Shown piece after piece: positions 1 through 64,000 of a DNA stretch of 64,000 nt (position 1 is the first letter of the stretch; every line of letters starts with the position of its first letter). Under the pieces are notes generated by a model. It was given only the letters and a program-made list of their open reading frames with translations, was not told where the DNA came from and made no database searches. A program made the translations under genes and the position numbers. Origin of the DNA: Geothrix sp. 21YS21S-4. GTDB lineage: Bacteria; Acidobacteriota; Holophagae; Holophagales; Holophagaceae. The stretch spans positions 1,488,001-1,552,000 of the forward strand of contig NZ_CP132719.1 in assembly GCF_030845995.1 (NCBI RefSeq), given 5' to 3'.

Positions 1-324
1 AATGGCGAAGAACCCGTAGGTGCCCGCCGCGACGGGCTTGCCGGCCACGCGGGCGGGATGGCTGAAGGTGAAGGTGGTGGCGGTGTTGGCCCCGGCCCGC
101 CACACCTCGCCGAAGGGAACCAGATCACCCCAGATCTTCCGTCCCTTGACCGCCGGGCGGGCGAAGGCGATCTCGATCCGGCTGAGGCCGATGTCCTGGG
201 TCACGGTGCAGGCGGGGCTCACCCGCAGGGGCGTGAGGCGGACGGGCGCGGGCTTGTCGTCCGCGGACAGGGTCGCGGCCAGGAGGGAAGCCGCCATCAG
301 GGCGGGGAAGAACCGTCTAGGCAT
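1..324 (-). CDS. DUF2911 domain protein, N-terminal part (runs off window)
   Basis: This is the start of a secreted or periplasmic DUF2911 protein, cut by the window edge after 108 codons. It starts at ATG 324-322. A short hydrophobic leader (about residues 5-20, ending near LSA) looks like a signal peptide. The conserved family block follows: SPACTVTQDIGLSRIEI, then RPAVKGRKIWGDLVPFG, then VWRAGANTATTFTFS. DUF2911 has no established function and is frequent in Acidobacteriota and Bacteroidota. Its start overlaps the last 8 bases of the upstream membrane gene on the same strand, so translational coupling is likely. The C-terminal half is not visible. Confidence 0.88.
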   Translation of the reverse strand, partial: MPRRFFPALMAASLLAATLSADDKPAPVRLTPLRVSPACTVTQDIGLSRIEIAFARPAVKGRKIWGDLVPFGEVWRAGANTATTFTFSHPARVAGKPVAAGTYGFFAI

Positions 325-2230
325 GGGGGACTCCGGAGGGGGAAGGCGCGGGGAAGGCGCCCTTGGGGGGTGGAAGGAGGAACCGGCCGGGTTCGCGGTT
401 GAAGGCCTTGAGGATGGCCCATCCCAGGCGCCGGCTGGCGCGGCCGCCGAGATCCCGGGCGCGGAGGGCGGTTGCCAGGGCCAGGGCGAAGGACACGGCG
501 AAATTGAGGGCCCCGATGAGCCCCACGCCCAACAGGCCCCACAGCACGTCGGCCCACCGCAGGCTCCCTTCCGCCCACAGGCTGGCCGAAGCCAGGGCCA
601 GGGAGGCCGCCTGAAGGGTGACGTGCCGGACTTCGACGTGGATGCCCGTGAACGCGAACAGCATCGGCACGAAGACCAGGAGGACGCCGAGGGCCGTGTA
701 GCCCGCGAATCCCGCCAGGTGCTTCTGGACGAACCGCCCCAGCCCGGCGGCGCCGCGGGATCCGAACCAGGCCGTCAACCTCCCGCTGCGGGCCAGGGCT
801 TCAGGCAGACAGCGATAGGCGCTCCAGTTGGCGGTCCATCCCGCGGCCAGGCTGGAGAGCCACAGGAGGACGCCGGTCAGGGCGGCGAACGCCAGCGTCC
901 AACCATGGAAGGGGTGGCTCCCGTGGAGGCCGTGGAGGGCGGACGCCGTTCCCAGCGGACCGTGGCCCGTCAGGCGGATCCACAGGGCGGCGACGCCGAC
1001 TCCCGCGGGAATGGCGGTGAGGACGTTGCCCAGGGTGGCCGCGGTCTGGGTGCGGGTGATGGCCGCCACCAGCTCGATCTCCCGGAGCTGATCCTCCGCC
1101 TTCTCCTCCAGGGCCGCGGCCAGCGCGGCGGCGGTCATGGCCGGCTGCTTGGAGGCCAGGCTGAACCCCAGCAGCTGCATGGCGCAGAAGCTCAGGGTGT
1201 AGTTGGCCGCCAGCGAAAGCCCCGCCACCAGCGGCGCCAGGAAAAGGGCGGAGAGCCCGAATTTGAGCAGAGCCGTGCCGGCCGTGAGCGCTCCGCCCCC
1301 GGCGGCGGAAGCCCCCATGGCCCACCATTCGCGGCGGGAGGCCGCGATGTAGTGGCCCCCCGTTTCCCCCGTGTGCTCCACCACCTTCCGGGCGAGCCGT
1401 TTGGCGGTGGTCCGCAGGAGGGGCATGAGTCCCCGCTGGCGGGCGCTCCCGCGGACGAGATCCGCCGCGAAAGCCGGGCCGTTTCCCCGCCCCACGGCGA
1501 AATCCAGAAGGAGCCCGATGCGCGCCAGCTGGGCCTCCAGCAGCTCCAACCGGAAGACCAGATCCGAGGACACGCCCCGTTCCTCCAGGCGGACATGGGC
1601 GTAGGCCAGAGAGGCCACGCAGCCCGACCGGCAGGCCTCCCATGCGGCTTGGGCGGCGGGCGCCTCGGGATGTTCCCCCGCGGTGTGGACGGCCCGGGTG
1701 AGATGGAAGAAGGGCGAATCCGCGTCGCTGCCGTCGGGATCCAGGGCCAGCAGATCGCGGGAAAGGCCCACGGCCGCGGCGCGGTGGGCCAGGAGCCGGG
1801 CGGCGTGGGCCCAGGCCTCCGGGGGCGGAGCCACGACGGCGCCCCACGCCTGCAGCAGATCCGCCGGCAGGCTTTCGACCCACCCGGCGTCCTCCTCGCC
1901 CAGGCCCAGCCTGTCCAGCAGGGCGTAGAGGTCACCTTCAGGGTCGAGGCGCGGAATGACGCGGTCCACGATCCGCAGGAGGCCTTCCCCGGCCAGGGTC
2001 GTGCGATCCGGCAGGCCCGTCTCCGCCAGCAGGCGGACGGCGGACGCGTGGTTCCAGGCCTCCGCCAGGGAGTTCATCGCCCCTTTCCGCTCCGCGGCGG
2101 CCTGGAGAAGCCGGAGCCGGGCCGTGCGGGCCGCGTGGGTCGGAGCCTCCAGCAGCCAGCGCAGGAGGGATTCCAATTCGGGGGCGTCGCCGTCCATCAG
2201 CTGGTCCAGCCTGGGATCGGGCAGGGACAT
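317..2230 (-). CDS. SpecificRecomb ('Gcr') family membrane protein
   Basis: This 637-residue protein matches the family historically called 'site-specific recombinase Gcr'. Its sequence looks like an integral membrane protein, and I see no recombinase catalytic motif. The N-terminal half (about 1-330) is soluble and helical. The signature follows around residues 340-430: LLRTTAKRLARKVVEHTGETGG, then HYIAASRREWW, then several hydrophobic segments and LGFSLASKQPAMTAAALA. Further membrane segments continue to the C-terminus. ATG 2230-2228 was chosen because GGAG lies just upstream. The longer open frame upstream is the antisense shadow of the agmatinase gene. It overlaps the DUF2911 gene and probably forms a two-gene operon with it. 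The cellular role is unknown. Confidence 0.85.
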   Translation of the reverse strand: MSLPDPRLDQLMDGDAPELESLLRWLLEAPTHAARTARLRLLQAAAERKGAMNSLAEAWNHASAVRLLAETGLPDRTTLAGEGLLRIVDRVIPRLDPEGDLYALLDRLGLGEEDAGWVESLPADLLQAWGAVVAPPPEAWAHAARLLAHRAAAVGLSRDLLALDPDGSDADSPFFHLTRAVHTAGEHPEAPAAQAAWEACRSGCVASLAYAHVRLEERGVSSDLVFRLELLEAQLARIGLLLDFAVGRGNGPAFAADLVRGSARQRGLMPLLRTTAKRLARKVVEHTGETGGHYIAASRREWWAMGASAAGGGALTAGTALLKFGLSALFLAPLVAGLSLAANYTLSFCAMQLLGFSLASKQPAMTAAALAAALEEKAEDQLREIELVAAITRTQTAATLGNVLTAIPAGVGVAALWIRLTGHGPLGTASALHGLHGSHPFHGWTLAFAALTGVLLWLSSLAAGWTANWSAYRCLPEALARSGRLTAWFGSRGAAGLGRFVQKHLAGFAGYTALGVLLVFVPMLFAFTGIHVEVRHVTLQAASLALASASLWAEGSLRWADVLWGLLGVGLIGALNFAVSFALALATALRARDLGGRASRRLGWAILKAFNREPGRFLLPPPKGAFPAPSPSGVPHA

Positions 2231-2340
2231 CAGGACTCCGGGAGGGAATCCCCAGGGTGACACACGGCCGGAGCGCCCGCCGATCCTTGGATCGTGCTTG
2301 TAATGCAAGATTTTTGTTTCAACTATTTGGAAATCATTCT
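2231..2340. promoter_or_regulatory. AT-rich intergenic segment, likely promoter region
   Basis: This gap separates two minus-strand units. Its distal half (about 2290-2340) is conspicuously A/T-rich against the surrounding high-G+C DNA, as expected for a promoter driving the downstream membrane protein gene. A short palindrome, CGATCC-TT-GGATCG, sits at about 2280-2293. I could not place a convincing -35/-10 pair, so the call rests on composition and position only. Confidence 0.35.
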
Positions 2341-2817
2341 TCAGCTGGCTTTCAAGCGCTCGCGGTGGTCGAGGAACCGCCGCACGGCTTCGGGATCCAC
2401 GGTGGCGGGGGTGCCCGACCAGGCGCGGGAGGGCCGGAGCATCGCCAGCATGTCTTCCGGGCAGCCCACCTGCTCGTAGAGGTGCTCCACGCGGCGGGCC
2501 AGTTCGGCGGAGGTCGTTTCCGCGGCGAGGGCGGCGCGCAGGATGGCTTCCCGCCACCGGTCCTGGGCGCGGGCCCAGCGGTCGCTCCCGGGGCGGGGCG
2601 CCTTGCCCACGGCCTCGGCGCAGGCTTCCCACAGGCGGGCCTCGAAGGTCCGGAGCTCCTCGCCCGCCAGGGCTTTCAGGCGCTGGGCGGCGGGGCCTCC
2701 TCCCGCGATCTGGGCCTGGATCTCCAGGGAGGTGAGGAATCCGAAATCCTGGGCGGCGACCAGGTCGTCCCAGGTGAAGGCGCCGTGGAGGGAGAGGAAG
2801 GCGTCGACGGGAGCCAT
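2341..2817 (-). CDS. Conserved-looking hypothetical protein, 158 aa
   Basis: This is a small soluble, mostly alpha-helical protein with no signal peptide or membrane segment. The N-terminus (VDAFLSLHGAFTWDDLVAAQ, then FGFLTSLEI) vaguely recalls DUF2247-type proteins, but I do not claim that family. It is the last gene of the GNAT-PlsC-agmatinase operon, starting 3 bases after the agmatinase stop, so it is almost certainly co-transcribed. The reading frame is well supported by this spacing and by codon use like its neighbours. Function unknown. Confidence 0.72.
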   Translation of the reverse strand: MAPVDAFLSLHGAFTWDDLVAAQDFGFLTSLEIQAQIAGGGPAAQRLKALAGEELRTFEARLWEACAEAVGKAPRPGSDRWARAQDRWREAILRAALAAETTSAELARRVEHLYEQVGCPEDMLAMLRPSRAWSGTPATVDPEAVRRFLDHRERLKAS

Positions 2818-2820
2818 GGT

Positions 2821-3756
2821 TCAGGCCAGGAGGTGAAGAGCCACGTGCACGGCGTTCCGGGCGGTGGTCTCGCCCCCTTCCAGGGAGGGCGCCAGTTCCA
2901 TGAGGTCGGCCCCCACCCAGGGTTCGGGCCATTCCCGGGCGGCGCGCACGAGCCGGAGCACCTCGGCGAGATCCAGGCCGCCGGGCACCGGCTCCGCCAC
3001 GGCGGGCGCCAGGGCGGGATCCAGGACGTCCAGGTCCACGCTCACGTAGGCGGGACCTTGGCCCACCCGGGCGAGATCCTGCTCCAACCGGGGAGCCAGC
3101 AGCGGGTCCCGCAGGTCCGCCGGAGTCCACATCCGGACGCCCGCCGCCTGGAGGAACGCCAGTTCCCCGTCGTCGAAGCGCGGCGCCCGGAGGCCCGCCT
3201 GGACCACCCGCGAAGGGTCCACCAAATCCTCTTCGAGGGCTTGGCGCAGCCACGTTCCGTGGTGGACGGCCGTGTCCCAGGCGGCGCCTTCCGCCGCGTC
3301 CGGGTGGGCGTCCAGGTGGAGCAGCCCCAGGGGGCCGTGCTGCACCGCCAGGGCCCGGAGGGCGCCGAGGGTCAGCGAGTGGTCGCCGCCCAGAAGGAGC
3401 GTGCGGCAGCCGGTCAGCGCCCAGGCGCCGACCATGGCCTGGACGGTGGCCAGGGCTTCCGCCAGGGAGAAGGGCAGGGTGGGGATGTTCCCGCCGTCCA
3501 CCCAGCCGGAAGCGGCGGAAGCGAGGGGCGGAATGCTCTCCCGCAGCCGGTGGGGCATGGGCTGGAGACCCACGCCCATGGAGGCGGCGCGGAGGGCCCA
3601 GGGGCCGAGGCGGGCGCCGGGGCGGTTGATCACGCCCGCGTCGCAGGGCACGCCCAGAACCACGCCCGCGGCGGGCTTGGGATCCACGCACAGCGGGAGG
3701 CCGAGGAAGGGAGTCAGGCCCGTGCGGAGGCCCTGCATGAGCACATCAGCGGACAT
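2821..3756 (-). CDS. Agmatinase/arginase-family ureohydrolase
   Basis: This 311-residue enzyme has the ureohydrolase fold, which uses a di-manganese centre to hydrolyse guanidino compounds to urea plus an amine. The metal-binding blocks are all present: GGDHSLTLG, then HLDAHPD, then SVDLDVLDP. HHGTWLRQALEE and the N-terminal NRPGARLGP block resemble agmatinases (agmatine to putrescine) more than true arginases. ATG 3756 is chosen over an in-frame start at 3810 because AGGAG lies 8 bases upstream and the extra N-terminus is low-complexity Pro-rich. Its start overlaps the end of plsC by 11 bases. The exact substrate cannot be fixed from sequence. Confidence 0.88.
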   Translation of the reverse strand: MSADVLMQGLRTGLTPFLGLPLCVDPKPAAGVVLGVPCDAGVINRPGARLGPWALRAASMGVGLQPMPHRLRESIPPLASAASGWVDGGNIPTLPFSLAEALATVQAMVGAWALTGCRTLLLGGDHSLTLGALRALAVQHGPLGLLHLDAHPDAAEGAAWDTAVHHGTWLRQALEEDLVDPSRVVQAGLRAPRFDDGELAFLQAAGVRMWTPADLRDPLLAPRLEQDLARVGQGPAYVSVDLDVLDPALAPAVAEPVPGGLDLAEVLRLVRAAREWPEPWVGADLMELAPSLEGGETTARNAVHVALHLLA

Positions 3757-4441
3757 CGGAACTCCTGGGGGCGAGGGCGGCGCGGAAGGCGGCGATCCAG
3801 GCGTCCGCATCGCCGAATTCCCGGGGATGGAGGGGCGTCTCGGCCGCCACTGCCACGGGCGTCCGGGTGGCGAACAGGGTGCGGAGGTGGGGCATCAGGG
3901 TCTCGTCGCCGGTCCACGGATAGTGGGGGGCGGGGCTGCTGAGCCGCACGGGCTGGGCGGGCAGGCCCAGGTCGAAGGCCGCCCGGAGGCCGCCCTCGTA
4001 GAACGGCGCCAATTCCTCGCCGCGGGTGGTGGTGCCCTCGGGGAACAGCAGCATGTCCCGTCCGCTCTGGAGGGAGGCGGTGAAGCTCGCGAGGGCTGCG
4101 GCGCGGCTGGTGGCGTCGTGCCGGTCCACGAAGTGGATGCCGGATTTGCGGGCCCAGCGGCCGATCAGGGGATAGGCGGTGACCTCTCCCTTGGCGATGG
4201 TCCCCATGGGGCGGAGGCTCATCAGGACCACGGGATCGACCCAGCTCAAATGGTTGGCCACCCACAGCGGAACGTCGGCGCGCAGGGCGCCAGTCACTTC
4301 CACTTCCACGCCGAGGGCCGGCAGCAGCCTCCGGGCCCAGCGGTGCATGCCGGGGTGGGGCTCCGCGCCCGCCGCCAGGCGCGGCAGCAGGGCGAAGGTG
4401 GGCCACAGCACCCCGGCCCACGAGGCGAGCTGGGCGACCAC
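3746..4441 (-). CDS. plsC: 1-acyl-glycerol-3-phosphate acyltransferase (PlsC family)
   Basis: This 231-residue acyltransferase acts at the inner face of the cytoplasmic membrane and probably acylates lysophosphatidate, or a related lyso-lipid, in phospholipid synthesis. It shows the catalytic block NHLSWVDP (HX4D type) near residue 74 and the glycerophosphate-binding block FPEGTTTRG near residue 145. A hydrophobic N-terminal segment probably anchors it. The start is GTG 4441-4439, overlapping the upstream TAG stop as TAGTG with GGTGAG in front, which signals coupled translation. The OlsA subgroup of this family makes ornithine lipids, and sequence alone does not separate the two. Confidence 0.87.
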   Translation of the reverse strand: MVAQLASWAGVLWPTFALLPRLAAGAEPHPGMHRWARRLLPALGVEVEVTGALRADVPLWVANHLSWVDPVVLMSLRPMGTIAKGEVTAYPLIGRWARKSGIHFVDRHDATSRAAALASFTASLQSGRDMLLFPEGTTTRGEELAPFYEGGLRAAFDLGLPAQPVRLSSPAPHYPWTGDETLMPHLRTLFATRTPVAVAAETPLHPREFGDADAWIAAFRAALAPRSSDVR

Positions 4442-4977
4442 TAGCTCACCAGCTTCAGGCGGGTGTAGCGGGCCCGGACGCGCTCCAGATCCTCGCGGGT
4501 GATGGCGGACCACAGGCGGGTGTCGCCGGGGGCGTAGTAGTCCTGCACCTCGGCCACCACCCGGGCCCCCAGGGCGTTGTGGACGCTGCGGGCGTCCGTG
4601 TTCCCGGGCTCCACCAGGAAGCGGCATTCGTCCACCTGTTCCTGCAGCAGCTTGGAGACCATGGCGCGGATCAGGAGGTAGTTCACCCGGCCCTTCTGGT
4701 AGTCGGGATGCACCGCGAGGGTGGCGCAGTAGACCGTGGTGCCCTTCACGAAGTTGAGGACGTAGCCCACGGGCCGGTCGCCGTCCAGGGCGAGGAAGCA
4801 CCAGTCGCCGTAGAGCTCGGTGCAGAGGCGGAGGTAGTGGGGGCAGAGCTCGCCGGCGCCGTCCCCGGCCCAGATCTCCGCTTCGAGGCGGCGCAGGTGG
4901 GCGAAGTCGTCGCTGGACAGCGCGCGCACCGCGTAGCGGGCGCCTTCCGGATGGGGGGCGAGGGTTTCGATCGTCAT
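4441..4977 (-). CDS. GNAT-family N-acetyltransferase
   Basis: This 178-residue protein is a single GNAT domain that would transfer an acyl group from acyl-CoA to an amine. The central strand and pyrophosphate-binding region read TTVYCATLAVHPDYQKGRVNYL, and RSVHNALGARVV follows near the C-terminus. It is the first gene of a four-gene operon with plsC, the agmatinase-family gene and a hypothetical. ATG 4977 is preferred over ATG 5001 because GGGAG lies immediately upstream. A strong hairpin overlaps that ribosome binding site (see 4987-5006). The substrate is unknown. It lacks the features I would expect of OlsB-type lyso-ornithine-lipid synthases. Confidence 0.82.
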   Translation of the reverse strand: MTIETLAPHPEGARYAVRALSSDDFAHLRRLEAEIWAGDGAGELCPHYLRLCTELYGDWCFLALDGDRPVGYVLNFVKGTTVYCATLAVHPDYQKGRVNYLLIRAMVSKLLQEQVDECRFLVEPGNTDARSVHNALGARVVAEVQDYYAPGDTRLWSAITREDLERVRARYTRLKLVS

Positions 4978-4986
4978 GTTCCATCT

Positions 4987-5006
4987 CCCTGGTGTCGCCA
5001 CCAGGG
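4987..5006 (-). promoter_or_regulatory. Hairpin overlapping the ribosome binding site of the GNAT operon
   Basis: CCCTGGTG at 4987-4994 pairs perfectly with CACCAGGG at 4999-5006 across a four-base loop. In the minus-strand mRNA the 3' arm ends in AGGG, which is also the beginning of the AGGGAG ribosome binding site for the gene starting at 4977. The hairpin could therefore block translation or act as a weak attenuator. Seen directly; the function is inferred. Confidence 0.5.
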
Positions 5007-5083
5007 TCGGATCCGGACATGACAGGTTTGCGATGGCGCGGGGATTTTCGTGCGACTTCCCGGCGCCCGCGCCGAAACTCGCG

Positions 5084-6091
5084 TCAGAAGAAGGGCGCCA
5101 CCAGCTTGAGGAAGCCCGCCGCGAGGAGGGCGCTGACGGGGATCGTCAGGACCCAGGCCACCATGATGTTTCCCGCCACGCCCCAGCGGACGGCGGAGAC
5201 GTTCATGCTGGCGCCGACGCCCATGATGGCGCCGGAGATCACGTGGGTGGTGCTGACGGGGATCCCCAGGTGGGCGGTGGTGAACAGGACGATGGCGGCG
5301 GAGGTCTCCGCCGCGAACCCGTGGATGGGGCGGAGCTTCACGATCTTGGCGCCCATGGTCCGGATGATCTTCCACCCGCCGGACATGGTACCGAGGCCCA
5401 TGGCGGTGGCGCAGGCCAGCTTCACCCAGATGGGCACGTCCACCTTGGCGCCGTGGCCGTGGAGCTTCCCGTAGGTGATCAGGGCCAGGGCGATGATCCC
5501 CATGGCCTTCTGGGCATCGTTGGTCCCGTGGGTGAAGGCCATGGCGCCCGCGGACACGAGCTGGAGCTTGCGGAAGGCCAGGTTGACCCGGTGGCCCGCC
5601 TGGCGCCGCACGATCCACAGGATGAGGATGATCAGCACCATGGCGATGAAGAAGCCCACGATGGGGCTGACGATCAGGAAGGTGCCCACCTCTTCGAGCT
5701 TGGAGGTGTGAAGGGCGCCCATGCCGGCCTCCGCAACCACGGCGCCCGACAGGCCGCCGACGAGGGCGTGGCTGGAGCTGGAGGGGATCCCGAAGTACCA
5801 GGTGATCAGGTTCCAGGTGATGGCCGACAGGAGGGCGGCGACGATCACCGCCGGAACGACGAACTGGCTGTCGGCGATCCCCTTGGCGATGGTGGTGGCC
5901 ACCTGGGTGCCCGTCAGGGCCCCGCCGAAGTTGAGGACCGCGGCCATGAGGATGGCCTTGCGGGCGCTGAGGACGCCGGTCGAGACCACCGTGGCGATGG
6001 CGTTGGCCGTGTCGTGGAATCCGTTGATGTAGTCGAAGGCCAGGGCGAGGCCGACGATCACCACCAGGGCCGGAAGGAGGCCTGAGAACAT
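5084..6091 (-). CDS. pit: Pit-family inorganic phosphate transporter
   Basis: This 335-residue polytopic membrane protein of the PiT (PF01384) family is a low-affinity, ion-coupled phosphate or metal-phosphate symporter. The N-terminal signature FDYINGFHDTANAIATVVSTG is present, and the inverted-repeat counterpart AFTHGTNDAQKAMGIIAL occurs mid-protein, with PVSTTHVISGAIMGVG towards the C-terminus. It starts 13 bases after the stop of the DUF47 gene, the usual partner, so the two form an operon. ATG 6091 is preceded by GGAG. High-affinity Pst genes lie a few kilobases away, giving the cell both phosphate uptake modes in one island. Confidence 0.93.
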   Translation of the reverse strand: MFSGLLPALVVIVGLALAFDYINGFHDTANAIATVVSTGVLSARKAILMAAVLNFGGALTGTQVATTIAKGIADSQFVVPAVIVAALLSAITWNLITWYFGIPSSSSHALVGGLSGAVVAEAGMGALHTSKLEEVGTFLIVSPIVGFFIAMVLIILILWIVRRQAGHRVNLAFRKLQLVSAGAMAFTHGTNDAQKAMGIIALALITYGKLHGHGAKVDVPIWVKLACATAMGLGTMSGGWKIIRTMGAKIVKLRPIHGFAAETSAAIVLFTTAHLGIPVSTTHVISGAIMGVGASMNVSAVRWGVAGNIMVAWVLTIPVSALLAAGFLKLVAPFF

Positions 6092-6104
6092 ACGCGGCTC
6101 CGGC

Positions 6105-6752
6105 CTAGGCGTTCTTCATGACGGTGGATCCGATGACCTTGGCCACCAGTTCGATCCGGTCCGTGGCGTCCTCGATCTTCTCGAGGAGCTCCTTCCACTT
6201 GATGAGCTCGATGGCGTTCTCAGGCGCCTCGAAGATCTGCGCCAGCGCCGCGTGGTAGATGGAATCGGCCTTGTTCTCCAGGGCGTGGACGCGGCGGATG
6301 CGGTCGCCGATCTCCTTCTGGTTGGACATGTTCCGCAGGGATCGGGTGAGGTGCAGGATCTCCCCGGCGCCCTCCACGATGATCGAGCTGATCTCGGTCA
6401 CGGCGGGCATCACGTGGCCGATGCGGTAGAGCAGCAGCCGCTCGCAGACGGAGTGGATCCGGTCCACCACGTCGTCGATGGCGTGGGCCAGGGCGAGGAT
6501 GTCCTCCCGCTCGATGGGGGTGACGAAGGTGTGGTTCAGGCGGTCGATGATCTGATGGGTCAGGTCGTCGCCGATGTGCTCCAGGTCCTTGGATTGGCGG
6601 CGCAGCTCGGCGAACCGGGCGGGATCGCCGCTGCGGATCTCGCGGTCGAAGAGCTGGGCGGCCTGATAGGCGTTCCCGGCGGCGGACTCCAGCAGATCGA
6701 AAAAGACCATCTCCTTGGGCTTCAGCCAACGCATCACGGCATTCAAGGACAT
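6105..6752 (-). CDS. DUF47 family putative Pit accessory protein (PhoU-like)
   Basis: This 215-residue, all-helical cytoplasmic protein of the DUF47 family is related to PhoU and usually sits next to Pit transporters, where it is thought to control phosphate uptake. Family segments seen include FFDLLESAAGNAYQAAQLF near the start, LEHIGDDLTHQIIDRLN, and AIDDVVDRIHSVCERLLLY. ATG 6752 follows GGAG. Longer open frame upstream would run into the divergent promoter region and is rejected. It is the first gene of the pit operon and is divergently placed to the phoR-like gene. Confidence 0.9.
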   Translation of the reverse strand: MSLNAVMRWLKPKEMVFFDLLESAAGNAYQAAQLFDREIRSGDPARFAELRRQSKDLEHIGDDLTHQIIDRLNHTFVTPIEREDILALAHAIDDVVDRIHSVCERLLLYRIGHVMPAVTEISSIIVEGAGEILHLTRSLRNMSNQKEIGDRIRRVHALENKADSIYHAALAQIFEAPENAIELIKWKELLEKIEDATDRIELVAKVIGSTVMKNA

Positions 6753-6867
6753 GGCGGGTCTCCACAGGTCGACCTTCAACTGTACCGGGTCCCGCCCTGT
6801 AACTGGAGCGTAAATTGGGCGGGAAGCCTGGATTGGCGCGGCCCCGGCGATGTTAAGGTCTGGGATC

Positions 6868-8214
6868 ATGGAACGTCCGGAATCCTCCAGAGGCGGTGGG
6901 CCGGGACTCCCGGTCTTCCTGGTGCGCGCCCTCATCTGCCTGGGGGCCATGCTCTTCCTGGGCCTGGGACTGGGGATGAGCCTCCACAAAGGCACTTCCG
7001 CGCCCTGGACCCTCGGCCTGGTGGCCACCCTCGCCATCGTGGTGATCCTCATGGCCCGCTGGCAGGTGCGCCCCGTGGCCGAACCCTTGGGCCAGCTGCT
7101 CGGGGGCTCCCGTCCCCGCGCCATCGAGGATCTGCCCCGGGCCTGGTCCGCCCTGGAGCGGGAAAACCTGGACCTGCGGGAGCGGGCCGCCCGGGACGAC
7201 CGGCTGCTGCCCAGCATCATGGCGCGGCTGGAGGAGGGCGTTCTCCTGTTCGGCGGTGCGGGCCGGTTGGAGCAGTTCAATCCCGCCGCTCAGCGCCACC
7301 TCGGTCTGGGCGCGCCGCTGGGGACGGGGATGGCCGTGGCGGAGGTGCTGCGCGACGCCGCCAGCGCCGCCGAGGTGCAGAAGGCCTACGGGGGCGTGCC
7401 CGCCGAGTGGCGGATGGGGCGCGCCGCCCGGATCCTGCGGGTGCGGGCCATCCCCTTCGCCCCGTTGGGTACCGTGAGCGGGGTCCTGCTCACTTTGGAC
7501 GACGTCACGAGCCAGGAAGCCCTGGAGACCACCCGGCAGAAGTTCATCTCCAACGTCAGCCACGAGCTGAAGACCCCCGTGACCGCCCTCCGGATCGCCG
7601 CCGAGAACCTCCTGGACGAGCCTCTGGACGCGCCGGTCCGCGCGGGAGCCGAATCCATCCTCCGCTCCGTGGACCGCCTGACGCTGCTTCTGGGCGACCT
7701 CTCCGAGCTGAGCCGGATCGAGAGCGGCGCCCTCCGCCTCGACCCCGTGCGGCTGGATCTGGCGACCTTCATCGCCTCCCTGGTGAAGGATCAGCAGGAG
7801 CGCTTGTCCGCCGCGGACGTGGCTCTCGATACCGTCGTCGACGCGCCGGAGGACGCCATGCTGCTGGCGGATCCTTTGCGCCTGAGCCAGGTCCTGGAGA
7901 ACCTCATCTCCAATGCCATCAAGTTCAGTCCGGTGGGTGGCCGGGTGAAGCTCGCGGTCCGCCTGTCGCCCCAGGGCCAGCTGTGGGAAGTGGCCGACCA
8001 GGGACCGGGCATCCCCGAGGCCGAATTGGGGCGGATCTTCGAGCGCTTCTACCGCTCCCAGGCGGCCAAGGCGAAGCCAGGCACCGGCCTGGGCCTGGCC
8101 ATCGTCAAGCACCTGTGCCGCCTCATGGGGGGCGAGGTCACGGTGGAGAGCCGGCCCGGCGAAGGCGCGGTCTTCCGGGTGATGCTCCCGCCGGTTCCCG
8201 CGGGCGAGGACTAG
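6868..8214 (+). CDS. phoR: PhoR-like sensor histidine kinase
   Basis: This 448-residue membrane kinase probably senses phosphate status through the Pst complex and PhoU and phosphorylates PhoB. Domains in order are two membrane segments (about 15-65), a PAS-like sensor (about 105-215), a HisKA domain with phosphoacceptor His232 in SNVSHELKTPV, and a HATPase domain with LENLISNAIKF, VADQGPGIPEAELG and GTGLGLAIVKHLC. ATG 6868 is preferred to ATG 6850 because an AAGG-type site precedes it. Its TAG stop forms the edge of a mobile repeat, beyond which the cognate phoB lies in the opposite orientation. The phosphate role is inferred from the neighbours. Confidence 0.88.
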   Translation: MERPESSRGGGPGLPVFLVRALICLGAMLFLGLGLGMSLHKGTSAPWTLGLVATLAIVVILMARWQVRPVAEPLGQLLGGSRPRAIEDLPRAWSALERENLDLRERAARDDRLLPSIMARLEEGVLLFGGAGRLEQFNPAAQRHLGLGAPLGTGMAVAEVLRDAASAAEVQKAYGGVPAEWRMGRAARILRVRAIPFAPLGTVSGVLLTLDDVTSQEALETTRQKFISNVSHELKTPVTALRIAAENLLDEPLDAPVRAGAESILRSVDRLTLLLGDLSELSRIESGALRLDPVRLDLATFIASLVKDQQERLSAADVALDTVVDAPEDAMLLADPLRLSQVLENLISNAIKFSPVGGRVKLAVRLSPQGQLWEVADQGPGIPEAELGRIFERFYRSQAAKAKPGTGLGLAIVKHLCRLMGGEVTVESRPGEGAVFRVMLPPVPAGED

Positions 8215-8608
8215 GGCCTGTCTTCAAATGGGGGTGCGGCCGCGCGAGGGACGCCGCCCAAACGAGGCAAGGAAAGCGACGGAGGCTCCAGCTCCGGGAG
8301 CCGAAGGCGAACGGGAGGCATGCACCGCGTGCCGTCAGCTGGAGGCGATAGTGGGACTATCGGCGAGGAGTTTGACGCAGCATCGCGCCGGGCGCCGCCC
8401 CTCGCCCGGTTCCGCCCTCTGCCCGGCACTGGCTGGGCAGGAGCAGGCCCCATGCGGGGCCTGCGATAGGGAGAGGGGGACGGGGCCAGCCGCGCGCCCA
8501 GGTACGTTGGTGGCCTTGGATGATGTCCCGCATCGCCCCTGCGGCTACCGCCTTCCTGGATCACGCGGCTGGACTCGTCGCGGCTCGCCCTCATTTGAAG
8601 ACAGGCCC
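8214..8608. mobile_element. MITE-like element, copy A (395 bp, terminal inverted repeats, TA-flanked)
   Basis: The gap between the convergent phoR and phoB genes is filled by one non-coding element. GGGCCTGTCTTCAAATG at 8214-8230 is the exact reverse complement of 8592-8608, and the similarity continues imperfectly for about 10 more bases. Each end is bordered by TA (8212-8213 and 8609-8610), as expected for a TA target duplication of the IS630/Tc1 or some IS5-type transposases. No transposase frame exists inside. About 105 bases near the right end (8486-8592) match copy B at 30223-30327 with scattered differences. Compared with copy B it carries an extra structured block of about 200 bases (roughly 8255-8480). 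The flanking TAG stop codons coincide with the element boundary. Confidence 0.82.
8255..8485. other. Structured internal block of MITE copy A, absent from copy B
   Basis: This stretch holds several strong short palindromes: GGCTCC/GGAGCC near 8283, GATAGT-GGG-ACTATC near 8348, and GCAGGCCCC-ATGC-GGGGCCTGC near 8444. No credible coding frame is present. The density of stems suggests a structured transcript or a nested repeat inserted in the parent element. No function can be assigned. Confidence 0.45.
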
Positions 8609-9312
8609 TAAGCGTCGGCGGGCCCGCCCAGCCGGTAGCCCACGCCCACCACGGTCTCGATCAGTTCGGCCGCGGGGCCGCCGATCTTGGCCCGCACGCG
8701 GCGGACGTGGGCGTCGATGGTCCGGCTCTCGCCGAGGTATTCCAGGCCCCACACCTGCTGCAGGATCTTCTCGCGGGTGAGGACGCGGCGGGGATTGGCG
8801 AGAAAGTAGGCCAGCAGTTCGAATTCCCGGCGCGTGAGGTCCACGAGCTGCCCGTCCACCCGGGCCGTGTGCATGTCCAGGTCCACGGTGATGGGGCCGA
8901 AGGCGAGCCGGGGCGCCCGTTCGGCGACGTCGGCGGGGACGGCGCGGCGGAGGATGGCCCGGAGCCGGGCCGCCAGTTCGCGGGTGGAGAAGGGCTTGGA
9001 GACGTAGTCGTCCGCGCCGAGTTCCAGGCCCAGCACGCGGTCGATCTCCTCGCTCCGGGCGGTCACCAGGAGGACCGGCAACGCCCGGTGGGAGGCGTGG
9101 CCGCGGATGGCCCGCAGGACGTCGAGGCCGTCCATGTCCGGCAGGCTGAGATCCAGGAGGGCCGCGTCCAGCCTCGGTCCCGGGGCGTTGAGGGATTGGA
9201 GGGCGTCGCGGCCGGTGCCCACGCTGGTCAGGCTGAAGCCCTCCCGGCGCAGGTGCTGCTCCAGGCCCAGCCGGATCTCGGAGTCGTCTTCGAGGAGGAG
9301 GATGTGGGGCAT
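8608..9312 (-). CDS. phoB: PhoB-like OmpR-family response regulator
   Basis: This 234-residue transcription factor has a receiver domain with acidic pocket E8/D9/D10, phosphoacceptor D54 (LLDLSLPDMDG) and the switch lysine in YVSKPFS. An OmpR-type winged-helix DNA-binding domain follows (LTRREFELLAYFLANP to TIDAHVRRVRAKI). It is the last gene of the pstSCAB-phoU-phoB operon, starting 14 bases after phoU, and it presumably activates that operon when phosphate is scarce. ATG 9312 is the conserved start. Its stop codon TAG (8610-8608) overlaps the right end of the mobile repeat. The partner kinase gene lies beyond the repeat on the opposite strand. Confidence 0.9.
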   Translation of the reverse strand: MPHILLLEDDSEIRLGLEQHLRREGFSLTSVGTGRDALQSLNAPGPRLDAALLDLSLPDMDGLDVLRAIRGHASHRALPVLLVTARSEEIDRVLGLELGADDYVSKPFSTRELAARLRAILRRAVPADVAERAPRLAFGPITVDLDMHTARVDGQLVDLTRREFELLAYFLANPRRVLTREKILQQVWGLEYLGESRTIDAHVRRVRAKIGGPAAELIETVVGVGYRLGGPADA

Positions 9313-9326
9313 GGGAAGGCCTGCGG

Positions 9327-10001
9327 CTAGTCTACCGGCTCGATCGGATCGATGCGGAGGTAGGGGTGCTTGGCGCTGCGCCCCTGGAGGATGAACAGCA
9401 CCTCCTCGGCGATGTTGGTGGCCTGGTCGGCGACCCGCTCCCAGTTCTTGATGACCAGGATGAGGTGGCTGGCCCGCTCGATGCATAGGGGATCCGCCAG
9501 CATGATCCGGAGAAGGTCGCGGTAGATCTTCCCGTAGAGGGCGTCCACGCTGTCGTCGCTCTGGATCACGGCCTGGGCCAGGGCGGCGTCGCTGCCCACG
9601 AAGGCGTCCACCGCCCGGCGCACCATGCTGCGGGTCTCGGTCCCCAGCCGCTCCAGGTCGCCGGCGGCGAGGATCGGGGGATGCACCATGGACACGCGAC
9701 GGGCGATGTTGGAACAGTGGTCGCCGATCCGCTCCAGCTCGGGGATGATCTTGAGGCTGGAGGCGATCAGGCGCAGGTCCGTGGCGGCAGGGGAGCGCAG
9801 GGCCAGGAGGTCGATGCAGTGCTGGTCGAGTCTCAGCTCCCACTCGTCCATCTTGCGGTCGAGGATGCCCACCCGCTCGGCCTTGGCCGGCGAGGGCTCC
9901 CCCAGGGCCTGGATGGTGAGGTCGATCATCTCCTCCGCCACGCCCGCCATGGCCATGATCCCGTCGCGGAGCTCCTTCAGTTCCGTGTCGAACAGCCGCA
10001 T
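9327..10001 (-). CDS. phoU: Phosphate-specific transport system accessory protein PhoU
   Basis: This 224-residue cytoplasmic protein has the two three-helix-bundle repeats of PhoU, the negative regulator that links PstSCAB to PhoR. Metal-binding family motifs are visible in both halves: ELERIGDHCSNIARR near residue 78 and NWERVADQATNIAEE near residue 185. The start ATG 10001-9999 shares a base with the pstB stop (TGATG) and is preceded by GGGGAGG. It lies between pstB and phoB in the minus-strand operon. Confidence 0.95.
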   Translation of the reverse strand: MRLFDTELKELRDGIMAMAGVAEEMIDLTIQALGEPSPAKAERVGILDRKMDEWELRLDQHCIDLLALRSPAATDLRLIASSLKIIPELERIGDHCSNIARRVSMVHPPILAAGDLERLGTETRSMVRRAVDAFVGSDAALAQAVIQSDDSVDALYGKIYRDLLRIMLADPLCIERASHLILVIKNWERVADQATNIAEEVLFILQGRSAKHPYLRIDPIEPVD

Positions 10002-10783
10002 CAGCCGAACCTCCCCGTGATGTAGTCCTCGGTCATGCGTTCCCGCGGCGTCGTGAAGATCCGCTCGGTCAGATCCATCTCCACCAGTTTGCCCATCCAG
10101 AAGAAGGCCGTGTAGTCGCTGACCCGGGCCGCCTGCTGCATGTTGTGGGTGACGATGACGATGGTGAGGCTGGTCTTCAATTCGATGATCAATTCCTCGA
10201 TCTTGGCGGTGGCGATGGGATCGAGGGCGGAGCAGGGCTCGTCCATCAGCAGCACTTCGGGGCTGACGGCCAGGGCCCGCGCGATGCACAGGCGCTGCTG
10301 CTGGCCGCCGCTCATCCCGGTGGCGCTCTCCTTGAGCCGATCTTTCACCTCGTCCCATAGCGCGGCCTTCCGCAGGGCGTCCTCCACCAGTCCGTCGAGG
10401 CTGGCGCGGTCGTTGACGCCGAACAGCCGCGGCCCGAAGGCCACGTTGTCGTAGATGGATTTGGGGAAGGGGTTGGGCTTCTGGAACACCATGCCCACCC
10501 GGCGGCGCAGGTCCACTTCGTCGATCCCGCCGCGGTAGATGTCCACGGCGTCGATCATCATCCGGCCGGTCACCTTCACGGCGGTGGAGACCTCGTGGAT
10601 GCGGTTGAAGCACTTCAGAAAGGTGCTCTTCCCGCAGCCGCTGGGGCCGATGATGGCCGTCACCCGCTCGGCGTGGATATCCAGCGACAGGCCGTCGAGC
10701 ACACGCTTCTCGCCGTAGCTGAACGCCATGTCCCGGACGGAGAGCTTGACGGGCTTGGTTTCGGGGGTGGAGGGACTGAGCAT
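10001..10783 (-). CDS. pstB: Phosphate ABC transporter ATP-binding protein PstB
   Basis: This 260-residue ATPase energises the PstCA channel. It contains Walker [10 protein letters not shown] near residue 40, the ABC signature [15 protein letters not shown], Walker B VLLMDEP with CSALDPIAT, and the H-loop VIVTHNM. The PstB-type [20 protein letters not shown] stretch is also present. The start at 10783 overlaps the pstA stop. The length is typical of the family. Confidence 0.97.
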
Positions 10784-11655
10784 CAGCGGGTCCGCCGTCG
10801 GATGGCGCGGTCCATCAGCCGGACCAGCAGGTTCAGGGTGAGCAGCACTAGGATCATCACGGCGGCGGTGCCCGCGGCGATCTCCCGGGCGTCGGGCAGC
10901 GTGCCGTCCGAGGTGACGTACCAGAGGTGCACCGAAAGGGTCTCGCCGGGGACGGTCAGCCGGAAGTCGGGGAACTGGGCGCTGGCGTTGGTTCCCGCCG
11001 TGAAGACCAGGATGGCGCTCTCCCCGAAGGCCCGGCCGGCGGTCAGGACCAGCCCCGTCAGGATGCCCGTGGCGGCGTAGGGCAGGGCCACCTTGAGGAT
11101 GGTCTGGAGCTTGGTGGCTCCCAGTCCGTAGCTGGCTTCCTTCAGTTCCCGGGGCACGGCCTGGAGGCTGACTTCGGTGACGCGCGTGATGACCGGGATG
11201 TTCAGCAGCGCCAGGGTCACGGCGCCGGAGCGGATGGAGAAGCTCCAGCCCATGGCCTGCACGAACACGATCATTCCGAAGAGGGCCAGGACGATGGACG
11301 GCGTGGCGGCCAGGGTCTCGATGCACAGCCGGAAGAAGCGTAGCGCCCGGCCCTTGCCCGCGTACTCCGCCATGTAGACCCCGGCACCGAGGCCGATGGG
11401 CAGGGAGATTCCGAGGGACAGGACCACGAGGTAGAGGGAATTGAAGATCTGGGGCTTGATCCCGCCGCCGGCATCCAGCGTTTCCGGCATCCGGGTGAGG
11501 AAGCCCAGGTTGAGGACGGGCCATCCCTGTTTCAGGATGGCACCCACGAACACCACGAGGACCGCGATGAATCCCAGGGCGATGGCCCATAGGACGACCC
11601 GCATGAGGCGGTCGACGACCTTGGCGGTCCGGGAAGGGCGGAGCACGGCGGACAT
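10783..11655 (-). CDS. pstA: Phosphate ABC transporter permease PstA
   Basis: This 290-residue inner-membrane permease has about six membrane segments. The EAA-type coupling loop reads [20 protein letters not shown] and GRAFGESAI follows, both typical of PstA. ATG 11655 overlaps the pstC stop (TGATG). The open frame extends further upstream only as antisense-like read-through of pstC. It pairs with PstC to form the phosphate channel. Confidence 0.95.
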
Positions 11656-12662
11656 CAGGCCTCCGTTCCGCGGCCCAGGCGCCGGGTGGCGAGGATCAGG
11701 AGCATGGTGAGGAGGTAGAGCAGCAGACCCATGGCGAACAGGACGTTGTTCCAGGGACTGCCGGCGGCCGTGTTGGGCAGCTCCTGGACCAGTTCGGTCG
11801 TGAGCGTCGCGGCGGGGGTGAACAGGGCCCGCAGCAGGGGCGCCCGCTCCGTGGATTCGCGCATCAGGGCGATCCACTGGGGATTGTTTCCGATGACCAT
11901 CTGGACGGCCATGGCCTCGCCGATGGCCCGGCCCAGGCCGAGAACCGCCGCGGTGATCAGGCGGGAACTGGCGGCGGGGATGAGGACGCGCCAGATCGCT
12001 TGCCACCGGCTGGAGCCCAGCGCCTGCGCCCCTTCATCTAGACTGAGGGGCAGGGACTCGAAGGCGTCCGTGGACAGGCTGACGATGGTGGGGACGATCA
12101 TCACCGCCAGGATCATGGCGGACACGGCGAAGCCCGAGGCGGGGGCGTCCGACAGCCAACTGCGGCTCACCAGCGGCAGCACCACCGTCAGGCCGAAGAT
12201 CCCGTAGACCACCGAGGGAATGCCCACCAGCAGATCCATCACCTGGCGCATGACGTTCCGCATCCAGCCCGGCGCGAGCTTGGCCACGAACACGCCCGTG
12301 AGGATGCCCGTGGGAGCCGCCAACAGCAGCGCAGCCGCGGTGACGCCCAGGGAACCCGCGATGAAGGGGAGGATGCCGAAGCGGTCCGAGGAGGGCGCCC
12401 AGTCGGCGGAGAGAAAGACCTCGGAAAGCGACAGGGCCCGGCCCGTATTCCCGGCCAGGGGCACGAAGGCCGCGAGGCCCCGGGTGGCCAGGAAGAACAG
12501 GATCCCGCCGATCAGGAGCACCACCAGCAGGCTGCAGGCCAGGAAAACCAGGTGCGCCCACCGGTCCGTCAGGCGGTGGAGGCGGCTCTGGCGGAAGGGC
12601 GAAGGCCCGGGTTCGATCCGGGGCTGATCGGGAACGGCAAGAACTGGAACAGGCGAAGACAT
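11655..12662 (-). CDS. pstC: Phosphate ABC transporter permease PstC
   Basis: This 335-residue permease has an N-terminal cytoplasmic extension of about 35 residues and then around six membrane segments. The PstC coupling loop reads [18 protein letters not shown] and [16 protein letters not shown] follows. It starts at ATG 12662, downstream of a hairpin that separates it from pstS. The ribosome binding site is weak (AAGG). It belongs to the pst operon. Confidence 0.95.
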
Positions 12663-12680
12663 GGGGCCGGCCTTGAACGG

Positions 12681-12709
12681 CCCACCCGGCCGGGGTACGG
12701 CCGGGTGGG
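12681..12709 (-). terminator. Strong hairpin between pstS and pstC
   Basis: CCCACCCGGCC (12681-12691) and GGCCGGGTGGG (12699-12709) form a perfect 11-base stem with a 7-base loop in the 68-base gap between pstS and pstC. There is no U-tract, so it is more likely a processing, stabilising or attenuating structure than a full terminator. Such structures often let a periplasmic binding protein be made in excess of its permease. Confidence 0.6.
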
Positions 12710-12730
12710 GAGGTGTGGGTCCGGCGGAGA

Positions 12731-13576
12731 TCAGAGCTTGGCCTTGAGCGACTTGACGTAGTCCACCGGCAGGTAGCCCGCCTTGAGCACGTTCTGCTGG
12801 AACTCGGCGCTGAGGACGAAGGCCAGGAAGCCTTCCACGGCCTGCTTCACCTTGGGATCACCCAGCTTGGCGGGGTTGGTATAGGCGTGGCCGAAGGAGA
12901 AGATGGGGTACTTGCCGGATTTCACGGCATCGTTGGTGCAGACGACGCCGTTGTAGGCGATGCCGGCGACCCGGGCCTTGTTCTTCTCGAGGTGCTCCAG
13001 TTCCACGAAGGAGACGGAACCGGGGGTGGTGGCCACCGCGGTGACCACGGCGCCGGTGGAATCCTGGATCAGGACGTCCTTGCTGAAATCCTGGTCGTGG
13101 AGCAGTTCCTTCTTCTGGACGGCGCGGGTTCCGGAGGACTCGGGGCGGATCACGCGGACGATCTTCTGGTCCTTGCCGCCCACTTCCTTCCAGTTGTTGA
13201 TCTTGCCGGTGAAGACCTGTTCGGCCTGCTGGGAGGTGAGGGAGGCCACGCCCACGCCGGGGTGGGCGATCAGGGTGAAGGGCTGAACGACGATGTTGTG
13301 GTTCTTGAGACCGGACTTCTCCTGATCCGGCGTGGCGAACACGTCGGAGATGCCGATGTGGCATCCGCCGCTGGTCACCTGGTTCAGGCCGGTCATGGAG
13401 CCGCCGCCGCTGACGGCGATCTGGACGCCCGGGTGGCCCTTCATGTAGTCTTCGGCGGCCTTCTTGACGATCGGGCCGAGCGCGGTGGACCCCATGACCG
13501 TGACGGTCTGGGCCTGAGCGGCGCCGGCGAGGAGCAGGCCTCCCAGGATGGTCTGGGCCAGGATTCGGATTCGCAT
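12731..13576 (-). CDS. pstS: Periplasmic phosphate-binding protein PstS
   Basis: This 281-residue binding protein has a clear Sec signal peptide (cleavage probably after AQA, residue 22-23). The mature protein shows the phosphate-binding loops GSTALGP, SGGGSMTGL and RPESSGTRAVQ. It is the first gene of the pst operon and is preceded by AGGGAG. A candidate Pho-box-like direct repeat lies 61 bases upstream of the start codon. It captures phosphate in the periplasm and delivers it to PstCA. Confidence 0.95.
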   Translation of the reverse strand: MRIRILAQTILGGLLLAGAAQAQTVTVMGSTALGPIVKKAAEDYMKGHPGVQIAVSGGGSMTGLNQVTSGGCHIGISDVFATPDQEKSGLKNHNIVVQPFTLIAHPGVGVASLTSQQAEQVFTGKINNWKEVGGKDQKIVRVIRPESSGTRAVQKKELLHDQDFSKDVLIQDSTGAVVTAVATTPGSVSFVELEHLEKNKARVAGIAYNGVVCTNDAVKSGKYPIFSFGHAYTNPAKLGDPKVKQAVEGFLAFVLSAEFQQNVLKAGYLPVDYVKSLKAKL

Positions 13577-13636
13577 GGAGTCTCCCTCAGATGGTTTCGA
13601 TCCTGGAATCCGGGGATGAAGGCCGCGGGCCCTGGT

Positions 13637-13654
13637 TGTGACATCCGTGTAACT
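13637..13654 (-). promoter_or_regulatory. Candidate Pho-box-like direct repeat upstream of pstS
   Basis: TGTGACA (13637-13643) and TGTAACT (13648-13654) are similar 7-mers with an exact 11-base period, the geometry of PhoB half-sites (7 plus 4 plus 7). The pair lies upstream of pstS, which fits a PhoB-controlled promoter. The sequence match to the enterobacterial consensus is only partial, so this is a proposal. Confidence 0.4.
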
Positions 13655-13672
13655 TCACTTCGGGAGACTCCC

Positions 13673-13701
13673 TTGCCTTGGCAGGAATAAATGGGTTTAA
13701 T
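13673..13701 (+). promoter_or_regulatory. Candidate sigma-70-type promoter for the RNase E/G gene
   Basis: TTGCCT (13673-13678) and TTTAAT (13696-13701) are separated by exactly 17 bases in a locally AT-rich patch. Transcription from here would begin near 13708 and give an untranslated leader of about 190 bases before the TTG start at 13897. The remainder of the 13577-13896 gap contains no credible gene. Confidence 0.5.
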
Positions 13702-13896
13702 GCTTGGAGATCCTGCGGGCGGACTGTGGCCTCGCCCTTCGCTTCCGGGGATCGCGACCATCCCTTTTTTCCCATTCCGGGTGGCCGAAGTCAGGGCAGG
13801 GGCCCCTTCGGTTTCCCGATTTCCCATCCGACATCCACGTCCAGGCCGCCGGGCACGCCGTGCGCCAGCCGCAGCCTGGGAACCACAGGAGAATCC

Positions 13897-16125
13897 TTGA
13901 ATCCCAAGAAGATCATGATGATCAACGCCACCGATCCGGAAGAGATCCGCGTGGCCACTCTCATCGACGGCGTCCTGTTCGATTACGACGTCGAGTTCCT
14001 GCACAACGAGAAGATCAAGGGCAACCTCTACAAGGCCCGGGTGGTCCGGGTGGACACCAGCCTCCAGGCCGCCTTCGTCCACTTCGGCGGCCAGAAGAAC
14101 GGCTTCCTCCCCCTGGGCGAGCTGCCCCGCGACCTGAGCGGCGACGGCCGCCGCGGCCGCATCCAGGAACTGCTCCAGCGGGACCAGGAGATCCTGGTCC
14201 AGGCCGTGCGCGAGGAACTGGGCTCCAAGGGCGCCATGATGACCGGCCAGGTCAGCCTGGCCGGCCGCTACCTGGTGATCACCCCCGGGAACCCCGTCAA
14301 CGGCATCAGCCGCAAGATTGAGGCCACCGAGGAGCGCCGCCACTTCAAGCAGCTGATCGACACCCTGGATATCCCCGAGGACATCGGCGTGATCGTCCGC
14401 ACGGCGAGCCTGGGCGTCACCAAGGAGGACTTCCAGCGCGACCTGGAGTACCTCCTGGACACCTACAAGGAGGTCCTCAACCGCTACAAGCACCGGCACG
14501 GCGCCGGGCTGGTGTGGCAGGAGGACGACGTCGTCACCCGCACCCTGCGCGACACCTTCAGCGCCGACGTGGAGGAAGTCCAGATCGACGACCTGGACAC
14601 CTTCCACGCCGCCCAGTCGTTCTTCAAGCGGACCATGCCCCAGCACCTGGACGTGCTGAAGCACTACACCGGCAAGAAGCCGCTGTTCTCCCGCTTCCAG
14701 CTGGAAGAGCAGATCGACCGCATCTACGGGCGGAAGGTGCCCCTCGCCAGCGGCGGCGCCCTGGTCCTGGACCAGACCGAGGCCCTGGTCGCCATTGACG
14801 TGAACAGCGGTAAGACCTCCGGCGACGGCGTGGAGGACATGGCGTTCAAGACCAACATGGAGGCCGCGGAGGAAGTGGCCCGTCAGCTGCGCCTGCGCGA
14901 CCTGGCCGGGCTGATCGCCATCGACTTCATCGACATGAAGCGCGACTCCCACATCCGTGCCGTCCAGGACCGCCTGGTGGACTGCCTCAAGGCCGACAAG
15001 GCCCGGATGGAAGTCGGGAAGATCAACCGCTTCGGCGTCCTGGTGATGACGCGCCAGCGCATCCGGCCCAGCCTTCAGCACGTCAACCACGAGACCTGCC
15101 CCACCTGCGTCGGAACCGGCAAGGTGAAGACCATCGAGGCCCTGGTGCTCTCCGTGATGCGCCGCATCCACGGCGTCCTGGCCAAGGGCGGGATCGGCGA
15201 GATCCGGGTCAAGCTGGCCCCGCAGGTCGCCACCGCCGTGCTCAACGAGAAGCGCCGCGAACTGATCCAGATGGAGGAGCAGAGCGAGGCGAAGATCGTC
15301 ATCCAGGCCGACGCCTCCATGAGCTACGGCGAGATGACCGCCGAGATCGAGCGGGCCGAAGAGGCTCCGGCGGAAAAGGCCGCTCCCCGACCCCATCGGG
15401 AGAAGGCCCCCTCCGAGGACGAGACCGTGGTCCTGGGCGGCGACAGCCCGATCTCCTTCGACAAGGCCCTGGGCGACGGTAACCGCGAGCCGAAGAAGGA
15501 AGCCTTCAAATACGATCGTCGGGACCTCCAGCGCGCCGCCCTTGATGAGCGGGAGCGCCTCCGCGCCCTGTTCGAGAGCGCCAAGCCCGAGGAGGACGAG
15601 GCGGAGGAAGGCGCCGAGGAATCGGCGGATGACGCCAAGGGCGAAGGCGCCAAGCGCAAGCGCCGCCGGCGCCGCCGGAAGGGCGGAGCGGATCGGGCTG
15701 AAGCACCCGTCCACGCGGCCGAGTCCACGGCTCCCGCGGAACCCCGCGCCGCCGGTTCGACCGAGCGATCCCAGCCTGCGGAACCCTTCGCCGAGCCGCC
15801 CCAGGTCACGGCGGATCTCGTGGCGAGCCTGCTCACGCCCAGCCGCCGCCCGCGGATCGGCGCAGTCGCCCCGCCGCCGGTCGAAGCGGCCGCGGCTCCG
15901 GCCAAGCCCAAGCGGACCCCCCGCGCCAAGGTCGCGCTGACTTCCGAGCCTGCGCCTGCCGCAGTGGAAGCGCCAGCTCCCGCCGAGGCCGCGACGCCCG
16001 AGCCCAAGAAGAAGGCCGCGGCGAAGCCCAAGGCGCCGACCAAGAAGACAGCCAAAGCTGAACCCGCCGTCGAGCCCCTTTCCAAGCCCAAGGCCCCCCG
16101 CGCCAAGAAAGCCAAGGCCGAGTAG
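13897..16125 (+). CDS. rng: Ribonuclease E/G family endoribonuclease
   Basis: This 742-residue protein has the RNase E/G catalytic core and would cleave single-stranded A/U-rich RNA in rRNA processing and mRNA decay. An S1-like RNA-binding domain occupies about 38-125. The two magnesium-binding aspartate motifs follow (VAIDVNSGK and LIAIDFIDMKR), then the zinc-link CPTCVGTG. From about residue 490 the protein becomes a low-complexity Ala/Pro/Lys/Glu-rich tail with a basic RKRRRRRRK patch, resembling the disordered scaffold arm of RNase E. The core is RNase G-sized, but the tail makes the whole intermediate between RNase G and RNase E. TTG 13897 is chosen because AGGAG lies 6 bases upstream and the conserved protein begins here. 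Confidence 0.92.
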   Translation: MNPKKIMMINATDPEEIRVATLIDGVLFDYDVEFLHNEKIKGNLYKARVVRVDTSLQAAFVHFGGQKNGFLPLGELPRDLSGDGRRGRIQELLQRDQEILVQAVREELGSKGAMMTGQVSLAGRYLVITPGNPVNGISRKIEATEERRHFKQLIDTLDIPEDIGVIVRTASLGVTKEDFQRDLEYLLDTYKEVLNRYKHRHGAGLVWQEDDVVTRTLRDTFSADVEEVQIDDLDTFHAAQSFFKRTMPQHLDVLKHYTGKKPLFSRFQLEEQIDRIYGRKVPLASGGALVLDQTEALVAIDVNSGKTSGDGVEDMAFKTNMEAAEEVARQLRLRDLAGLIAIDFIDMKRDSHIRAVQDRLVDCLKADKARMEVGKINRFGVLVMTRQRIRPSLQHVNHETCPTCVGTGKVKTIEALVLSVMRRIHGVLAKGGIGEIRVKLAPQVATAVLNEKRRELIQMEEQSEAKIVIQADASMSYGEMTAEIERAEEAPAEKAAPRPHREKAPSEDETVVLGGDSPISFDKALGDGNREPKKEAFKYDRRDLQRAALDERERLRALFESAKPEEDEAEEGAEESADDAKGEGAKRKRRRRRRKGGADRAEAPVHAAESTAPAEPRAAGSTERSQPAEPFAEPPQVTADLVASLLTPSRRPRIGAVAPPPVEAAAAPAKPKRTPRAKVALTSEPAPAAVEAPAPAEAATPEPKKKAAAKPKAPTKKTAKAEPAVEPLSKPKAPRAKKAKAE

Positions 16126-16131
16126 CCGACC

Positions 16132-16854
16132 GTGTCCCTCTACTGGCTGGCTCCTCTCGCCTCCCTGGCCACCCTTCTGGGTGGCTGGGGGGTGGTGCGC
16201 TTTCTCCATGGCCGCGCCCAGTTCATGCGCCTCCTGTCGGGCGTGGCCGCGGGCTACCTCCTGTCGCTGACGGTGGTGCGGATCATCCCGGAATGCCTCG
16301 AAGCGAAGGGCGGAGAAGGGAACGCCCTGTGGGTGCTGGGGGGCTACCTGCTCATCCACGTGATGGAGCACGGGATCACCATGCACTTCCACTACGGCGA
16401 AGAGACCCACATGGACGGGACTCCGCTCAGCGGCGTGCTCGCCCTGGTGGGCCTGTCGCTTCACAGCCTGATGGACGGCGTGGCCATCGCGGCGGCGCTT
16501 TCCACCCACAGCAACCTGGGTCCGCTCGTGCTCCTGGGGATCCTCTTCCACCGCATCCCCGAGGGGGGGACCATCGCGTCCATTTTCCTCGTGCGGGGCT
16601 TCGGGAGGCGCGGCGCCCTTCTGGCCGCGGCCACCCTGGCCCTGGCGGCATTGCTGGGGTCCGCCGGACAGGCCTACCTGGATCTCCCCACCGGGCCGAT
16701 CCTCGGATTGACGGCCGGATTGGCGCTCTACGTGGCCAGCTCCGACCTGCTGCCTGAAGTCCAGAAGGTCTCGGGAATCCGCAGCACCGTGGCCCTGCTG
16801 TCCGGAGCGGGGATCTTCCTTCTCAGCGCGCGGCTGCTGCCGCACCACCACTGA
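16132..16854 (+). CDS. ZIP family divalent metal transporter
   Basis: This 240-residue membrane protein has about seven to eight hydrophobic segments. The ZIP metal-site helices are visible: HSLMDGVAIAAAL near residue 110 and HRIPEGGTIAS near residue 140, with a His-rich loop (HGITMHFHYGEETH) and a terminal HHH. It should import zinc or another divalent metal. The start is GTG 16132, 6 bases after the RNase gene stop. It sits between the RNase gene and lptD in a compact plus-strand run. Confidence 0.87.
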   Translation: MSLYWLAPLASLATLLGGWGVVRFLHGRAQFMRLLSGVAAGYLLSLTVVRIIPECLEAKGGEGNALWVLGGYLLIHVMEHGITMHFHYGEETHMDGTPLSGVLALVGLSLHSLMDGVAIAAALSTHSNLGPLVLLGILFHRIPEGGTIASIFLVRGFGRRGALLAAATLALAALLGSAGQAYLDLPTGPILGLTAGLALYVASSDLLPEVQKVSGIRSTVALLSGAGIFLLSARLLPHHH

Positions 16855-16858
16855 TCCC

Positions 16859-19171
16859 GTGATCGCCCTGCGGAGGAGCCGTGGTCTGATCCTGGGCGCC
16901 CTGCCGCTCCTGCTGGCGGCCCAGGGCCTGCCCCCGATCCCCCGGCCCGCGCCCCTGGAAGCGCCGACGCCCGCGGAGCTGCTCCCCCTCCGGCCCTTCC
17001 GCTTGGAGCCTGGGCCCGGCGTCTCCCGCGTGCCCTTCGATTGGCGCGGAGATCGCGTCCGAGAGCAGGGCGATGTCTGGATCCTGGAGCAGGGTGCCAT
17101 CCAGGCCGAGGGCCTCCTCCTGCTCGCGGACCGCATCGAGTACCGGCTCGGGGAAGGGCGCCTGACCGCGGAAGGCCACATCCGCCTGGAGGCGCCCGAT
17201 CTCCGGCTTCGCGCCGAGCGGCTGGAGATGGACTGGGCGCGGCAGGCGGGAGAGGCGTGGGCGCTCCAGATGGACCTGCCGCCCACCTGGACTTTGCGCT
17301 CCGACCACGTGGCCTTTCCCACCCTTCGCACCTGGGCCTTCGACGGCGTGGAGCTGAGTCCCTGCCCCGAGGAGAAGCCGGGCTGGCGGGCCCGCCTCTC
17401 CTCCCTGAAGGTGGACCTCGACGGGTTTGCCACCCTGTGGAATGCCCGGGTGCTGATGGGTCCCGTGCCCCTCTTCTACGTGCCCTACGCGCTCTATCCC
17501 GCCCGGCCGGAGCGGACGTCGGGGCTGCTGCCGCCGCAATTGGGGCTGTCCAGCGCCTTCGGTACCACGCTGGGGCTGTCCTACTACCAGGTGCTGGGGC
17601 GGTCGGCGGACGTCACCTTCCAGCCCGAGTACTTCAGCAAGGAGGGGATGCTGTGGGGCGGCGAGGCCCGCTGGCAGCCGGACGTCACCCACGAGGGCAG
17701 CCTTTCCGGCCAGACCATTCAGCAGCGAAGCCTCGATGCGCGGCGGTACCGCTACAGCCTCAAGGAGGTCTGGCAGCGCGAGGACGGCTGGCAGCTGACG
17801 GCGGACGTGAACCAGGCGTCGGATAACCTCGTGGACGCGGACTTCGGGAAGGGCCTCGGCTACCTGGGCGCCACCAGCTTCGATTCCGCGCTCTATCTGG
17901 GACGGGCATTCACCTTCGGCAGCCTCAGCCTCTCCGCCGCCGAGCAGCGCAGCTTCTTCTTCACCAAGGACCAGGGCGATCCCTTCTACAGCCCCGACTT
18001 TCCCGCCTCCCTTCGCCGCCAGACCCTTCCCCAGGGGGAATTCCGGTTCTTCCCGCTCCCGGTGTTCGGCCAGTTCTACCTGGACGGCGGCATCCGCCTC
18101 GGGCGCTTCGCCTACCGGATCGAGGACAGCGCGGGCGCCCCGAACCGCACCTTCGCCTGGGACCGCCAGGACGTCAACACGCGGCTCCACGGCCGCCTGG
18201 GCCAGTGGGGTCCCTTCCGGGCCGACCTGGAGCTGATGGGCCGGGCGAGCCACTACAGCGCCACGCTCGAGACCCCGGTCTTCGATCCCTCGGGGGGCGG
18301 AAACGATACCGCCGTGAACCCCGCCACCAGCCCCTTCCTCGTGGATGGCCCCGCGGCCACGCGGTTCCTGGGTTCCAGCCACCTCCGCCTGTCGGGGCCG
18401 CAGGTGGGCCGCAACTACCCGGATGTGTCCATCCTGGGCTACAAGGGCGAGCTGAAGCACGTCCTGGAGCCCTATTTCGGCGTGACCCAGACCAGCGGCT
18501 ACTCTGAGGCCGGAACCATCCCCCGGTTCGACAACGTGGATTCCTTCCCCGGCGTGAACGAGAGCGCTTCGGGAGAGCGGAGCCTCGAACTCGGCCTCAA
18601 GCAGCACATCCTGGGCCGCCCCGGAGCGGGCGAGGGCTTCGCCGACTTGGCCCGCATCCGGATCGCCACGCGGTACCACGCCTCGCCCATCATCCTGAGC
18701 GACGGCCGCTACAAGCAGGGCTGGGCCAGTGTGGACACGGACGTGGATGTGGAGCCGAACGACCGATTGCGCCTCAGCCTCCGGCGGTCCTCGGACCTGG
18801 GAGCCGGGGGATCGGACAACGCCCTGAGCCTGGACCTCAAGGCCAAGGACGGAAGCCGGTTCAACCTCGCCTACTTCTCCACCGGGCTCAACCGCTTCCT
18901 GGTGCGGCAGCGGGGCCTCCAGTTCGGCGGGATCCAGCGCTTCTGGGACGACCGCCTGCGGCTGGAGTTCAGCGCGAACTACGACTTCCAGGAGAAGGGC
19001 TTCGCCTCCAGCCAGGCGGCCCTCGCCTACGTGGAGCCCTGCGTGGCCTACGTCCTGAAGTACACCCACGTCTCGCTGAACACGAACCTGGTCTCCGGGG
19101 GCCGCGAGGACCGCATCGACCTGACCCTCACCCTCCGGGGCCTCGGCGACCTCTTCAGTTTCCGGCGCTGA
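16859..19171 (+). CDS. lptD: LPS-assembly outer-membrane protein LptD
   Basis: This 770-residue precursor has a signal peptide (about 1-22), a Pro-rich linker, an OstA/LptA-like N-terminal domain (DRIEYRLGEGRLTAEGHIRLEAPDLRLRAERLEMD) and a large C-terminal beta-barrel with alternating aromatic strands. The conserved barrel entry reads GPVPLFYVPYALYP, then ERTSGLLPPQLG. It inserts lipopolysaccharide into the outer leaflet. kdsB and gmhB elsewhere in the window, both for LPS core synthesis, agree with an LPS-bearing cell. The start is GTG 16859, 4 bases after the ZIP stop. Its 3' end overlaps the convergent GGDEF gene by 17 bases. Confidence 0.92.
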   Translation: MIALRRSRGLILGALPLLLAAQGLPPIPRPAPLEAPTPAELLPLRPFRLEPGPGVSRVPFDWRGDRVREQGDVWILEQGAIQAEGLLLLADRIEYRLGEGRLTAEGHIRLEAPDLRLRAERLEMDWARQAGEAWALQMDLPPTWTLRSDHVAFPTLRTWAFDGVELSPCPEEKPGWRARLSSLKVDLDGFATLWNARVLMGPVPLFYVPYALYPARPERTSGLLPPQLGLSSAFGTTLGLSYYQVLGRSADVTFQPEYFSKEGMLWGGEARWQPDVTHEGSLSGQTIQQRSLDARRYRYSLKEVWQREDGWQLTADVNQASDNLVDADFGKGLGYLGATSFDSALYLGRAFTFGSLSLSAAEQRSFFFTKDQGDPFYSPDFPASLRRQTLPQGEFRFFPLPVFGQFYLDGGIRLGRFAYRIEDSAGAPNRTFAWDRQDVNTRLHGRLGQWGPFRADLELMGRASHYSATLETPVFDPSGGGNDTAVNPATSPFLVDGPAATRFLGSSHLRLSGPQVGRNYPDVSILGYKGELKHVLEPYFGVTQTSGYSEAGTIPRFDNVDSFPGVNESASGERSLELGLKQHILGRPGAGEGFADLARIRIATRYHASPIILSDGRYKQGWASVDTDVDVEPNDRLRLSLRRSSDLGAGGSDNALSLDLKAKDGSRFNLAYFSTGLNRFLVRQRGLQFGGIQRFWDDRLRLEFSANYDFQEKGFASSQAALAYVEPCVAYVLKYTHVSLNTNLVSGGREDRIDLTLTLRGLGDLFSFRR

Positions 19172-20531
19172 GGCTCCGCCGGGGCTGGTCCTCCTCCTCG
19201 GCCACCACGACCCGGTTCCGGCCCAGCCGCTTGGCGTGGTAGAGGGCTTGGTCCACGCGGGCGAGCAGTCCCGTGGGGCTCTGGAGGCCGGGGCCGCCCA
19301 CGCCGAAGCTGAGGGTGGGGAAGATGCTCTGGCCGTCGGACAGGAGCAGAGGTTCCTCGTCCACGCGGTGCCGCAGCTTTTCCGCCACCTCGGCGCCGGC
19401 TTTCAGGCTGGTCTCGGTGAGCAGGACCGCGAATTCTTCCCCGCCGATCCGGAACGCCAGATCGGCCTTGCGGAGGGCGGAGCGGATCCGCACCGCCAGC
19501 TCCCGCAGGACCTCGTCGCCCACGGGGTGGCCGAAGCGGTCGTTGATCAGCTTGAAGTGGTCCACGTCGGCCAACAGGAGGACGAAGGCGCGGCGGTGCC
19601 GCTCCCATTGGCGGATGGCGTGCTCCAGGTTCTGGTCGAAGGCCCGCCGGTTGAGCAGCTCCGTGAGCGGGTCGGTCAGCACCTCGTTGCGGAGGGCGGT
19701 GGCCTCCTGCTCCAGCACGCTGCGGCGCTCCCGTAGTTCGTGGATGGCGGATTCGTACTCGGACTGGATGCGCCGCGAGTGGACCCACTCGATGGCCCGC
19801 TTGCAGGCATGGAGCAGCCGGGGCGCGGAGAGGGGAAGGGAGACCCAGTCGGAGACGCCCGCCAGCAGGAGCTTGCGCTGGGTGGCCTCGTCCCGTACCT
19901 GGCCCACCAGGATGGTGTGGGGCAGGGAGCCCTCGTCGCGCATGCGCTCCAGCCGGGCCTGGGCGCTGGCGGCTCCGCCGGCGAGGCCCAGGAGCATCAC
20001 CGGGGCGTTGAGCGCGCGCTGGGCTTCCGCCGCGTTCCGGGCGGGCGGAGTGTGGACTTCCATGTTGAGGGGGCGCAGGAGTTCCCGGGCGCGCTCCACG
20101 AGATCCGGCTGGAGCCCGAAGGCCAGGATCGGCACCAGCTGGGGCTCCCCCCGGGGTGCCATTCCCGTGACCACCGGCCCCAGCCGGTTCAGGAGCTGCT
20201 GGAGGGATTGGCGGAGGGGAATGAACCCGTCTCCGTCCACTTCCCGCAGGGCTTCGCGGTCCTCCTCGGTGGGCTGGCGGTCGAGCAGCAGGAAGATGGG
20301 CAGGTTCCGGAACAGGATCCGGGTCTCCCCGCGAAGGAGGCGGCAGAGCCGGTACCCGTCCATCGGATCGCCCTCCGCATCCACCAGGAGGACGTGGATC
20401 TCGCTCCAGATGTCCTTGGCCAGGGCCTCCAGGGGATCGTTCACGTGCAGGATGTGGCGCCCGGCCCCCTCGAACGCCATTCGGAGGCGTTCGACGAACT
20501 CGTCATGGCGGGAAACGACCATCAGATTCAT
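19155..20531 (-). CDS. Diguanylate cyclase with two receiver-like domains
   Basis: This 458-residue cytoplasmic protein has two receiver-like domains (about 1-120 and 130-255), a coiled-coil linker (about 255-290) and a GGDEF domain. The active site GGEEF is intact and is preceded by the inhibitory-site motif RKAD in the correct spacing, so it should make and be inhibited by cyclic-di-GMP. The first receiver keeps a plausible aspartate (LLVDAEGDPMDGY). The second has LLGLAGG in place of the phosphoacceptor and is probably not phosphorylated. It lies downstream of alr on the same strand with a 49-base gap, and its 3' end overlaps lptD. Confidence 0.88.
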   Translation of the reverse strand: MNLMVVSRHDEFVERLRMAFEGAGRHILHVNDPLEALAKDIWSEIHVLLVDAEGDPMDGYRLCRLLRGETRILFRNLPIFLLLDRQPTEEDREALREVDGDGFIPLRQSLQQLLNRLGPVVTGMAPRGEPQLVPILAFGLQPDLVERARELLRPLNMEVHTPPARNAAEAQRALNAPVMLLGLAGGAASAQARLERMRDEGSLPHTILVGQVRDEATQRKLLLAGVSDWVSLPLSAPRLLHACKRAIEWVHSRRIQSEYESAIHELRERRSVLEQEATALRNEVLTDPLTELLNRRAFDQNLEHAIRQWERHRRAFVLLLADVDHFKLINDRFGHPVGDEVLRELAVRIRSALRKADLAFRIGGEEFAVLLTETSLKAGAEVAEKLRHRVDEEPLLLSDGQSIFPTLSFGVGGPGLQSPTGLLARVDQALYHAKRLGRNRVVVAEEEDQPRRSLSAGN

Positions 20532-20580
20532 AGGCAGCCATAGTCAGGTGCCTCATGTTAGGCCGGAATCCAGGCAGTGC

Positions 20581-21720
20581 CTATGGAAAAAAACGGCGAA
20601 CAATTCGACGATGAAGGGCGCAAGCCAATTCGTACGGAATGGTACCAAGGGTTTGGGCCAGTCGCTCCAGGCTGTGGGGGGCTACTGGGTCGGCGCTGTA
20701 GAGCACCATCGGATCCCCGGGCGCCACCGCCACGTCCAGCGGGAGGGCCACCGTGAGGTAGTCCATGGAGATCCGCCCCACGACGGGAAACGAGCGCTCC
20801 TGAAAGCCCACCATGGCCCGGTTTCCCAGGTCGCGCCGGTAGCCGTCGGCGTACCCGCAGGCCAGGGTGGCGATCTGGAGTGGATGGGGCGCGACGAAGG
20901 TCCGCCCGTAGCCCACGGTAGCGCCGGCCGGGACGGCCTTCACCCGGGCGACCTCGGCCACCAGCTCCAGAGCGGGCTCCAGGCCCAGGGCCCGGCCCTC
21001 CGGCACCATGGCGAGGCCGAACAGGGCCAGCCCCGGTCGGACGTGGGTGTCCTGGTCCAGCAGGCCGCGCAGGCAGGCGTCGCTGTTCCCGTGGTGGCGC
21101 TGGGCCGGCTCGATGCCGGCGTCCGACAGCTGGGCCAGGCACAGGTCGAAGACCCGCCGCTGGCGGTGGGCGAAGCCCCGGTCCGGATCGTCGGCGGTGG
21201 CGAAATGCGCCATCGCGCCGTCCAGCCAGGGGCTCAGCCGCTGGAGGTGGGGAAGGCACTCCCCCAACTCGGAAGGCAGCAGTCCGAAGCGGCCCATGCC
21301 GGTGTCCAGCTTGAGATGGAGACGAACGGGGTGGTCGGGCAGGATCCGCGCGTAGTCGGCCAGGTGCTCGGGGCCCACCACGGCCACGGACAGCCCCTCG
21401 GCGCTGGCGGCGGGTAGGGCCTCGGGACGGAGGCCGCCCAGCACGAGGATGGGACATTCGATTCCGCCGCGGCGCAGCTCCAGCCCTTCTTCCAGGCTGG
21501 AGACGGCGAGGCCGTGGATGCCCGCCTCCTCCAGCGCCCGTCCCACGGGGACGGCCCCATGGCCGTAGGCGTTGGCCTTCACCACCCCCCACACGCTGCG
21601 GCCGTCTGCGGCGGCGCGGATGCGGCCCAGGTTGCGCACCACGCGCCCCAGATCCACCTCCGCCCGCAGCGCCCGGCCTTCGGGATGCCGCCTCAGGGGT
21701 TCGAGATGCTGTTCATTCAC
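20581..21720 (-). CDS. alr: Alanine racemase
   Basis: This 379-residue PLP enzyme interconverts L- and D-alanine for peptidoglycan. The PLP lysine is K48 in VVKANAYGHG. The second-base tyrosine region GYGRTF and the block GRISMDYLTV are in place, and the length is typical. The start GTG 21720-21718 overlaps the trxB stop as GTGA, so translation is coupled. The longer open frame to 21774 would run into trxB and is rejected. Confidence 0.95.
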   Translation of the reverse strand: MNEQHLEPLRRHPEGRALRAEVDLGRVVRNLGRIRAAADGRSVWGVVKANAYGHGAVPVGRALEEAGIHGLAVSSLEEGLELRRGGIECPILVLGGLRPEALPAASAEGLSVAVVGPEHLADYARILPDHPVRLHLKLDTGMGRFGLLPSELGECLPHLQRLSPWLDGAMAHFATADDPDRGFAHRQRRVFDLCLAQLSDAGIEPAQRHHGNSDACLRGLLDQDTHVRPGLALFGLAMVPEGRALGLEPALELVAEVARVKAVPAGATVGYGRTFVAPHPLQIATLACGYADGYRRDLGNRAMVGFQERSFPVVGRISMDYLTVALPLDVAVAPGDPMVLYSADPVAPHSLERLAQTLGTIPYELACALHRRIVRRFFP

Positions 21721-22685
21721 TCGGCGAGGCCCCGCTCTGCGAGCCAGCGCTCCGCATCGATGGCGGCCATGCACCCGCTACCGGCGGCGGTGATGGCCTG
21801 GCGGTAGACGTGATCCTGGACGTCGCCGCAGGCGAACACGCCCTCCACGGCGGTGCGGGTGGAGCCCTTCTCCACTTGCAGGTAGCCGGTCTCGTCCATG
21901 GGCAACTGACCCGCGAACAGGCCGGTGTTGGGCTGGTGGCCGATGGCCACGAACAGGCCCTCCACGGGCAGCTCGGACTCGGAGCCGTCCACGGTGTCCT
22001 TCAGCTTGAGGGCGCGGATCTTCTCCACCTTCTCGCCCATGGGGGTTTCCTGGACGGTGGTGACGACGTCGAGGACCGCCTTGTTCCACAGGGGCTGGAT
22101 CTTCTCGTTCTTGAAGGCCCGCTCCTGCATGGCCTTGGAGGCCCGGAGCTTGTCGCGGCGGTGGATCAGGTGGACCTTCGTGGCGAACTTGGTAAGGAAC
22201 GTGGCCTCTTCAATCGCCGTGTCGCCCCCGCCGACCACGGCGATCTCCTTCCCGCGGAAGAAGAACCCGTCGCAGGTGGCGCAGGCGCTGACGCCGCCCC
22301 CGCCGCGGGAGAGCTCCTCATCCTTCCCGATGCCCAGCCACTTGGCCGAAGCGCCCGTGGCGATGATCACGGCGTCGGCGGTGTATTCGCCCTTGTCCGT
22401 GGTGAACACGAAGGGGCGGACCTGCAGATCGGCCTTCAGGACGGTCTCCGCCTTGATGACGGTGCCGAAGCGCAGGACCTGCTCCCGCATCTCCTCCATC
22501 AGGGCCGGGCCGGCCACGCCCTGCCGGAAGCCGGGGAAATTCTCCACTTCCGTCGTGATGGTGAGCTGTCCGCCGGGTTGGACGCCTTCGAACACCACCG
22601 GTGCCAGGTTGGCCCGGGAGGCGTAGAGGGCCGCGGTATACCCTGCGGGACCGGTCCCGATCACGACGACTTTGTGGTGGCTCAC
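21717..22685 (-). CDS. trxB: Thioredoxin reductase
   Basis: This 322-residue NADPH-dependent FAD flavoenzyme keeps thioredoxin reduced. It has the FAD-binding GTGPAGYTAALYA at the N-terminus, the redox-active CATC in SACATCDGFFFRG, the NADPH-binding VVGGGDTAIEEATFL, and the C-terminal FAD block GVFACGDVQD. GTG 22685 is preceded by AGGAG. It lies between kdsB and alr on the minus strand. Confidence 0.96.
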   Translation of the reverse strand: MSHHKVVVIGTGPAGYTAALYASRANLAPVVFEGVQPGGQLTITTEVENFPGFRQGVAGPALMEEMREQVLRFGTVIKAETVLKADLQVRPFVFTTDKGEYTADAVIIATGASAKWLGIGKDEELSRGGGGVSACATCDGFFFRGKEIAVVGGGDTAIEEATFLTKFATKVHLIHRRDKLRASKAMQERAFKNEKIQPLWNKAVLDVVTTVQETPMGEKVEKIRALKLKDTVDGSESELPVEGLFVAIGHQPNTGLFAGQLPMDETGYLQVEKGSTRTAVEGVFACGDVQDHVYRQAITAAGSGCMAAIDAERWLAERGLAE

Positions 22686-22729
22686 GGATGCTCCTGGTGG
22701 GGAAACGGACGGCGGCCTGCGACGGCAGT

Positions 22730-23515
22730 CTACCGCGCCAGCCCCCGCTCCCGCAGCAGGGCTTCGGCCGCGGCCACGTCCGCGGGCACGTCCACGCCCA
22801 GGCTCAGGAAGGGCGTATCCGCCACGCCGATGGGAATTCCGGCGGCCAGGGCGCGGAGCTGTTCCAGCATCTCCATCTGCTCCAGCGGGTGGGGCGCCAG
22901 CCGGGTGAAGGCCTTCAGCGTGTCCGGCCGGTAGGCGTAGAGCCCCAGGTGGCGCTTGAAGCAGGCCAACTGCTCGGGCTTCATCCAGGGTCGGAAGTCG
23001 GGCTCGAAGATCGCGCTGTTTCGCAGGTAGGGGATGGCGCTGCGGCTGAAGTACAGGGCGCGCTGGCGGTCGTCCGTGACCACCTTCACGGCGTTGGGAT
23101 TGAACAGTTCGTCCGGGTGGGCGAAGGGGCAGGCGGCCGTGCCCATGGGCAGGTCCGGCTGGGCGCGCATCAGGGCCACCACGGCCGCCACCGTCTCTGG
23201 ATGCATGGCGGGCTCGTCCCCCTGGATGTTCAGGACGCAGTCGAAGCCGCCGCCCAGGGCCTCCAGGGCCGCCGCGGTCCGATCCGTTCCGGAGGGCAGG
23301 GTCGAGTCGGTCATCACCGCCTCCCCGCCGAAGCCGCGCACGGCCTCGGCGATGCGGTCGTCGTCCGTGGCCACCACCACCCGGTCCACCCCTTCGGCTC
23401 GGCGGGCGGCCTCGAAGACCCACTGGATCATGGGTTTTCCCGCGATGGGCGCCAGGGGCTTGCCCGGGAAGCGGGAGGCCTGGAAGCGGGAAGGGAGGAC
23501 GGCGAGGGTGCGCAT
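22730..23515 (-). CDS. kdsB: 3-deoxy-manno-octulosonate cytidylyltransferase (CMP-KDO synthetase)
   Basis: This 261-residue enzyme activates KDO with CTP for LPS inner-core synthesis. Signatures are the N-terminal PSRFQASRFPGKPL, VVVATDDDRI, LNIQGDEPAM and the FSRSAIPYLR block. It is the first gene of the kdsB-trxB-alr unit. There is little Shine-Dalgarno sequence before ATG 23515. The length is normal for the family. Confidence 0.95.
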   Translation of the reverse strand: MRTLAVLPSRFQASRFPGKPLAPIAGKPMIQWVFEAARRAEGVDRVVVATDDDRIAEAVRGFGGEAVMTDSTLPSGTDRTAAALEALGGGFDCVLNIQGDEPAMHPETVAAVVALMRAQPDLPMGTAACPFAHPDELFNPNAVKVVTDDRQRALYFSRSAIPYLRNSAIFEPDFRPWMKPEQLACFKRHLGLYAYRPDTLKAFTRLAPHPLEQMEMLEQLRALAAGIPIGVADTPFLSLGVDVPADVAAAEALLRERGLAR

Positions 23516-23589
23516 CGGGCCAGTGTAGGACAGGCCCCAGACTCCAGGCTTCCCCCTCTTCTGCCGATTCCGCGAGAATCGGGAGTGCC

Positions 23590-25632
23590 ATGGATCAATC
23601 CTTCGATGACGTGTGGGCCGAATGGGAGGACCTGTTCGCGCAGGCCCACCAGACGCTGGGCGAGCTGAAGAAGCCCCAGCCGGCGCACGTGATCCAGAAG
23701 GCGGTCAACGCGCTGTTCCGCACGACCCACACCCTGAAGGGAATGGCCGGGATGCTCGGCTTCCCGTCCTTCAGCCGGGCCGCCCACCGGATGGAGGACA
23801 TCTTCGACCTGATGCGGAAGGGCCGCCTGCGGTCGACGGATTCGCTGATCGAGACGCTGGAATCCGGCATCCACGCCCTGGAATCGGGCCTGGCCGGGCT
23901 TCGGCGGGGCTGGGCGGAGCCGGATGACTACCTCCATGGGATCCGCCGCCAGCTGGGCGAACTGGAGGCCCTGGCGCGGCCTTCCGACGGAGGGTCCCAG
24001 GACCTGACTTCGCTCCTGGACCTGCCGCCGGAGGTGCTGAAGGCCCTCTCCGATTACGAGCACACGCGGGTCACGGCCGTCCTGATGGCCGGGATGCCCA
24101 TCCACGGCGTGAGCATCTGCCTGGACTTCGCCACCTTCGACGAGCGGCTGCGCGCGCTGAGCGAAGCCGCGGCGGCCCAGGGGGAATTGATCTCCACCCT
24201 GCCGTGGGACGTGCCGGAGGACCGCGAGGGCTTGGCCTTCCTCCTGCTCATCGCGGCGCCGGCAGTGGACAGCGACAGCCTGGGCGCCCTCCCGGACGAG
24301 TTGCTGGAGCTCCGCTGCCTGGCCGAGCCGGAACGGATCCCCGCCAGCGTGCGCGCCGAGGCCGCAGCGCCCGCCCCGGAGCCTCCGCCTCCCGCGCCGG
24401 TCCCTCCGGCGGTTCCGGCCGCGTTGCCCGCGGTGGACGTGGAAGTCCTGCGGCTCCCCGCCCAGCGGGTCGAGGCCCTGGAGGCGCGGCTGATGGAAGT
24501 GGCGCAGCTCCGGGATGCGGTCAGCCAGCTCCTGCGCCAGGGCTCGGCTCAAGGGCAGGCTCCGGGTTCCGCCGATCGGCCCCTGGGCATCATGGGAGAG
24601 ATCGAGACAGGCCTGCTGGAGGTCCAGAAGTCCCTCCTCCAGATGCGGATGGTGAAGGTGGAGAGCCTCTTCGCCCGCATCGACCCGATGGTGAAGACGC
24701 TGAGCCGGGATACGGGCAAGCCCGTCCGCCTCGCCTTCCACGGCGGCGAGCTGGAGTTGGAGCGCAACCTCCTGGGACGGCTCACGGAGCCCTTCCTGCA
24801 CTTGGTGCGGAACGCCCTCGACCACGGGCTGGAGACGCCGTCGGAACGGGAAGCCCAAGGCAAGAGCGGAACGGGCTCTTTGCGCATCTCCGCCTCCCAG
24901 CGGGGCCGGAACCTCCGCTTCGACATCCGGGACGACGGGCGCGGGTTCGACCTGGCGCGGATCGAGGCCCGGGGGATCTCCATGGGCCTGCTCAAGTCCG
25001 GTCAGATCCACACCCCCGAGTGGCTCCACCGCCTCACCCTGGAGCCCGGTTTCTCCACCCAGGAATGGGCGTCGGAGATCTCGGGCCGCGGGGTCGGAAT
25101 GGACGTGGTGCGGTCGGAGATCGAGGGCCTGGGCGGCGAGATCCAGATCTCCAGCGAACTCCGCCGGGGCAGCCTGGTGCGGCTGAGCCTGCCCCTGTCC
25201 CGGGCGGTGGTGAACTGCCTGAAGGTGCGGTGCGGCGGCCAGGCCTTCGGGATTCCGCTCGGCAGCGTGGTGCGCGTGCAGGCCACGCCGCAGCCCCTCC
25301 GCGGCGGCGACCACGTCGGCGTGCTGGGGCTGGACCTCCCGATGGAATCCCTCCAGGCCTGTTTGGGCCAGCCCGAGCCCCCGGGGGGCCAGCGGCTGGT
25401 GGTCGTCCTGCGCCAGCAGGGTTCCGCGGCCTCGGGCGTGGAGATCGCCCTGGGCGTGGACGAGGTGGTGGGGCGGACGGACCTGCTGCTCCGCAGCCTC
25501 CCTGAACTGGCCCACGCCGAGGGGATCATGGGCGGCAGCCTCCACGGCGAGGGTCTGCTATGGGTCCTCGATCCCGAGGTGGTGATGGGCTTGGCGATGG
25601 ATTCCCTGATGCGGCGGGTGGCGCATGTCTGA
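23590..25632 (+). CDS. cheA: CheA-type chemotaxis histidine kinase
   Basis: This 680-residue cytoplasmic kinase has an N-terminal HPt domain with phosphoacceptor H47 (TTHTLKGMAGMLGF) and an unrecognised domain at about 150-250 where the response-regulator-binding P2 domain would lie. A Pro/Ala linker follows, then a dimerisation helix region, a HATPase domain (HLVRNALDHGLETP, DIRDDGRGFD, GRGVGMDVVRSEIEGLGG) and a C-terminal CheW-like domain. It overlaps the cheW start by 8 bases. No CheY, CheR or CheB gene is adjacent, so the output may be something other than flagellar motility. Confidence 0.92.
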   Translation: MDQSFDDVWAEWEDLFAQAHQTLGELKKPQPAHVIQKAVNALFRTTHTLKGMAGMLGFPSFSRAAHRMEDIFDLMRKGRLRSTDSLIETLESGIHALESGLAGLRRGWAEPDDYLHGIRRQLGELEALARPSDGGSQDLTSLLDLPPEVLKALSDYEHTRVTAVLMAGMPIHGVSICLDFATFDERLRALSEAAAAQGELISTLPWDVPEDREGLAFLLLIAAPAVDSDSLGALPDELLELRCLAEPERIPASVRAEAAAPAPEPPPPAPVPPAVPAALPAVDVEVLRLPAQRVEALEARLMEVAQLRDAVSQLLRQGSAQGQAPGSADRPLGIMGEIETGLLEVQKSLLQMRMVKVESLFARIDPMVKTLSRDTGKPVRLAFHGGELELERNLLGRLTEPFLHLVRNALDHGLETPSEREAQGKSGTGSLRISASQRGRNLRFDIRDDGRGFDLARIEARGISMGLLKSGQIHTPEWLHRLTLEPGFSTQEWASEISGRGVGMDVVRSEIEGLGGEIQISSELRRGSLVRLSLPLSRAVVNCLKVRCGGQAFGIPLGSVVRVQATPQPLRGGDHVGVLGLDLPMESLQACLGQPEPPGGQRLVVVLRQQGSAASGVEIALGVDEVVGRTDLLLRSLPELAHAEGIMGGSLHGEGLLWVLDPEVVMGLAMDSLMRRVAHV

Positions 25633-26056
25633 GCGCACTTCGCTGCTGCATGCCCGCGGGGGGGGACGGGAACTTCTCCTGTCCGTGGCGGACCTCCAGG
25701 AAGTGGTGGCCTTCGCCCCCGTGACGCCGCTTCCGGGCGGGCCGCCGGGGATCCAGGGCGTGGTCATCCACCAGGGCGAATTCCTGCCGGTCCTGGCCTG
25801 GAAGGACCTGCCGGGCTGCGCCGCTGCGACGGGCGAATCCACGGCGCTGGCGGTGTTCCGGCGCCGCCTGGGGATTCCCCTGGAGCGGCTGGTGGGGACG
25901 GTCGATACGCCCGCGGGAGACTGGGCGCCCTGCGCTGACGAGGATCCCTGGAATGCGTTCGCCTCCGGGATGTGCGAGGTGGAGGGTGAACGGCGGCCGG
26001 TGGTGGACCTCGATCGGCTGCTGGTCCTGCTGCACCGCTTCAGGACGGAGCGCTGA
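25625..26056 (+). CDS. cheW: CheW-like coupling protein
   Basis: This 143-residue protein has a CheW fold, with LLLSVADLQEVVAF near the start, GIQGVVIHQGEFLPVLAWKDL and RRPVVDLDRLL. It couples receptors to CheA. ATG 25625 overlaps the cheA stop region, which indicates an operon and stoichiometric expression. It is on the short side for CheW but covers both subdomains. Confidence 0.85.
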   Translation: MSERTSLLHARGGGRELLLSVADLQEVVAFAPVTPLPGGPPGIQGVVIHQGEFLPVLAWKDLPGCAAATGESTALAVFRRRLGIPLERLVGTVDTPAGDWAPCADEDPWNAFASGMCEVEGERRPVVDLDRLLVLLHRFRTER

Positions 26057-26105
26057 CGCGGCGGGCCTTCCGTGCGATGATGGCCGTTTCGTGCCGGAGG
26101 CCCTC

Positions 26106-27107
26106 TTGAACCGTCGCCTTGCCGCCCCCGTCGGAATCACCGCTACCGGGCAGTGCTTCCCCCCTCGCGTGGTCACCAACGACGATCTGTCGAAGATCAT
26201 GGAGACCAACGACGAGTGGATCCGCACCCGGACGGGGATCCGCGAGCGGCGCTGGGCCGAGCCGGGCACCGGCGCGTCGCAGCTGGGCGCGCCCGCCCTC
26301 CAGATGGCCCTCCACAACCGCGGGATCAAGGCTTCGGAGCTCGACCTCATCCTGGTCACCACGGTCACGCCCGACACGATGTTCCCCGCCACGGCCTGCC
26401 GCATCCAGAACATGGTGGGCGCCGACAACGCCTTCGGATTCGACCTGAACGCCGCCTGCTCCGGCTTCCTCTACGCCCTCACGACCGCCGCCAGCCTGGT
26501 GGCCGCCGGCGGCATCCGGAAGGCCGCGGTGGTGGGCGTGGACATCATGTCCACCATCATCAACCGCGAGGACCGCGCCACGGCGGTGCTGTTCGGGGAC
26601 GGTGCCGGCGCCGTGATCGTCGAGCGCGTCGAAGAGGGCCTGGGCATTCTCGATTTCGAGCACCGGGTGGACGGTTCCGGCGGCAGCTTCCTGTACATGC
26701 CGGCAGGCGGGTCGCTCAAGCCCGCCACCGCCGAGACCGTGGCTGCGAAGGAGCACTACATCCACCAGGCCGGGAGCGAGGTGTTCAAGAACGCCGTGCG
26801 GGAGATGGCCGACAACAGCAAGCTGCTGATGGACCGCAACGGGTTCTCCGGCGACGAGCTCAAGCTGTTCGTGCCCCACCAGGCCAACATCCGGATCATG
26901 GACGCCGCGGCCAAGCGGCTGGAGCTGGATCCCTCGCGGATGATGGTGAACATCGACCGCTTCGCCAACACCACCACCGCCACCATCCCCACGGCCCTGC
27001 ACCAGGCGGTGGAGGAGAAGCGGGTGGCCAAGGGCGACCTGGTGGTCCTGGCCGCGTTCGGAGCCGGGTTCACCTGGGGTTCCACCCTCGTGCGGTGGGC
27101 CTACTAG
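26106..27107 (+). CDS. fabH: 3-oxoacyl-[acyl-carrier-protein] synthase III
   Basis: This 333-residue condensing enzyme starts fatty-acid synthesis by joining acetyl-CoA and malonyl-ACP. The catalytic triad is visible: Cys118 in NAACSGFLYAL, the histidine in PHQANIRIMDAAAKRL, and the asparagine in NIDRFANTTTATIP. TTG 26106 is chosen because GGAGG lies 6 bases upstream and the conserved N-terminus starts just after. The frame is open for another 51 codons upstream, but that part overlaps cheW. Confidence 0.95.
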   Translation: MNRRLAAPVGITATGQCFPPRVVTNDDLSKIMETNDEWIRTRTGIRERRWAEPGTGASQLGAPALQMALHNRGIKASELDLILVTTVTPDTMFPATACRIQNMVGADNAFGFDLNAACSGFLYALTTAASLVAAGGIRKAAVVGVDIMSTIINREDRATAVLFGDGAGAVIVERVEEGLGILDFEHRVDGSGGSFLYMPAGGSLKPATAETVAAKEHYIHQAGSEVFKNAVREMADNSKLLMDRNGFSGDELKLFVPHQANIRIMDAAAKRLELDPSRMMVNIDRFANTTTATIPTALHQAVEEKRVAKGDLVVLAAFGAGFTWGSTLVRWAY

Positions 27108-27117
27108 GCGGATCCTG

Positions 27118-27648
27118 ATGCGCGTCATCGCGGGTGCCCTCAAGGGCCGCAGGCTCATGGCGCCCCCGCCGGGCGACCTGCGGGTGCGTCCCACCTCGGA
27201 TCGGGCCCGGGAGGCGCTGTTTTCCATCCTCCAGAGGTGGCCGGGGGGCGAGTTCCTCGACCTGTGCGCCGGTACCGGCGCCGTGGGCGTGGAGGCCCTG
27301 TCCCGGGGCTACGAGCCGGTCACCTGCGTGGAGTCGGCGGATCCGGGGTGGTCCAGCCTGGTCCGGAACACGCAGGGCACTCCGGTTCGCACCCTGCGCG
27401 CGGACATCCGCCGCCTGCCGGCGGATGCCTTCGGGAACCAGGCCGTGATTTTCATGGATCCGCCCTATGATCACGCGGAAGATCTGTGGGTGAAGATGGC
27501 GGATAGGCTCAGATCGTGGATTGCGGCGGATGGTGTGCTGGTCTTTGAAACGGAGGCCCGCACCGCGTTGGAATTACAGCCGGGATGGGCGCTTGCCGAA
27601 AGGCGTGAATATGGTGCGGCCCGATTCCATCTCTGGACCCCGGCCTGA
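27118..27648 (+). CDS. rsmD: 16S rRNA (guanine-966 N2)-methyltransferase RsmD
   Basis: This 176-residue SAM-dependent methyltransferase modifies a guanine in 16S rRNA. It begins MRVIAGALKGRRL. The family block VRPTSDRAREALFSIL, the SAM motif LDLCAGTGAVGVEALSRG and the catalytic MDPPY follow. It starts 10 bases after fabH and its end overlaps the chemoreceptor gene by 38 bases. Confidence 0.94.
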   Translation: MRVIAGALKGRRLMAPPPGDLRVRPTSDRAREALFSILQRWPGGEFLDLCAGTGAVGVEALSRGYEPVTCVESADPGWSSLVRNTQGTPVRTLRADIRRLPADAFGNQAVIFMDPPYDHAEDLWVKMADRLRSWIAADGVLVFETEARTALELQPGWALAERREYGAARFHLWTPA

Positions 27649-30157
27649 GTTCGGGACGGCGGAACCCGTCCAGCTCAGCGCTTCCGTCCGTGCTCTCGTC
27701 CTGGCGCGCCTGCGCCTGGGGACGGGCGTCATCTGGGTTCTCGCGTACATCATCGGGCTGCTGCTCTTCTTCTTCACCGCGCCACCGGGGTTCCACCTCA
27801 CGTTCCCCGGGGTGGCGGCAGCCTTCGGACTGGTTCTGCTGGCGGCGATGGCGTCCTTCTTCCAGATCCGGCATCTGGGGCGGGCGCTGGGCGGGACCCT
27901 GGGACCGGAGCTGTACCGCTCCCTGACGTGGTTCCCCCAGAGTTCCTCGCTCCTGTTGTTCTACCTGACGGCCTGCCTCAGCGCCATGGCATACCTGTGG
28001 GTGAAGCTCCAGCTCCAGCAGAGCATCTGGGTCAGCTTCCTCACCGTCGCGCTGTTCCTGGTGATCGGCGCCCTTTCGGCCATCAGCCAGTACTTCCTGT
28101 CCAAGCAGAACCTGATGAAGGTCTACCAGCTCCTGGCGGGCCAGCCCGGCTTCCATGAGTCGGAAGCCCGGTTCTCCACGAGCCTGCGCGCCAAGTTCGG
28201 GTTCGGCATCCTGGGCATGACGGGCGGCGTGGTGCTGCTGTCCATCCTAGTCTCGGGCCTGACGCTCCAGTCCTCCATCCGCACGAAGGTCACCAGCTAC
28301 GCCCAGAACGAACTGGTGAACCTGGCGGATTCCGTGGCCTTCGTCCTGGAGATGAACACTCCGCCGGAGGATCTCCAGGCCTTCCTCGGGACGCTCAAGC
28401 TGGGTGCCGGAGGCACGGTGTCCCTGCGGCTTCCCGCCAGCCGGGGCGGCGCGATCCTGGGGGCGAAGGGCCGGGTGGCGCGGCCGGGCGACATCCTGGT
28501 GGTGCAGCCGCTGCCGGACGGGTCCGAACTCCGGGCCCTGGTGCCCGAGGCGGAATACGCGGACGCGGTGTGGCGGGCGCTGCGGCCCAACGCCGCCATC
28601 TTCATCCTGGCGTCGATCTTCCTGATCTATTTCATCCAGCTGATCCTCCGCGACGTGCAGCGGCCGCTGGTGCTGCTGAGCCGCAACGCCCGCCGGGTGG
28701 GCGAAGGGCACATCGACAGCCTGGAGACGGTCTACAGCGACGACGAGGTGGCCGCCCTCAGCCAGGGTTTCGGCCGGATGGTGGGCAGCCTGCGCGGGAT
28801 GGTGGTCCAGATCCGCGCCGCCAGCCGCGATCTGGCCAAGGCCTCGAGCGCCATCCGCGAATCGGCCGACGGCGTCCGCCAGTCCAGCCACGGCCAGCGC
28901 GAGCTGATCGAGTCCTTCCACCAGGAGATCAACGAGCTGACCGACACCTCCATCGGGATCAGCGCCAGTTCCATGGAGCTGAGCCTGGCCTCCGAAAGCA
29001 CCAACGCCACCATCGTGGAGATGGCGGCCAGCGTGCAGCAGATCAACCAGAGCATGGACGAGCTGCTGATGGTGGTGGAGGGGATCACCTCGGCCATCCG
29101 GGATTTCGACAGCGCCATCAAGAACGTGGGCAAGAACGTGGACCACCTCGCGGGCCACGCGGTCCACACCAAGGAGTTCGCCGAGAATCTGGAGCAGAGC
29201 ACCTCGGCCATCGACGACAGCGTCAAGATCGCCCAGCGCTACTCCAAGAAGGTGATCCACAACGCCGCGCGCGGCATGGAGCTGGTGAGCCGCAACCGCG
29301 AGAAGATCCAGGTGATCGAGCGCGTGGTGCAGGACTTCCACGGCACGACGCGGACCCTCCTCCAGCTCGGCGCGGACATCGCCAAGATCCTGGACTACAT
29401 CGGGGATCACGCCCAGCAGACCAACCTGTTGGCGCTCAACGCCGCGATCATCGCCTCCCAGGGCGATTCCGCGGGCGACGGCCAGGCCAAAGGCTTTTCC
29501 GTGGTGGCCGACGAAATCAAGCAGCTGGCGGGACAGACGGGGCGCTCCACCCAGGAGATCCAGCAGATCATCGGCACCCTCCAGGCGGAGATCCGCAAGG
29601 CCTACCAGCAGGTGGAGCTGGGGCTGGACGCGGTGCGGGACGGCGCGGAGTCCGTCGGGCAGAGCGAAGAGGCTCTCCAGGCCATCCTGGAGTCCGTCAG
29701 CGAGACCGACAGCGTGGTGGAGAGCATCTTGAACGAGACGCTCCAGCAGGCGGGGCAGGCGTCCCTCATCCATGAGGCCAACCGCAACATCCACAACCAG
29801 GTGGAGACGATCCGGTCGGTCATCGCGGAGCAGCAGCAGACCAGCAACTACATCCTGTCCCTGGCCATGAACGTCCAGCAGGCCACCAGCGTGGTGCGCG
29901 ATTCCACCAAGGAGCAGAGCACGGGCAGCGACGAGATCGCCCGCGCCACGGAGCAGGTCCGCGCCCTGGCCAGCAGCCTCCACGAGATCCTGGCCCGGCA
30001 GGAGGACCACGTCCTGTCCCTGAAGGAGACGATGAACCGCGTCCTGGGCAAGGCGGTGGAGAGCGAGCGCGCCATCGAGGCCTCCAGCGGCGCCGTGGAG
30101 CAGCTGGGTGTGCAGGTGCACATGCTCAACCGCGAGGTAAACATCTTCAAACTTTAG
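27611..30157 (+). CDS. Methyl-accepting chemotaxis-like receptor with multi-pass N-terminus
   Basis: This 848-residue receptor-like protein has an unusual N-terminal membrane part: about four closely spaced segments (25-150), a fifth near 190-215, a modest extracytoplasmic loop (about 215-330), a sixth near 330-355, then HAMP and a long coiled-coil signalling domain. The signalling tip reads NLLALNAAIIASQGDSAGDG, then QAKGFSVVADEIKQLAGQTG. It differs from the usual IEAARAGE hairpin tip and carries a small insertion, so its coupling to CheA/CheW may be altered. ATG 27611 overlaps rsmD, with AAGG upstream. The TAG stop forms the left boundary of the second mobile repeat. Confidence 0.88.
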   Translation: MVRPDSISGPRPEFGTAEPVQLSASVRALVLARLRLGTGVIWVLAYIIGLLLFFFTAPPGFHLTFPGVAAAFGLVLLAAMASFFQIRHLGRALGGTLGPELYRSLTWFPQSSSLLLFYLTACLSAMAYLWVKLQLQQSIWVSFLTVALFLVIGALSAISQYFLSKQNLMKVYQLLAGQPGFHESEARFSTSLRAKFGFGILGMTGGVVLLSILVSGLTLQSSIRTKVTSYAQNELVNLADSVAFVLEMNTPPEDLQAFLGTLKLGAGGTVSLRLPASRGGAILGAKGRVARPGDILVVQPLPDGSELRALVPEAEYADAVWRALRPNAAIFILASIFLIYFIQLILRDVQRPLVLLSRNARRVGEGHIDSLETVYSDDEVAALSQGFGRMVGSLRGMVVQIRAASRDLAKASSAIRESADGVRQSSHGQRELIESFHQEINELTDTSIGISASSMELSLASESTNATIVEMAASVQQINQSMDELLMVVEGITSAIRDFDSAIKNVGKNVDHLAGHAVHTKEFAENLEQSTSAIDDSVKIAQRYSKKVIHNAARGMELVSRNREKIQVIERVVQDFHGTTRTLLQLGADIAKILDYIGDHAQQTNLLALNAAIIASQGDSAGDGQAKGFSVVADEIKQLAGQTGRSTQEIQQIIGTLQAEIRKAYQQVELGLDAVRDGAESVGQSEEALQAILESVSETDSVVESILNETLQQAGQASLIHEANRNIHNQVETIRSVIAEQQQTSNYILSLAMNVQQATSVVRDSTKEQSTGSDEIARATEQVRALASSLHEILARQEDHVLSLKETMNRVLGKAVESERAIEASSGAVEQLGVQVHMLNREVNIFKL

Positions 30158-30344
30158 GCTCTGCTTTCAAGGTGGGGTGCGGCCGCGCGAGGGGCCCGGC
30201 CCCTCGCCCTTCGGGATGGGTCCAGCCGCGCGCCCAGGCGCGTTGGCGGCCTTGGACGATGTCCCGCATCGCCCGGCGGCCACCGCCTTCCTGGATCACG
30301 CGGCTGAACCCATCGCGGCTCGCATCCACTTTGAGAGCAGACCC
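30157..30344. mobile_element. MITE-like element, copy B (188 bp)
   Basis: This is a shorter relative of the element at 8214-8608. Its left end GGCTCTGCTTTCAA (30157-30170) is an imperfect inverted repeat of the right end TTGAGAGCAGACCC (30331-30344). Both ends are bordered by TA (30155-30156 and 30345-30346). The left arm shares GTGCGGCCGCGCGAGGG with copy A, and the segment from CAGCCGCGCGCCCAGG (30223) to the right end matches copy A with scattered substitutions. The GAGGGGCCCGGCCCCTC palindrome sits near 30188. No coding potential. The receptor gene stop codon TAG overlaps its left edge. Confidence 0.8.
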
Positions 30345-30382
30345 TAGGGCGCTGGTAGGCTGAAGCGGATCCCGGGCCCTCC

Positions 30383-32053
30383 ATGTACCGTCTGTCCCTC
30401 AAGACCAAGCTGAGCGCCGTCATCAGCCTCCTGGTCCTCCTGTTCGTCGCCTTCGACCTGCTGTACTACCCTCCCTGGGTCAGACGGCAGATCCGATCCC
30501 AGGCGGAACTGAGCGCGCGCCAGGTGGCCGAGACGGCCAGCTATGCCCTGGGCCCGGCCATGAACGCAGGAAGGGCCACCGATATCCGGCGGGTGCTCCA
30601 GGGCGTTCAGCACCTTCCGGCCTTCCGGTTCAGCGCCGTCTACGATTCCGAAGGCCAGCCCCTGGACCTTTCCTCCACCACGCCTGCCTGGGCGGGGGAC
30701 TACCTTCCGCAGGACGGCCTCTCCCACTTGTACTTCCGGGCCGGAAGCGAGCTCCTGGTGGCGGCGGGACCGGTCTTCTACGAGGGTCCCCGGGGCCCGC
30801 GGACGGGCGGGCTGATCCTGGGGTTCACGACCGAGGACACCCAGCGGGCGGTTCGGGAGACCATCCGCGTCAGCCTGGCCGTGGGATTGCTCGCGCTGGG
30901 GGTGGGCATCGGCGCCGCCGTATTCCTGTCGAACCGCTACCTTCGCCCGGTGATCCAGTTGACCAAGGCGGCCCAGAAGGTGGCCCAGGGGAACCTGGAA
31001 GCCGTCTCGGTGGAGGTCTACACCCGGGACGAGGTGCAGGACCTGAGCCGGTCGTTCGCCCTGATGACCGACAAGCTGCGGGTCTCCCGCGATGAGATCG
31101 AGCGCCAGAACCGGCTGCTGGAATACCGCGTGCAGGAGCGCACGCGCCAGTTGATGGAGACCATCTGGGAGCTGGAGGAGGCCCGCACCAACCTGGAGCA
31201 CGTGGTGCAGGAGCGCACCAAGGGATTGGAGCGGACCCAGGCCGAGCTGCGGGCCTGGGCCACGACCCTCGAGGAAAAGGTCGAAGAGAAGACCCGGGAA
31301 CTGCGCGAAGTGAACGACGATCTGCTCACCAGCTACGAACAGCTGAAGGAGGTCGACCGCCTGAAGGACGAGTTCCTGGCGAACATGAGCCATGAATTGC
31401 GCACGCCCCTGAATGCGATCATCGGATTCTCGGGGATGCTGATGCAGAATGCAGAAAGCCGACTGGACCCCGAAGCCGGGGAGGATCTTCGGATCATCTA
31501 CCAGAACGGGCGGTCCCTCCTGGGACTGATCGACTCCATTCTTGACCTGTCGAAGATCGAGGCGGGCAAAATGGAGCTGGAACTCGAAGGGGTGGATCCG
31601 GTGGCACTGCTCGACGAGGTGAAGGCCATGGCGGCGGGTCTCGTCCAGGACCGGCCCCTGGCCCTGTCCTACGCCCGGCCAGACGCCCCTGTGCGCGTCC
31701 TCGGCGACCGGAACCGCCTCCGCCAGGTCTTCACGAACCTGGTGGGCAACGCCGTCAAGTTCACGGAAGCGGGCTCCGTCCGAATCTCCACCGAGATCAC
31801 CGACAGCCTCTTCCGCGTCTTCATCGAGGACACGGGAATCGGCATGTCCGACGAGGAGCTGGGGCGGCTGTTCAAGCCCTTCCAGCAGGTGGACGGCGGG
31901 ATCACCCGGCGGTTCGGGGGCACGGGCCTGGGCTTGGCCATCAGCCAGCGGTTCATGCGCCTCATGAAGGGCCGGATCCGCGCCGCCAGCAAGAAAGGGG
32001 AGGGTAGCACGTTCGTGGTGGAGATGCCGCTGGCGCCGGAGGGCCTCGCATGA
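30383..32053 (+). CDS. Membrane sensor histidine kinase (HAMP, long coiled coil)
   Basis: This 556-residue kinase has two membrane segments (about 12-30 and 155-180) flanking a roughly 125-residue extracytoplasmic sensor. A HAMP domain (about 190-240) and an extended coiled coil full of repeated QERT/EEKTREL heptads (240-325) follow. HisKA has phosphoacceptor H337 in LANMSHELRTPLNAI, and the HATPase domain carries LVGNAVKF, IEDTGIGM and GGTGLGLAIS. All catalytic boxes are intact. The next gene, starting at the overlapping ATGA, encodes a receiver-domain protein that is the likely phosphorylation partner. Confidence 0.92.
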   Translation: MYRLSLKTKLSAVISLLVLLFVAFDLLYYPPWVRRQIRSQAELSARQVAETASYALGPAMNAGRATDIRRVLQGVQHLPAFRFSAVYDSEGQPLDLSSTTPAWAGDYLPQDGLSHLYFRAGSELLVAAGPVFYEGPRGPRTGGLILGFTTEDTQRAVRETIRVSLAVGLLALGVGIGAAVFLSNRYLRPVIQLTKAAQKVAQGNLEAVSVEVYTRDEVQDLSRSFALMTDKLRVSRDEIERQNRLLEYRVQERTRQLMETIWELEEARTNLEHVVQERTKGLERTQAELRAWATTLEEKVEEKTRELREVNDDLLTSYEQLKEVDRLKDEFLANMSHELRTPLNAIIGFSGMLMQNAESRLDPEAGEDLRIIYQNGRSLLGLIDSILDLSKIEAGKMELELEGVDPVALLDEVKAMAAGLVQDRPLALSYARPDAPVRVLGDRNRLRQVFTNLVGNAVKFTEAGSVRISTEITDSLFRVFIEDTGIGMSDEELGRLFKPFQQVDGGITRRFGGTGLGLAISQRFMRLMKGRIRAASKKGEGSTFVVEMPLAPEGLA

Positions 32054-33855
32054 GCGGCCCGCGGATCCTGTGCATCGAGGACAACGCCATGAACTGGCGG
32101 CTGGTCCAGCGCCTCCTTTCCGAAGCAGGCTACGAGATGCACTGGGCCGACGATGGGCTGAAGGGCTGCGAGGTCGCCGCCCAACTCAAGCCGGCCCTGA
32201 TCCTGCTCGACATCAACCTGCCGGGGCTCTCGGGCTTCGAGGTGGCCACCAAGCTGCGCCAGAATCGCGACCTCGACGCCACCCTCATCATCGCCCTCAC
32301 GGCCAAGACCATGCGGAGCGACCGGGAGACGGCGCTGGTGACGGGCTGCGACGGGTTCATCTCCAAGCCCATCGATCCCTTCCTGTTCGTCAGCCAGGTG
32401 GAAGCCTATCTGGGCGGGCACCGCGATCGGCTGGAGCACGGACGGGAAGGCGAGGCCCTCCGCCAGTTCACCCAGAAAGTGGTGGAGCACCTGGAAACCC
32501 AGTTGCGAGAGGCCCAGGAGGGCAACCGGAAGCTGCTGGAGGCCCAGAGCGCCCTGGAGCTGCGCAGCTACCACCTGTCCAGGCTGCTCGCCCTCAGCAA
32601 GGAGATCATCCCCCTGCGGGAGGAAGAGGAGATCCTGTCCCGCGTCCTGGGCCGGCTGCGGGAGGACCAGGGGCTCGATCACCTCAGCCTCTATCGGCTC
32701 CACCCCAGCGGGACCTACCTGCACGGCCTCGCGTGGAAGGACGCGGCGTTTGGCGAGACGACCGTCCTGCCCGGCGCCCATCCGCTCCCGGTCCGGGCGG
32801 GAGCCCTCCCCCTGACCGGCGTCCTGCTCGACGCGGATCTGCGCCAGACCGCCATGTGGGAGCAGGGCATCGACCTGGGGCTGTGGGATCCGCGGAACCA
32901 GGCGCTCTTCCTTCCCCTCCGCAGCCGCTCCCACGAGGCGGGGCTGTGGGGTTTTCTCGCCGCCGACCGAGGAGGGAAGCCGTTCCAGCCCTTCGAGGCG
33001 GAACTGGTCGCCCTTCACGCGGGGCTCCTCCAGGTCAGCCTGGAGAACGCCGACCTGATCGCCCACCTAGACGAGACCAGCCTGGCCCTCGGCACCAGTT
33101 ACGAAGGGCTGGAATCCGCCCACGAAGCCCTCAAGGAGGCCCAGCGCGCCCTCGGAGCCAAGGACCGCAAGGCCGCCCTGGGCGACCTGTTCCTGCGGAT
33201 GGCCCAGCGCCTCCAACTGCCCGTGACCACCCTCAAGGCCGAGAGCCAGGCGATGTCGGCCCTCATCGACCGGACGGAGGGGGGCGGGGAATTCCATGTG
33301 GAGTGCCGGCGCGCCATGGATCAGATCAGCCGGGCCACCACCCAGGTGGAGAGCCTGTTCCGCGCCCTCCTCCGCCGGGCGGGGCAGGGGGAGACCAGCA
33401 CGCCCGAATGGATCCACCTTCACGAACTGCTCCGCCAGGAGGTGGAGCTTTCCCGCGCGGAAAGCAGCGGCCCCGCGGGGCTGGCCGTGCATTTGAACTT
33501 CCAGGCCTCCCGTGACCTGCTGTACGGGGTGTACACGGATTTTTCGGAAGCGCTGAAGTACCTCCTCGCCCATGCCCGGGGTGGGGAACCCGGGCCCATC
33601 CGGATCCGCACCTGGGGCGGGAACCGGCACTTCCGGCTGGAAGTGGAGGACGAAGGCGGTCCCATCCGCCAGGAGGACATGGAGCAGGCGTTCGAGCCCT
33701 TTTCCACCCTGCGCGGCGTGGAACCGGGCCCCGGCCGCCGTCCCGGCAAGGGCCTGCCCCACTGCGTGCAGCTGATGACCGCCTACGGAGGCACCGTCGT
33801 TCTGGAATCTTCGGAAGGCGGGACCCGCGTGCGGATCAGCCTGCCGATGGAGTGA
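32050..33855 (+). CDS. Response regulator fused to GAF-like and degenerate histidine-kinase domains
   Basis: This 601-residue cytoplasmic protein begins with a well-preserved receiver domain (E10/D11 pocket, phosphoacceptor D54, lysine in ISKPID). A coiled coil, a GAF-like domain (about 185-345), a second coiled coil and a histidine-kinase-shaped C-terminus follow. The kinase part looks inactive. The HisKA motif reads [14 protein letters not shown], with Gln where the phosphoacceptor His should be. The N-box asparagine is lost ([12 protein letters not shown]) and the G1 box reads DEGGPI. It overlaps the upstream kinase gene by 4 bases. It probably acts as a phosphorylation-dependent scaffold or regulator. 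Confidence 0.85.
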
Positions 33856-34552
33856 CGCCCGGGCGGGTGACCACTTTCTCGATTCGCTTCTCGTAGGCGG
33901 TGCCTAGCACCAGACGATGGACGAAGATGCCGGGCGTGTGGATGGCATCGGGATCCAGGTCGCCCACGGCGACGATCTCCTCCACTTCCGCGATGCAGAT
34001 CTTCCCGCAGGTGGCCGCGGCGGGATTGAAATTGCGGGCGGTCTTGCGGTACACGAGGTTGCCCAGGCGGTCCGCCTTCCAGGCCTTCACCAGGGCGAAG
34101 TCGGCGACGATGGCCGCTTCCAGGACGCACTCTCGCCCGCCGAACAGGCGCGTCTCCTTGCCTTCCGCCACCGGCGTTCCGGCGCCCGTCGGGGTGAAGA
34201 AGGCCGGGATGCCGGCGCCTCCCGCCCGCATCCGCTCGGCCAGCGTGCCCTGGGGCACCAGGTCGACCTCCAGCTCGCCGCTGAGGAACTGGCGCTCGAA
34301 TTCGGCGTTCTCTCCCACGTAGCTGCTCACCATCTTCCGGATCTGGCGGTTCCGCAGCAGGATTCCCAGCCCGAAACCATCCACGCCCGCGTTGTTGGAA
34401 TAGCAGGTGAGATCCTTCACGCCGGTTTGAGCCAGGGCGGCGATCAGATGCTCGGGGATCCCGCAGAGCCCGAATCCGCCCACGGCCAAGTGGGCGCCGT
34501 CCGGAATGTCCTTCACGGCTTCCAGGGCGGTGGAGACGCGCTTGTCGATCAT
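33836..34552 (-). CDS. scoA: 3-oxoacid CoA-transferase subunit A
   Basis: This 238-residue alpha subunit of a SCOT/acetoacetate-type CoA-transferase moves CoA between succinyl-CoA (or acetyl-CoA) and a 3-oxoacid. Family features include [56 protein letters not shown] and [18 protein letters not shown] 34552 is preceded by GAGG. The beta subunit normally follows immediately, but here the downstream DNA is the convergent regulator gene, overlapped by 20 bases. The catalytic glutamate resides in the missing subunit, so the B gene must be elsewhere if the enzyme works. Confidence 0.92.
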
Positions 34553-34635
34553 GGGTGCCTCGGATGTGGATGTGCCCCAGTGTGCCATCTCTGGCATCCT
34601 GCTCCAGTTCCCGTTCCACCAGGAAAGGACCGGCC

Positions 34636-35688
34636 ATGCTCCGCGCGATCCTCGCTCCCCTCTGCTTCTTGTCGCTGGCGGCCACGGCCCAGCCCGCGTC
34701 CGAGAATCCGCTCCACGAGCCGCGCGAGACCCACCTCCGGAACGTCAAGAAGCTCACGGGCACCGGCTCGAACGCGGAGGCCTACTGGTCGAACGACGGG
34801 AAGCGGATCGTCTTCCAGAGCACCCGCGACGGCTATCCCTGCGACCAGCTCTACACCATGAACGCCGACGGCTCGGCCCAGATGCGCGTCAGCACCGGCA
34901 AGGGCCGCGTGACCTGCGGCTGGTTCCTGCCCGGCGACCGCAAGATCCTGTACGCCAGCACCCACTGGGCGGGCCCGGAGTGCCCCGAGGCGCCCCCGTT
35001 CACCCCCGGGAAATACCGCTGGCCGGTGTTTTCCGGCTACGACCTCACCATCGCCAACGCCGACGGCAGCGATCCGAAGCCGTTCCTGCCTTCGCCGGGC
35101 TACGACGCCGAGGCCACCGTCTCCCCCAACGGGAAGTGGGTGGTGTTCACCAGCGAGCGGGGCGGGGACGTCGACCTGTGGCGGGCGGATCTCGATGGCA
35201 GCCACCTCCTCCGCCTCACGGACGGCGTGGGCTATGACGGTGGCGGCGTGTTCAGTCCCGATTCCAGCCTCATCGCGTGGCGGACCAACTACCCCAAGGG
35301 CGAGGCCGCCACCGCCGCCTACCGGGAGCTGCTGAAGCAGCACCTCGTCGAGCCCATGGAGATGGACATCTGGGTGATGAAGGCCGACGGCAGCGGCAAG
35401 CGGCAGGTGACGAAGCTCCCCGGCGCGGCCTTCGCGCCCATCTTCACGCCGGACGGCAAGGGCCTCGTCTTTGCCAGTAACCACCACGATCAGGAAGGGA
35501 AGGGGCGGACCTTCGACCTCTTCCGCGTGGGCCTGGACGGCAAGGGACTGGAGCGGCTCACCTGGACGGGCCTGTTCAACTCCTTCCCCCACTTCAGCCC
35601 CGACGGAAAGAAGCTTCTGTGGGTCAGCGGTCGGGCGCCTCGGGGACCGCGCCTGTTCGACGTGTGCGTCGCGGAGTGGCTGCCGTGA
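34636..35688 (+). CDS. Secreted TolB-like beta-propeller (PD40) protein
   Basis: This 350-residue precursor has a signal peptide ([19 protein letters not shown]) and a series of PD40/TolB-type propeller blades. Each blade contains a variant of [15 protein letters not shown], with repeats such as [30 protein letters not shown] and [15 protein letters not shown]. It is probably periplasmic. The role may be binding or scaffolding, and no catalytic domain follows the propeller. It starts after AGGAAAGGA and its stop overlaps the gmhB start as GTGA. Confidence 0.85.
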
Positions 35689-36251
35689 GCCCGAGTTCCA
35701 TGAAGCCGGCGGTTTTTCTGGATCGGGACGGGACCCTCAACGAGGAGGTGGACTACCTCTGCGATCCCGAGCGGCTGGTGCTGATTCCCGGCGCCGCCGC
35801 CGCCGTGGCCCGGCTGAACGCCCGGGGCATCCCCGTGGTGGTGGTGACGAACCAGAGCGGGATCGGCCGCGGAAAGTACGGCTGGCAGGAGTTCGCCGCC
35901 GTGATGAGCCGGATGGAGTCCCTGCTGGCCTTGGAGCGCGCGCGGATCGACGCCGTCTACGCCTCCGCCCACCACGAGAAGGGGCAGGGGGAGTACGCCG
36001 TGGCGGACCATCCCGATCGCAAGCCCAATCCCGGAATGCTGCGCCGCGCCGCGGAAGAGCACGGCCTGGATCTGGGCCGGTCGTGGATGGTGGGCGACAA
36101 GGCCCTCGACCTGGAGGCGGGCCACCGGGCGGGGTGTCGATCGGCGCTCGTCCGCACCGGCTACGGTGCCGGTGTGGACGGCTCTTCCGCGGATCTCGTC
36201 GCCGCCGATCTCGCCGAAGCGGTGGACCGCATCCTGGAGCAGTGGCCGTGA
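35685..36251 (+). CDS. gmhB: D-glycero-D-manno-heptose-1,7-bisphosphate 7-phosphatase
   Basis: This 188-residue HAD-superfamily histidinol-phosphate-phosphatase-type protein fits GmhB, which dephosphorylates heptose bisphosphate for LPS core heptose. Motif I is FLDRDGTLNEE, motif II is VVVTNQSGIGRG, KPNPGML supplies the lysine, and motif IV is MVGDKALDLEAG. The zinc-loop cysteines of canonical GmhB are replaced by a HHEKGQGEY segment, so a HisB-N-like specificity is possible. The start GTG 35685 overlaps the upstream stop. Confidence 0.85.
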   Translation: MSPSSMKPAVFLDRDGTLNEEVDYLCDPERLVLIPGAAAAVARLNARGIPVVVVTNQSGIGRGKYGWQEFAAVMSRMESLLALERARIDAVYASAHHEKGQGEYAVADHPDRKPNPGMLRRAAEEHGLDLGRSWMVGDKALDLEAGHRAGCRSALVRTGYGAGVDGSSADLVAADLAEAVDRILEQWP

Positions 36252-36988
36252 TCCTGCTGGAGAAGACGGGCCTCGTCGCGGGAACGCTGGTCCAGCGGTA
36301 CAAGCGCTTCCTGGCCGACGTGCAGCTGGCGGACGGCTCCGTCGTCACCGCCCACTGCACCAATACCGGGTCCATGCGGACCTGCTGGGAAGCGGGTGAC
36401 CGCGTGCTCCTGGAGCGCGCCGCCAACCCCGATCGGAAACTGGAGTTCACGTGGCTCGCCGTGGCCCGGGGCGACGGCTGGTTGGGCGTGGAGACGGGGA
36501 TGCCCAACCGCGTGGTGGCCGAGGCCGCCCGGCGCGACGCGCTGCCGGGATTGGCGGGCCTCCGCGACGTCCGGACGGAAGTGAAATACGGGTCGGAGAG
36601 GAGCCGGATCGACGTGCTCGCGTCGGATGCGGACGGGCGGAGCGTATTCATCGAAGTGAAGAACACCACCCTGAAGGAAGGTTCCTGGGGCCTCTTTCCC
36701 GATGCCGTCACCGAGCGCGGCACCAAGCATCTGCGGGAGCTCCAGGCCATGGTCCGGGAGGGCCATCGCGCCGCCATCGCCCTCTTCGTCCACCGCGGCG
36801 ACGTGGACCGCTTCGACGCCGCCCGGGAGATCGATCCGCTCTACGCGGCGGAACTGGATCGCGCGGCGGAGGCGGGCGTGCTCGTCCTTCCCCTCGCTGT
36901 GCGTCTGGTCACAAGCCCCGAAAACGGCGATCTGTGGCGCCTCGGCTGGGAATTGACGGGCCTTCTGCCGTGGGTGAGGCGGGGCTAG
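36248..36988 (+). CDS. sfsA: SfsA family protein (sugar fermentation stimulation protein A)
   Basis: This 246-residue protein carries the SfsA signatures AHCTNTGSMRTCWEAGDRV near the N-terminus and FIEVKNTTL, then FPDAVTERGTKHLREL, in the C-terminal nuclease-like fold. The family's biochemical role is unsettled; DNA binding and endonuclease-like function have both been proposed. The start GTG 36248 overlaps the gmhB stop as GTGA. Confidence 0.92.
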   Translation: MILLEKTGLVAGTLVQRYKRFLADVQLADGSVVTAHCTNTGSMRTCWEAGDRVLLERAANPDRKLEFTWLAVARGDGWLGVETGMPNRVVAEAARRDALPGLAGLRDVRTEVKYGSERSRIDVLASDADGRSVFIEVKNTTLKEGSWGLFPDAVTERGTKHLRELQAMVREGHRAAIALFVHRGDVDRFDAAREIDPLYAAELDRAAEAGVLVLPLAVRLVTSPENGDLWRLGWELTGLLPWVRRG

Positions 36989-37013
36989 ACTGGAGGCTCC
37001 CGCCGGAGTTCCC

Positions 37014-38126
37014 ATGGCCACCGCCACCGATCTGATGAAGACCCCCCTGAACGCCGCGCACCGCGCCCTGAACGCCAAAATGGTGGATTTCGGGGGTTGG
37101 GACATGCCCGTTCAGTACCCGACGGGGATCATCGCCGAGCACGAGGCCGTCCGCACCCAGGCGGGGCTGTTCGACGTCAGCCACATGGGGGAGATCCGCG
37201 TGAAGGGCCCCGGCGCCCTGGCTCTGGTTGAACATCTGACGCCCAACGCCGTCTCCAAGCTCGCGATCGGCCAGGTCCACTACACGGCCTTCCTCTACGA
37301 GAACGGGACCTTCGTCGACGACCTGCTGGTCTACCGCGAGGGCGAAGAGGAATTCCTGCTGGTGGTGAACGCCGGAAACGTGGACAAGGACTTCGCCTGG
37401 GTCCAGCAGCACGCCCCCGCCTTCGACTGCACGGTGGTGAACGAGAGCCCCGCCACGGGCCAGATCGCCCTCCAGGGACCGCTCGCCGAAACCATTCTCC
37501 AGCCCCTCACCGCGACGCCCCTGGCGCCCATCGGCTACTACTTCTTCACCCACGGTGAAGTCGCGGGAGTCCCGTGCCTCATCAGCCGCACGGGCTACAC
37601 CGGCGAGGACGGGTTCGAGTTGTACTGCCCCGCCGGGGACACGGAGCGCCTGTGGAATGCCGTGCTGGAGGCGGGAAAGCCCCAGGGCCTCGTTCCCGCG
37701 GGCCTCGGCTGCCGCAACACGCTCCGCCTGGAATGCAAGATGGCGCTCTACGGCCACGAGATCGACGACACCATCCATCCCCTGGAAGCGGGCCTCGGTT
37801 GGATCGTGAAACTGGACAAGGGCGACTTCATCGGCCGCGACGCCCTGGTGGCCGCCAAGACGGCGCCGGCGCCCCGGAAGCTCGTGGGCTTCAAGACCCT
37901 GGAGAAGCGCGACATCGCCCGCGACCACATGCCGGTGGTGCAGGGCGGACAGCAGGTCGGCTTCGTCACCAGCGCCGCGCCGTCGCCCACGTGCGGGTTC
38001 AACCTCGGCCTGGCCTACGTCCCCACGGAAGCGGCCAAGGTCGGCGGCCGCATCCAGATCGAGATCCGTGGCCGGGCCGTGGATGCCGAGATCATTCCCA
38101 CGCCCTTCTACAAGCGGCAGAAGTAG
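37014..38126 (+). CDS. gcvT: Glycine cleavage system T protein (aminomethyltransferase)
   Basis: This 370-residue enzyme transfers the aminomethyl carbon from lipoylated GcvH to tetrahydrofolate. It shows the N-terminal block MVDFGGWDMPVQYPTGII, DVSHMGEI, SRTGYTGEDGFELYC and the C-terminal barrel. Length and start (ATG after CCGGAG) are typical. gcvH follows 45 bases downstream. The P-protein genes are not in the window. The formyl-THF synthetase at 56002 belongs to the same one-carbon network. Confidence 0.96.
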   Translation: MATATDLMKTPLNAAHRALNAKMVDFGGWDMPVQYPTGIIAEHEAVRTQAGLFDVSHMGEIRVKGPGALALVEHLTPNAVSKLAIGQVHYTAFLYENGTFVDDLLVYREGEEEFLLVVNAGNVDKDFAWVQQHAPAFDCTVVNESPATGQIALQGPLAETILQPLTATPLAPIGYYFFTHGEVAGVPCLISRTGYTGEDGFELYCPAGDTERLWNAVLEAGKPQGLVPAGLGCRNTLRLECKMALYGHEIDDTIHPLEAGLGWIVKLDKGDFIGRDALVAAKTAPAPRKLVGFKTLEKRDIARDHMPVVQGGQQVGFVTSAAPSPTCGFNLGLAYVPTEAAKVGGRIQIEIRGRAVDAEIIPTPFYKRQK

Positions 38127-38171
38127 CTGCCGGTCCCCCGCTCCACCTTCCCTGCGACCCCTGGAGGATCC

Positions 38172-38558
38172 ATGTTTCCCGCCGACCTGAAGTACACCAA
38201 GGACCACGAGTGGGTGAAGCCCGCGAGCGACGGCACGGCGCTGGTGGGCATCACGCAGTACGCGCAGGAAGCGCTGGGCGACGTGGTGTTCGTGGATCTG
38301 CCCGAAGTGGGCGCGGCCTTCGAGCGCGGCGAGGAATTCGGGACGGTGGAATCCGTCAAGACCGTGTCGGAGCTGAACATGCCCACCGCCGGCGCCGTGG
38401 TGGACGTGAACGCCGACTTGGCGGACCATCCGGAAGCCGTGAACGAGGATCCCTACGGCAAGGGCTGGATGGTGAAGATCAAGCTGTCGGGGGAACTGGC
38501 CGGCGACCTGCTGGACGCCGCCGCCTACGAGGCGCTGGTGGGCGCGGAAAGCCACTAG
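38172..38558 (+). CDS. gcvH: Glycine cleavage system H protein
   Basis: This 128-residue lipoyl carrier has the lipoylated lysine K63 in GTVESVKTVSELNMP, the classic ESVK context. It shuttles the aminomethyl group between the P, T and L proteins. GGAGG precedes the ATG. It is directly downstream of gcvT. Confidence 0.97.
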   Translation: MFPADLKYTKDHEWVKPASDGTALVGITQYAQEALGDVVFVDLPEVGAAFERGEEFGTVESVKTVSELNMPTAGAVVDVNADLADHPEAVNEDPYGKGWMVKIKLSGELAGDLLDAAAYEALVGAESH

Positions 38559-38562
38559 GCTC

Positions 38563-40503
38563 ATGGCGCTGCCGCTCCTGACAGCCCTCCTCTGGGGGGC
38601 GGTGCCTGCGCAGGTGCAGGTGCCGCCCCCCGCGTCGCATGCGGCCGCGGCCCCTCCGCGCGCGCCCGAATCGGACGCCGCCCGCACCGCGCGCCTCCGG
38701 GCGCTCGTCGAGGCGGCGGAGCGCGCCCTGGAGGCGGAGGACGAGGAGACCGCGGGGACCCGCGCGGACGAGGCGGACGTGCTGACGGCGGACTGGTCGC
38801 CGGAGCTGCTGCGCCGGCCGGAGATCCAGGCGCTCCTCCAGCGGCTGAAGGAAGTCCAGGACCAGCTCGCCTCAGAGGAGGTGGAAGCGGGCCAGGCCCC
38901 CGAAGCCAATCCCGGCCTCAAGGCGCCGGAAGAGGTCGTCTCCCTCAGCGGAGTGGAGCTGCGGACGGAACTGGAGCGGGTTCGCGCGGCGGAGCAGGGC
39001 GCCACCTACGACTTCCCCCTGGACCTGAACGACAAGGTTCTGACGTGGGTGAGCCTCTTCACCAAAGAGAAGCGGGGCTTCATGGAGAACGCCCTGGGGC
39101 GGGCGTCGGTCTTCATGCCCATGGTGCGCCAAGTGTTCGCGGAAGAGGGCGTGCCCTCGGACCTCGCCTATCTCGCGGTCATCGAATCGGGCTTCCGCAA
39201 CGAGGCCAAGAGCAAGGCCAAGGCCGTGGGCATGTGGCAGTTCATCCGTTCCACCGGCCGGATCTACGGCCTGACGGGGAACGCCTGGGTGGAGGAGCGC
39301 CGGGATCCGGTGAAGGCCACCCGCGCCGCGGCCCGCTACCTCAAGCGGCTCTACGAGATCTCCGGCGACTGGTACCTGGCGGTCTCCGGCTACAACGCCG
39401 GGCCGCTCACCCTGGAGCGCGCCATCCAGAACCTCGGCACCCGCAATTTCTGGGACCTCGCCCGGTCGCGCTGGCTGCGCACCGAGACCAAGAACTACGT
39501 GCCCGAGCTGTGCGCCGCGATCCTGGTGGGACGCAATCCCGAGCGCTACGGCCTCCGCATCCAGGCGCTGCCGCCCTACGCCTACGAGACGGCGATGGTG
39601 CCCAACATGACCAGCCTCACCGTGCTCGCCCGGTGCGCCGGAACCGATTTCGCCACCCTCAAGACCCTCAACCCCGAACTTCTCCGCGGATCCACCCCGC
39701 CGGGCGCCTACCCGCTGCGCGTTCCGCCCGGCAAGGCCGGCGAATGCCTCCGTCAGCTCGCGAAGCTGCCCGCCGGCAAGCGGCTGGACTTCCAGCACTA
39801 CACCGTCCGCAAGGGCGACACGCTCGTGAAGGTGGCGCGGCGCTTCAAGCTCACGCCCGACGACCTCCTGGACGCCAACGACATCACCGCGAAGCAGTTC
39901 CGTCCCGGCCGCCGGCTGCTGGTTCCGCCCGCTCCTCCGCTGGTTCTCGACGACCGCGATCTGGCGCCCAAGGTCGAGCGCGTCAAGCTGCTGGGCGACA
40001 AGCCCCTGGATCCGCTTCCCAACGTTCCCGCGGTGGAGCCCTCTCCGGCGGCTTCCGCGCCGAGCGAGCCCGCTCCAGCGCCGCCGGTGGAGATCCGGAA
40101 GCCTGGCGCGAAGCTTCCCGCTCCGACGCCGATCCTGTCCCCCGAGGACGAGCGGAAATCGCGGTCCGCTCCTGGAGAAGAGGCGGAAGCTGGCAGCGTC
40201 TACCGGGCGCGTTCCGGCGACACCCTGGCGAAGATCGCGCGGGCGAAGGGCGTTCCGCTGGGCCAGCTCCTGCGCCTGAATTCCCAGGCCGCCAAGGGCC
40301 TACATCCCGGCGATGCGGTACGGCTCCCGGGCGGGGTCGCGCCCGCGGCTACCGGCGTGCGCACCCATGTCGTGCAGAAGGGCGAGACCCTCGCCGCCAT
40401 CGGCCGGAAGTACGGCGTGGATGCCAGCGATCTCAAGGTCTGGAATGGCCTGAAGGGCGACCGGATCGAGGCGGGCCGCCGTCTCCGGCTGGCGCCGCGA
40501 TAG
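38563..40503 (+). CDS. LysM-containing membrane-bound lytic murein transglycosylase (MltD-like)
   Basis: This 646-residue exported protein has a short N-terminal signal segment, a Glu/Ala-rich spacer and a lytic transglycosylase (SLT) domain at about 185-330 with catalytic glutamate in LAVIESGFRNEAKSKAKA, then GMWQFI and SGYNAGP. Three LysM peptidoglycan-binding modules follow at about 410-455, 545-590 and 600-645 (KGDTLVKVARRF, SGDTLAKIARAK, KGETLAAIGRKY). It cleaves glycan strands to 1,6-anhydro products during wall remodelling. It starts 4 bases after gcvH. Confidence 0.92.
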   Translation: MALPLLTALLWGAVPAQVQVPPPASHAAAAPPRAPESDAARTARLRALVEAAERALEAEDEETAGTRADEADVLTADWSPELLRRPEIQALLQRLKEVQDQLASEEVEAGQAPEANPGLKAPEEVVSLSGVELRTELERVRAAEQGATYDFPLDLNDKVLTWVSLFTKEKRGFMENALGRASVFMPMVRQVFAEEGVPSDLAYLAVIESGFRNEAKSKAKAVGMWQFIRSTGRIYGLTGNAWVEERRDPVKATRAAARYLKRLYEISGDWYLAVSGYNAGPLTLERAIQNLGTRNFWDLARSRWLRTETKNYVPELCAAILVGRNPERYGLRIQALPPYAYETAMVPNMTSLTVLARCAGTDFATLKTLNPELLRGSTPPGAYPLRVPPGKAGECLRQLAKLPAGKRLDFQHYTVRKGDTLVKVARRFKLTPDDLLDANDITAKQFRPGRRLLVPPAPPLVLDDRDLAPKVERVKLLGDKPLDPLPNVPAVEPSPAASAPSEPAPAPPVEIRKPGAKLPAPTPILSPEDERKSRSAPGEEAEAGSVYRARSGDTLAKIARAKGVPLGQLLRLNSQAAKGLHPGDAVRLPGGVAPAATGVRTHVVQKGETLAAIGRKYGVDASDLKVWNGLKGDRIEAGRRLRLAPR

Positions 40504-40511
40504 ATCTGTGC

Positions 40512-40540
40512 TTGCAGAAGCGCGGAAGGGGTGTGATACT
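40512..40540 (+). promoter_or_regulatory. Candidate sigma-70-type promoter of tRNA-Ala
   Basis: TTGCAG (40512-40517) and GATACT (40535-40540) are spaced by exactly 17 bases, placing the transcription start about 8 bases before the mature tRNA at 40555. A good match in both boxes and position. Confidence 0.65.
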
Positions 40541-40554
40541 AGGTTTTCCCGAAT

Positions 40555-40630
<76 letters not shown>

Positions 40631-40633
40631 AAC

Positions 40634-40659
40634 AGAAGGCCACCGAAAGGTGGCCTTCT
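40634..40659 (+). terminator. Hairpin terminator after tRNA-Ala
   Basis: AGAAGGCCACC and GGTGGCCTTCT form a perfect 11-base stem closed by a GAAA tetraloop, four bases after the tRNA 3' end. The T-run after it is short, so termination may be partial before the following ABC-F gene. Confidence 0.75.
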
Positions 40660-40681
40660 TGCTGAAGGCTGAACGACGGAC

Positions 40682-42664
40682 ATGCTCGCCTCCCTCAATC
40701 ACGTCGACCTCCGCTTCGGCCCTCAGGAAGTGCTGAAGGACGTCACCTGGGCGATCCAGGAGGGCGAGTGCTGGGGCGTGATCGGCCGCAACGGCGCGGG
40801 GAAGAGCACCGTCTTCAAGCTGCTCCTCGCCCAGTTGGAAGCCGACGCGGGCACCGTGGTGCGGCCCACGAAGGAGCGGGGAATCCGCATGGGCCACTAC
40901 GCCCAGGATCTCGTCCCCGAGACCCAGGGCAGCGTGCTGGAAGAAGCGCTGGCGGCCTTCGGCGACGTAGAGCGGCTGCAGCACGAGATGCGCGACCTGG
41001 AGCACCGCATGGGCGAGGCCGGGGCGGATCTCGCCGACGTGATGGCCCGCTACGAGACCGTGACCGAGGCCTTCGAGCGGCTCGACGGCTTCAGCATCCG
41101 CGCCCGCGCCGAGAGCATCCTCCAGTCGCTGGGCTTCGCGGCCTCCGATTTCGAGCGCCCGGTGGAGACCCTCTCTGGCGGCCAGAAGAGCCGCGTGATG
41201 CTGGCCAAGGCCATTCTCCAGGGCCAGGACCTGCTGCTGCTGGACGAGCCCACCAACCACCTGGACCTGCCCAGCCTGCGCTGGCTGGAGGACTTCATCC
41301 AGGCGACGGACGCCACGGTGGCCGTCATCAGCCACGACCGCTATTTCCTGGACAAGATCGCCACCGAGATCCTGGAGCTGGAACTGGGCCGGTCGCGCGT
41401 CTACGAAGGCAACTACTCCGAGTTCATGGAGAAGAAGGAGCAGGAGCTGGAGCTGCTCGAGCGGCACTACGAACAGCAGCAGACCTACATCAAGAAGCAG
41501 GAAGAATACATCCGCCGCAACATCGCCGGGCAGAACACCAAGCAGGCCCGGGGCCGTCGCACGCACCTCTCCAAGCTGGACCGCATCCAGAAGCCCTTGC
41601 AGGACCGCCGCAAGGTCAAGTTCAGCTTTCCGGAGACCCAGCGCAGCGGCGACGTGGCGCTGGTCCTGGAGAACGCCAGCGTGGGCTGGGGCGGGAAGCC
41701 CCTCTACGCGCCGGTGGAGCAGCTCCAGATCAAGCGCGGCCAGAAGCTGGGCATCGTGGGCCTCAACGGCACCGGCAAGTCCACGCTCCTGAAGGCCGTG
41801 GCGGAGGAGATCCCCTTCATCACCGGCCGCGCCCGCCTCGGCAGCCAAGTGAAGCTCGGCTACTTCGACCAGCACCACAAGAATCTGGATCAGCGGAACA
41901 CGGTGTTCCAGCAGATCCACGGGGTGAATCCCCAGGCGGTGAAGCAGGACGTGCTGGGCTTCCTGGCCAAGTTCCAGTTCCGCGGGGACGACGTGGACAA
42001 GCCCGTCACCGCCCTTTCCGGCGGCGAACGGGCCCGGCTGAGCATCGCCACGCTGATCCGCCAGGGCGTGAACCTGCTGCTTCTGGACGAGCCCACGAAC
42101 CACATGGACATCCCCAGCATGGAGGCCATGGAGGACACCATCCTGAGCTTCAGCGGAGCCGCCATCGTCGTGACCCACGACCGCTACCTGCTGGGCCGCG
42201 TGGCGGATTCCCTCCTCCGCATCCACGAGGGGAAGGCGGAGCTGCGCGAAGGCGGCTACGAGGATCATCAGGCCTGGGTGGACCTGGACCTGGGTGCCGA
42301 AGACGAAGCGGGCAGCGTGGAACCGGAACCTCCGAAGAAGGTGGAGAAGAAGCCGGAACCCCCCGTGAAGGCCGCCCCAGCGGCCAAGGCGCTCTCCCCC
42401 GCGAAACCGCAGGGCCCCATCGACAAGGACAAGCAGCGCGCGGTGAAGCGCTTCGAGAAGCACGTGGCCGAAGCTGAGGCCAAGGTGGGGGAGCTGGAAG
42501 CCCGCCTCGCCAGCATCCAGAAGGAGATGGCGACCATGGATCCCGCCGGCTGGCAGGCCTTCAGCGCCAAGCTGGACGCCCAGAAAGGGCTGGAAGCGGA
42601 CCTCGCCTACGCCATGAGCGACTGGGAAGCTGCGCAAGGCGCGTTGGAAGAAGCCCAGCGCTGA
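40682..42664 (+). CDS. ABC-F family ATP-binding protein (Uup/YdiF/EttA type)
   Basis: This 660-residue soluble protein has two ABC ATPase domains and no membrane segment. Domain 1 has Walker A GRNGAGKST, signature LSGGQKSRVMLAKA and Walker B LLLLDEPTNHLDLPSLRWLE. The interdomain arm contains the charged YIKKQEEYIRRN helix. Domain 2 has GLNGTGKST, LSGGERARLSIATL and LLLLDEPTNHMDIPSMEAME. A C-terminal coiled coil rich in K/E (about 560-660) resembles Uup. Such proteins act on the ribosome or in DNA metabolism. Its start follows the tRNA terminator. Confidence 0.92.
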   Translation: MLASLNHVDLRFGPQEVLKDVTWAIQEGECWGVIGRNGAGKSTVFKLLLAQLEADAGTVVRPTKERGIRMGHYAQDLVPETQGSVLEEALAAFGDVERLQHEMRDLEHRMGEAGADLADVMARYETVTEAFERLDGFSIRARAESILQSLGFAASDFERPVETLSGGQKSRVMLAKAILQGQDLLLLDEPTNHLDLPSLRWLEDFIQATDATVAVISHDRYFLDKIATEILELELGRSRVYEGNYSEFMEKKEQELELLERHYEQQQTYIKKQEEYIRRNIAGQNTKQARGRRTHLSKLDRIQKPLQDRRKVKFSFPETQRSGDVALVLENASVGWGGKPLYAPVEQLQIKRGQKLGIVGLNGTGKSTLLKAVAEEIPFITGRARLGSQVKLGYFDQHHKNLDQRNTVFQQIHGVNPQAVKQDVLGFLAKFQFRGDDVDKPVTALSGGERARLSIATLIRQGVNLLLLDEPTNHMDIPSMEAMEDTILSFSGAAIVVTHDRYLLGRVADSLLRIHEGKAELREGGYEDHQAWVDLDLGAEDEAGSVEPEPPKKVEKKPEPPVKAAPAAKALSPAKPQGPIDKDKQRAVKRFEKHVAEAEAKVGELEARLASIQKEMATMDPAGWQAFSAKLDAQKGLEADLAYAMSDWEAAQGALEEAQR

Positions 42665-42691
42665 GGCAGGAAGCACTGCCAGCCACCGATG

Positions 42692-42774
42692 AACCCCGAT
42701 AAATGCTGATGAGCACCGATAAAGACGAGTTCTCCATCGGTGTTCATCTGATTTAATCGGCGTGGATCGGGGTT
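42692..42774. repeat. Nested inverted repeat between convergent genes
   Basis: The 123-base gap between the ABC-F gene and tryptophanase contains two nested inverted repeats: AACCCCGAT (42692-42700) with ATCGGGGTT (42766-42774), and GATGAGCACCGAT (42708-42720) with ATCGGTGTTCATC (42736-42748, one G-U pair). The motif CACCGAT/ATCGGTG recurs in the gap. It could serve as a bidirectional terminator, or be a member of a dispersed repeat family. Confidence 0.6.
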
Positions 42775-42787
42775 CCCGCTTTGACGT

Positions 42788-44158
42788 CTACGCCCAGGCC
42801 ATCTCGGCGGTGAAGTGGCGGAGGTACTGGCTCTGCTTGACGAGTTTCACGCCGCGGATCTCCTTGGCTTTGGCCTTCACTTCGGCGATGACTTCGGCGG
42901 CGAAATCGAAGTGGCTCTGGGTGTACATCCGGCGGGGGAAGGCCAGGCGCACCAGCTCCATGCTGTGGAAGGTCTCGGTGCCGTCCTCCAGCCGCTTGCC
43001 GAACATGACGGATCCGATCTCCACGCCGCGGATCCCGCCCTCCAGGTAGAGGGCGTTGCACAGGGCCCACGCCGGATACTGCGCCACGGGCATGTCGGGC
43101 AGGACCGTCTTGGCGTCGATGTAGACCGCGTGGCCGCCGGTGGGCTTCACGAAGCCGACCCCCGCGGCCTCCAGCTTCTCGCCCAGGTATTCGGCGGTGC
43201 GGAGGCGGTAGCGCAGGTAGGACTCCTCCATGCCCTCCTCCAGGCCCACGGCCAGGGCTTCCAGGTCGCGTCCGGCGAGGCCGCCGTAGGTGGGGAAGCC
43301 CTCGGTGAGGATCAGCATGTTGCGGACGGGATCCAGCCACTCCTCGCCGCGCAGCATGATGAAGCCGCCGATGTTCACCATCCCGTCCTTCTTGGCGCTC
43401 ATGGTGCAGCCGTCGGCGTAGCTGAACATCTCCTGGCAGATGGCCTTGATGGGCGTGTCCTGGTAGCCGTCCTCGCGCAGCTTGATGAACATGGCGTTCT
43501 CGGCGAAGCGGCAGACGTCCATGATCAGGGGCTTGCCGTACTTCCGGAGAAGCTGCGAATAGGCGCGGAGATTGGCCATGGAGACCGGCTGCCCGCCGCC
43601 GGTGTTGTTGGTGACGGTGATCATCCCGAAGGGGATGCGGTCGCCTTCGGCCTTCAGCAGGGCCTCCACCCGCTCCAGGTCGATGTTTCCCTTGAAGGGG
43701 TGGATCAGGCTGGGCTGGAGGCCTTCGGGAATGACCAGATCCGCGGCCTCCACGCCGTTGAACTCGAGATTGGCGCGGGTGGTGTCGAAGTGGCAGTTGT
43801 TCGGCACCAGCTCGCCGCGCTTGCACACGGCGCTGAACAGCACCTTCTCGGCGGCGCGGCCCTGGTGGGTGGGAATGAAGTGGGCCATGCCCGTGATGTC
43901 CTGGAGCACCGCCTCCAGCCGGAAGAAGCTCTTGGCGCCGGCGTAGCTCTCGTCGCCGATCATGATGGCGCCCCACTGGGCGGAGCTCATGGCGCCCGTG
44001 CCCGAATCCGTGAGCCAGTCCAGCAGCACGTCCTCGGCCCGCAGCTTGAACACGTTGAGCTTGGCCGCTTCCAGCAGCTCCAGCCGCTCCTGGGCCGAGG
44101 TCATGCGGATGGGCTCCACCGACTTGATGCGGAAAGGCTCGATCATGGTGCGGGGCAT
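42788..44158 (-). CDS. tnaA: Tryptophanase (tryptophan indole-lyase)
   Basis: This 456-residue PLP enzyme of the beta-eliminating lyase family splits L-tryptophan to indole, pyruvate and ammonia. The PLP lysine lies in TMSAKKDGMVNIGG. The whole chain also resembles tyrosine phenol-lyase, but the discriminating positions favour tryptophanase. There is Asp in HFDTTR where phenol-lyase has Thr, EIGS where phenol-lyase has the phenol-binding Arg (ERGI), and His in LRHFTAEM where phenol-lyase has Phe. ATG 44158 is preceded by GGAG. There is no obvious TnaC leader or tryptophan transporter nearby. Confidence 0.88.
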   Translation of the reverse strand: MPRTMIEPFRIKSVEPIRMTSAQERLELLEAAKLNVFKLRAEDVLLDWLTDSGTGAMSSAQWGAIMIGDESYAGAKSFFRLEAVLQDITGMAHFIPTHQGRAAEKVLFSAVCKRGELVPNNCHFDTTRANLEFNGVEAADLVIPEGLQPSLIHPFKGNIDLERVEALLKAEGDRIPFGMITVTNNTGGGQPVSMANLRAYSQLLRKYGKPLIMDVCRFAENAMFIKLREDGYQDTPIKAICQEMFSYADGCTMSAKKDGMVNIGGFIMLRGEEWLDPVRNMLILTEGFPTYGGLAGRDLEALAVGLEEGMEESYLRYRLRTAEYLGEKLEAAGVGFVKPTGGHAVYIDAKTVLPDMPVAQYPAWALCNALYLEGGIRGVEIGSVMFGKRLEDGTETFHSMELVRLAFPRRMYTQSHFDFAAEVIAEVKAKAKEIRGVKLVKQSQYLRHFTAEMAWA

Positions 44159-44266
44159 GGCGGCTCCAGACGAAAGGCCCAGGGTACCGGAGCGCCCGGA
44201 GACCCGCATCACAAGGGGCTGGCGGCTCGGATCGCCTCCGGCGATGCTGGAAGGCTCGGAGTGAGC

Positions 44267-45061
44267 ATGAGTCTTCTGTTGGCCGTCGATGTGGGCAACA
44301 CCAACGTGGTGCTGGGAATCTACGATCTGTCAAAGGGTCCGGACTCCCCGCTGGTCTGTTCCTGGCGCCTCGCCACGAGCCGGGAGCGCACGGTCGACGA
44401 GTACGGCGTCTCCGCCCTGGCCCTCATGCGACACCAGGGGATCGAGGCCGGCCAGATCAAGCACGTGGCGATCTCCTGCGTGGTGCCGCCCCTGCATCCC
44501 ATCCTGATGAGCCTGTCGAAGATCTACTTCGGGGTGGATGCCTTCTACGTGGAGCCCGGCGTCAAGACCGGCGTGAAAGTGCTCATCGACAACCCCGCGG
44601 AACTGGGCGCGGACCGGCTGGTGAACGCGGTGGCGGGCATCGAGGCCTACGGCGCGCCCCTGATCGTCGTCGACTTCGGGACGGCCACCACCTTCGACGT
44701 GGTGAACGCCAAGCGGGAGTACCTGGGCGGGCTGATCTGCCCGGGCCTGAAGATCAGCGCCGAGGCCCTGTTCCAGCGGGCCAGCCGCCTGCCGCGCGTG
44801 GAAGTGGCTGAGCCCGAGCGCCTGGTGGGACGAAACACTGTCCAGGCCATGCAATCGGGGATCTTCCACGGCTACGTCGGAATGGTGGACGGGATCCTGG
44901 AGCGCCTCCTCCAGGAGATCCCCGAGGCGGGCATCGTCGCCACGGGCGGTCTCGCCAAGGTCATCTCGCCGCACACCCGCCACATCCGGCGCGAAGCGCC
45001 GGATCTCACCCTCGATGGCCTCCGCATCTTGTGGCTGCGCAACCAGAGCAGCCGGAAATAG
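44267..45061 (+). CDS. coaX: Type III pantothenate kinase
   Basis: This 264-residue acetate/sugar-kinase-fold enzyme catalyses the first step of coenzyme A synthesis. It shows the ATP-binding VDVGNTNVVLGIY at the N-terminus, GADRLVNAVAG and VDFGTATTFDVV. ATG 44267 is preceded by GGAG. birA follows with a one-base gap, a very common coaX-birA pairing. It is divergent from tryptophanase. Confidence 0.95.
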   Translation: MSLLLAVDVGNTNVVLGIYDLSKGPDSPLVCSWRLATSRERTVDEYGVSALALMRHQGIEAGQIKHVAISCVVPPLHPILMSLSKIYFGVDAFYVEPGVKTGVKVLIDNPAELGADRLVNAVAGIEAYGAPLIVVDFGTATTFDVVNAKREYLGGLICPGLKISAEALFQRASRLPRVEVAEPERLVGRNTVQAMQSGIFHGYVGMVDGILERLLQEIPEAGIVATGGLAKVISPHTRHIRREAPDLTLDGLRILWLRNQSSRK

Positions 45062-45062
45062 C

Positions 45063-45734
45063 GTGGCGGTGCTCCTGATCCGCCTGGCCGAGGTGGATTC
45101 CACCCAGGCCTTCCTGCGACGGAACGCCCATCTGGGCTTCTGCGCCGCGGTGGCGGACCGCCAGATCGAAGGCCGCGGCCGGCAGGGCAACCGCTGGGAG
45201 AGCGCGCCCGGCGCGGGGTTGTGGCTGTCGGCGGCCCTGCCTCCGCCCGCCGATGTGGCGCCCGGCATCCTCCTCCAGCGGGCCATGGCCGCCGCCGCGC
45301 GGATCCTGGATCCGGAGGGGAAGCACCTGGGCCTCAAGTGGCCCAACGACCTGGTGGCGTGGAGGGATGGCCGACTGGTGAAGCTGGGCGGGATCCTGGG
45401 GGAGCAGTCCGGCACCCGCCTGATCCTCGGCCTCGGCGTGAACCTCTTCTCGGCCCCCCACCTCCCGGAGCGGGCCATCCCCCCCGCCTGCCTGAAGGAT
45501 CTGGGGCTGGCGTGTCCCGATCCCGCGGCGCTGGCCATTCCTATTCTTCATGCCTGGAATAACTTGGAGCAGGATTCTCAAGTCCTCTTTCGGTGGCCCG
45601 ACGCGGGTGTGCCCATCCGCTGGGAGGATGGCCAAGGCACCTGCCTGGGCTGGGAGCGCGACGGGCGGCTGAAGGTCACCACCGCCGACGGCATCCGGCG
45701 GCTCAGCGCCGGGGACGTGTCGGGTCTGAACTGA
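45063..45734 (+). CDS. birA: Biotin--[acetyl-CoA-carboxylase] ligase
   Basis: This 223-residue ligase attaches biotin to carboxylase carrier proteins. It contains IEGRGRQGNRWES, the catalytic KWPNDLV and KLGGILGE. It is the short class lacking the DNA-binding N-terminal domain, so it cannot act as the BirA repressor. The start is GTG 45063, directly after the coaX stop. Its stop abuts the convergent HMGL-family gene. Confidence 0.93.
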   Translation: MAVLLIRLAEVDSTQAFLRRNAHLGFCAAVADRQIEGRGRQGNRWESAPGAGLWLSAALPPPADVAPGILLQRAMAAAARILDPEGKHLGLKWPNDLVAWRDGRLVKLGGILGEQSGTRLILGLGVNLFSAPHLPERAIPPACLKDLGLACPDPAALAIPILHAWNNLEQDSQVLFRWPDAGVPIRWEDGQGTCLGWERDGRLKVTTADGIRRLSAGDVSGLN

Positions 45735-46937
45735 TCACAGGACCGCCCGGATCTCCGCCTCGGTGAGGATCTTGGGACTGTTCTTGGCGGTGCGGAGGAT
45801 CCGGTCCACGCGGTCGGGGCTGGGGTCGTAGCCGTTCATCTCCAGCCAGTAGACGGCGTTGCTGCGCCCCGCCATGGGCCCGATCTCGATCTCCTGGCGC
45901 CGGCCCACCAGGGCGGCGGGCACGCCCGAATAGACGGCGTCGGCCAGGCCCACGTCGCCCCGGTGGAGCGCCTTCGCGATGGCGGCGGCGTGCACGCCGG
46001 TCCCGGTCCGGAAGGCGTCCCGCCCCAGCACAGGGTAATTGGCGGGGATCTCCACGCCGCACAATTCGGCCACCCGCGCGGCCAGCGCCGGCAAGCCCGA
46101 CAGGTCGCCCTTGGGATGGCCCATCAGGTGCAGGTTGATCATCAGCTGGTCGAGGGCGACGTTGCCGCAGCGCTCGCCGATTCCCAGGATGCTGCCGTGG
46201 AGCCGGTCCGCTCCCGCCTCAAAGGCCGCGATGGCGTTGGCCACGCCCAATCCGCGGTCGTTGTGCCCGTGCCAATCCAGGCGGACGCTCCGGTCCTTCA
46301 CGACTTCCTCTTTCACGAAGCGCACCAGGCGCCGCACCCCGTCGGGTGTGGCGTGGCCGCAGGTGTCCGACAGGCAGAGAGACTGGGCGCCCTCGTCCAG
46401 GGCGGCGCCGTAGACCGCTCGCAGCACGTCGGGACGGGCGCGGGTGGTGTCCTCGGTCACCATCATCACGGCCACCTCGTGGCGGCGGCAGAAGGCCACG
46501 GCCTGGCGGGCGGCGTCCACCAGGAAATCGAGGTCCCACCCTTCGACGTCCATGCGGATGGGACTGGAGCCCAGGAACACGCCCGCTTCCACCGGAAGAC
46601 CCGCGCGCTGCTGGATCTCGGCCACCTGGGCCAAGTCGGCCTCCACCGTGCGGACAGCGACGTTGGGATGAAGGCGCAGCCGGTGGTCCCGGATCTCCAC
46701 CATCAGGGCCCGGACGGCGGCCAAGACCTTGGGACCGGCGCCCGGCATCCCCAGGTCCAGCGCGTCCACCCCCAGCCGGGCCAGGCGATGCACCAGGTCG
46801 CGCTTGGCGGCGATGTCGGGATCCCGCACGGACGGGCTCTGGAGGCCGTCCCGCAGGGTCTCGTCGTTGAGCTGAGGAATGCGCGCATCGCCGGGCAGGG
46901 GATCGTTCCAGTCGTGGATCAGCTCGTCGAGGGTCAT
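45735..46937 (-). CDS. HMGL-family acyltransferase (2-isopropylmalate/homocitrate synthase-like)
   Basis: This 400-residue TIM-barrel enzyme condenses acetyl-CoA with a 2-oxoacid, or works by a related lyase reaction. Family motifs are LNDETLRDGLQSP (Arg/Asp of the active site), the metal-binding HGHNDRGLGVANA, and GIGERCGNVALDQ. It is shorter than LeuA because the leucine-sensing C-terminal domain is missing, so it resembles homocitrate synthase or citramalate synthase more than a regulated LeuA. It follows the Ppx/GppA gene by 6 bases. The 2-oxoacid substrate cannot be told from sequence. Confidence 0.85.
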   Translation of the reverse strand: MTLDELIHDWNDPLPGDARIPQLNDETLRDGLQSPSVRDPDIAAKRDLVHRLARLGVDALDLGMPGAGPKVLAAVRALMVEIRDHRLRLHPNVAVRTVEADLAQVAEIQQRAGLPVEAGVFLGSSPIRMDVEGWDLDFLVDAARQAVAFCRRHEVAVMMVTEDTTRARPDVLRAVYGAALDEGAQSLCLSDTCGHATPDGVRRLVRFVKEEVVKDRSVRLDWHGHNDRGLGVANAIAAFEAGADRLHGSILGIGERCGNVALDQLMINLHLMGHPKGDLSGLPALAARVAELCGVEIPANYPVLGRDAFRTGTGVHAAAIAKALHRGDVGLADAVYSGVPAALVGRRQEIEIGPMAGRSNAVYWLEMNGYDPSPDRVDRILRTAKNSPKILTEAEIRAVL

Positions 46938-46943
46938 GGCCGT

Positions 46944-48440
46944 TCAGCCTACGGCGACTTCGAGCCGGCGGTCCAGCAGGGTCCCCAAAAGGGCGCCCTT
47001 GTCGAGGAAGGCGGCGGCCTCCGCTTCCACGTCCCCCGCGGCCTCCAGGCGGACGCGGAGAACTTCGTCGCTGATCTCCAGCGACAGATTCCGCACCGCC
47101 TGCCGCCGCCGTCCGTCGAGGGCGACCGCTCCCCGCAGGATGGCGGCCAGCTTCCGCACCACCTGTCGGTGCCAGGGCGCGAGGGCGCGGAACCCGTCGT
47201 GCCGGGCGTGGTGCGGCGGCTTGCCGCGGTGGAAGCGGACCACCTGGGCCAGCACGTCCACCTCTTCCGGCCAGAAGCCGGGCAGGGCGGCGTTCCGGAC
47301 GAGGTACTCCCCGTGCTTGTGGTGCCCCTTCTCCGAGACGGAAAGCCCGATGTCGTGCAGCCGGGCGGCGAAGGCCAGCCACTGGCGCTCCGTGTCGCCC
47401 AGTTCGAAAAGGGGCTGGAGTCCTTCGAACAGCTGGTCCGCCAGCTTTGCGACGTGCAGGCTGTGGCCGGGGTCCGGATCCAGCCGCGCCGCCAGATGCT
47501 CGACGGACGCTCGGCGCCGGTCCGCCAGCGGCGGGATGGCCGCGCCCCCGTGCTTGAGGGCCTCCCAGATCATGCCTTCCCGGAGGCCCACCGGCAGGTG
47601 CCGCAACGGCGGGGCGCCCAGCCATTCCATGAGCGACAACGCCCAGATGGCGCCTACGTGGAGCACCTCCGCCCGCTTGGGATCCACGCCCAGCCGCGCG
47701 ATCCGCTGGGCGGCGTCCGTCCGCCACAGCTTCAGCGCGTAGGCCCGCAGCTGTTCCAGGGTGAAGGCGCGGCCGCCGGCCGCCCCGCGGGCGAGATCCT
47801 CCAGCGTGCCCGACGTGCCCAGGATCAGCGCCGGCTCCGGCAGTTCGGAAGGAAGGTCTTTCCGGGCTTTTTTGAGGATACGGCGGATCATCTTCCGCAG
47901 GTGCCGGAGGTCGGCGGCGCTGGGCGGATCCGCCGTCTGGGCCGCGTCCGCCAGGCGCTGGAGGCCCCAGGGCAGGGAGATGCTGGCTGCGACGCGTCCT
48001 CCCTGGACCCAGGTGAGTTCGGTGCTTCCCCCGCCGATGTCCACCAGGGCCACGGGCTCCTGGGGGAAGGGGATGGCGTGGGACACGGCCTGATGGATGA
48101 GGCGGGCTTCCTCCTCCCCGGAGATCACCTGGATGGGCAGGCCCAGGGCCTCCGCTTCCAGGACGAAGGCCTGGGCGTTCTTCGCGTCCCGCAATGCCGC
48201 GGTCCCGCAGGCCATGACCGTCTCGCACGCGAAGCCCCGGATCACGCCGGCCATGCGCCCCAGGGCCTCCAGCCCCGCGCGGAAGGCCTCCGGCCCGATC
48301 TCGCCCGAGGTCGCCTCGCCGCGGGCCAGCCGCACCATCGCCTTCTCTCGGGCCAGAACCCGCTGTCCGCCTGCGGGATCGGCCTCCACCACCACCATGT
48401 GGATGGAATTCGATCCGACGTCGACGGCAGCGATCCGCAT
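46944..48440 (-). CDS. ppx: Ppx/GppA family exopolyphosphatase / pppGpp phosphatase
   Basis: This 498-residue protein has the ASKHA-fold phosphatase domain (AAVDVGSNSIHMVVVE, CGTAALRDAKN, ISGEEEARLI, LVDIGGGSTELT) followed by a helical HD-like C-terminal domain (ARLHDIGLSV, KHGEYLVRN). It hydrolyses terminal phosphates of polyphosphate or pppGpp, and the two activities cannot be separated here. ATG 48440 is the conserved start, and the longer frame is rejected. It is divergent from the deacetylase gene. A link with the phosphate island is plausible but is not adjacency. Confidence 0.9.
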   Translation of the reverse strand: MRIAAVDVGSNSIHMVVVEADPAGGQRVLAREKAMVRLARGEATSGEIGPEAFRAGLEALGRMAGVIRGFACETVMACGTAALRDAKNAQAFVLEAEALGLPIQVISGEEEARLIHQAVSHAIPFPQEPVALVDIGGGSTELTWVQGGRVAASISLPWGLQRLADAAQTADPPSAADLRHLRKMIRRILKKARKDLPSELPEPALILGTSGTLEDLARGAAGGRAFTLEQLRAYALKLWRTDAAQRIARLGVDPKRAEVLHVGAIWALSLMEWLGAPPLRHLPVGLREGMIWEALKHGGAAIPPLADRRRASVEHLAARLDPDPGHSLHVAKLADQLFEGLQPLFELGDTERQWLAFAARLHDIGLSVSEKGHHKHGEYLVRNAALPGFWPEEVDVLAQVVRFHRGKPPHHARHDGFRALAPWHRQVVRKLAAILRGAVALDGRRRQAVRNLSLEISDEVLRVRLEAAGDVEAEAAAFLDKGALLGTLLDRRLEVAVG

Positions 48441-48493
48441 GGGACGATTGTGGCGACGGCGGCCGACGGCCACCAGGAATCTTCGGAGGTCCC

Positions 48494-49423
48494 GTGCTGC
48501 GCTGCCTGCTCCTCGCGCTTCTGGCGCTGCCGTTGTTCGCCCAGCAACTAGCCTTGAGCCTGGACGACGCCCCCTTCCTCCACCCGGCCCCCCGCATGGA
48601 GGCCCCCGCCCAGCACCGGGCGATGCAGGCGGCCCTGAAAGCGCGGAACGTCCGGGCCATCCTGTTCGCCAACGGCGTGAACGGCGGCGACACGCCGGAG
48701 GGGAAGGCCCTTCTTCGGACCTGGGGCGAAGCCGGCCATCTCCTGGCCAACCACAGCTACAGCCACCGGGACTTCAACCGGGAGGACGTTTCGCTGGAGG
48801 CCTACGAAGCGGACGCTGTGAAGGGCGAAGCCATCATCCGCGACCTGCCGGGCTTCACCCGGCTCTACCGCTACCCCTTTCTCCGCGCCGGAAATACCGC
48901 GGCCAAGCGCGACGGGTTCTACGCCTTCCTGAAAGCGCGGAACTACGCCATCGGCCACGTCAGCATCGACACGGCGGACTACCTGCTGGACGAACGCCTG
49001 CGAAAGCGTCTTGAGAAGGAACCCGGCGCGGACCTCGCCCCCTACCGCGATCTCTACCTCAAGCACCTGTGGGCCTGCGCCCGGTTCTACGACGCGTGGA
49101 GCCGCGATATCTTCGGGCGCGAGATTCCCCACGTCATCCTGATGCACAGCCGCCTGCTCAACGGCTTCTTCCTGGGCGACGTCATCGACTTCTTCCGCGG
49201 AAAGGGCTGGACCTGGATCGACCCCATGAGCGCCTTCCGGGATTCTGCCTACGCGCTCATGCCCAGGAACCTGCCCGCCGGCGAGGCGCTGGCCGACGCT
49301 GTCTCCGCCGAGCGCGGGCGGAAGGGTTTCGTCCAAGCCTGGCGGGACGGGCACACGGGCCCTGACGACCTGCTGTTCTCCGAGCGCCGGCTGACGGAGC
49401 GGATGGATCAGTTGGGGCTGTAA
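48494..49423 (+). CDS. Secreted polysaccharide deacetylase (NodB domain)
   Basis: This 309-residue exported carbohydrate esterase has a short signal peptide (LLLALLALPLFAQ). The NodB motif 1 is LALSLDDAPFLHP (the metal-binding Asp pair), motif 2 is LANHSYSHRDF with the metal-binding histidines, and RLYRYPFLRAG lies close to the usual motif 3. It probably removes acetyl groups from a cell-wall or capsular polysaccharide. GTG 48494 is preceded by GGAGG. Confidence 0.9.
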   Translation: MLRCLLLALLALPLFAQQLALSLDDAPFLHPAPRMEAPAQHRAMQAALKARNVRAILFANGVNGGDTPEGKALLRTWGEAGHLLANHSYSHRDFNREDVSLEAYEADAVKGEAIIRDLPGFTRLYRYPFLRAGNTAAKRDGFYAFLKARNYAIGHVSIDTADYLLDERLRKRLEKEPGADLAPYRDLYLKHLWACARFYDAWSRDIFGREIPHVILMHSRLLNGFFLGDVIDFFRGKGWTWIDPMSAFRDSAYALMPRNLPAGEALADAVSAERGRKGFVQAWRDGHTGPDDLLFSERRLTERMDQLGL

Positions 49424-49483
49424 GGGGCGGAAGGAGTGTGGTCGAATGGTGATCCATTCATCATCAAAGCAAAGGAGCCTCGC

Positions 49484-50644
49484 ATGTTCCGCCCCTGGTT
49501 CATCGGATTGATCCTTGGCGCAAGCCTCACCGCCGCTCAGCCGGCGCCCCGGACGCAGGCGTGGGTGCTCGCGCTGGATGGGCGCGGCGGGGTGGTGGGC
49601 GATCTGAAACCCGAGGAATTCCAGGTGAAGGTCGAAGGGAAAGGCCGGTCCGTGGTCCAGGTGAAGACCCCTGCCCAGACCGCCGAAGCCGCCCAGTCCT
49701 GGACCTTGGTGTTCGAGCCCATCCGGGATACCAACCTCCGGGCGGTGGCCTTCGTCGCCGCGGCCGATTTCCTGACGAAGGTCCCGGAAGGGGACCGCGT
49801 GTTCATCGCGGCGCGGGGGAAGGACTCGCTGGAATCCCTGATGCCGGGCTTCTCCGCGCGTCGGAGCGTATGGGCCGCGGCCCTCGCCCGGGTGCCGGAC
49901 ATGCTTCCCGAGAGCTTCGTCGGAAGTCCGAAGGAGAGTCTCCAGGGATTGGGATTCAACCCCTCATTTGCCGATCAGCCCGAAGGGCCGGAAGGCCAGG
50001 AGGCCTTGATGGCGCTCGTGGCGAAGTTCCGATCCGGCGCTCCCGGCTGGGCCAAGGGCACCAATGATCTCCGCGGCGTGAATGTCCTCGACCGCCTCAA
50101 CTTCAACAATCCGTCCTACATCACGGGGCTGCTCGCTACCATCGCCCGGGAATCGAAGGCGCTGGAATCCGTCCTCGACCATCTCGCGCCGCTCCCAGGA
50201 CAGAAGCACATGGTCGTCTTCTCCCGCTGCGAAGCGGACGACATGTCCCATCCCAGCGTGAAGCGGGCCATGACGCAGCGCTTCCGACGCGAACGGGGCG
50301 ACGCCGGAGGACCGGCGGAATCCGCCACCCTTGCGACCCGCGACATGACCATCCTCCAGGCTTCCTTGCGAGCCAAGGCCGCAGAAGCGGGAGTCACCCT
50401 CTTCTCCGTGGCGGGAGCGGGACAGAATGTCCTGGGTCACGTGGGAGCGGTGGCCTCCGCCACGGGAGGCTTCTCATTCCCCTTGAACACGGGGATCGAA
50501 ACCACCTTCGGGCAGGGCATCCAGGTATTCGGGTCCCGCTATCTCGTCGCGTGGAGCGAGGATGCCGCCCCCCAGAAAGCGGGAAGCCTGGAGATCGCCA
50601 CGACGCGGAAGGACGTGAAGCTGGTCCTGCAGGCGACCCGCTAG
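49484..50644 (+). CDS. Secreted VWA-type protein of the Acidobacteriota class
   Basis: This 386-residue precursor has a signal peptide (WFIGLILGASLTAAQ). Its opening, in which a QAWVLALDGRGGVVGDLKPEEFQV strand leads into TLVFEPIRDTNLRAVAFVAAADFLTKV, matches the layout of 'VWFA-related' secreted proteins abundant in Acidobacteriota. The canonical MIDAS DxSxS motif is absent (VFEPIRD), so metal binding is doubtful. GAGVTLFSVAGAG lies near the C-terminus. AAAGGAG precedes ATG 49484. Function unknown. Confidence 0.75.
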   Translation: MFRPWFIGLILGASLTAAQPAPRTQAWVLALDGRGGVVGDLKPEEFQVKVEGKGRSVVQVKTPAQTAEAAQSWTLVFEPIRDTNLRAVAFVAAADFLTKVPEGDRVFIAARGKDSLESLMPGFSARRSVWAAALARVPDMLPESFVGSPKESLQGLGFNPSFADQPEGPEGQEALMALVAKFRSGAPGWAKGTNDLRGVNVLDRLNFNNPSYITGLLATIARESKALESVLDHLAPLPGQKHMVVFSRCEADDMSHPSVKRAMTQRFRRERGDAGGPAESATLATRDMTILQASLRAKAAEAGVTLFSVAGAGQNVLGHVGAVASATGGFSFPLNTGIETTFGQGIQVFGSRYLVAWSEDAAPQKAGSLEIATTRKDVKLVLQATR

Positions 50645-50727
50645 CCCGCCGCCTGCCTGACTCCTGGTAACCGTTGCGCGCACCCGCCGCGCCCGGCCAT
50701 GCTCGATCCACATTCCGAGGTGACCCC

Positions 50728-51942
50728 ATGGCGTTGACGGTGGACGGCATTTTCGCGCTGATGCCCGAGCTTTTTCTTCCGGAAAAGGCGCAGGGGCTCA
50801 CGGTTTCCGTCTACTACCAGGTGACCGGAGAAGGCGGGGGCGACTACACCTGCCTGATCGAGAACGGCGCCTTTTCGCTGAAGCGCGAACCCAAGCCCGA
50901 CGCCACGTCGGTGGTGGTCATCGGCGCCGAGGACTGGATCGCCCTCAACGAGGGGAAGCTCGATCCGATGCAGGCCTTCATGACCGGCAAGCTGAAGGGC
51001 ACCGGCGACCTGGGGCTGCTCCAGAAGTTCCCCAAGTTCTTCAAGAAGCCCCAGAAGCAGGGCGGTCCCGTGAAGGCGCTGAAGGAGCTGGTCCCGGCGC
51101 GGTTGGCCCTGGCCGGCGCGGGGATCAAGGTCAGCGTGGGCGCCGACCATTGGGGTGAGGGCGCCGAGGTGAGCGGCGAGGAGGCCGCCGTGCGGGCCCT
51201 CGTCTCCGGCATCTCGGATCCTGGTCCCGCCCTTCTGGGCGGACAGCTCCGGTTCTCGGGCGATCCCGCCCTGCTTCGCCAGGCCTGGAAGGCCTGGTCG
51301 GCGGAACCGGAGATCGCGTTCCCCGACACCCCCGGCGGCAAGGCCCTCGCCACCCTCCGGAAGCGCTACAAGGGTGGCGCCACCGGCACCCTGGAAGTGA
51401 AGGTGGATGGCGTGCCCTACCGGCTGGACTTCAGCCCCGAAGGCCTCTCCCTGCGGCCCGGGGAGGTGGAGGGCGGCGCTGCCCTGGGCATCTCGGATGG
51501 GGACTTCGCGGCCCTGAATGCCGGCAAGCTGAACCTCGTGGCGGCCCTGCTGGGCGGAGCCATCACCGTGAAGGGCGACATGAGCCAGGTGGCCGCCTAC
51601 ACGGCCCACTTCGACGCCGACGTGAACCCGGCCCAGGGGCTCCTGGAATCCATGCCCGAGCGGTTCAATCCGGAAAAGGCGGGCGATCTGGAGGCCGCCG
51701 TGGGCTATCAGATCGACGATCTGGCTTACACATTGTTCATCCGAAACGGCGTATGTCTGGTCTTCCCTCGCCTGATGAAGCCCTGTGATACGCTCCTCAA
51801 AGCGAAGGCCGACGACTTCGTCGCAATGAGCACCGGAACGCTGAACGCCCAGGAGGCCTTCATGACCGGCAAGATCCAGATCGAGGGCGATCCCCTGCTC
51901 ATGCAGAAGGTGGCGAAGAGCTTCAAGCGGCCGCAGGCCTAG
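50728..51942 (+). CDS. Protein with three SCP2 sterol/lipid-binding domains
   Basis: This 404-residue cytoplasmic protein has at least three SCP2-like domains, at about 5-105, 195-290 and 300-404, plus a possible half domain between the first two. The repeated hallmark is a strand pair followed by DWIALNEGKLDPMQAFMTGKLKGTGD (first copy), DFAALNAGKLNLVAALLGG (second) and DFVAMSTGTLNAQEAFMTGKIQIEGD (third). SCP2 domains bind lipids or acyl chains. No enzymatic domain is attached. GAGGTGA precedes ATG 50728. The small Cys-rich ORF follows with overlapping signals. Confidence 0.85.
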   Translation: MALTVDGIFALMPELFLPEKAQGLTVSVYYQVTGEGGGDYTCLIENGAFSLKREPKPDATSVVVIGAEDWIALNEGKLDPMQAFMTGKLKGTGDLGLLQKFPKFFKKPQKQGGPVKALKELVPARLALAGAGIKVSVGADHWGEGAEVSGEEAAVRALVSGISDPGPALLGGQLRFSGDPALLRQAWKAWSAEPEIAFPDTPGGKALATLRKRYKGGATGTLEVKVDGVPYRLDFSPEGLSLRPGEVEGGAALGISDGDFAALNAGKLNLVAALLGGAITVKGDMSQVAAYTAHFDADVNPAQGLLESMPERFNPEKAGDLEAAVGYQIDDLAYTLFIRNGVCLVFPRLMKPCDTLLKAKADDFVAMSTGTLNAQEAFMTGKIQIEGDPLLMQKVAKSFKRPQA

Positions 51943-51950
51943 GAGGCGAC

Positions 51951-52151
51951 GTGGCCGGCGAGAGCGCACCCAAAGTCCGGAGGCCTCTTCTGGCGCGGGA
52001 CGGCGTGGTGCGCGCCGTCAAGTTCATCCCCCGCATGGTGAAACCCGCTTCCGAAAGCACCGCGGCTCCCGCCATGGGAGCGGAAATGATCTGTTCCGGC
52101 CACTGCGGGCGCTGCCGGTGCAACCCCTGCCGCTTGCACACCCCGGCCTGA
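51951..52151 (+). CDS. Small Cys-rich hypothetical protein, 66 aa
   Basis: This frame starts at GTG 51951 behind a perfect AGGAGG that itself overlaps the stop codon of the SCP2 gene, so it should be co-translated. The first 45 residues are basic and unremarkable. The C-terminus carries CSGHCGRCRCNPC, a dense Cys cluster that could bind zinc or an iron-sulfur centre. It ends inside a hairpin shared with the convergent LytTR gene. No homologue is recognised. The ribosome binding site and exact fit to the gap are the main support. Confidence 0.55.
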   Translation: MAGESAPKVRRPLLARDGVVRAVKFIPRMVKPASESTAAPAMGAEMICSGHCGRCRCNPCRLHTPA

Positions 52152-52170
52152 TCGCGAGAGCGGATCAGGC
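52146..52170. terminator. Bidirectional hairpin between Cys-rich ORF and LytTR regulator
   Basis: GCCTGATC (52146-52153) pairs with GATCAGGC (52163-52170), enclosing a short GC-rich loop. It spans the stop codons of the two convergent genes and probably ends transcription from both sides, although no T-tract is evident. Confidence 0.5.
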
Positions 52171-52914
52171 GTCTTCCCACAGCTCCCGCAGCCGCTGGTA
52201 GCCGGTCCGGCTGACGGGGAGCCGCGCGCCGTCCCGCAGCACGGCGTCCCGATGTTCCTTGGTGTCCTGCTCGACCCGCACCAGCCGGTCCAGGTTGAGG
52301 ATGTAGCTGCGGTGGATGCGGATGAAGCGCGCCGGATCGAGCTGGGATTCCAGGCTGGCCAGGGTCTGCTGCTTCAGCAGGTTCTTGCCCTCCGTCCGCA
52401 GGAGGACGTAGTCGTCCTGGGCCTGGATCCAGTCCAGGCGGTCCAGATGGACGACGGTCACCTTGGGACCGTCCTTGACGACGATCCGCTCCACGGGTTT
52501 CCCCTGGCGGGCCGCGGCCGCCAGTTCCGTGGCGGGGGGAGGAGCGGGCTGGGAGGTTCGGAGGCTGCGCGCCTTGGCCACGGCGGCATCGAACCGCTCC
52601 CTGGAGAAGGGCTTGAGGAGGTAGTCCACCGCGTGGGCCTCGAAGGCCCGCATGGCGTGCTGATCGTAGGCGGTGACGAAGACGACGGCGGGCCGCTTGC
52701 CCTCGGCCTCCAGTAGCTCCAGGACCTCGAAGCCGTCCAGCTTGGGCATCTGGATGTCCAGGAAGATCAGATCCGGCTGGTGCTGGGCCGCGGCCTTCAG
52801 GGCCTCGAACCCGTTGGCGCACTCGGCGGCCACCTCCACGTCCGGATGGGCGGCCAGATGCTCGCGCACCACCGCGCGGGCCAGATCCTCGTCGTCGATG
52901 ATGAGGGCTCTCAT
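52165..52914 (-). CDS. LytTR-type response regulator
   Basis: This 249-residue regulator has a receiver domain (D7/D8 pocket, phosphoacceptor D53 in LIFLDIQMP, lysine in LLKPFS), a Pro/Ala linker and a LytTR DNA-binding domain (DWIQAQDDYVLLRTEGK, FIRIHRSYILNLDRLVRV, LPVSRTGYQRLREL). It is the last gene of a five-gene operon, and its ATG overlaps the kinase stop (ATGA). It is the natural output of the LytS-type kinase immediately upstream. Confidence 0.92.
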   Translation of the reverse strand: MRALIIDDEDLARAVVREHLAAHPDVEVAAECANGFEALKAAAQHQPDLIFLDIQMPKLDGFEVLELLEAEGKRPAVVFVTAYDQHAMRAFEAHAVDYLLKPFSRERFDAAVAKARSLRTSQPAPPPATELAAAARQGKPVERIVVKDGPKVTVVHLDRLDWIQAQDDYVLLRTEGKNLLKQQTLASLESQLDPARFIRIHRSYILNLDRLVRVEQDTKEHRDAVLRDGARLPVSRTGYQRLRELWEDA

Positions 52915-53975
52915 GGTTCGGTCTCCAAAGGGAAGACGAGGGTCGCGCGGTGGACGCCGTCCTGCACGCCGGCCTCGAAGCGGGCCCGGTTGCCGAAGCG
53001 CCCGAGCAGGCGCTGGCGGATCTGGCGGAGGCCGATGCCCAGGCCCTGGGGCACCGGCGCGTCGGAATCCAGGGGATTTTCCACTTTCAGAAGGACGTGG
53101 GCCTCCCGCACCTCCGCCGCCACGGCGACGACGCCGCCTTCGGGGAGGGCCGCGATCCCGTGCTTGATGGCGTTCTCCACCAGCGGCTGGAGCAGCAGAG
53201 TGGGGAGAAGGGCGGCCTCGGCGGCGGGGTCGATCCGCCATTCCACCCGCAGGCGGGCGCCGAAGCGGATCTGCTCGATGGCGAGGTAGGCCCGGGCCAG
53301 GTCCAGTTCCTCCCGCAGCGCGACCAGGCGGCGCTCTCCCAGCCCCAGGCTCCGCCGCAGGAAATCCGACAGGAGGACGCACATCTCGCGGGCGCGGGCG
53401 GGATCCACCGCCGTCAGCGCCGACAGCGAATTGAGGCTGTTGAACAGGAAGTGGGGATTGAGCTGCGCCCGCAGGGCCTTCAGTTCGGATTCCTGGGCCA
53501 GGAGCTGCAGTTCGGCGCCCTTGCGCTCGGCCTCCAGGGCCCGGTCCTGGGCCAGCATCAGATAGCTGAGCGCCACGGAGGCCAGGTAGAGCAGGATGCC
53601 CAGGCCCGTGAGCACGGGAAGGGCGATCCCCACCCGCTGGGGAAGCCCCTCCAGGCCCGGGATCCAGGCCAGCATCCGGGCCAGCAGCCAGGCGAGCCCC
53701 GCCCACAGCCCGCCCATGATCACCGCGGCCATCCCCCACGCCGCCCCGTGGGCGCTCAGGCCGTCGCTGACCGCCCCGAGGGGAAGGGCGCGACACAGGA
53801 ACCAGGCCGACAGGAACAGGAACGCGGCGAGCAGGCAGAGGGGCAGGGCCAGCGCCCCGGCCTCGGCCCAGGTCCATCCCTGGCTGCGGGCGATCCCCGC
53901 CAGGAGCAGGGCGATGGGAGCCCACCCCAGGAGGTAGGCCCCCAGGCGCGCCCGGCTGGCCAGGAGGGGATGCAT
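52911..53975 (-). CDS. LytS/YehU-type sensor histidine kinase
   Basis: This 354-residue membrane kinase has four to five hydrophobic segments (about 10-145) with no large extracytoplasmic domain. The His_kinase box LNPHFLFNSLNSLSAL carries the phosphoacceptor, and a HATPase domain follows with LLLQPLVENAIKHGI and GIGLRQIRQRL. The lack of an obvious external sensor suggests it detects membrane state or a partner protein such as the LiaF-like product encoded just upstream. Both neighbours overlap it by a few bases. Confidence 0.9.
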   Translation of the reverse strand: MHPLLASRARLGAYLLGWAPIALLLAGIARSQGWTWAEAGALALPLCLLAAFLFLSAWFLCRALPLGAVSDGLSAHGAAWGMAAVIMGGLWAGLAWLLARMLAWIPGLEGLPQRVGIALPVLTGLGILLYLASVALSYLMLAQDRALEAERKGAELQLLAQESELKALRAQLNPHFLFNSLNSLSALTAVDPARAREMCVLLSDFLRRSLGLGERRLVALREELDLARAYLAIEQIRFGARLRVEWRIDPAAEAALLPTLLLQPLVENAIKHGIAALPEGGVVAVAAEVREAHVLLKVENPLDSDAPVPQGLGIGLRQIRQRLLGRFGNRARFEAGVQDGVHRATLVFPLETEP

Positions 53976-54682
53976 CAGGATTTCACTTCCGTGCCGCCGA
54001 ACAGGATCAGGCCGGTGACCACCAGCCGCGGGCGGCCCTCGGCGGGCGCGGGCCCGTGGTGGGTGCTGTCGTCCAGGGCGCCGGCGATGGCGGTCGCGCG
54101 GTTGACGATCTCCCAGCCCTCGGGCACGCGGATCTCTCCTCCGCCGAACAGGACGAACACGTCGATCCGGGCCAGGCCGTTCTCCAGGGCCGCCTGGCGG
54201 AGATCCACCTCATAGCCGCCGAAGATGGCCGTCAGCTCGCCGCCCTTGAACATCTGGGTGGCCACCCGCCGCTTGAAGCCCCCGAAGATGGCCGTCCCCT
54301 GGAGGAAATCCTCCGAGCGGGCCAGTTCTGCGGGCACGCCTCGGGTCTGCTTCAGGGCCTTGACCACGATGAGGATGCCCACGCCCACCACCAGCATGGG
54401 CGCCAGGGCTTCCGCCAGGTGCCCCCGGGCGAAGGTGAAGAGCAGCAGGAAGGTGCCGCCCAGCACCAGGAACCAGCCGCCCATCCCGCCGCCCTCGCGG
54501 TCCTGGCGGATCTTGGCCACGCCCATGGCCACGAGGATCAGGGGCCACAGCTTGAAGACGGTGTGGGCCTCCACCAGCCCCAGGTTGTCCAGGGTGAGCA
54601 TCAGGCCGGCCACGATGATTGCCACGCCCAGCACCAGCTTGGGGCCGAAGGGGCTCGGAGCCTTGGTGTCGGGGGCGTTCAT
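53975..54682 (-). CDS. LiaF-like membrane protein (DUF5668 plus LiaF C-terminal domain)
   Basis: This 235-residue protein has about four membrane segments (15-115), with the DUF5668 hallmark GLMLTLDNLGLVEAHTVFKLWPLILVAMGVAKI. A soluble beta-rich C-terminal domain follows with repeated IFGGFKRRV, IFGGYEVDL, LFGGGEIRVPEGW and LFGGTEVKS. This is the architecture of LiaF-type inhibitors of cell-envelope-stress two-component systems. It probably keeps the adjacent kinase in check. Coupled by overlap to the genes on both sides. Confidence 0.85.
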   Translation of the reverse strand: MNAPDTKAPSPFGPKLVLGVAIIVAGLMLTLDNLGLVEAHTVFKLWPLILVAMGVAKIRQDREGGGMGGWFLVLGGTFLLLFTFARGHLAEALAPMLVVGVGILIVVKALKQTRGVPAELARSEDFLQGTAIFGGFKRRVATQMFKGGELTAIFGGYEVDLRQAALENGLARIDVFVLFGGGEIRVPEGWEIVNRATAIAGALDDSTHHGPAPAEGRPRLVVTGLILFGGTEVKS

Positions 54683-55104
54683 GGCTGCACCTGCTGGGAA
54701 TCGGATCCAGGATCACAGGAATCGGGGGGCGAAGGGGGCTGGGCCCCGCGCTTGGGGCGCCGCGGGCGCTTGGGCTGGGGGAAGATCGCCCGGAGGGTGA
54801 CAAGGATCCCGCCCCACACCAGGAAGATCGGCCACCAGCGCTCCAGCAGGCCCCAGGGGCCGAACTGGGAGATGAATCCCCCCACCGCGAAGCCCAGCCA
54901 GACGTGCCCGCGGAAGCTGAGGAGGCCGTCCTGGACGATGCGGGCCACGCCGAAGGCCGCCAGGGCCAGGGGCCACCACGCCATCAGGTGCCAGGCGTCG
55001 TACCAGTGGAAGGTATCGGCCAGCAGGATCAGGCCCACGGCGATGACCACCAGCCCCAGGACCAGCTTCGCGGAGAAAACGGGAGGGCGCGCTTCGACGT
55101 TCAT
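54679..55104 (-). CDS. DUF5668 small membrane protein
   Basis: This 141-residue protein is a single DUF5668-type membrane domain: GLVVIAVGLILLADTFHWYDAWHLMAWWPLALAAFGVARIV, then two more segments and a basic Pro-rich tail. It resembles the N-terminal part of the following LiaF-like protein without the soluble domain, so the pair may be paralogous. ATG 55104 (AGGAG upstream) overlaps the stop of a 37-residue ORF. The start at 55176 is less likely. Confidence 0.8.
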   Translation of the reverse strand: MNVEARPPVFSAKLVLGLVVIAVGLILLADTFHWYDAWHLMAWWPLALAAFGVARIVQDGLLSFRGHVWLGFAVGGFISQFGPWGLLERWWPIFLVWGGILVTLRAIFPQPKRPRRPKRGAQPPSPPDSCDPGSDSQQVQP

Positions 55105-55214
55105 GACCGGTGCTCCTTTCGTCCGCCACCGACGGGAAAACAGAAGGCCAGGCTGGACAAGCCGAACGCCAGCCACCAGCCCAGGCTGTCGATGACCCCT
55201 CCCGCATGGAACAT
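55101..55214 (-). CDS. Small membrane peptide (37 aa) heading the LiaF/LytTR operon
   Basis: This short frame precedes the DUF5668 gene, with a strong GGGAGGA site 6 bases before ATG 55214 and an ATGA overlap with the next gene, the same junction style used throughout this operon. The peptide has an amphipathic start and a central hydrophobic stretch (residues 11-28, including LGWWLAFGLSSLAF) followed by a basic GGGRKEHRS tail, the profile of a single-pass membrane peptide with cytoplasmic C-terminus. It is too short for most annotation thresholds. Function unknown. It could be a regulator of the envelope kinase or a leader peptide. Confidence 0.6.
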   Translation of the reverse strand: MFHAGGVIDSLGWWLAFGLSSLAFCFPVGGGRKEHRS

Positions 55215-55301
55215 GATGTCCTCCCGTGTGACCAAGCTACGGGCGTCCCCACAGGAAATGGCCGGGGGATCGGCGAACGGCGGACGGGGACCGGCGAGCG
55301 G

Positions 55302-55910
55302 TCAATCCCAGTGGATGCTGCCGCCGCGGCTGCGCTCCCGCCAGGCGCGATCCAGGATGGGGACGAGTTCCGGCGGGCACTGGAACCGGAGCGTGGCCCC
55401 GTCGCCCTCGAAGGTCTGCTCCAGCGTTGCCGCACTCGGATGGGCGCCCAGCAGAGCGAAAGGCAGATGAGACTGGGCGGGAGCCACGCGAATCGATCCG
55501 GTGCGGAGGATGCGGACTTCCTCCCACAGGCCCTGGGCTTCCGCTTCCAGCAGGGCGCCCTGCACGCCCTCCGTATAGGCCCGCACGAGGCCGCCCGTGC
55601 CCAGCTTGGTGCCCCCGTACCAGCGGATGCAGATCGCGATCAGGTCCGTCGCGGCGGCGCCTTCCAGCACCGCCAGCATGGGGCGCCCGGCGGTGCCGGA
55701 GGGCTCCCCGTCGTCGTCGGCGCCGAAGGCCTCCGCGGGCACGCCCTCGCGCCACGCGCTGCAATGGTGCGTGGCGTCGAAATCCCGCTTCCGCAGCGCG
55801 GCGAGGACGGCGGCCCGTTCCGCCGCGTCCCGGGCGGGATGGAGTTCGGTGAGGAAGAGGGAGGCCTTCTCCCGGAAGCGGTGGGTGGCGATCCCGGTGA
55901 GCCGGCGCAT
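55302..55910 (-). CDS. YigZ/IMPACT family protein
   Basis: This 202-residue protein has the IMPACT N-terminal domain, with the signature DDDGEPSGTAGRPML followed by RWYGGTKLGTGGLVRAYTEG, and a C-terminal ferredoxin-like DUF1949-type domain. Family members are linked to translation control, but the bacterial role is unclear. The start ATG 55910 lacks an obvious ribosome binding site. It is divergent from the fhs gene. Confidence 0.92.
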   Translation of the reverse strand: MRRLTGIATHRFREKASLFLTELHPARDAAERAAVLAALRKRDFDATHHCSAWREGVPAEAFGADDDGEPSGTAGRPMLAVLEGAAATDLIAICIRWYGGTKLGTGGLVRAYTEGVQGALLEAEAQGLWEEVRILRTGSIRVAPAQSHLPFALLGAHPSAATLEQTFEGDGATLRFQCPPELVPILDRAWRERSRGGSIHWD

Positions 55911-56001
55911 GGATTCAGAATGCGGGGAGCTGTGACCTGAATCAACCTGCCGGAAACCCGCGGATCCTATGGTGGAAGAGGGATCTTTCGAGGAGACGGC
56001 C

Positions 56002-57909
56002 ATGGATTCTGTTGCGCGGCCTTTCGTTCCCACGGCGCTCCACCGCAGGACGCCCGTGCCCTCCGACCTGGAGATCGCCCAGGCCGCGGATCTCAAGCCC
56101 ATCGCCCAGGTGGCGGCGGAGCTGGGCCTGCGCGAGGAGGAATGGGAGCCCTACGGCAGCGCCAAGGCCAAGGTGCGCCTCGAGGTTCTGGAGCGCCTGG
56201 GGAACCGCCCCGACGGCCGCTACATCGACGTCACCGCCATCACCCCCACGCCCCTGGGCGAAGGCAAGACCACCACCACCGTCGGCCTCAGCCAAGCCCT
56301 GGGCGCCCACCTGGGGAAGCGCGTCCTCACCTGCATCCGCCAGCCCAGCCAGGGACCCACCTTCGGAATCAAGGGCGGCGCCGCGGGCGGAGGCTACAGC
56401 CAGGTGGTCCCCATGGAGGACTTCAACCTCCACCTCACGGGCGACATCCACGCCATCACCGCCGCCCACAACCTCTGCGCCGCCGCCATCGACGCCCGGA
56501 TCCTCCACGAGGCCGGAGCCACGGACGAGCAGCTGTTCGAGCGGATCTTCCCGAAATCGAAGGGCGCCCGGAAATTCCCCCGCTCCCTCCAGCTCCGCTG
56601 CGCGAAGCTCGGGATCCCGCAGGGCGATCCGGAAGCTTTCACCTCCGACGAGCGCCGCCGCATCTGCCGCCTGGACCTGGATCCCTCGGCGGTCTCCTGG
56701 CGCCGGGTGGTGGACACCAGCGACCGCTTCCTGCGCGGCGTGACCGTCGGAAAGGGCGAGGAGGAACAGGGCTTCGCGCGCGAGACCGGATTCGACATCG
56801 CCGTCGCCAGCGAGATCATGGCCATCCTGGCCCTCGCCACCAGCCTCCCCGACCTGCGCCACCGCCTGGGCGCCATGGTGGTGGGCCTCGATCGGGCGGG
56901 GAATCCCGTCACCGCCGAGGATCTGGGCGTGGCGGGCGCCATGACCGTCCTGATGCTGGATGCGCTCAAGCCCACGCTGATGCAGACCCTCGAAGGCACC
57001 CCGGTGCTCGTCCACGCCGGGCCCTTCGCCAACATTGCCCATGGCAACAGCTCCATCCTGGCGGACCGCATCGCCCTCAAGCTGGCGGACTACGTCGTCA
57101 CCGAATCGGGCTTCGGCGCCGACATGGGCATGGAGAAGTTTTTCGACATCAAATGTCGCGTCTCCGGCCTGCAGCCCGATGCCGTAGTGCTCGTGGCCAC
57201 CGTCCGCGCCCTCAAGATGCACGGGGGCGGTCCCAAGGTGGTGGCGGGCAAGCCTCTGGATCCGGTCTACGTCGAGGAGAACCTGGAACTCCTGCGCCAG
57301 GGCCTGCCGAACCTCCTGCACCACATCGCCATCGCCCGGAAGTTCGGCATCCCCGTGGTGGTGGCCGTCAACGGCTTCGCCACCGATTCCCCGGCGGAAC
57401 TGGAGCTGGTGCGCCAGGCCTCGCTGGAGAGCGGCGCCGAGGACGCGGTCGTCTGCCTCAACTGGGCCCTGGGCGGGGAAGGGGCCCTGGATCTCGCCCG
57501 GGCCGTGATGCGGGTCTGCGAGCGTCCCTCGGATTTCCGGTTCCTCTACGAACTGGACCGGCCCATCAAGGAGAAGATCGAGACCATCGCCCGCGAAATC
57601 TACGGCGCCGACGGCGTGGACTACAGCCCCGAAGCCGAGGCCAAGATCGAGAATTTCACCCGCCTGGGCTACGACACGCTCCCCATCTGCATGGCCAAGA
57701 CCCACCTCAGCCTTAGCCACGACCCGACCCTTAAAGGCGCCCCCACGGGCTTCCGTCTCCCCGTCCGCGACATCCGCGCCAGCGTCGGCGCCGGCTTCCT
57801 GTATCCCCTCGTGGGAAAGATGGCCACCATGCCCGGCCTCCCCACCCGACCGGGGGTCTACGACGTCGACGTGGATCCGGAGACGGGGAGGGTGGTGGGG
57901 TTGTTCTGA
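56002..57909 (+). CDS. fhs: Formate--tetrahydrofolate ligase (long, eukaryote-like form)
   Basis: This 635-residue enzyme makes 10-formyl-THF from formate, THF and ATP. It contains the P-loop-like [37 protein letters not shown] and [18 protein letters not shown]. It is longer than the roughly 555-residue enzyme of clostridia and enterics. Blocks such as [20 protein letters not shown] and [20 protein letters not shown] closely resemble the synthetase domain of eukaryotic C1-THF synthase. AGGAG precedes ATG 56002. Works in the same one-carbon pool as GcvT/GcvH. Confidence 0.93.
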
Positions 57910-58028
57910 GTCTAGGAAGCGGGTTCGGAAATTCCCACGAATGGGATCCCCTTCCTTAACGGAACTTAACATGACGCCTATCACAAGGTTGTTGGCTCTA
58001 GGATGGTTTCGTCTTTCCTGGGATGGCC

Positions 58029-61000
58029 ATGTTCCGACGATTCCTGTCCGTGATTGCAGTCTGCCTCTGCCTGACGGGCCCCTTCGTGGCGCCCTCTTCA
58101 TTGGGAGCCATGCCCCCGAATGAAGGAGGGCCGGAGGATCCCGGCAATCCAAGCAATCCCTCCTCCCCGGCGCCCGTGGGCGAGACGCCCCAGATGAGCC
58201 GGATCATCGCAGTGGGAGCGGGATCCGTGGATGCCGTCAGCGGCAACCTCCATCTGGGCATTCCCCTGGGGCCTCGGCTCCCGGGCCGCATTCCTCTGGG
58301 GTTTTTCTGGACCCACGATGTGAGCAAGACTCCGGACGAAAGCGCTCGAAATGGCGGAGAGCTCCGTCCCGTCGTCTGGCCGAGCCTCTACCTGAACGAC
58401 GGCTTCCTCCAACTAACCGTGGGGCTCCAGGGAGATTCCGTGGTGTTCTACCGGGGCATCGATCCCGGCCGACTGCCCTCTTCCGCCGCCCTGCTTCAGG
58501 CCATGGCCGACCGGAAGGTTCAGGTCGTTCCCCCCGTCGAAGCCCCGGCCGGATATCAACTGGTCCAGGCCGGGCCCTTCGTCATCCGGGAAGTGCTCCC
58601 CACCAGCGACGAAAGCCGCATCCTCGTCGTGTTCGGCTACCAGTCGACCCTCCGGGCGGCCAATGGAGCCACCACCACTGCTTTTCTCGGAAGCGGTGCG
58701 TGCATCCTGAGCGGCGCGGACGCGATCTGGTTCCAGGAGGGCGGAGGTACCGTTCCCCAGAACCATGTCATGTCCCACTTCACCAACCGATGGGGAGACC
58801 ACGTCCAGGTGGATGAGGCCTATTCCAGTCTCGCCGCGGGATTCTCCGCGCTCCAGTCCATCCAGATCCGGGACATGGTCCAGACCGGGGTCAGTTTGAC
58901 CCTCCAGCTGACACCAACCTCGAGCGTCTGGACCTCCTCCAAAGTGCATTACAGCTATCCCGCCGGACAGGTGGTGAAGACGACCTATCCTTGGCTAACC
59001 GGTTTCGACGGTTCCATCCGCATCACCAATACGCTCGGCCTGCCCGAAGTTCGACTTGCGGGAGCGTTCTATTCGCAGCAGCGATTTCTGCCCTGGCGGG
59101 ACCCTTGGGGGCCCAATTTCAATGCGTTCGCCACCCCGCCTCCCCCAGTACCCGAAGGAAAATGGGATTCCGGTTTCAATCCCACCGACATCACCACCGC
59201 GGCCTCGGATGGAACCTCGCGCGCCCTCCGGATGGTCTGGCAGGAGATCTATCAGAACTGGCCGCAGGCGCCCGTGGAGATCCACCATCCCAGCGGCCTC
59301 GTCGAGACCTTCGCCTACGGGCAGGTCAGCAACCTCTCGTCCCTGAGCTTTTCCCGGTGGGACGGAAGGTGGACGGGCTTCCGGAGTTCGGTAATGGACA
59401 GGAGCACCCTCCCGGCCAGCTTCGAACCCCTCACCGAATGCCGCCTGGGAGTCACCCAGGTCCGGCGTTGGGACAGCGGGGGCAGCGCCGGACAGGGCAT
59501 CCGGATCCTCCGGATCCGCCCCACCTGGCGGATCACGAGCCCGGCAGGGACCACGCCCATCGTGTGGGCCTGCACGGAGACGAGGAACCTCACGGCCATC
59601 CTGGATTACCCCACCGCCGATCCGGCGGGACCCTTCCGAGCACTCCGCATCACGCACCCCACCTTCAACGCCGCCTACGAGGGCCAGGTGGACTCCCGCC
59701 AGGGTTTCCTGTTCGCCATATCGGCGGCGCTCTCCAGCGAATGGCTCACCGGGACCGGGGTTCCCTCCTCTCCCCTGGATCTGGGGAATCAGGTTTACCA
59801 AGTCGCCGTCCATGACGGCTTCGACCTCTCGAGCTGGGCCAATCCTTTGGGCGCGCTCACGGGAGGGCTGCCCACCAATGCGGTGGCGCGGCGCACCAGG
59901 ACGTATGCGAAGGATCTCCCCACACGCACCACGGTGATGGGCAACCCCAACGTCTCCGGGGCATCGGACACCTACGGCCCCGTGCTCACCGAGGAATCCA
60001 CCAGCGCGACCCAGACCTTGCCCAGTGCTGACGGCACCGCCGTTCCGATCTGGAGCGGATCGCTTCCCTCAGAGGAACCTTCCCAGTCCATCCGGCGCCG
60101 CGGACGCATCCAGCGGAGTTTCGATGTGCCCTTGATGCGGCTGCTGCTGTCGACGGATCAGAAGACCCTGGACGGTGCGGGGCTTCCGACGCTGCGGTTC
60201 TCGGCGCCGAACGGGCAGGGCGGAGCCCAGGCGCCATCGGCCGGGATCGCCTCGGCGGATTTCGGGACGACGACGTACGCCTATGATGCGTTGGGCCGGA
60301 TTTCGAGCCAGAAGGGGGACCGGGGCGGGTTCACGGCGGAGGAGCAGCGGAGCTATGTGGACGGGCTGCCGCTGCTGCGGGAGACCACCCAGAATGCCCT
60401 GACGGGGCCCGGCGGGCCCTACTACCCCAATCCTGACAATTCCGGCATGGTGGCCGGAAAGGTCTACACCTGGGCGGACACGCACGTCCAGGGAGGTCCC
60501 TCCACGGTGAGGGACAAGATCGACGGGCGGACGGAGTCGTTCCAGTACGACGACCTGGGCCGGGAGACGGGCCACACGGACGTCCTGGGCATCACCACCA
60601 CCACGAGCTACGACGCCTGGGGACGGAAGTCGCAGGTGACGCGCCTGGCGCGGGGCGGTGTGGGCGCGGTCACCACCGACTACGCCTACGACGTGAACGG
60701 GACGTGGAAGGACGAGACCCTCACCGCGGATGGCAGGAGCCTCCGCACCCGGACGAACCTGGACGCCTTCGGGCGGGCGGTGAAGGTCACGGCCTACGAC
60801 GCCAATGGAATCCAGGCCACGTCGCAGAGCTTCGGCTACGACGGGTTCGGGCAGAAGGTCCGCCAGAGCCCCGTCCTGACAAGGACCCAGGCTTCCTGGG
60901 GAAACGAGACCTGGGCCTACGACGGCCAGGGGCGGATGACGGACCACTGGGACGCCCAGGGACGGCTGCTCCAGCATGTGACCCTTCAACCCACCTGGAC

Positions 61001-64000
61001 CACGATCGGCGGAATCACGGCGGTATGGACCACGATCCAGGACGACCGGGGCTTCACCCGGTCGGAGGCGGTGGACCTGCTGGGGCAGAAGCGGGCGGTG
61101 ATCGACCAGGCGGGCCAGCTGAGCGAGTCCTTCTACGACCAGGACGGCCACCTGATCCAGACCCTGCAGGGCAACCAGCAGCGGAGCTACACCTACAACG
61201 CCATGGGGTGGCTGACCAGCCGGACGGAGCCCGAGGAGGGGACGACGGTCTATTCGAAGTTCACCCAGGCCGGAGCGCCGCTGGTGGTCCAGCAGTACGG
61301 CCGGAGCGGGGGGAGCGTCCGGAATGCCTTCAGCACGGTCCTGAACGACCAGCTCCTGCCGGCGATCCAGAGCGCCTCCGGACCCGAGGGAAGCGTGGTG
61401 CGGACCCTGACCTATGACCCCGCCACGCGGCTGCTGACGGCGCTCCAGGAGACCCAGCCCAACGGGACCCTGACGGAGGCCTACGGCTACGACGACCTGT
61501 TCCGCGTTTCCAGCAAGACCGTCTCCGACGGCGCCCAGAGTTTCAATGTCAACCGCGCCTTTGATGCGGCGGGACGGGTGACGAGCCTCACCTATCCCGC
61601 CGCCGCCGGCCGCCGGGACGTGGTGGGCTACACCTACGACGTCCTGGGTCGGATGTCGGCGGTGACGGTGAACGGAGAGACCCGACCCCGGGGATCGATG
61701 GTCTACGACCAGGTCTCGGACACCTCCGTCAGCCAGGTGCTGACCTACGGGAACAACGCCTGGACCACCAGTCGGGCCGATCGCGGGGAATTGGCCCAGG
61801 TGACCCACGTCGCGCCCGCGGGCACGTTGGAAGACCATACGATGGCCTGGACCCCCGGGGGCCTGCTGACGCGCCGGGGGACGGACACCTTCGGCTACGA
61901 CGCCCTCCAGCGGCTGAGTTCCGCCCACGTGCTCAACCCCCAGACGGGAACGTATGTGGACCAGGGCTTCAGTTACGACCGCTACGGAAACCGCACGTCC
62001 AGCACCACCACGGCCCCCGCGGGCACCCTTCCGGCCACGTCCGAAGCCCTCACCTGGACCGCCGCCTACGGCAGCAGCAACGACCTGCCCGCCACTGTGG
62101 CCGCCGTGGGCGGGAGCCTCGCCACCGGCGCCCTCTACGACGACCTGGGGCGGATGAAGCAGGCGTGGACCACGCCGGGGCAGGCCGCCACCCAGACCGC
62201 GTGGACCTACGATCCCTCGGGGAGGATCGTCAAGGAGAACGGGACCAGCTACCTGCTGGATGCGGAAGGCCTGAGGTTCAGACGGTCGAAGGTGGATGGA
62301 TCGGTCAATTACACGGTCTATGGCTTCAACCGGGAACCACTCATCACATTCTCAAATGCATTCCCTGGTGATTCAGGAAGCGCGCAGATAATCAATCAAT
62401 CGGGGGCTGCGGGGGGCCCCACCTTTACAACGCATGGGGGAAGCAAGGCCCTTCGCATTTGGCATAAGCAGGGAACCAACTGCAGCCTTGGGAGGTCCCT
62501 TGGAACCTTTTCAGCCGGCGATGTGGTTACCGCGACGGTTTGGTTTATGGCCCCTCCAGGCGTGCATGGCCAGGTGTTTCTGGGGGATGATGACGGGAAC
62601 GACCGCTACGACAACTTTGAACAAACAGCAGTGATGGGGAATGGCCAGTGGCAGTGCATCACCCTCACTCACACCATGACCCATCCGGACGTGATGGCGA
62701 TCTACCTCTATGGAGATCGTGACGGCACGACCAGCGACTCTGTCAGCGTGATTTACGACGACGTGTCTGTATCCAGTGCCCTCCAGGGTCTTGTTATGAA
62801 CGACAGTTTCGAATCCGGATTGGGCTCCTGGCCAAACGGAGCTGGACAGCTTTGTGAGCTGGTCACGGCTTCCACGGCCACAACCTACAATGGAAGCAAG
62901 GCCCTTCGGATTTGGCACAAGCAGGGAACCAATTGCAGCCTTGGGAGACCTCTGGGGACCTTTGCAGCCGGGGATGTCGTCACCGCGGCGGTTTGGTTTA
63001 TGGCCCCTCCAGGCGTACATGGCCAGGTGTTTCTGGGGGATGATGACGGGAACGACCGCTACGACAACTTTGAACAAACAGCGGTAATGGGGAATGGCCA
63101 GTGGCAGCGCATCACGCTCACCCACACCATGACCCATGCGGATCTGATGGCGATCTACCTCTATGGAGATCGTGACGGCACGACCAGCGACTCTGTCAGC
63201 GTGATTTACGACGACGTGTCTGTATCCAGTGCCCTCCAGGGTCTTGTTATGAACGACAGTTTCGAATCCGGATTGGGCTCCTGGCCAAACGGAGCTGGAC
63301 AGCTTTGTGAGCTGGTCACGGCTTCCACGGCCACAACCTACAATGGAAGCAAGGCCCTTCGGATTTGGCACAAGCAGGGAACCAATTGCAGCCTTGGGAG
63401 ACCTCTGGGGACCTTTGCAGCCGGGGATGTCGTCACCGCGGCGGTTTGGTTTATGGCCCCTCCAGGCGTACATGGCCAGGTGTTTCTGGGGGATGATGAC
63501 GGGAACGACCGCTACGACAACTTTGAACAAACAGCGGTAATGGGGAATGGCCAGTGGCAGCGCATCACGCTCACCCACACCATGACCCATGCGGATCTGA
63601 TGGCGATCTACCTCTATGGAGACCGTGACGGGACAACCAGCGACTCCGTCAGCGTGATTTACGATGACGTGTCCGTATCCAGTGCGCTGCAGGGTCTTGT
63701 TATGAATGACAGTTTCGAATCCGGATTGGGCTCCTGGCCCAATACAGCAGGTCAGCTCAATGAAATTGTTCAAGCAACCAATCTCCTTTGGCAGCGATCC
63801 ATGATCTACGGCTTCGGTCAGCTCCTCAGCGAGAGCCGGCCGGATGGGGTGATCTACATCCAGGGGGATCAGGTGGGGAGTCCCAACGTGATCACGAATG
63901 CCAGCGGGGTTCTCGTGAACCGGACGAAGAACCTGCCCTTCGGGGAACGACTGGTGGACGGGTTGCCCAACGCGCCCAAGAGCCTGCGGCGGTTCACCAA
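58029..64000 (+). CDS. Giant secreted Rhs/YD-repeat protein with inserted CBM-like tandem domains (3' truncated by window)
   Basis: One uninterrupted frame of at least 1,990 codons runs to the window end. It begins with a signal peptide (FRRFLSVIAVCLCLTGPFVAP). The N-terminal 700 or so residues are beta-rich and resemble the N-terminal regions of Rhs/wall-associated proteins. YD repeats occupy about 745-1430, with many variants such as TYAYDALGRISS, FQYDDLGRETGH, YTYDVLGRMS and FSYDRYGNRTS. The sequence YTVYGF then breaks into three tandem 151-residue modules (about 1437-1915). The core resumes with MIYGFGQLLSE, then YIQGDQVGSPNVITNASG, then NLPFGERL, the conserved Rhs pre-tip motif. The C-terminal tip, normally a toxin or effector, is beyond the window. 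ATG 58023 is an alternative start. Confidence 0.9.
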   Translation, partial: MFRRFLSVIAVCLCLTGPFVAPSSLGAMPPNEGGPEDPGNPSNPSSPAPVGETPQMSRIIAVGAGSVDAVSGNLHLGIPLGPRLPGRIPLGFFWTHDVSKTPDESARNGGELRPVVWPSLYLNDGFLQLTVGLQGDSVVFYRGIDPGRLPSSAALLQAMADRKVQVVPPVEAPAGYQLVQAGPFVIREVLPTSDESRILVVFGYQSTLRAANGATTTAFLGSGACILSGADAIWFQEGGGTVPQNHVMSHFTNRWGDHVQVDEAYSSLAAGFSALQSIQIRDMVQTGVSLTLQLTPTSSVWTSSKVHYSYPAGQVVKTTYPWLTGFDGSIRITNTLGLPEVRLAGAFYSQQRFLPWRDPWGPNFNAFATPPPPVPEGKWDSGFNPTDITTAASDGTSRALRMVWQEIYQNWPQAPVEIHHPSGLVETFAYGQVSNLSSLSFSRWDGRWTGFRSSVMDRSTLPASFEPLTECRLGVTQVRRWDSGGSAGQGIRILRIRPTWRITSPAGTTPIVWACTETRNLTAILDYPTADPAGPFRALRITHPTFNAAYEGQVDSRQGFLFAISAALSSEWLTGTGVPSSPLDLGNQVYQVAVHDGFDLSSWANPLGALTGGLPTNAVARRTRTYAKDLPTRTTVMGNPNVSGASDTYGPVLTEESTSATQTLPSADGTAVPIWSGSLPSEEPSQSIRRRGRIQRSFDVPLMRLLLSTDQKTLDGAGLPTLRFSAPNGQGGAQAPSAGIASADFGTTTYAYDALGRISSQKGDRGGFTAEEQRSYVDGLPLLRETTQNALTGPGGPYYPNPDNSGMVAGKVYTWADTHVQGGPSTVRDKIDGRTESFQYDDLGRETGHTDVLGITTTTSYDAWGRKSQVTRLARGGVGAVTTDYAYDVNGTWKDETLTADGRSLRTRTNLDAFGRAVKVTAYDANGIQATSQSFGYDGFGQKVRQSPVLTRTQASWGNETWAYDGQGRMTDHWDAQGRLLQHVTLQPTWTTIGGITAVWTTIQDDRGFTRSEAVDLLGQKRAVIDQAGQLSESFYDQDGHLIQTLQGNQQRSYTYNAMGWLTSRTEPEEGTTVYSKFTQAGAPLVVQQYGRSGGSVRNAFSTVLNDQLLPAIQSASGPEGSVVRTLTYDPATRLLTALQETQPNGTLTEAYGYDDLFRVSSKTVSDGAQSFNVNRAFDAAGRVTSLTYPAAAGRRDVVGYTYDVLGRMSAVTVNGETRPRGSMVYDQVSDTSVSQVLTYGNNAWTTSRADRGELAQVTHVAPAGTLEDHTMAWTPGGLLTRRGTDTFGYDALQRLSSAHVLNPQTGTYVDQGFSYDRYGNRTSSTTTAPAGTLPATSEALTWTAAYGSSNDLPATVAAVGGSLATGALYDDLGRMKQAWTTPGQAATQTAWTYDPSGRIVKENGTSYLLDAEGLRFRRSKVDGSVNYTVYGFNREPLITFSNAFPGDSGSAQIINQSGAAGGPTFTTHGGSKALRIWHKQGTNCSLGRSLGTFSAGDVVTATVWFMAPPGVHGQVFLGDDDGNDRYDNFEQTAVMGNGQWQCITLTHTMTHPDVMAIYLYGDRDGTTSDSVSVIYDDVSVSSALQGLVMNDSFESGLGSWPNGAGQLCELVTASTATTYNGSKALRIWHKQGTNCSLGRPLGTFAAGDVVTAAVWFMAPPGVHGQVFLGDDDGNDRYDNFEQTAVMGNGQWQRITLTHTMTHADLMAIYLYGDRDGTTSDSVSVIYDDVSVSSALQGLVMNDSFESGLGSWPNGAGQLCELVTASTATTYNGSKALRIWHKQGTNCSLGRPLGTFAAGDVVTAAVWFMAPPGVHGQVFLGDDDGNDRYDNFEQTAVMGNGQWQRITLTHTMTHADLMAIYLYGDRDGTTSDSVSVIYDDVSVSSALQGLVMNDSFESGLGSWPNTAGQLNEIVQATNLLWQRSMIYGFGQLLSESRPDGVIYIQGDQVGSPNVITNASGVLVNRTKNLPFGERLVDGLPNAPKSLRRFT
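62434..63760 (+). repeat. Three tandem ~453-bp repeats (151-residue carbohydrate-binding-like modules) inside the Rhs gene
   Basis: Corresponding bases recur at exact 453-base offsets (for example AAGCAAGGCC at 62441, 62894 and 63347). Under that offset, 62692-63169 is identical to 63145-63622, so one whole unit is perfectly duplicated. The first unit is diverged at its 5' part, and the third at its 3' end. Each module reads NDSFESGLGSWP, then GSKALRIWHKQGT, then VWFMAPPGVHGQVFLGDDDGN, then VIYDDVSVSS, a jelly-roll layout reminiscent of CBM_4_9-type domains. Base composition is visibly more A/T-rich than the flanking YD-repeat DNA, suggesting acquisition. Confidence 0.88.

Follow-up and report, generated by a model that had tools for sequence, protein, structure and literature searches.

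We take PF13340 (DUF4096) to be the transposase of the IS5 family, IS427-like group, and insertion sequences (ISs) of the DUF4096 type with the T1-like ends described below are presumably to be placed in this IS427-like group. Duplication of a TA target is a trait of IS630 too. A 1993 report by Fournier et al., cited in PMC6471742, is said, to go by its title, to describe IS870, whose CTAG target completes the stop codon of the frame of the IS itself. REP, BIME and REPIN sequences (GTAG and CGTC families) are described as palindromic, often paired in opposite orientation and located mostly downstream of genes (PMC3733652). The Chunjie miniature inverted-repeat transposable element (MITE) of Geobacter uraniireducens is described as 178-235 bp long and intergenic, with one copy in an operon (PMC10969869). 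In this report we describe two elements, A and B, and our overall reading, to which we assign a probability of about 0.85, is that they are MITEs of a Geothrix-wide family which moved in trans by an IS5-type mechanism, survived at stop codons and carry hairpin arms found phylum-wide.

The window, by which we mean the whole stretch of 64,000 bp analysed, belongs to the 3.08 Mb one-contig genome of Geothrix sp. 21YS21S-4, in which it covers positions 1488001-1552000. Element A, with T1-type ends, occupies positions 8212-8610 of the plus strand and measures 399 bp when both TA dinucleotides are counted. Its terminal inverted repeats (TIRs), at 8212-8230 on the plus strand and 8592-8610 on the minus strand, TA included, are perfect over 19 bp, and sequence comparison confirmed the preliminary description, in which 8214-8230 was the exact reverse complement of 8592-8608 with TA borders. 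The outermost bases of both repeats double as stop codons of the host genes, with 8212-8214 forming the TAG stop of a histidine kinase gene (HisKA and HATPase_c; 6850-8214, plus strand) and 8608-8610 forming, on the minus strand, the TAG stop of a gene for a response regulator with a Trans_reg_C domain (8608-9330, minus strand). The end pattern TAGGGYCTGTYTTCAAA, allowing up to three mismatches, occurred four times in the window, every time at an end of element A or B, while shuffled windows contained a mean of 0.11 occurrences and none of 100 shuffles contained four. The earlier statement that no transposase frame is present was borne out, and the two long frames crossing element A (127 aa, one per strand) matched no Pfam family at E 0.1.

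Element B (30155-30346, plus strand, 192 bp) corresponds to the shorter relative with degenerate ends that had been placed at 30157-30344. It has degenerate T1 ends, has lost the left hairpin arm and has kept the right one (30216-30315, minus strand), and its left end lies at the TAG stop of a gene for a methyl-accepting chemotaxis protein (27521-30157, plus strand). Alignment with element A covered 134 bases at 85% identity, together with a weak match of 48 bases at 79% (E 1.6e-4).

The family had been labelled a two-copy one, with two copies in 64 kb taken to suggest a multicopy family in the genome. A whole-genome search bore out the multicopy family and not the label, since about nine copies were found. 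The window pair, with T1 ends (TAGGGYCTGTYTTCAAA and variants), lies at genome positions 1496212-1496610 (A) and 1518155-1518346 (B). Three copies have T2 ends, which are TAGGAGYGYGTCCA-like (1429489-1429821, 2142668-2142940 and 88105-88377), and a further copy lies at about 176259-176535. The third and last end type in the genome, GGAGCCGATCGCCCG, is represented by a single copy at about 481190-481600 (L238), in which the arms are recognisable and the left end is degenerate. This copy and two others, at about 1693226-1693324 and at 162405-162474, are short or have degenerate ends. Unpaired single end-like matches, for example at 2132375, were excluded from the count, as were two weak DNA matches (2580495 and 1636188) that appeared coding-like by eye.

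Among the matches listed, element A was matched at E<=0.001 in 23 of 25 Geothrix genomes, its own included, one of them (G013) weakly at 3.1e-4, and in 0 of 16 genomes from other genera of the class. At locus B, all fetched relatives but one (28 of 29; the exception is L132) have the upstream chemotaxis gene, and the site was empty in all 28 readable relatives, where the gap measures 33-106 bp as against 225 bp here. At locus A, 24 of 29 fetched relatives have a readable kinase gene and a readable regulator gene in convergent arrangement, and in none of the 24 was an element like A seen at the orthologous position. In one of these loci (L088, genome G041), the two convergent stops overlap within one CTAG, and from its sequence it can be derived that one insertion with TA duplication into a site of this kind would yield element A, with a TAG of its own for each gene. 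In another (L091, genome G002), 24 bp separate the two genes, and at the kinase stop there is a 17-base stretch, three mismatches away from a T1 end, that may be left over from an insertion into that stop, in which case the site would be older or would have been hit twice. The spacers of L104 (284 bp) and L111 (193 bp) are both without T1-like ends. Other repeat-like sequence, of the ACCACGAAG, CACAGATT and CGCAAAGGGCGCAGAG types, was observed in the convergent gap of L104, L106 and L111. Empty sites, which the preliminary description had suggested looking for in relatives, were therefore present at both window loci, and for the other copies the case is one of site logic. That description had also named, as outcomes speaking against it, a lack of further copies and the same element at orthologous loci of distant relatives; neither of these was observed.

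Profile searches detected PF13340 in 7 of 31 genomes of the genus. The genome of Geothrix sp. 21YS21S-4, searched for PF13340 and PF13358, gave no match, and another IS5 subgroup beyond PF13340/PF13358 could exist there. An IS with the same ends, as sought on the basis of the preliminary description, was found in a relative, G020, and matches at both ends. This genome contains seven full DUF4096-type IS5 copies of 864-865 bp, with a TAGGGCCTGTTTTCAAAGTC-like start and a GACTTTGAAAACACACCCTA-like end, all seven of which are inserted between C and G (CTAG target); the one copy examined has two frames, of 129 and 166 codons, which overlap. A T1-like end was present at 13 of 17 PF13340 loci compared to 1 of 14 DDE_3 (IS630) loci, loci that are not independent, as G020 alone contributes 10 PF13340 and 9 DDE_3 loci. 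Single T1 ends were also found beside PF13340 matches in G012, G014 and G045. Judged from these sequences, the T1 shell is the shell of an IS5-type element, and movement of T1 elements in trans by an IS5-type transposase is a well-supported inference; A and B themselves would have been moved by such a transposase supplied in trans. The copies in Geothrix sp. 21YS21S-4 are probably immobile now, because no matching transposase was found in that genome. No partner IS for the T2 ends, the third end type or most other shells was found in the fetched loci, where IS pairs came from T1 only, and the genes enclosed by other long end pairs were unrelated by eye.

The preliminary description had left the choice between an IS630/Tc1 and an IS5-group enzyme targeting TA, and only the IS5 part of this proposal stood. 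Mobilisation by an IS630/Tc1 enzyme would also account for the TA duplication, but we consider it extremely improbable, as the own genome is without DDE_3, an end-like match was seen at a single one of the 14 DDE_3 loci in the genus, and the IS5-type copies match both ends. An IS630/Tc1 origin was rejected on similar grounds, with DDE_3 present in 5 of 31 genomes of the genus, the own genome without a match, and ends that do not match.

We then considered where the elements are found relative to genes, using 43 distinct elements of the genus with both ends (40 T1 and 3 T2) among the matches listed. The loci behind them were found by similarity to element A, and elements were picked by requiring TA at both ends with the outer bases free and leaving out truncated copies. 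Targets in this set, among the matches listed, were CTAG (20), TTAA (10), CTAA (6), TTAG (3) and other (4), such that 39 of the 43 intact copies have a YTAR target. In 38 of the 43 intact copies, again among the matches listed, an end TA lies inside the stop codon of a called neighbouring gene, on both sides in 9, on the left only in 17 and on the right only in 12. As a control, called stops were counted in the window at 20 of 525 TA sites and at 12 of 32 YTAR sites, using gene calls from a codon-usage model trained on the window and including the ends of A and B among the control sites. Enrichment at stops gave Fisher values of 6e-39 against TA sites and 5e-6 against YTAR sites, and of 0.004 against the 12 of 22 YTAR sites that lie outside coding sequence or in stops. 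When the element was removed in silico, an in-frame TAA or TAG was obtained in 38 of 38 stop-codon copies among the matches listed, and mere gene truncation by the insertion therefore cannot explain the stop bias. An ATG lies at most one base from an end in 16 of the 43 elements (among the matches listed) compared to 20 of 525 TA sites and 2 of 32 YTAR sites, indicating that many copies split stop-start junctions.

Only one of the seven full IS copies of G020 lies at a called stop, and the bias is thus to be attributed to survival, or to an unequal gene caller, rather than to a preference of the enzyme for stops; survival of harmless insertions is likelier than enzyme preference. TAG is rebuilt on both sides because YTAR reads as a stop on either strand and G is the first base of the element. 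Insertion into a split TAA or TAG stop would consequently provide a TAG for the gene entering from either side at little cost, and insertions elsewhere would be removed by selection, so that the surviving copies would be those in stop codons. By this sequence logic, element A would have entered one stop common to two convergent genes. YTAR together with a first base G offers a simple rule for near-harmless insertion between tightly packed bacterial genes.

Inside the elements are two hairpins, one left and one right, inverted relative to each other, to which extra hairpins may be added. In element A, the left arm (8252-8398, plus strand) contains the CAAGGAAAGCG ... TTGACGCAG motif and is enlarged by a 63-bp fork module (8284-8346, plus strand) that is otherwise seen in T2-ended elements. 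An optional pair of middle hairpins (8408-8479) lies between the arms, and the right arm (8480-8579, minus strand) is inverted relative to the left. Compared with 100 shuffles per strand, the fold of element A is far more stable on both strands, with z values of -7.25 and -7.31. Changes on both sides of a base pair were found in 11 of 25 pairs of the left arm (36 family members without the fork module) and in 11 of 33 pairs of the right arm (31 arms); none of 500 shuffles reached these values, and slid structures gave 1-4, the sliding control being the safer one since relatedness inflates shuffle comparisons of covariation. A weaker measure, which counts further pair types, was reached by 33 of 500 shuffles for the left arm and 3 of 500 for the right. 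Of the two sets, A1 is without fork-module arms and A2 is without arms holding nested modules. We infer that the arms fold as RNA or single-stranded DNA, and most likely they would act when single-stranded, either in read-through RNA or in replicating DNA. Since the two arms share one design and are inverted relative to each other, the same form of arm comes first on either strand, a symmetry that would suit an element read from both sides.

The covarying stems are what a fixed, non-mobile structured RNA gene would be expected to show. However, copies flanked by TA are scattered over unrelated loci, the sites are empty in readable relatives, and no Rfam family exceeded threshold over the elements (gathering score in the window, an E-value threshold at 11 other loci), matches at the other loci lying far under the gathering score; we give an RNA gene of this kind hardly any credence. 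At gathering score, Rfam matched the window once, at a tRNA gene (40555-40627). The very stable fold (z values above) and the location at the 3' ends of genes could also be explained if the elements served as bidirectional transcription terminators or stabilisers of mRNA 3' ends, as has been proposed for some REP repeats. Intrinsic terminators were sought at element A and none was found, in particular no T-run terminator. Moreover, tight operons tolerate copies: the neighbouring genes are co-directional in 26 of the 43 elements, and in 14 of these 26 the next start lies within 4 bases (among the matches listed), which makes a role as terminator unlikely. We hold a terminator or stabiliser role to be improbable.

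The arms are not confined to Geothrix. R1, a covariance model built on the left arm in Geothrix, detected 28 of 247 genomes of the phylum, comprising 18 Geothrix genomes (the own genome included), one from the same family and nine from five other families. Among the loci of these nine, TIR-bounded elements with other ends were recognised by eye in five (L225, L227, L228, L231 and L232), and the ends of the remaining four were indistinct or cut off. A wider model (R3) detected 56 of 297 Acidobacteriota genomes in 15 families, two of them through a single weak match, and missed five Geothrix genomes; in the phylum of Iodobacter, scanned with the same filters as a negative control, it detected 1 of 299 genomes, the seed Iodobacter only. 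The R3 scans of phyla used strict filters, with 14 candidates scored per genome. Up to 61 and 65 R3 copies were found per genome, and 12 in Iodobacter BJB302. Among outside loci, subsets of 91 and 62 were scored by R1 and R3, respectively. In 17 of the 62, R3 found an arm on each strand of a single element, the two lying 17-21 bases apart in 16 loci and 67 in one; these 17 include near-copies from one genome, and as R3 was partly built from loci scored later, we note that at least one arm lies outside the set used to build it (A4) in 14 of the 17 and both arms in 8. Of four other Geothrix elements found by R1 (L220, L221, L222 and L224), two have AAGGAGCTGGAACGGAATAA-like ends, and in the other two T1 ends enclose another arm pair.

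A loop-stem pattern scan of named genomes returned at least 120 stretches, of which 80 carried titles. Among the matches listed, 72 of the 80 titles were Acidobacteria, Holophagaceae or Geothrix (including Geothrix sp. SG200, G. campi SG10 and G. fermentans DSM 14018), four were Iodobacter and four were others, one each. The presence of the arm core in Iodobacter is likely to reflect horizontal arrival. In the Iodobacter-titled loci L279, L283, L288 and L308, the arm core lies within GGGTCTGTTGACGTTTCATTC ends, and L329 and L331 share these ends. Single R3 matches, one per genome, were seen in metagenome-assembled genomes titled Betaproteobacteria, Deltaproteobacteria and Lentisphaerae, and these three may be binning errors. 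A Methylobacterium stretch (L316) had no R3 match and an R1 E value of 0.83, and was taken as a chance match.

The ends around the arms differ, with GGGCCCGTCAGGAAATAAGG, GGGTCTGTGACGAAATAAT, GGGCTCGCGCAGAAATAA, GGAGCCTGTCCGAGTAAT, GGGTCTGTTGACGTTTCATTC (Iodobacter), GTGGCCTGTATTGGAGG and others observed. Automatic boundary detection yielded ends for 31 of the 62 arms; in several shells of the GGGCCCGTCAGG/GGGTCTGTGA kind it placed the boundary at an inner TA, and by eye these shells seem to carry 3-bp TAA/TTA copies. The left arm of a T2 element (L006) was 82% identical to T1 left arms (median of 37; shuffled 61%), whereas T2 and T1 ends were 59% identical (shuffled 53%). The fork module of element A, a T1 element, was present in four T2 elements (L003, L038, L053 and L149) at 83-92% identity, and also in L047, an element with unrecognised ends, at 75%. 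As far as sequence likeness can tell, the resemblance of the L006 arm together with the common fork module favours an exchange of modules between shells, and arms would pass from shell to shell by recombination. A further hairpin module of about 40 bases, GTCTCGYGTATCRCC..GGYGATACCGAGA, was observed in L034, L041, L155, L158, L162, L171, L180, L187, L203, L206 and L211, loci chosen for the arms they contain. It ends at the same point in the internal loop of the arm, before [AG]GG, in 11 of 11 distinct copies, and starts after the CA of the same loop in 10 of 11 (L206 differs); this module could be either a site-specific nested insert or a grown stem.

One reading of these observations, which we offer tentatively and as somewhat short of an even chance, is that the paired arms form a module, selfish or functional and characteristic of Acidobacteriota, that maintains itself by shifting shells and using resident IS5-type transposases, and that folds as a single strand with an active arm first on either strand. 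Alternatively, this may be an ordinary old MITE family in which the arms are a frozen, functionless ancestral interior and the TIRs diverged along with their transposases by plain descent. Most shells indeed open with YTAG or a similar sequence and continue into G-rich ends, as a single IS5-like stock would be expected to show, and arm matches lie mostly in one phylum. Plain descent is, however, at odds with the compensated changes in the stems and with loop positions that are nearly invariant across shells (the scan pattern fixed part of them), and T1 and T2 elements have similar left arms and the fork module in common but not their ends; we regard it as rather unlikely. The finding of a folded core, conserved phylum-wide under changing TIRs, makes the purpose of MITE interiors directly testable.

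No description of this MITE family or of its arm core was found among the open-licence PMC papers listed by literature searches, which is weak evidence of absence. The element itself is an IS5-group MITE and in that respect of an already known kind. With IS5/IS427-like ISs and the MITEs derived from them it shares the T1 ends, the YTAR/CTAG target, which is CTAG in all seven full IS copies, and the flanking TA. It differs from them in that A and B have no frame of their own, and two covarying inverted arms take the place of the two overlapping frames of the IS. The likeness to IS870 lies in the CTAG target and in a stop codon made with the target; there, by title, the stop is that of the element's own frame, whereas here the stops of flanking host genes are rebuilt. 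REP, BIME and REPIN sequences resemble the present family in having paired inverted palindromes downstream of genes (PMC3733652). In contrast, REP and REPIN units are 20-40 bp long, and the GTAG ones are tied to RAYT tyrosine transposases, while the elements described here are mostly 170-410 bp long and TIR-bounded, with IS5-type ends. Membership among REP/REPIN sequences was rejected, as size and TIR architecture differ from those of a GTAG- or CGTC-tagged palindrome of 20-40 bp. Chunjie is likewise a short intergenic MITE, and is set beside the Geothrix family by description (PMC10969869).
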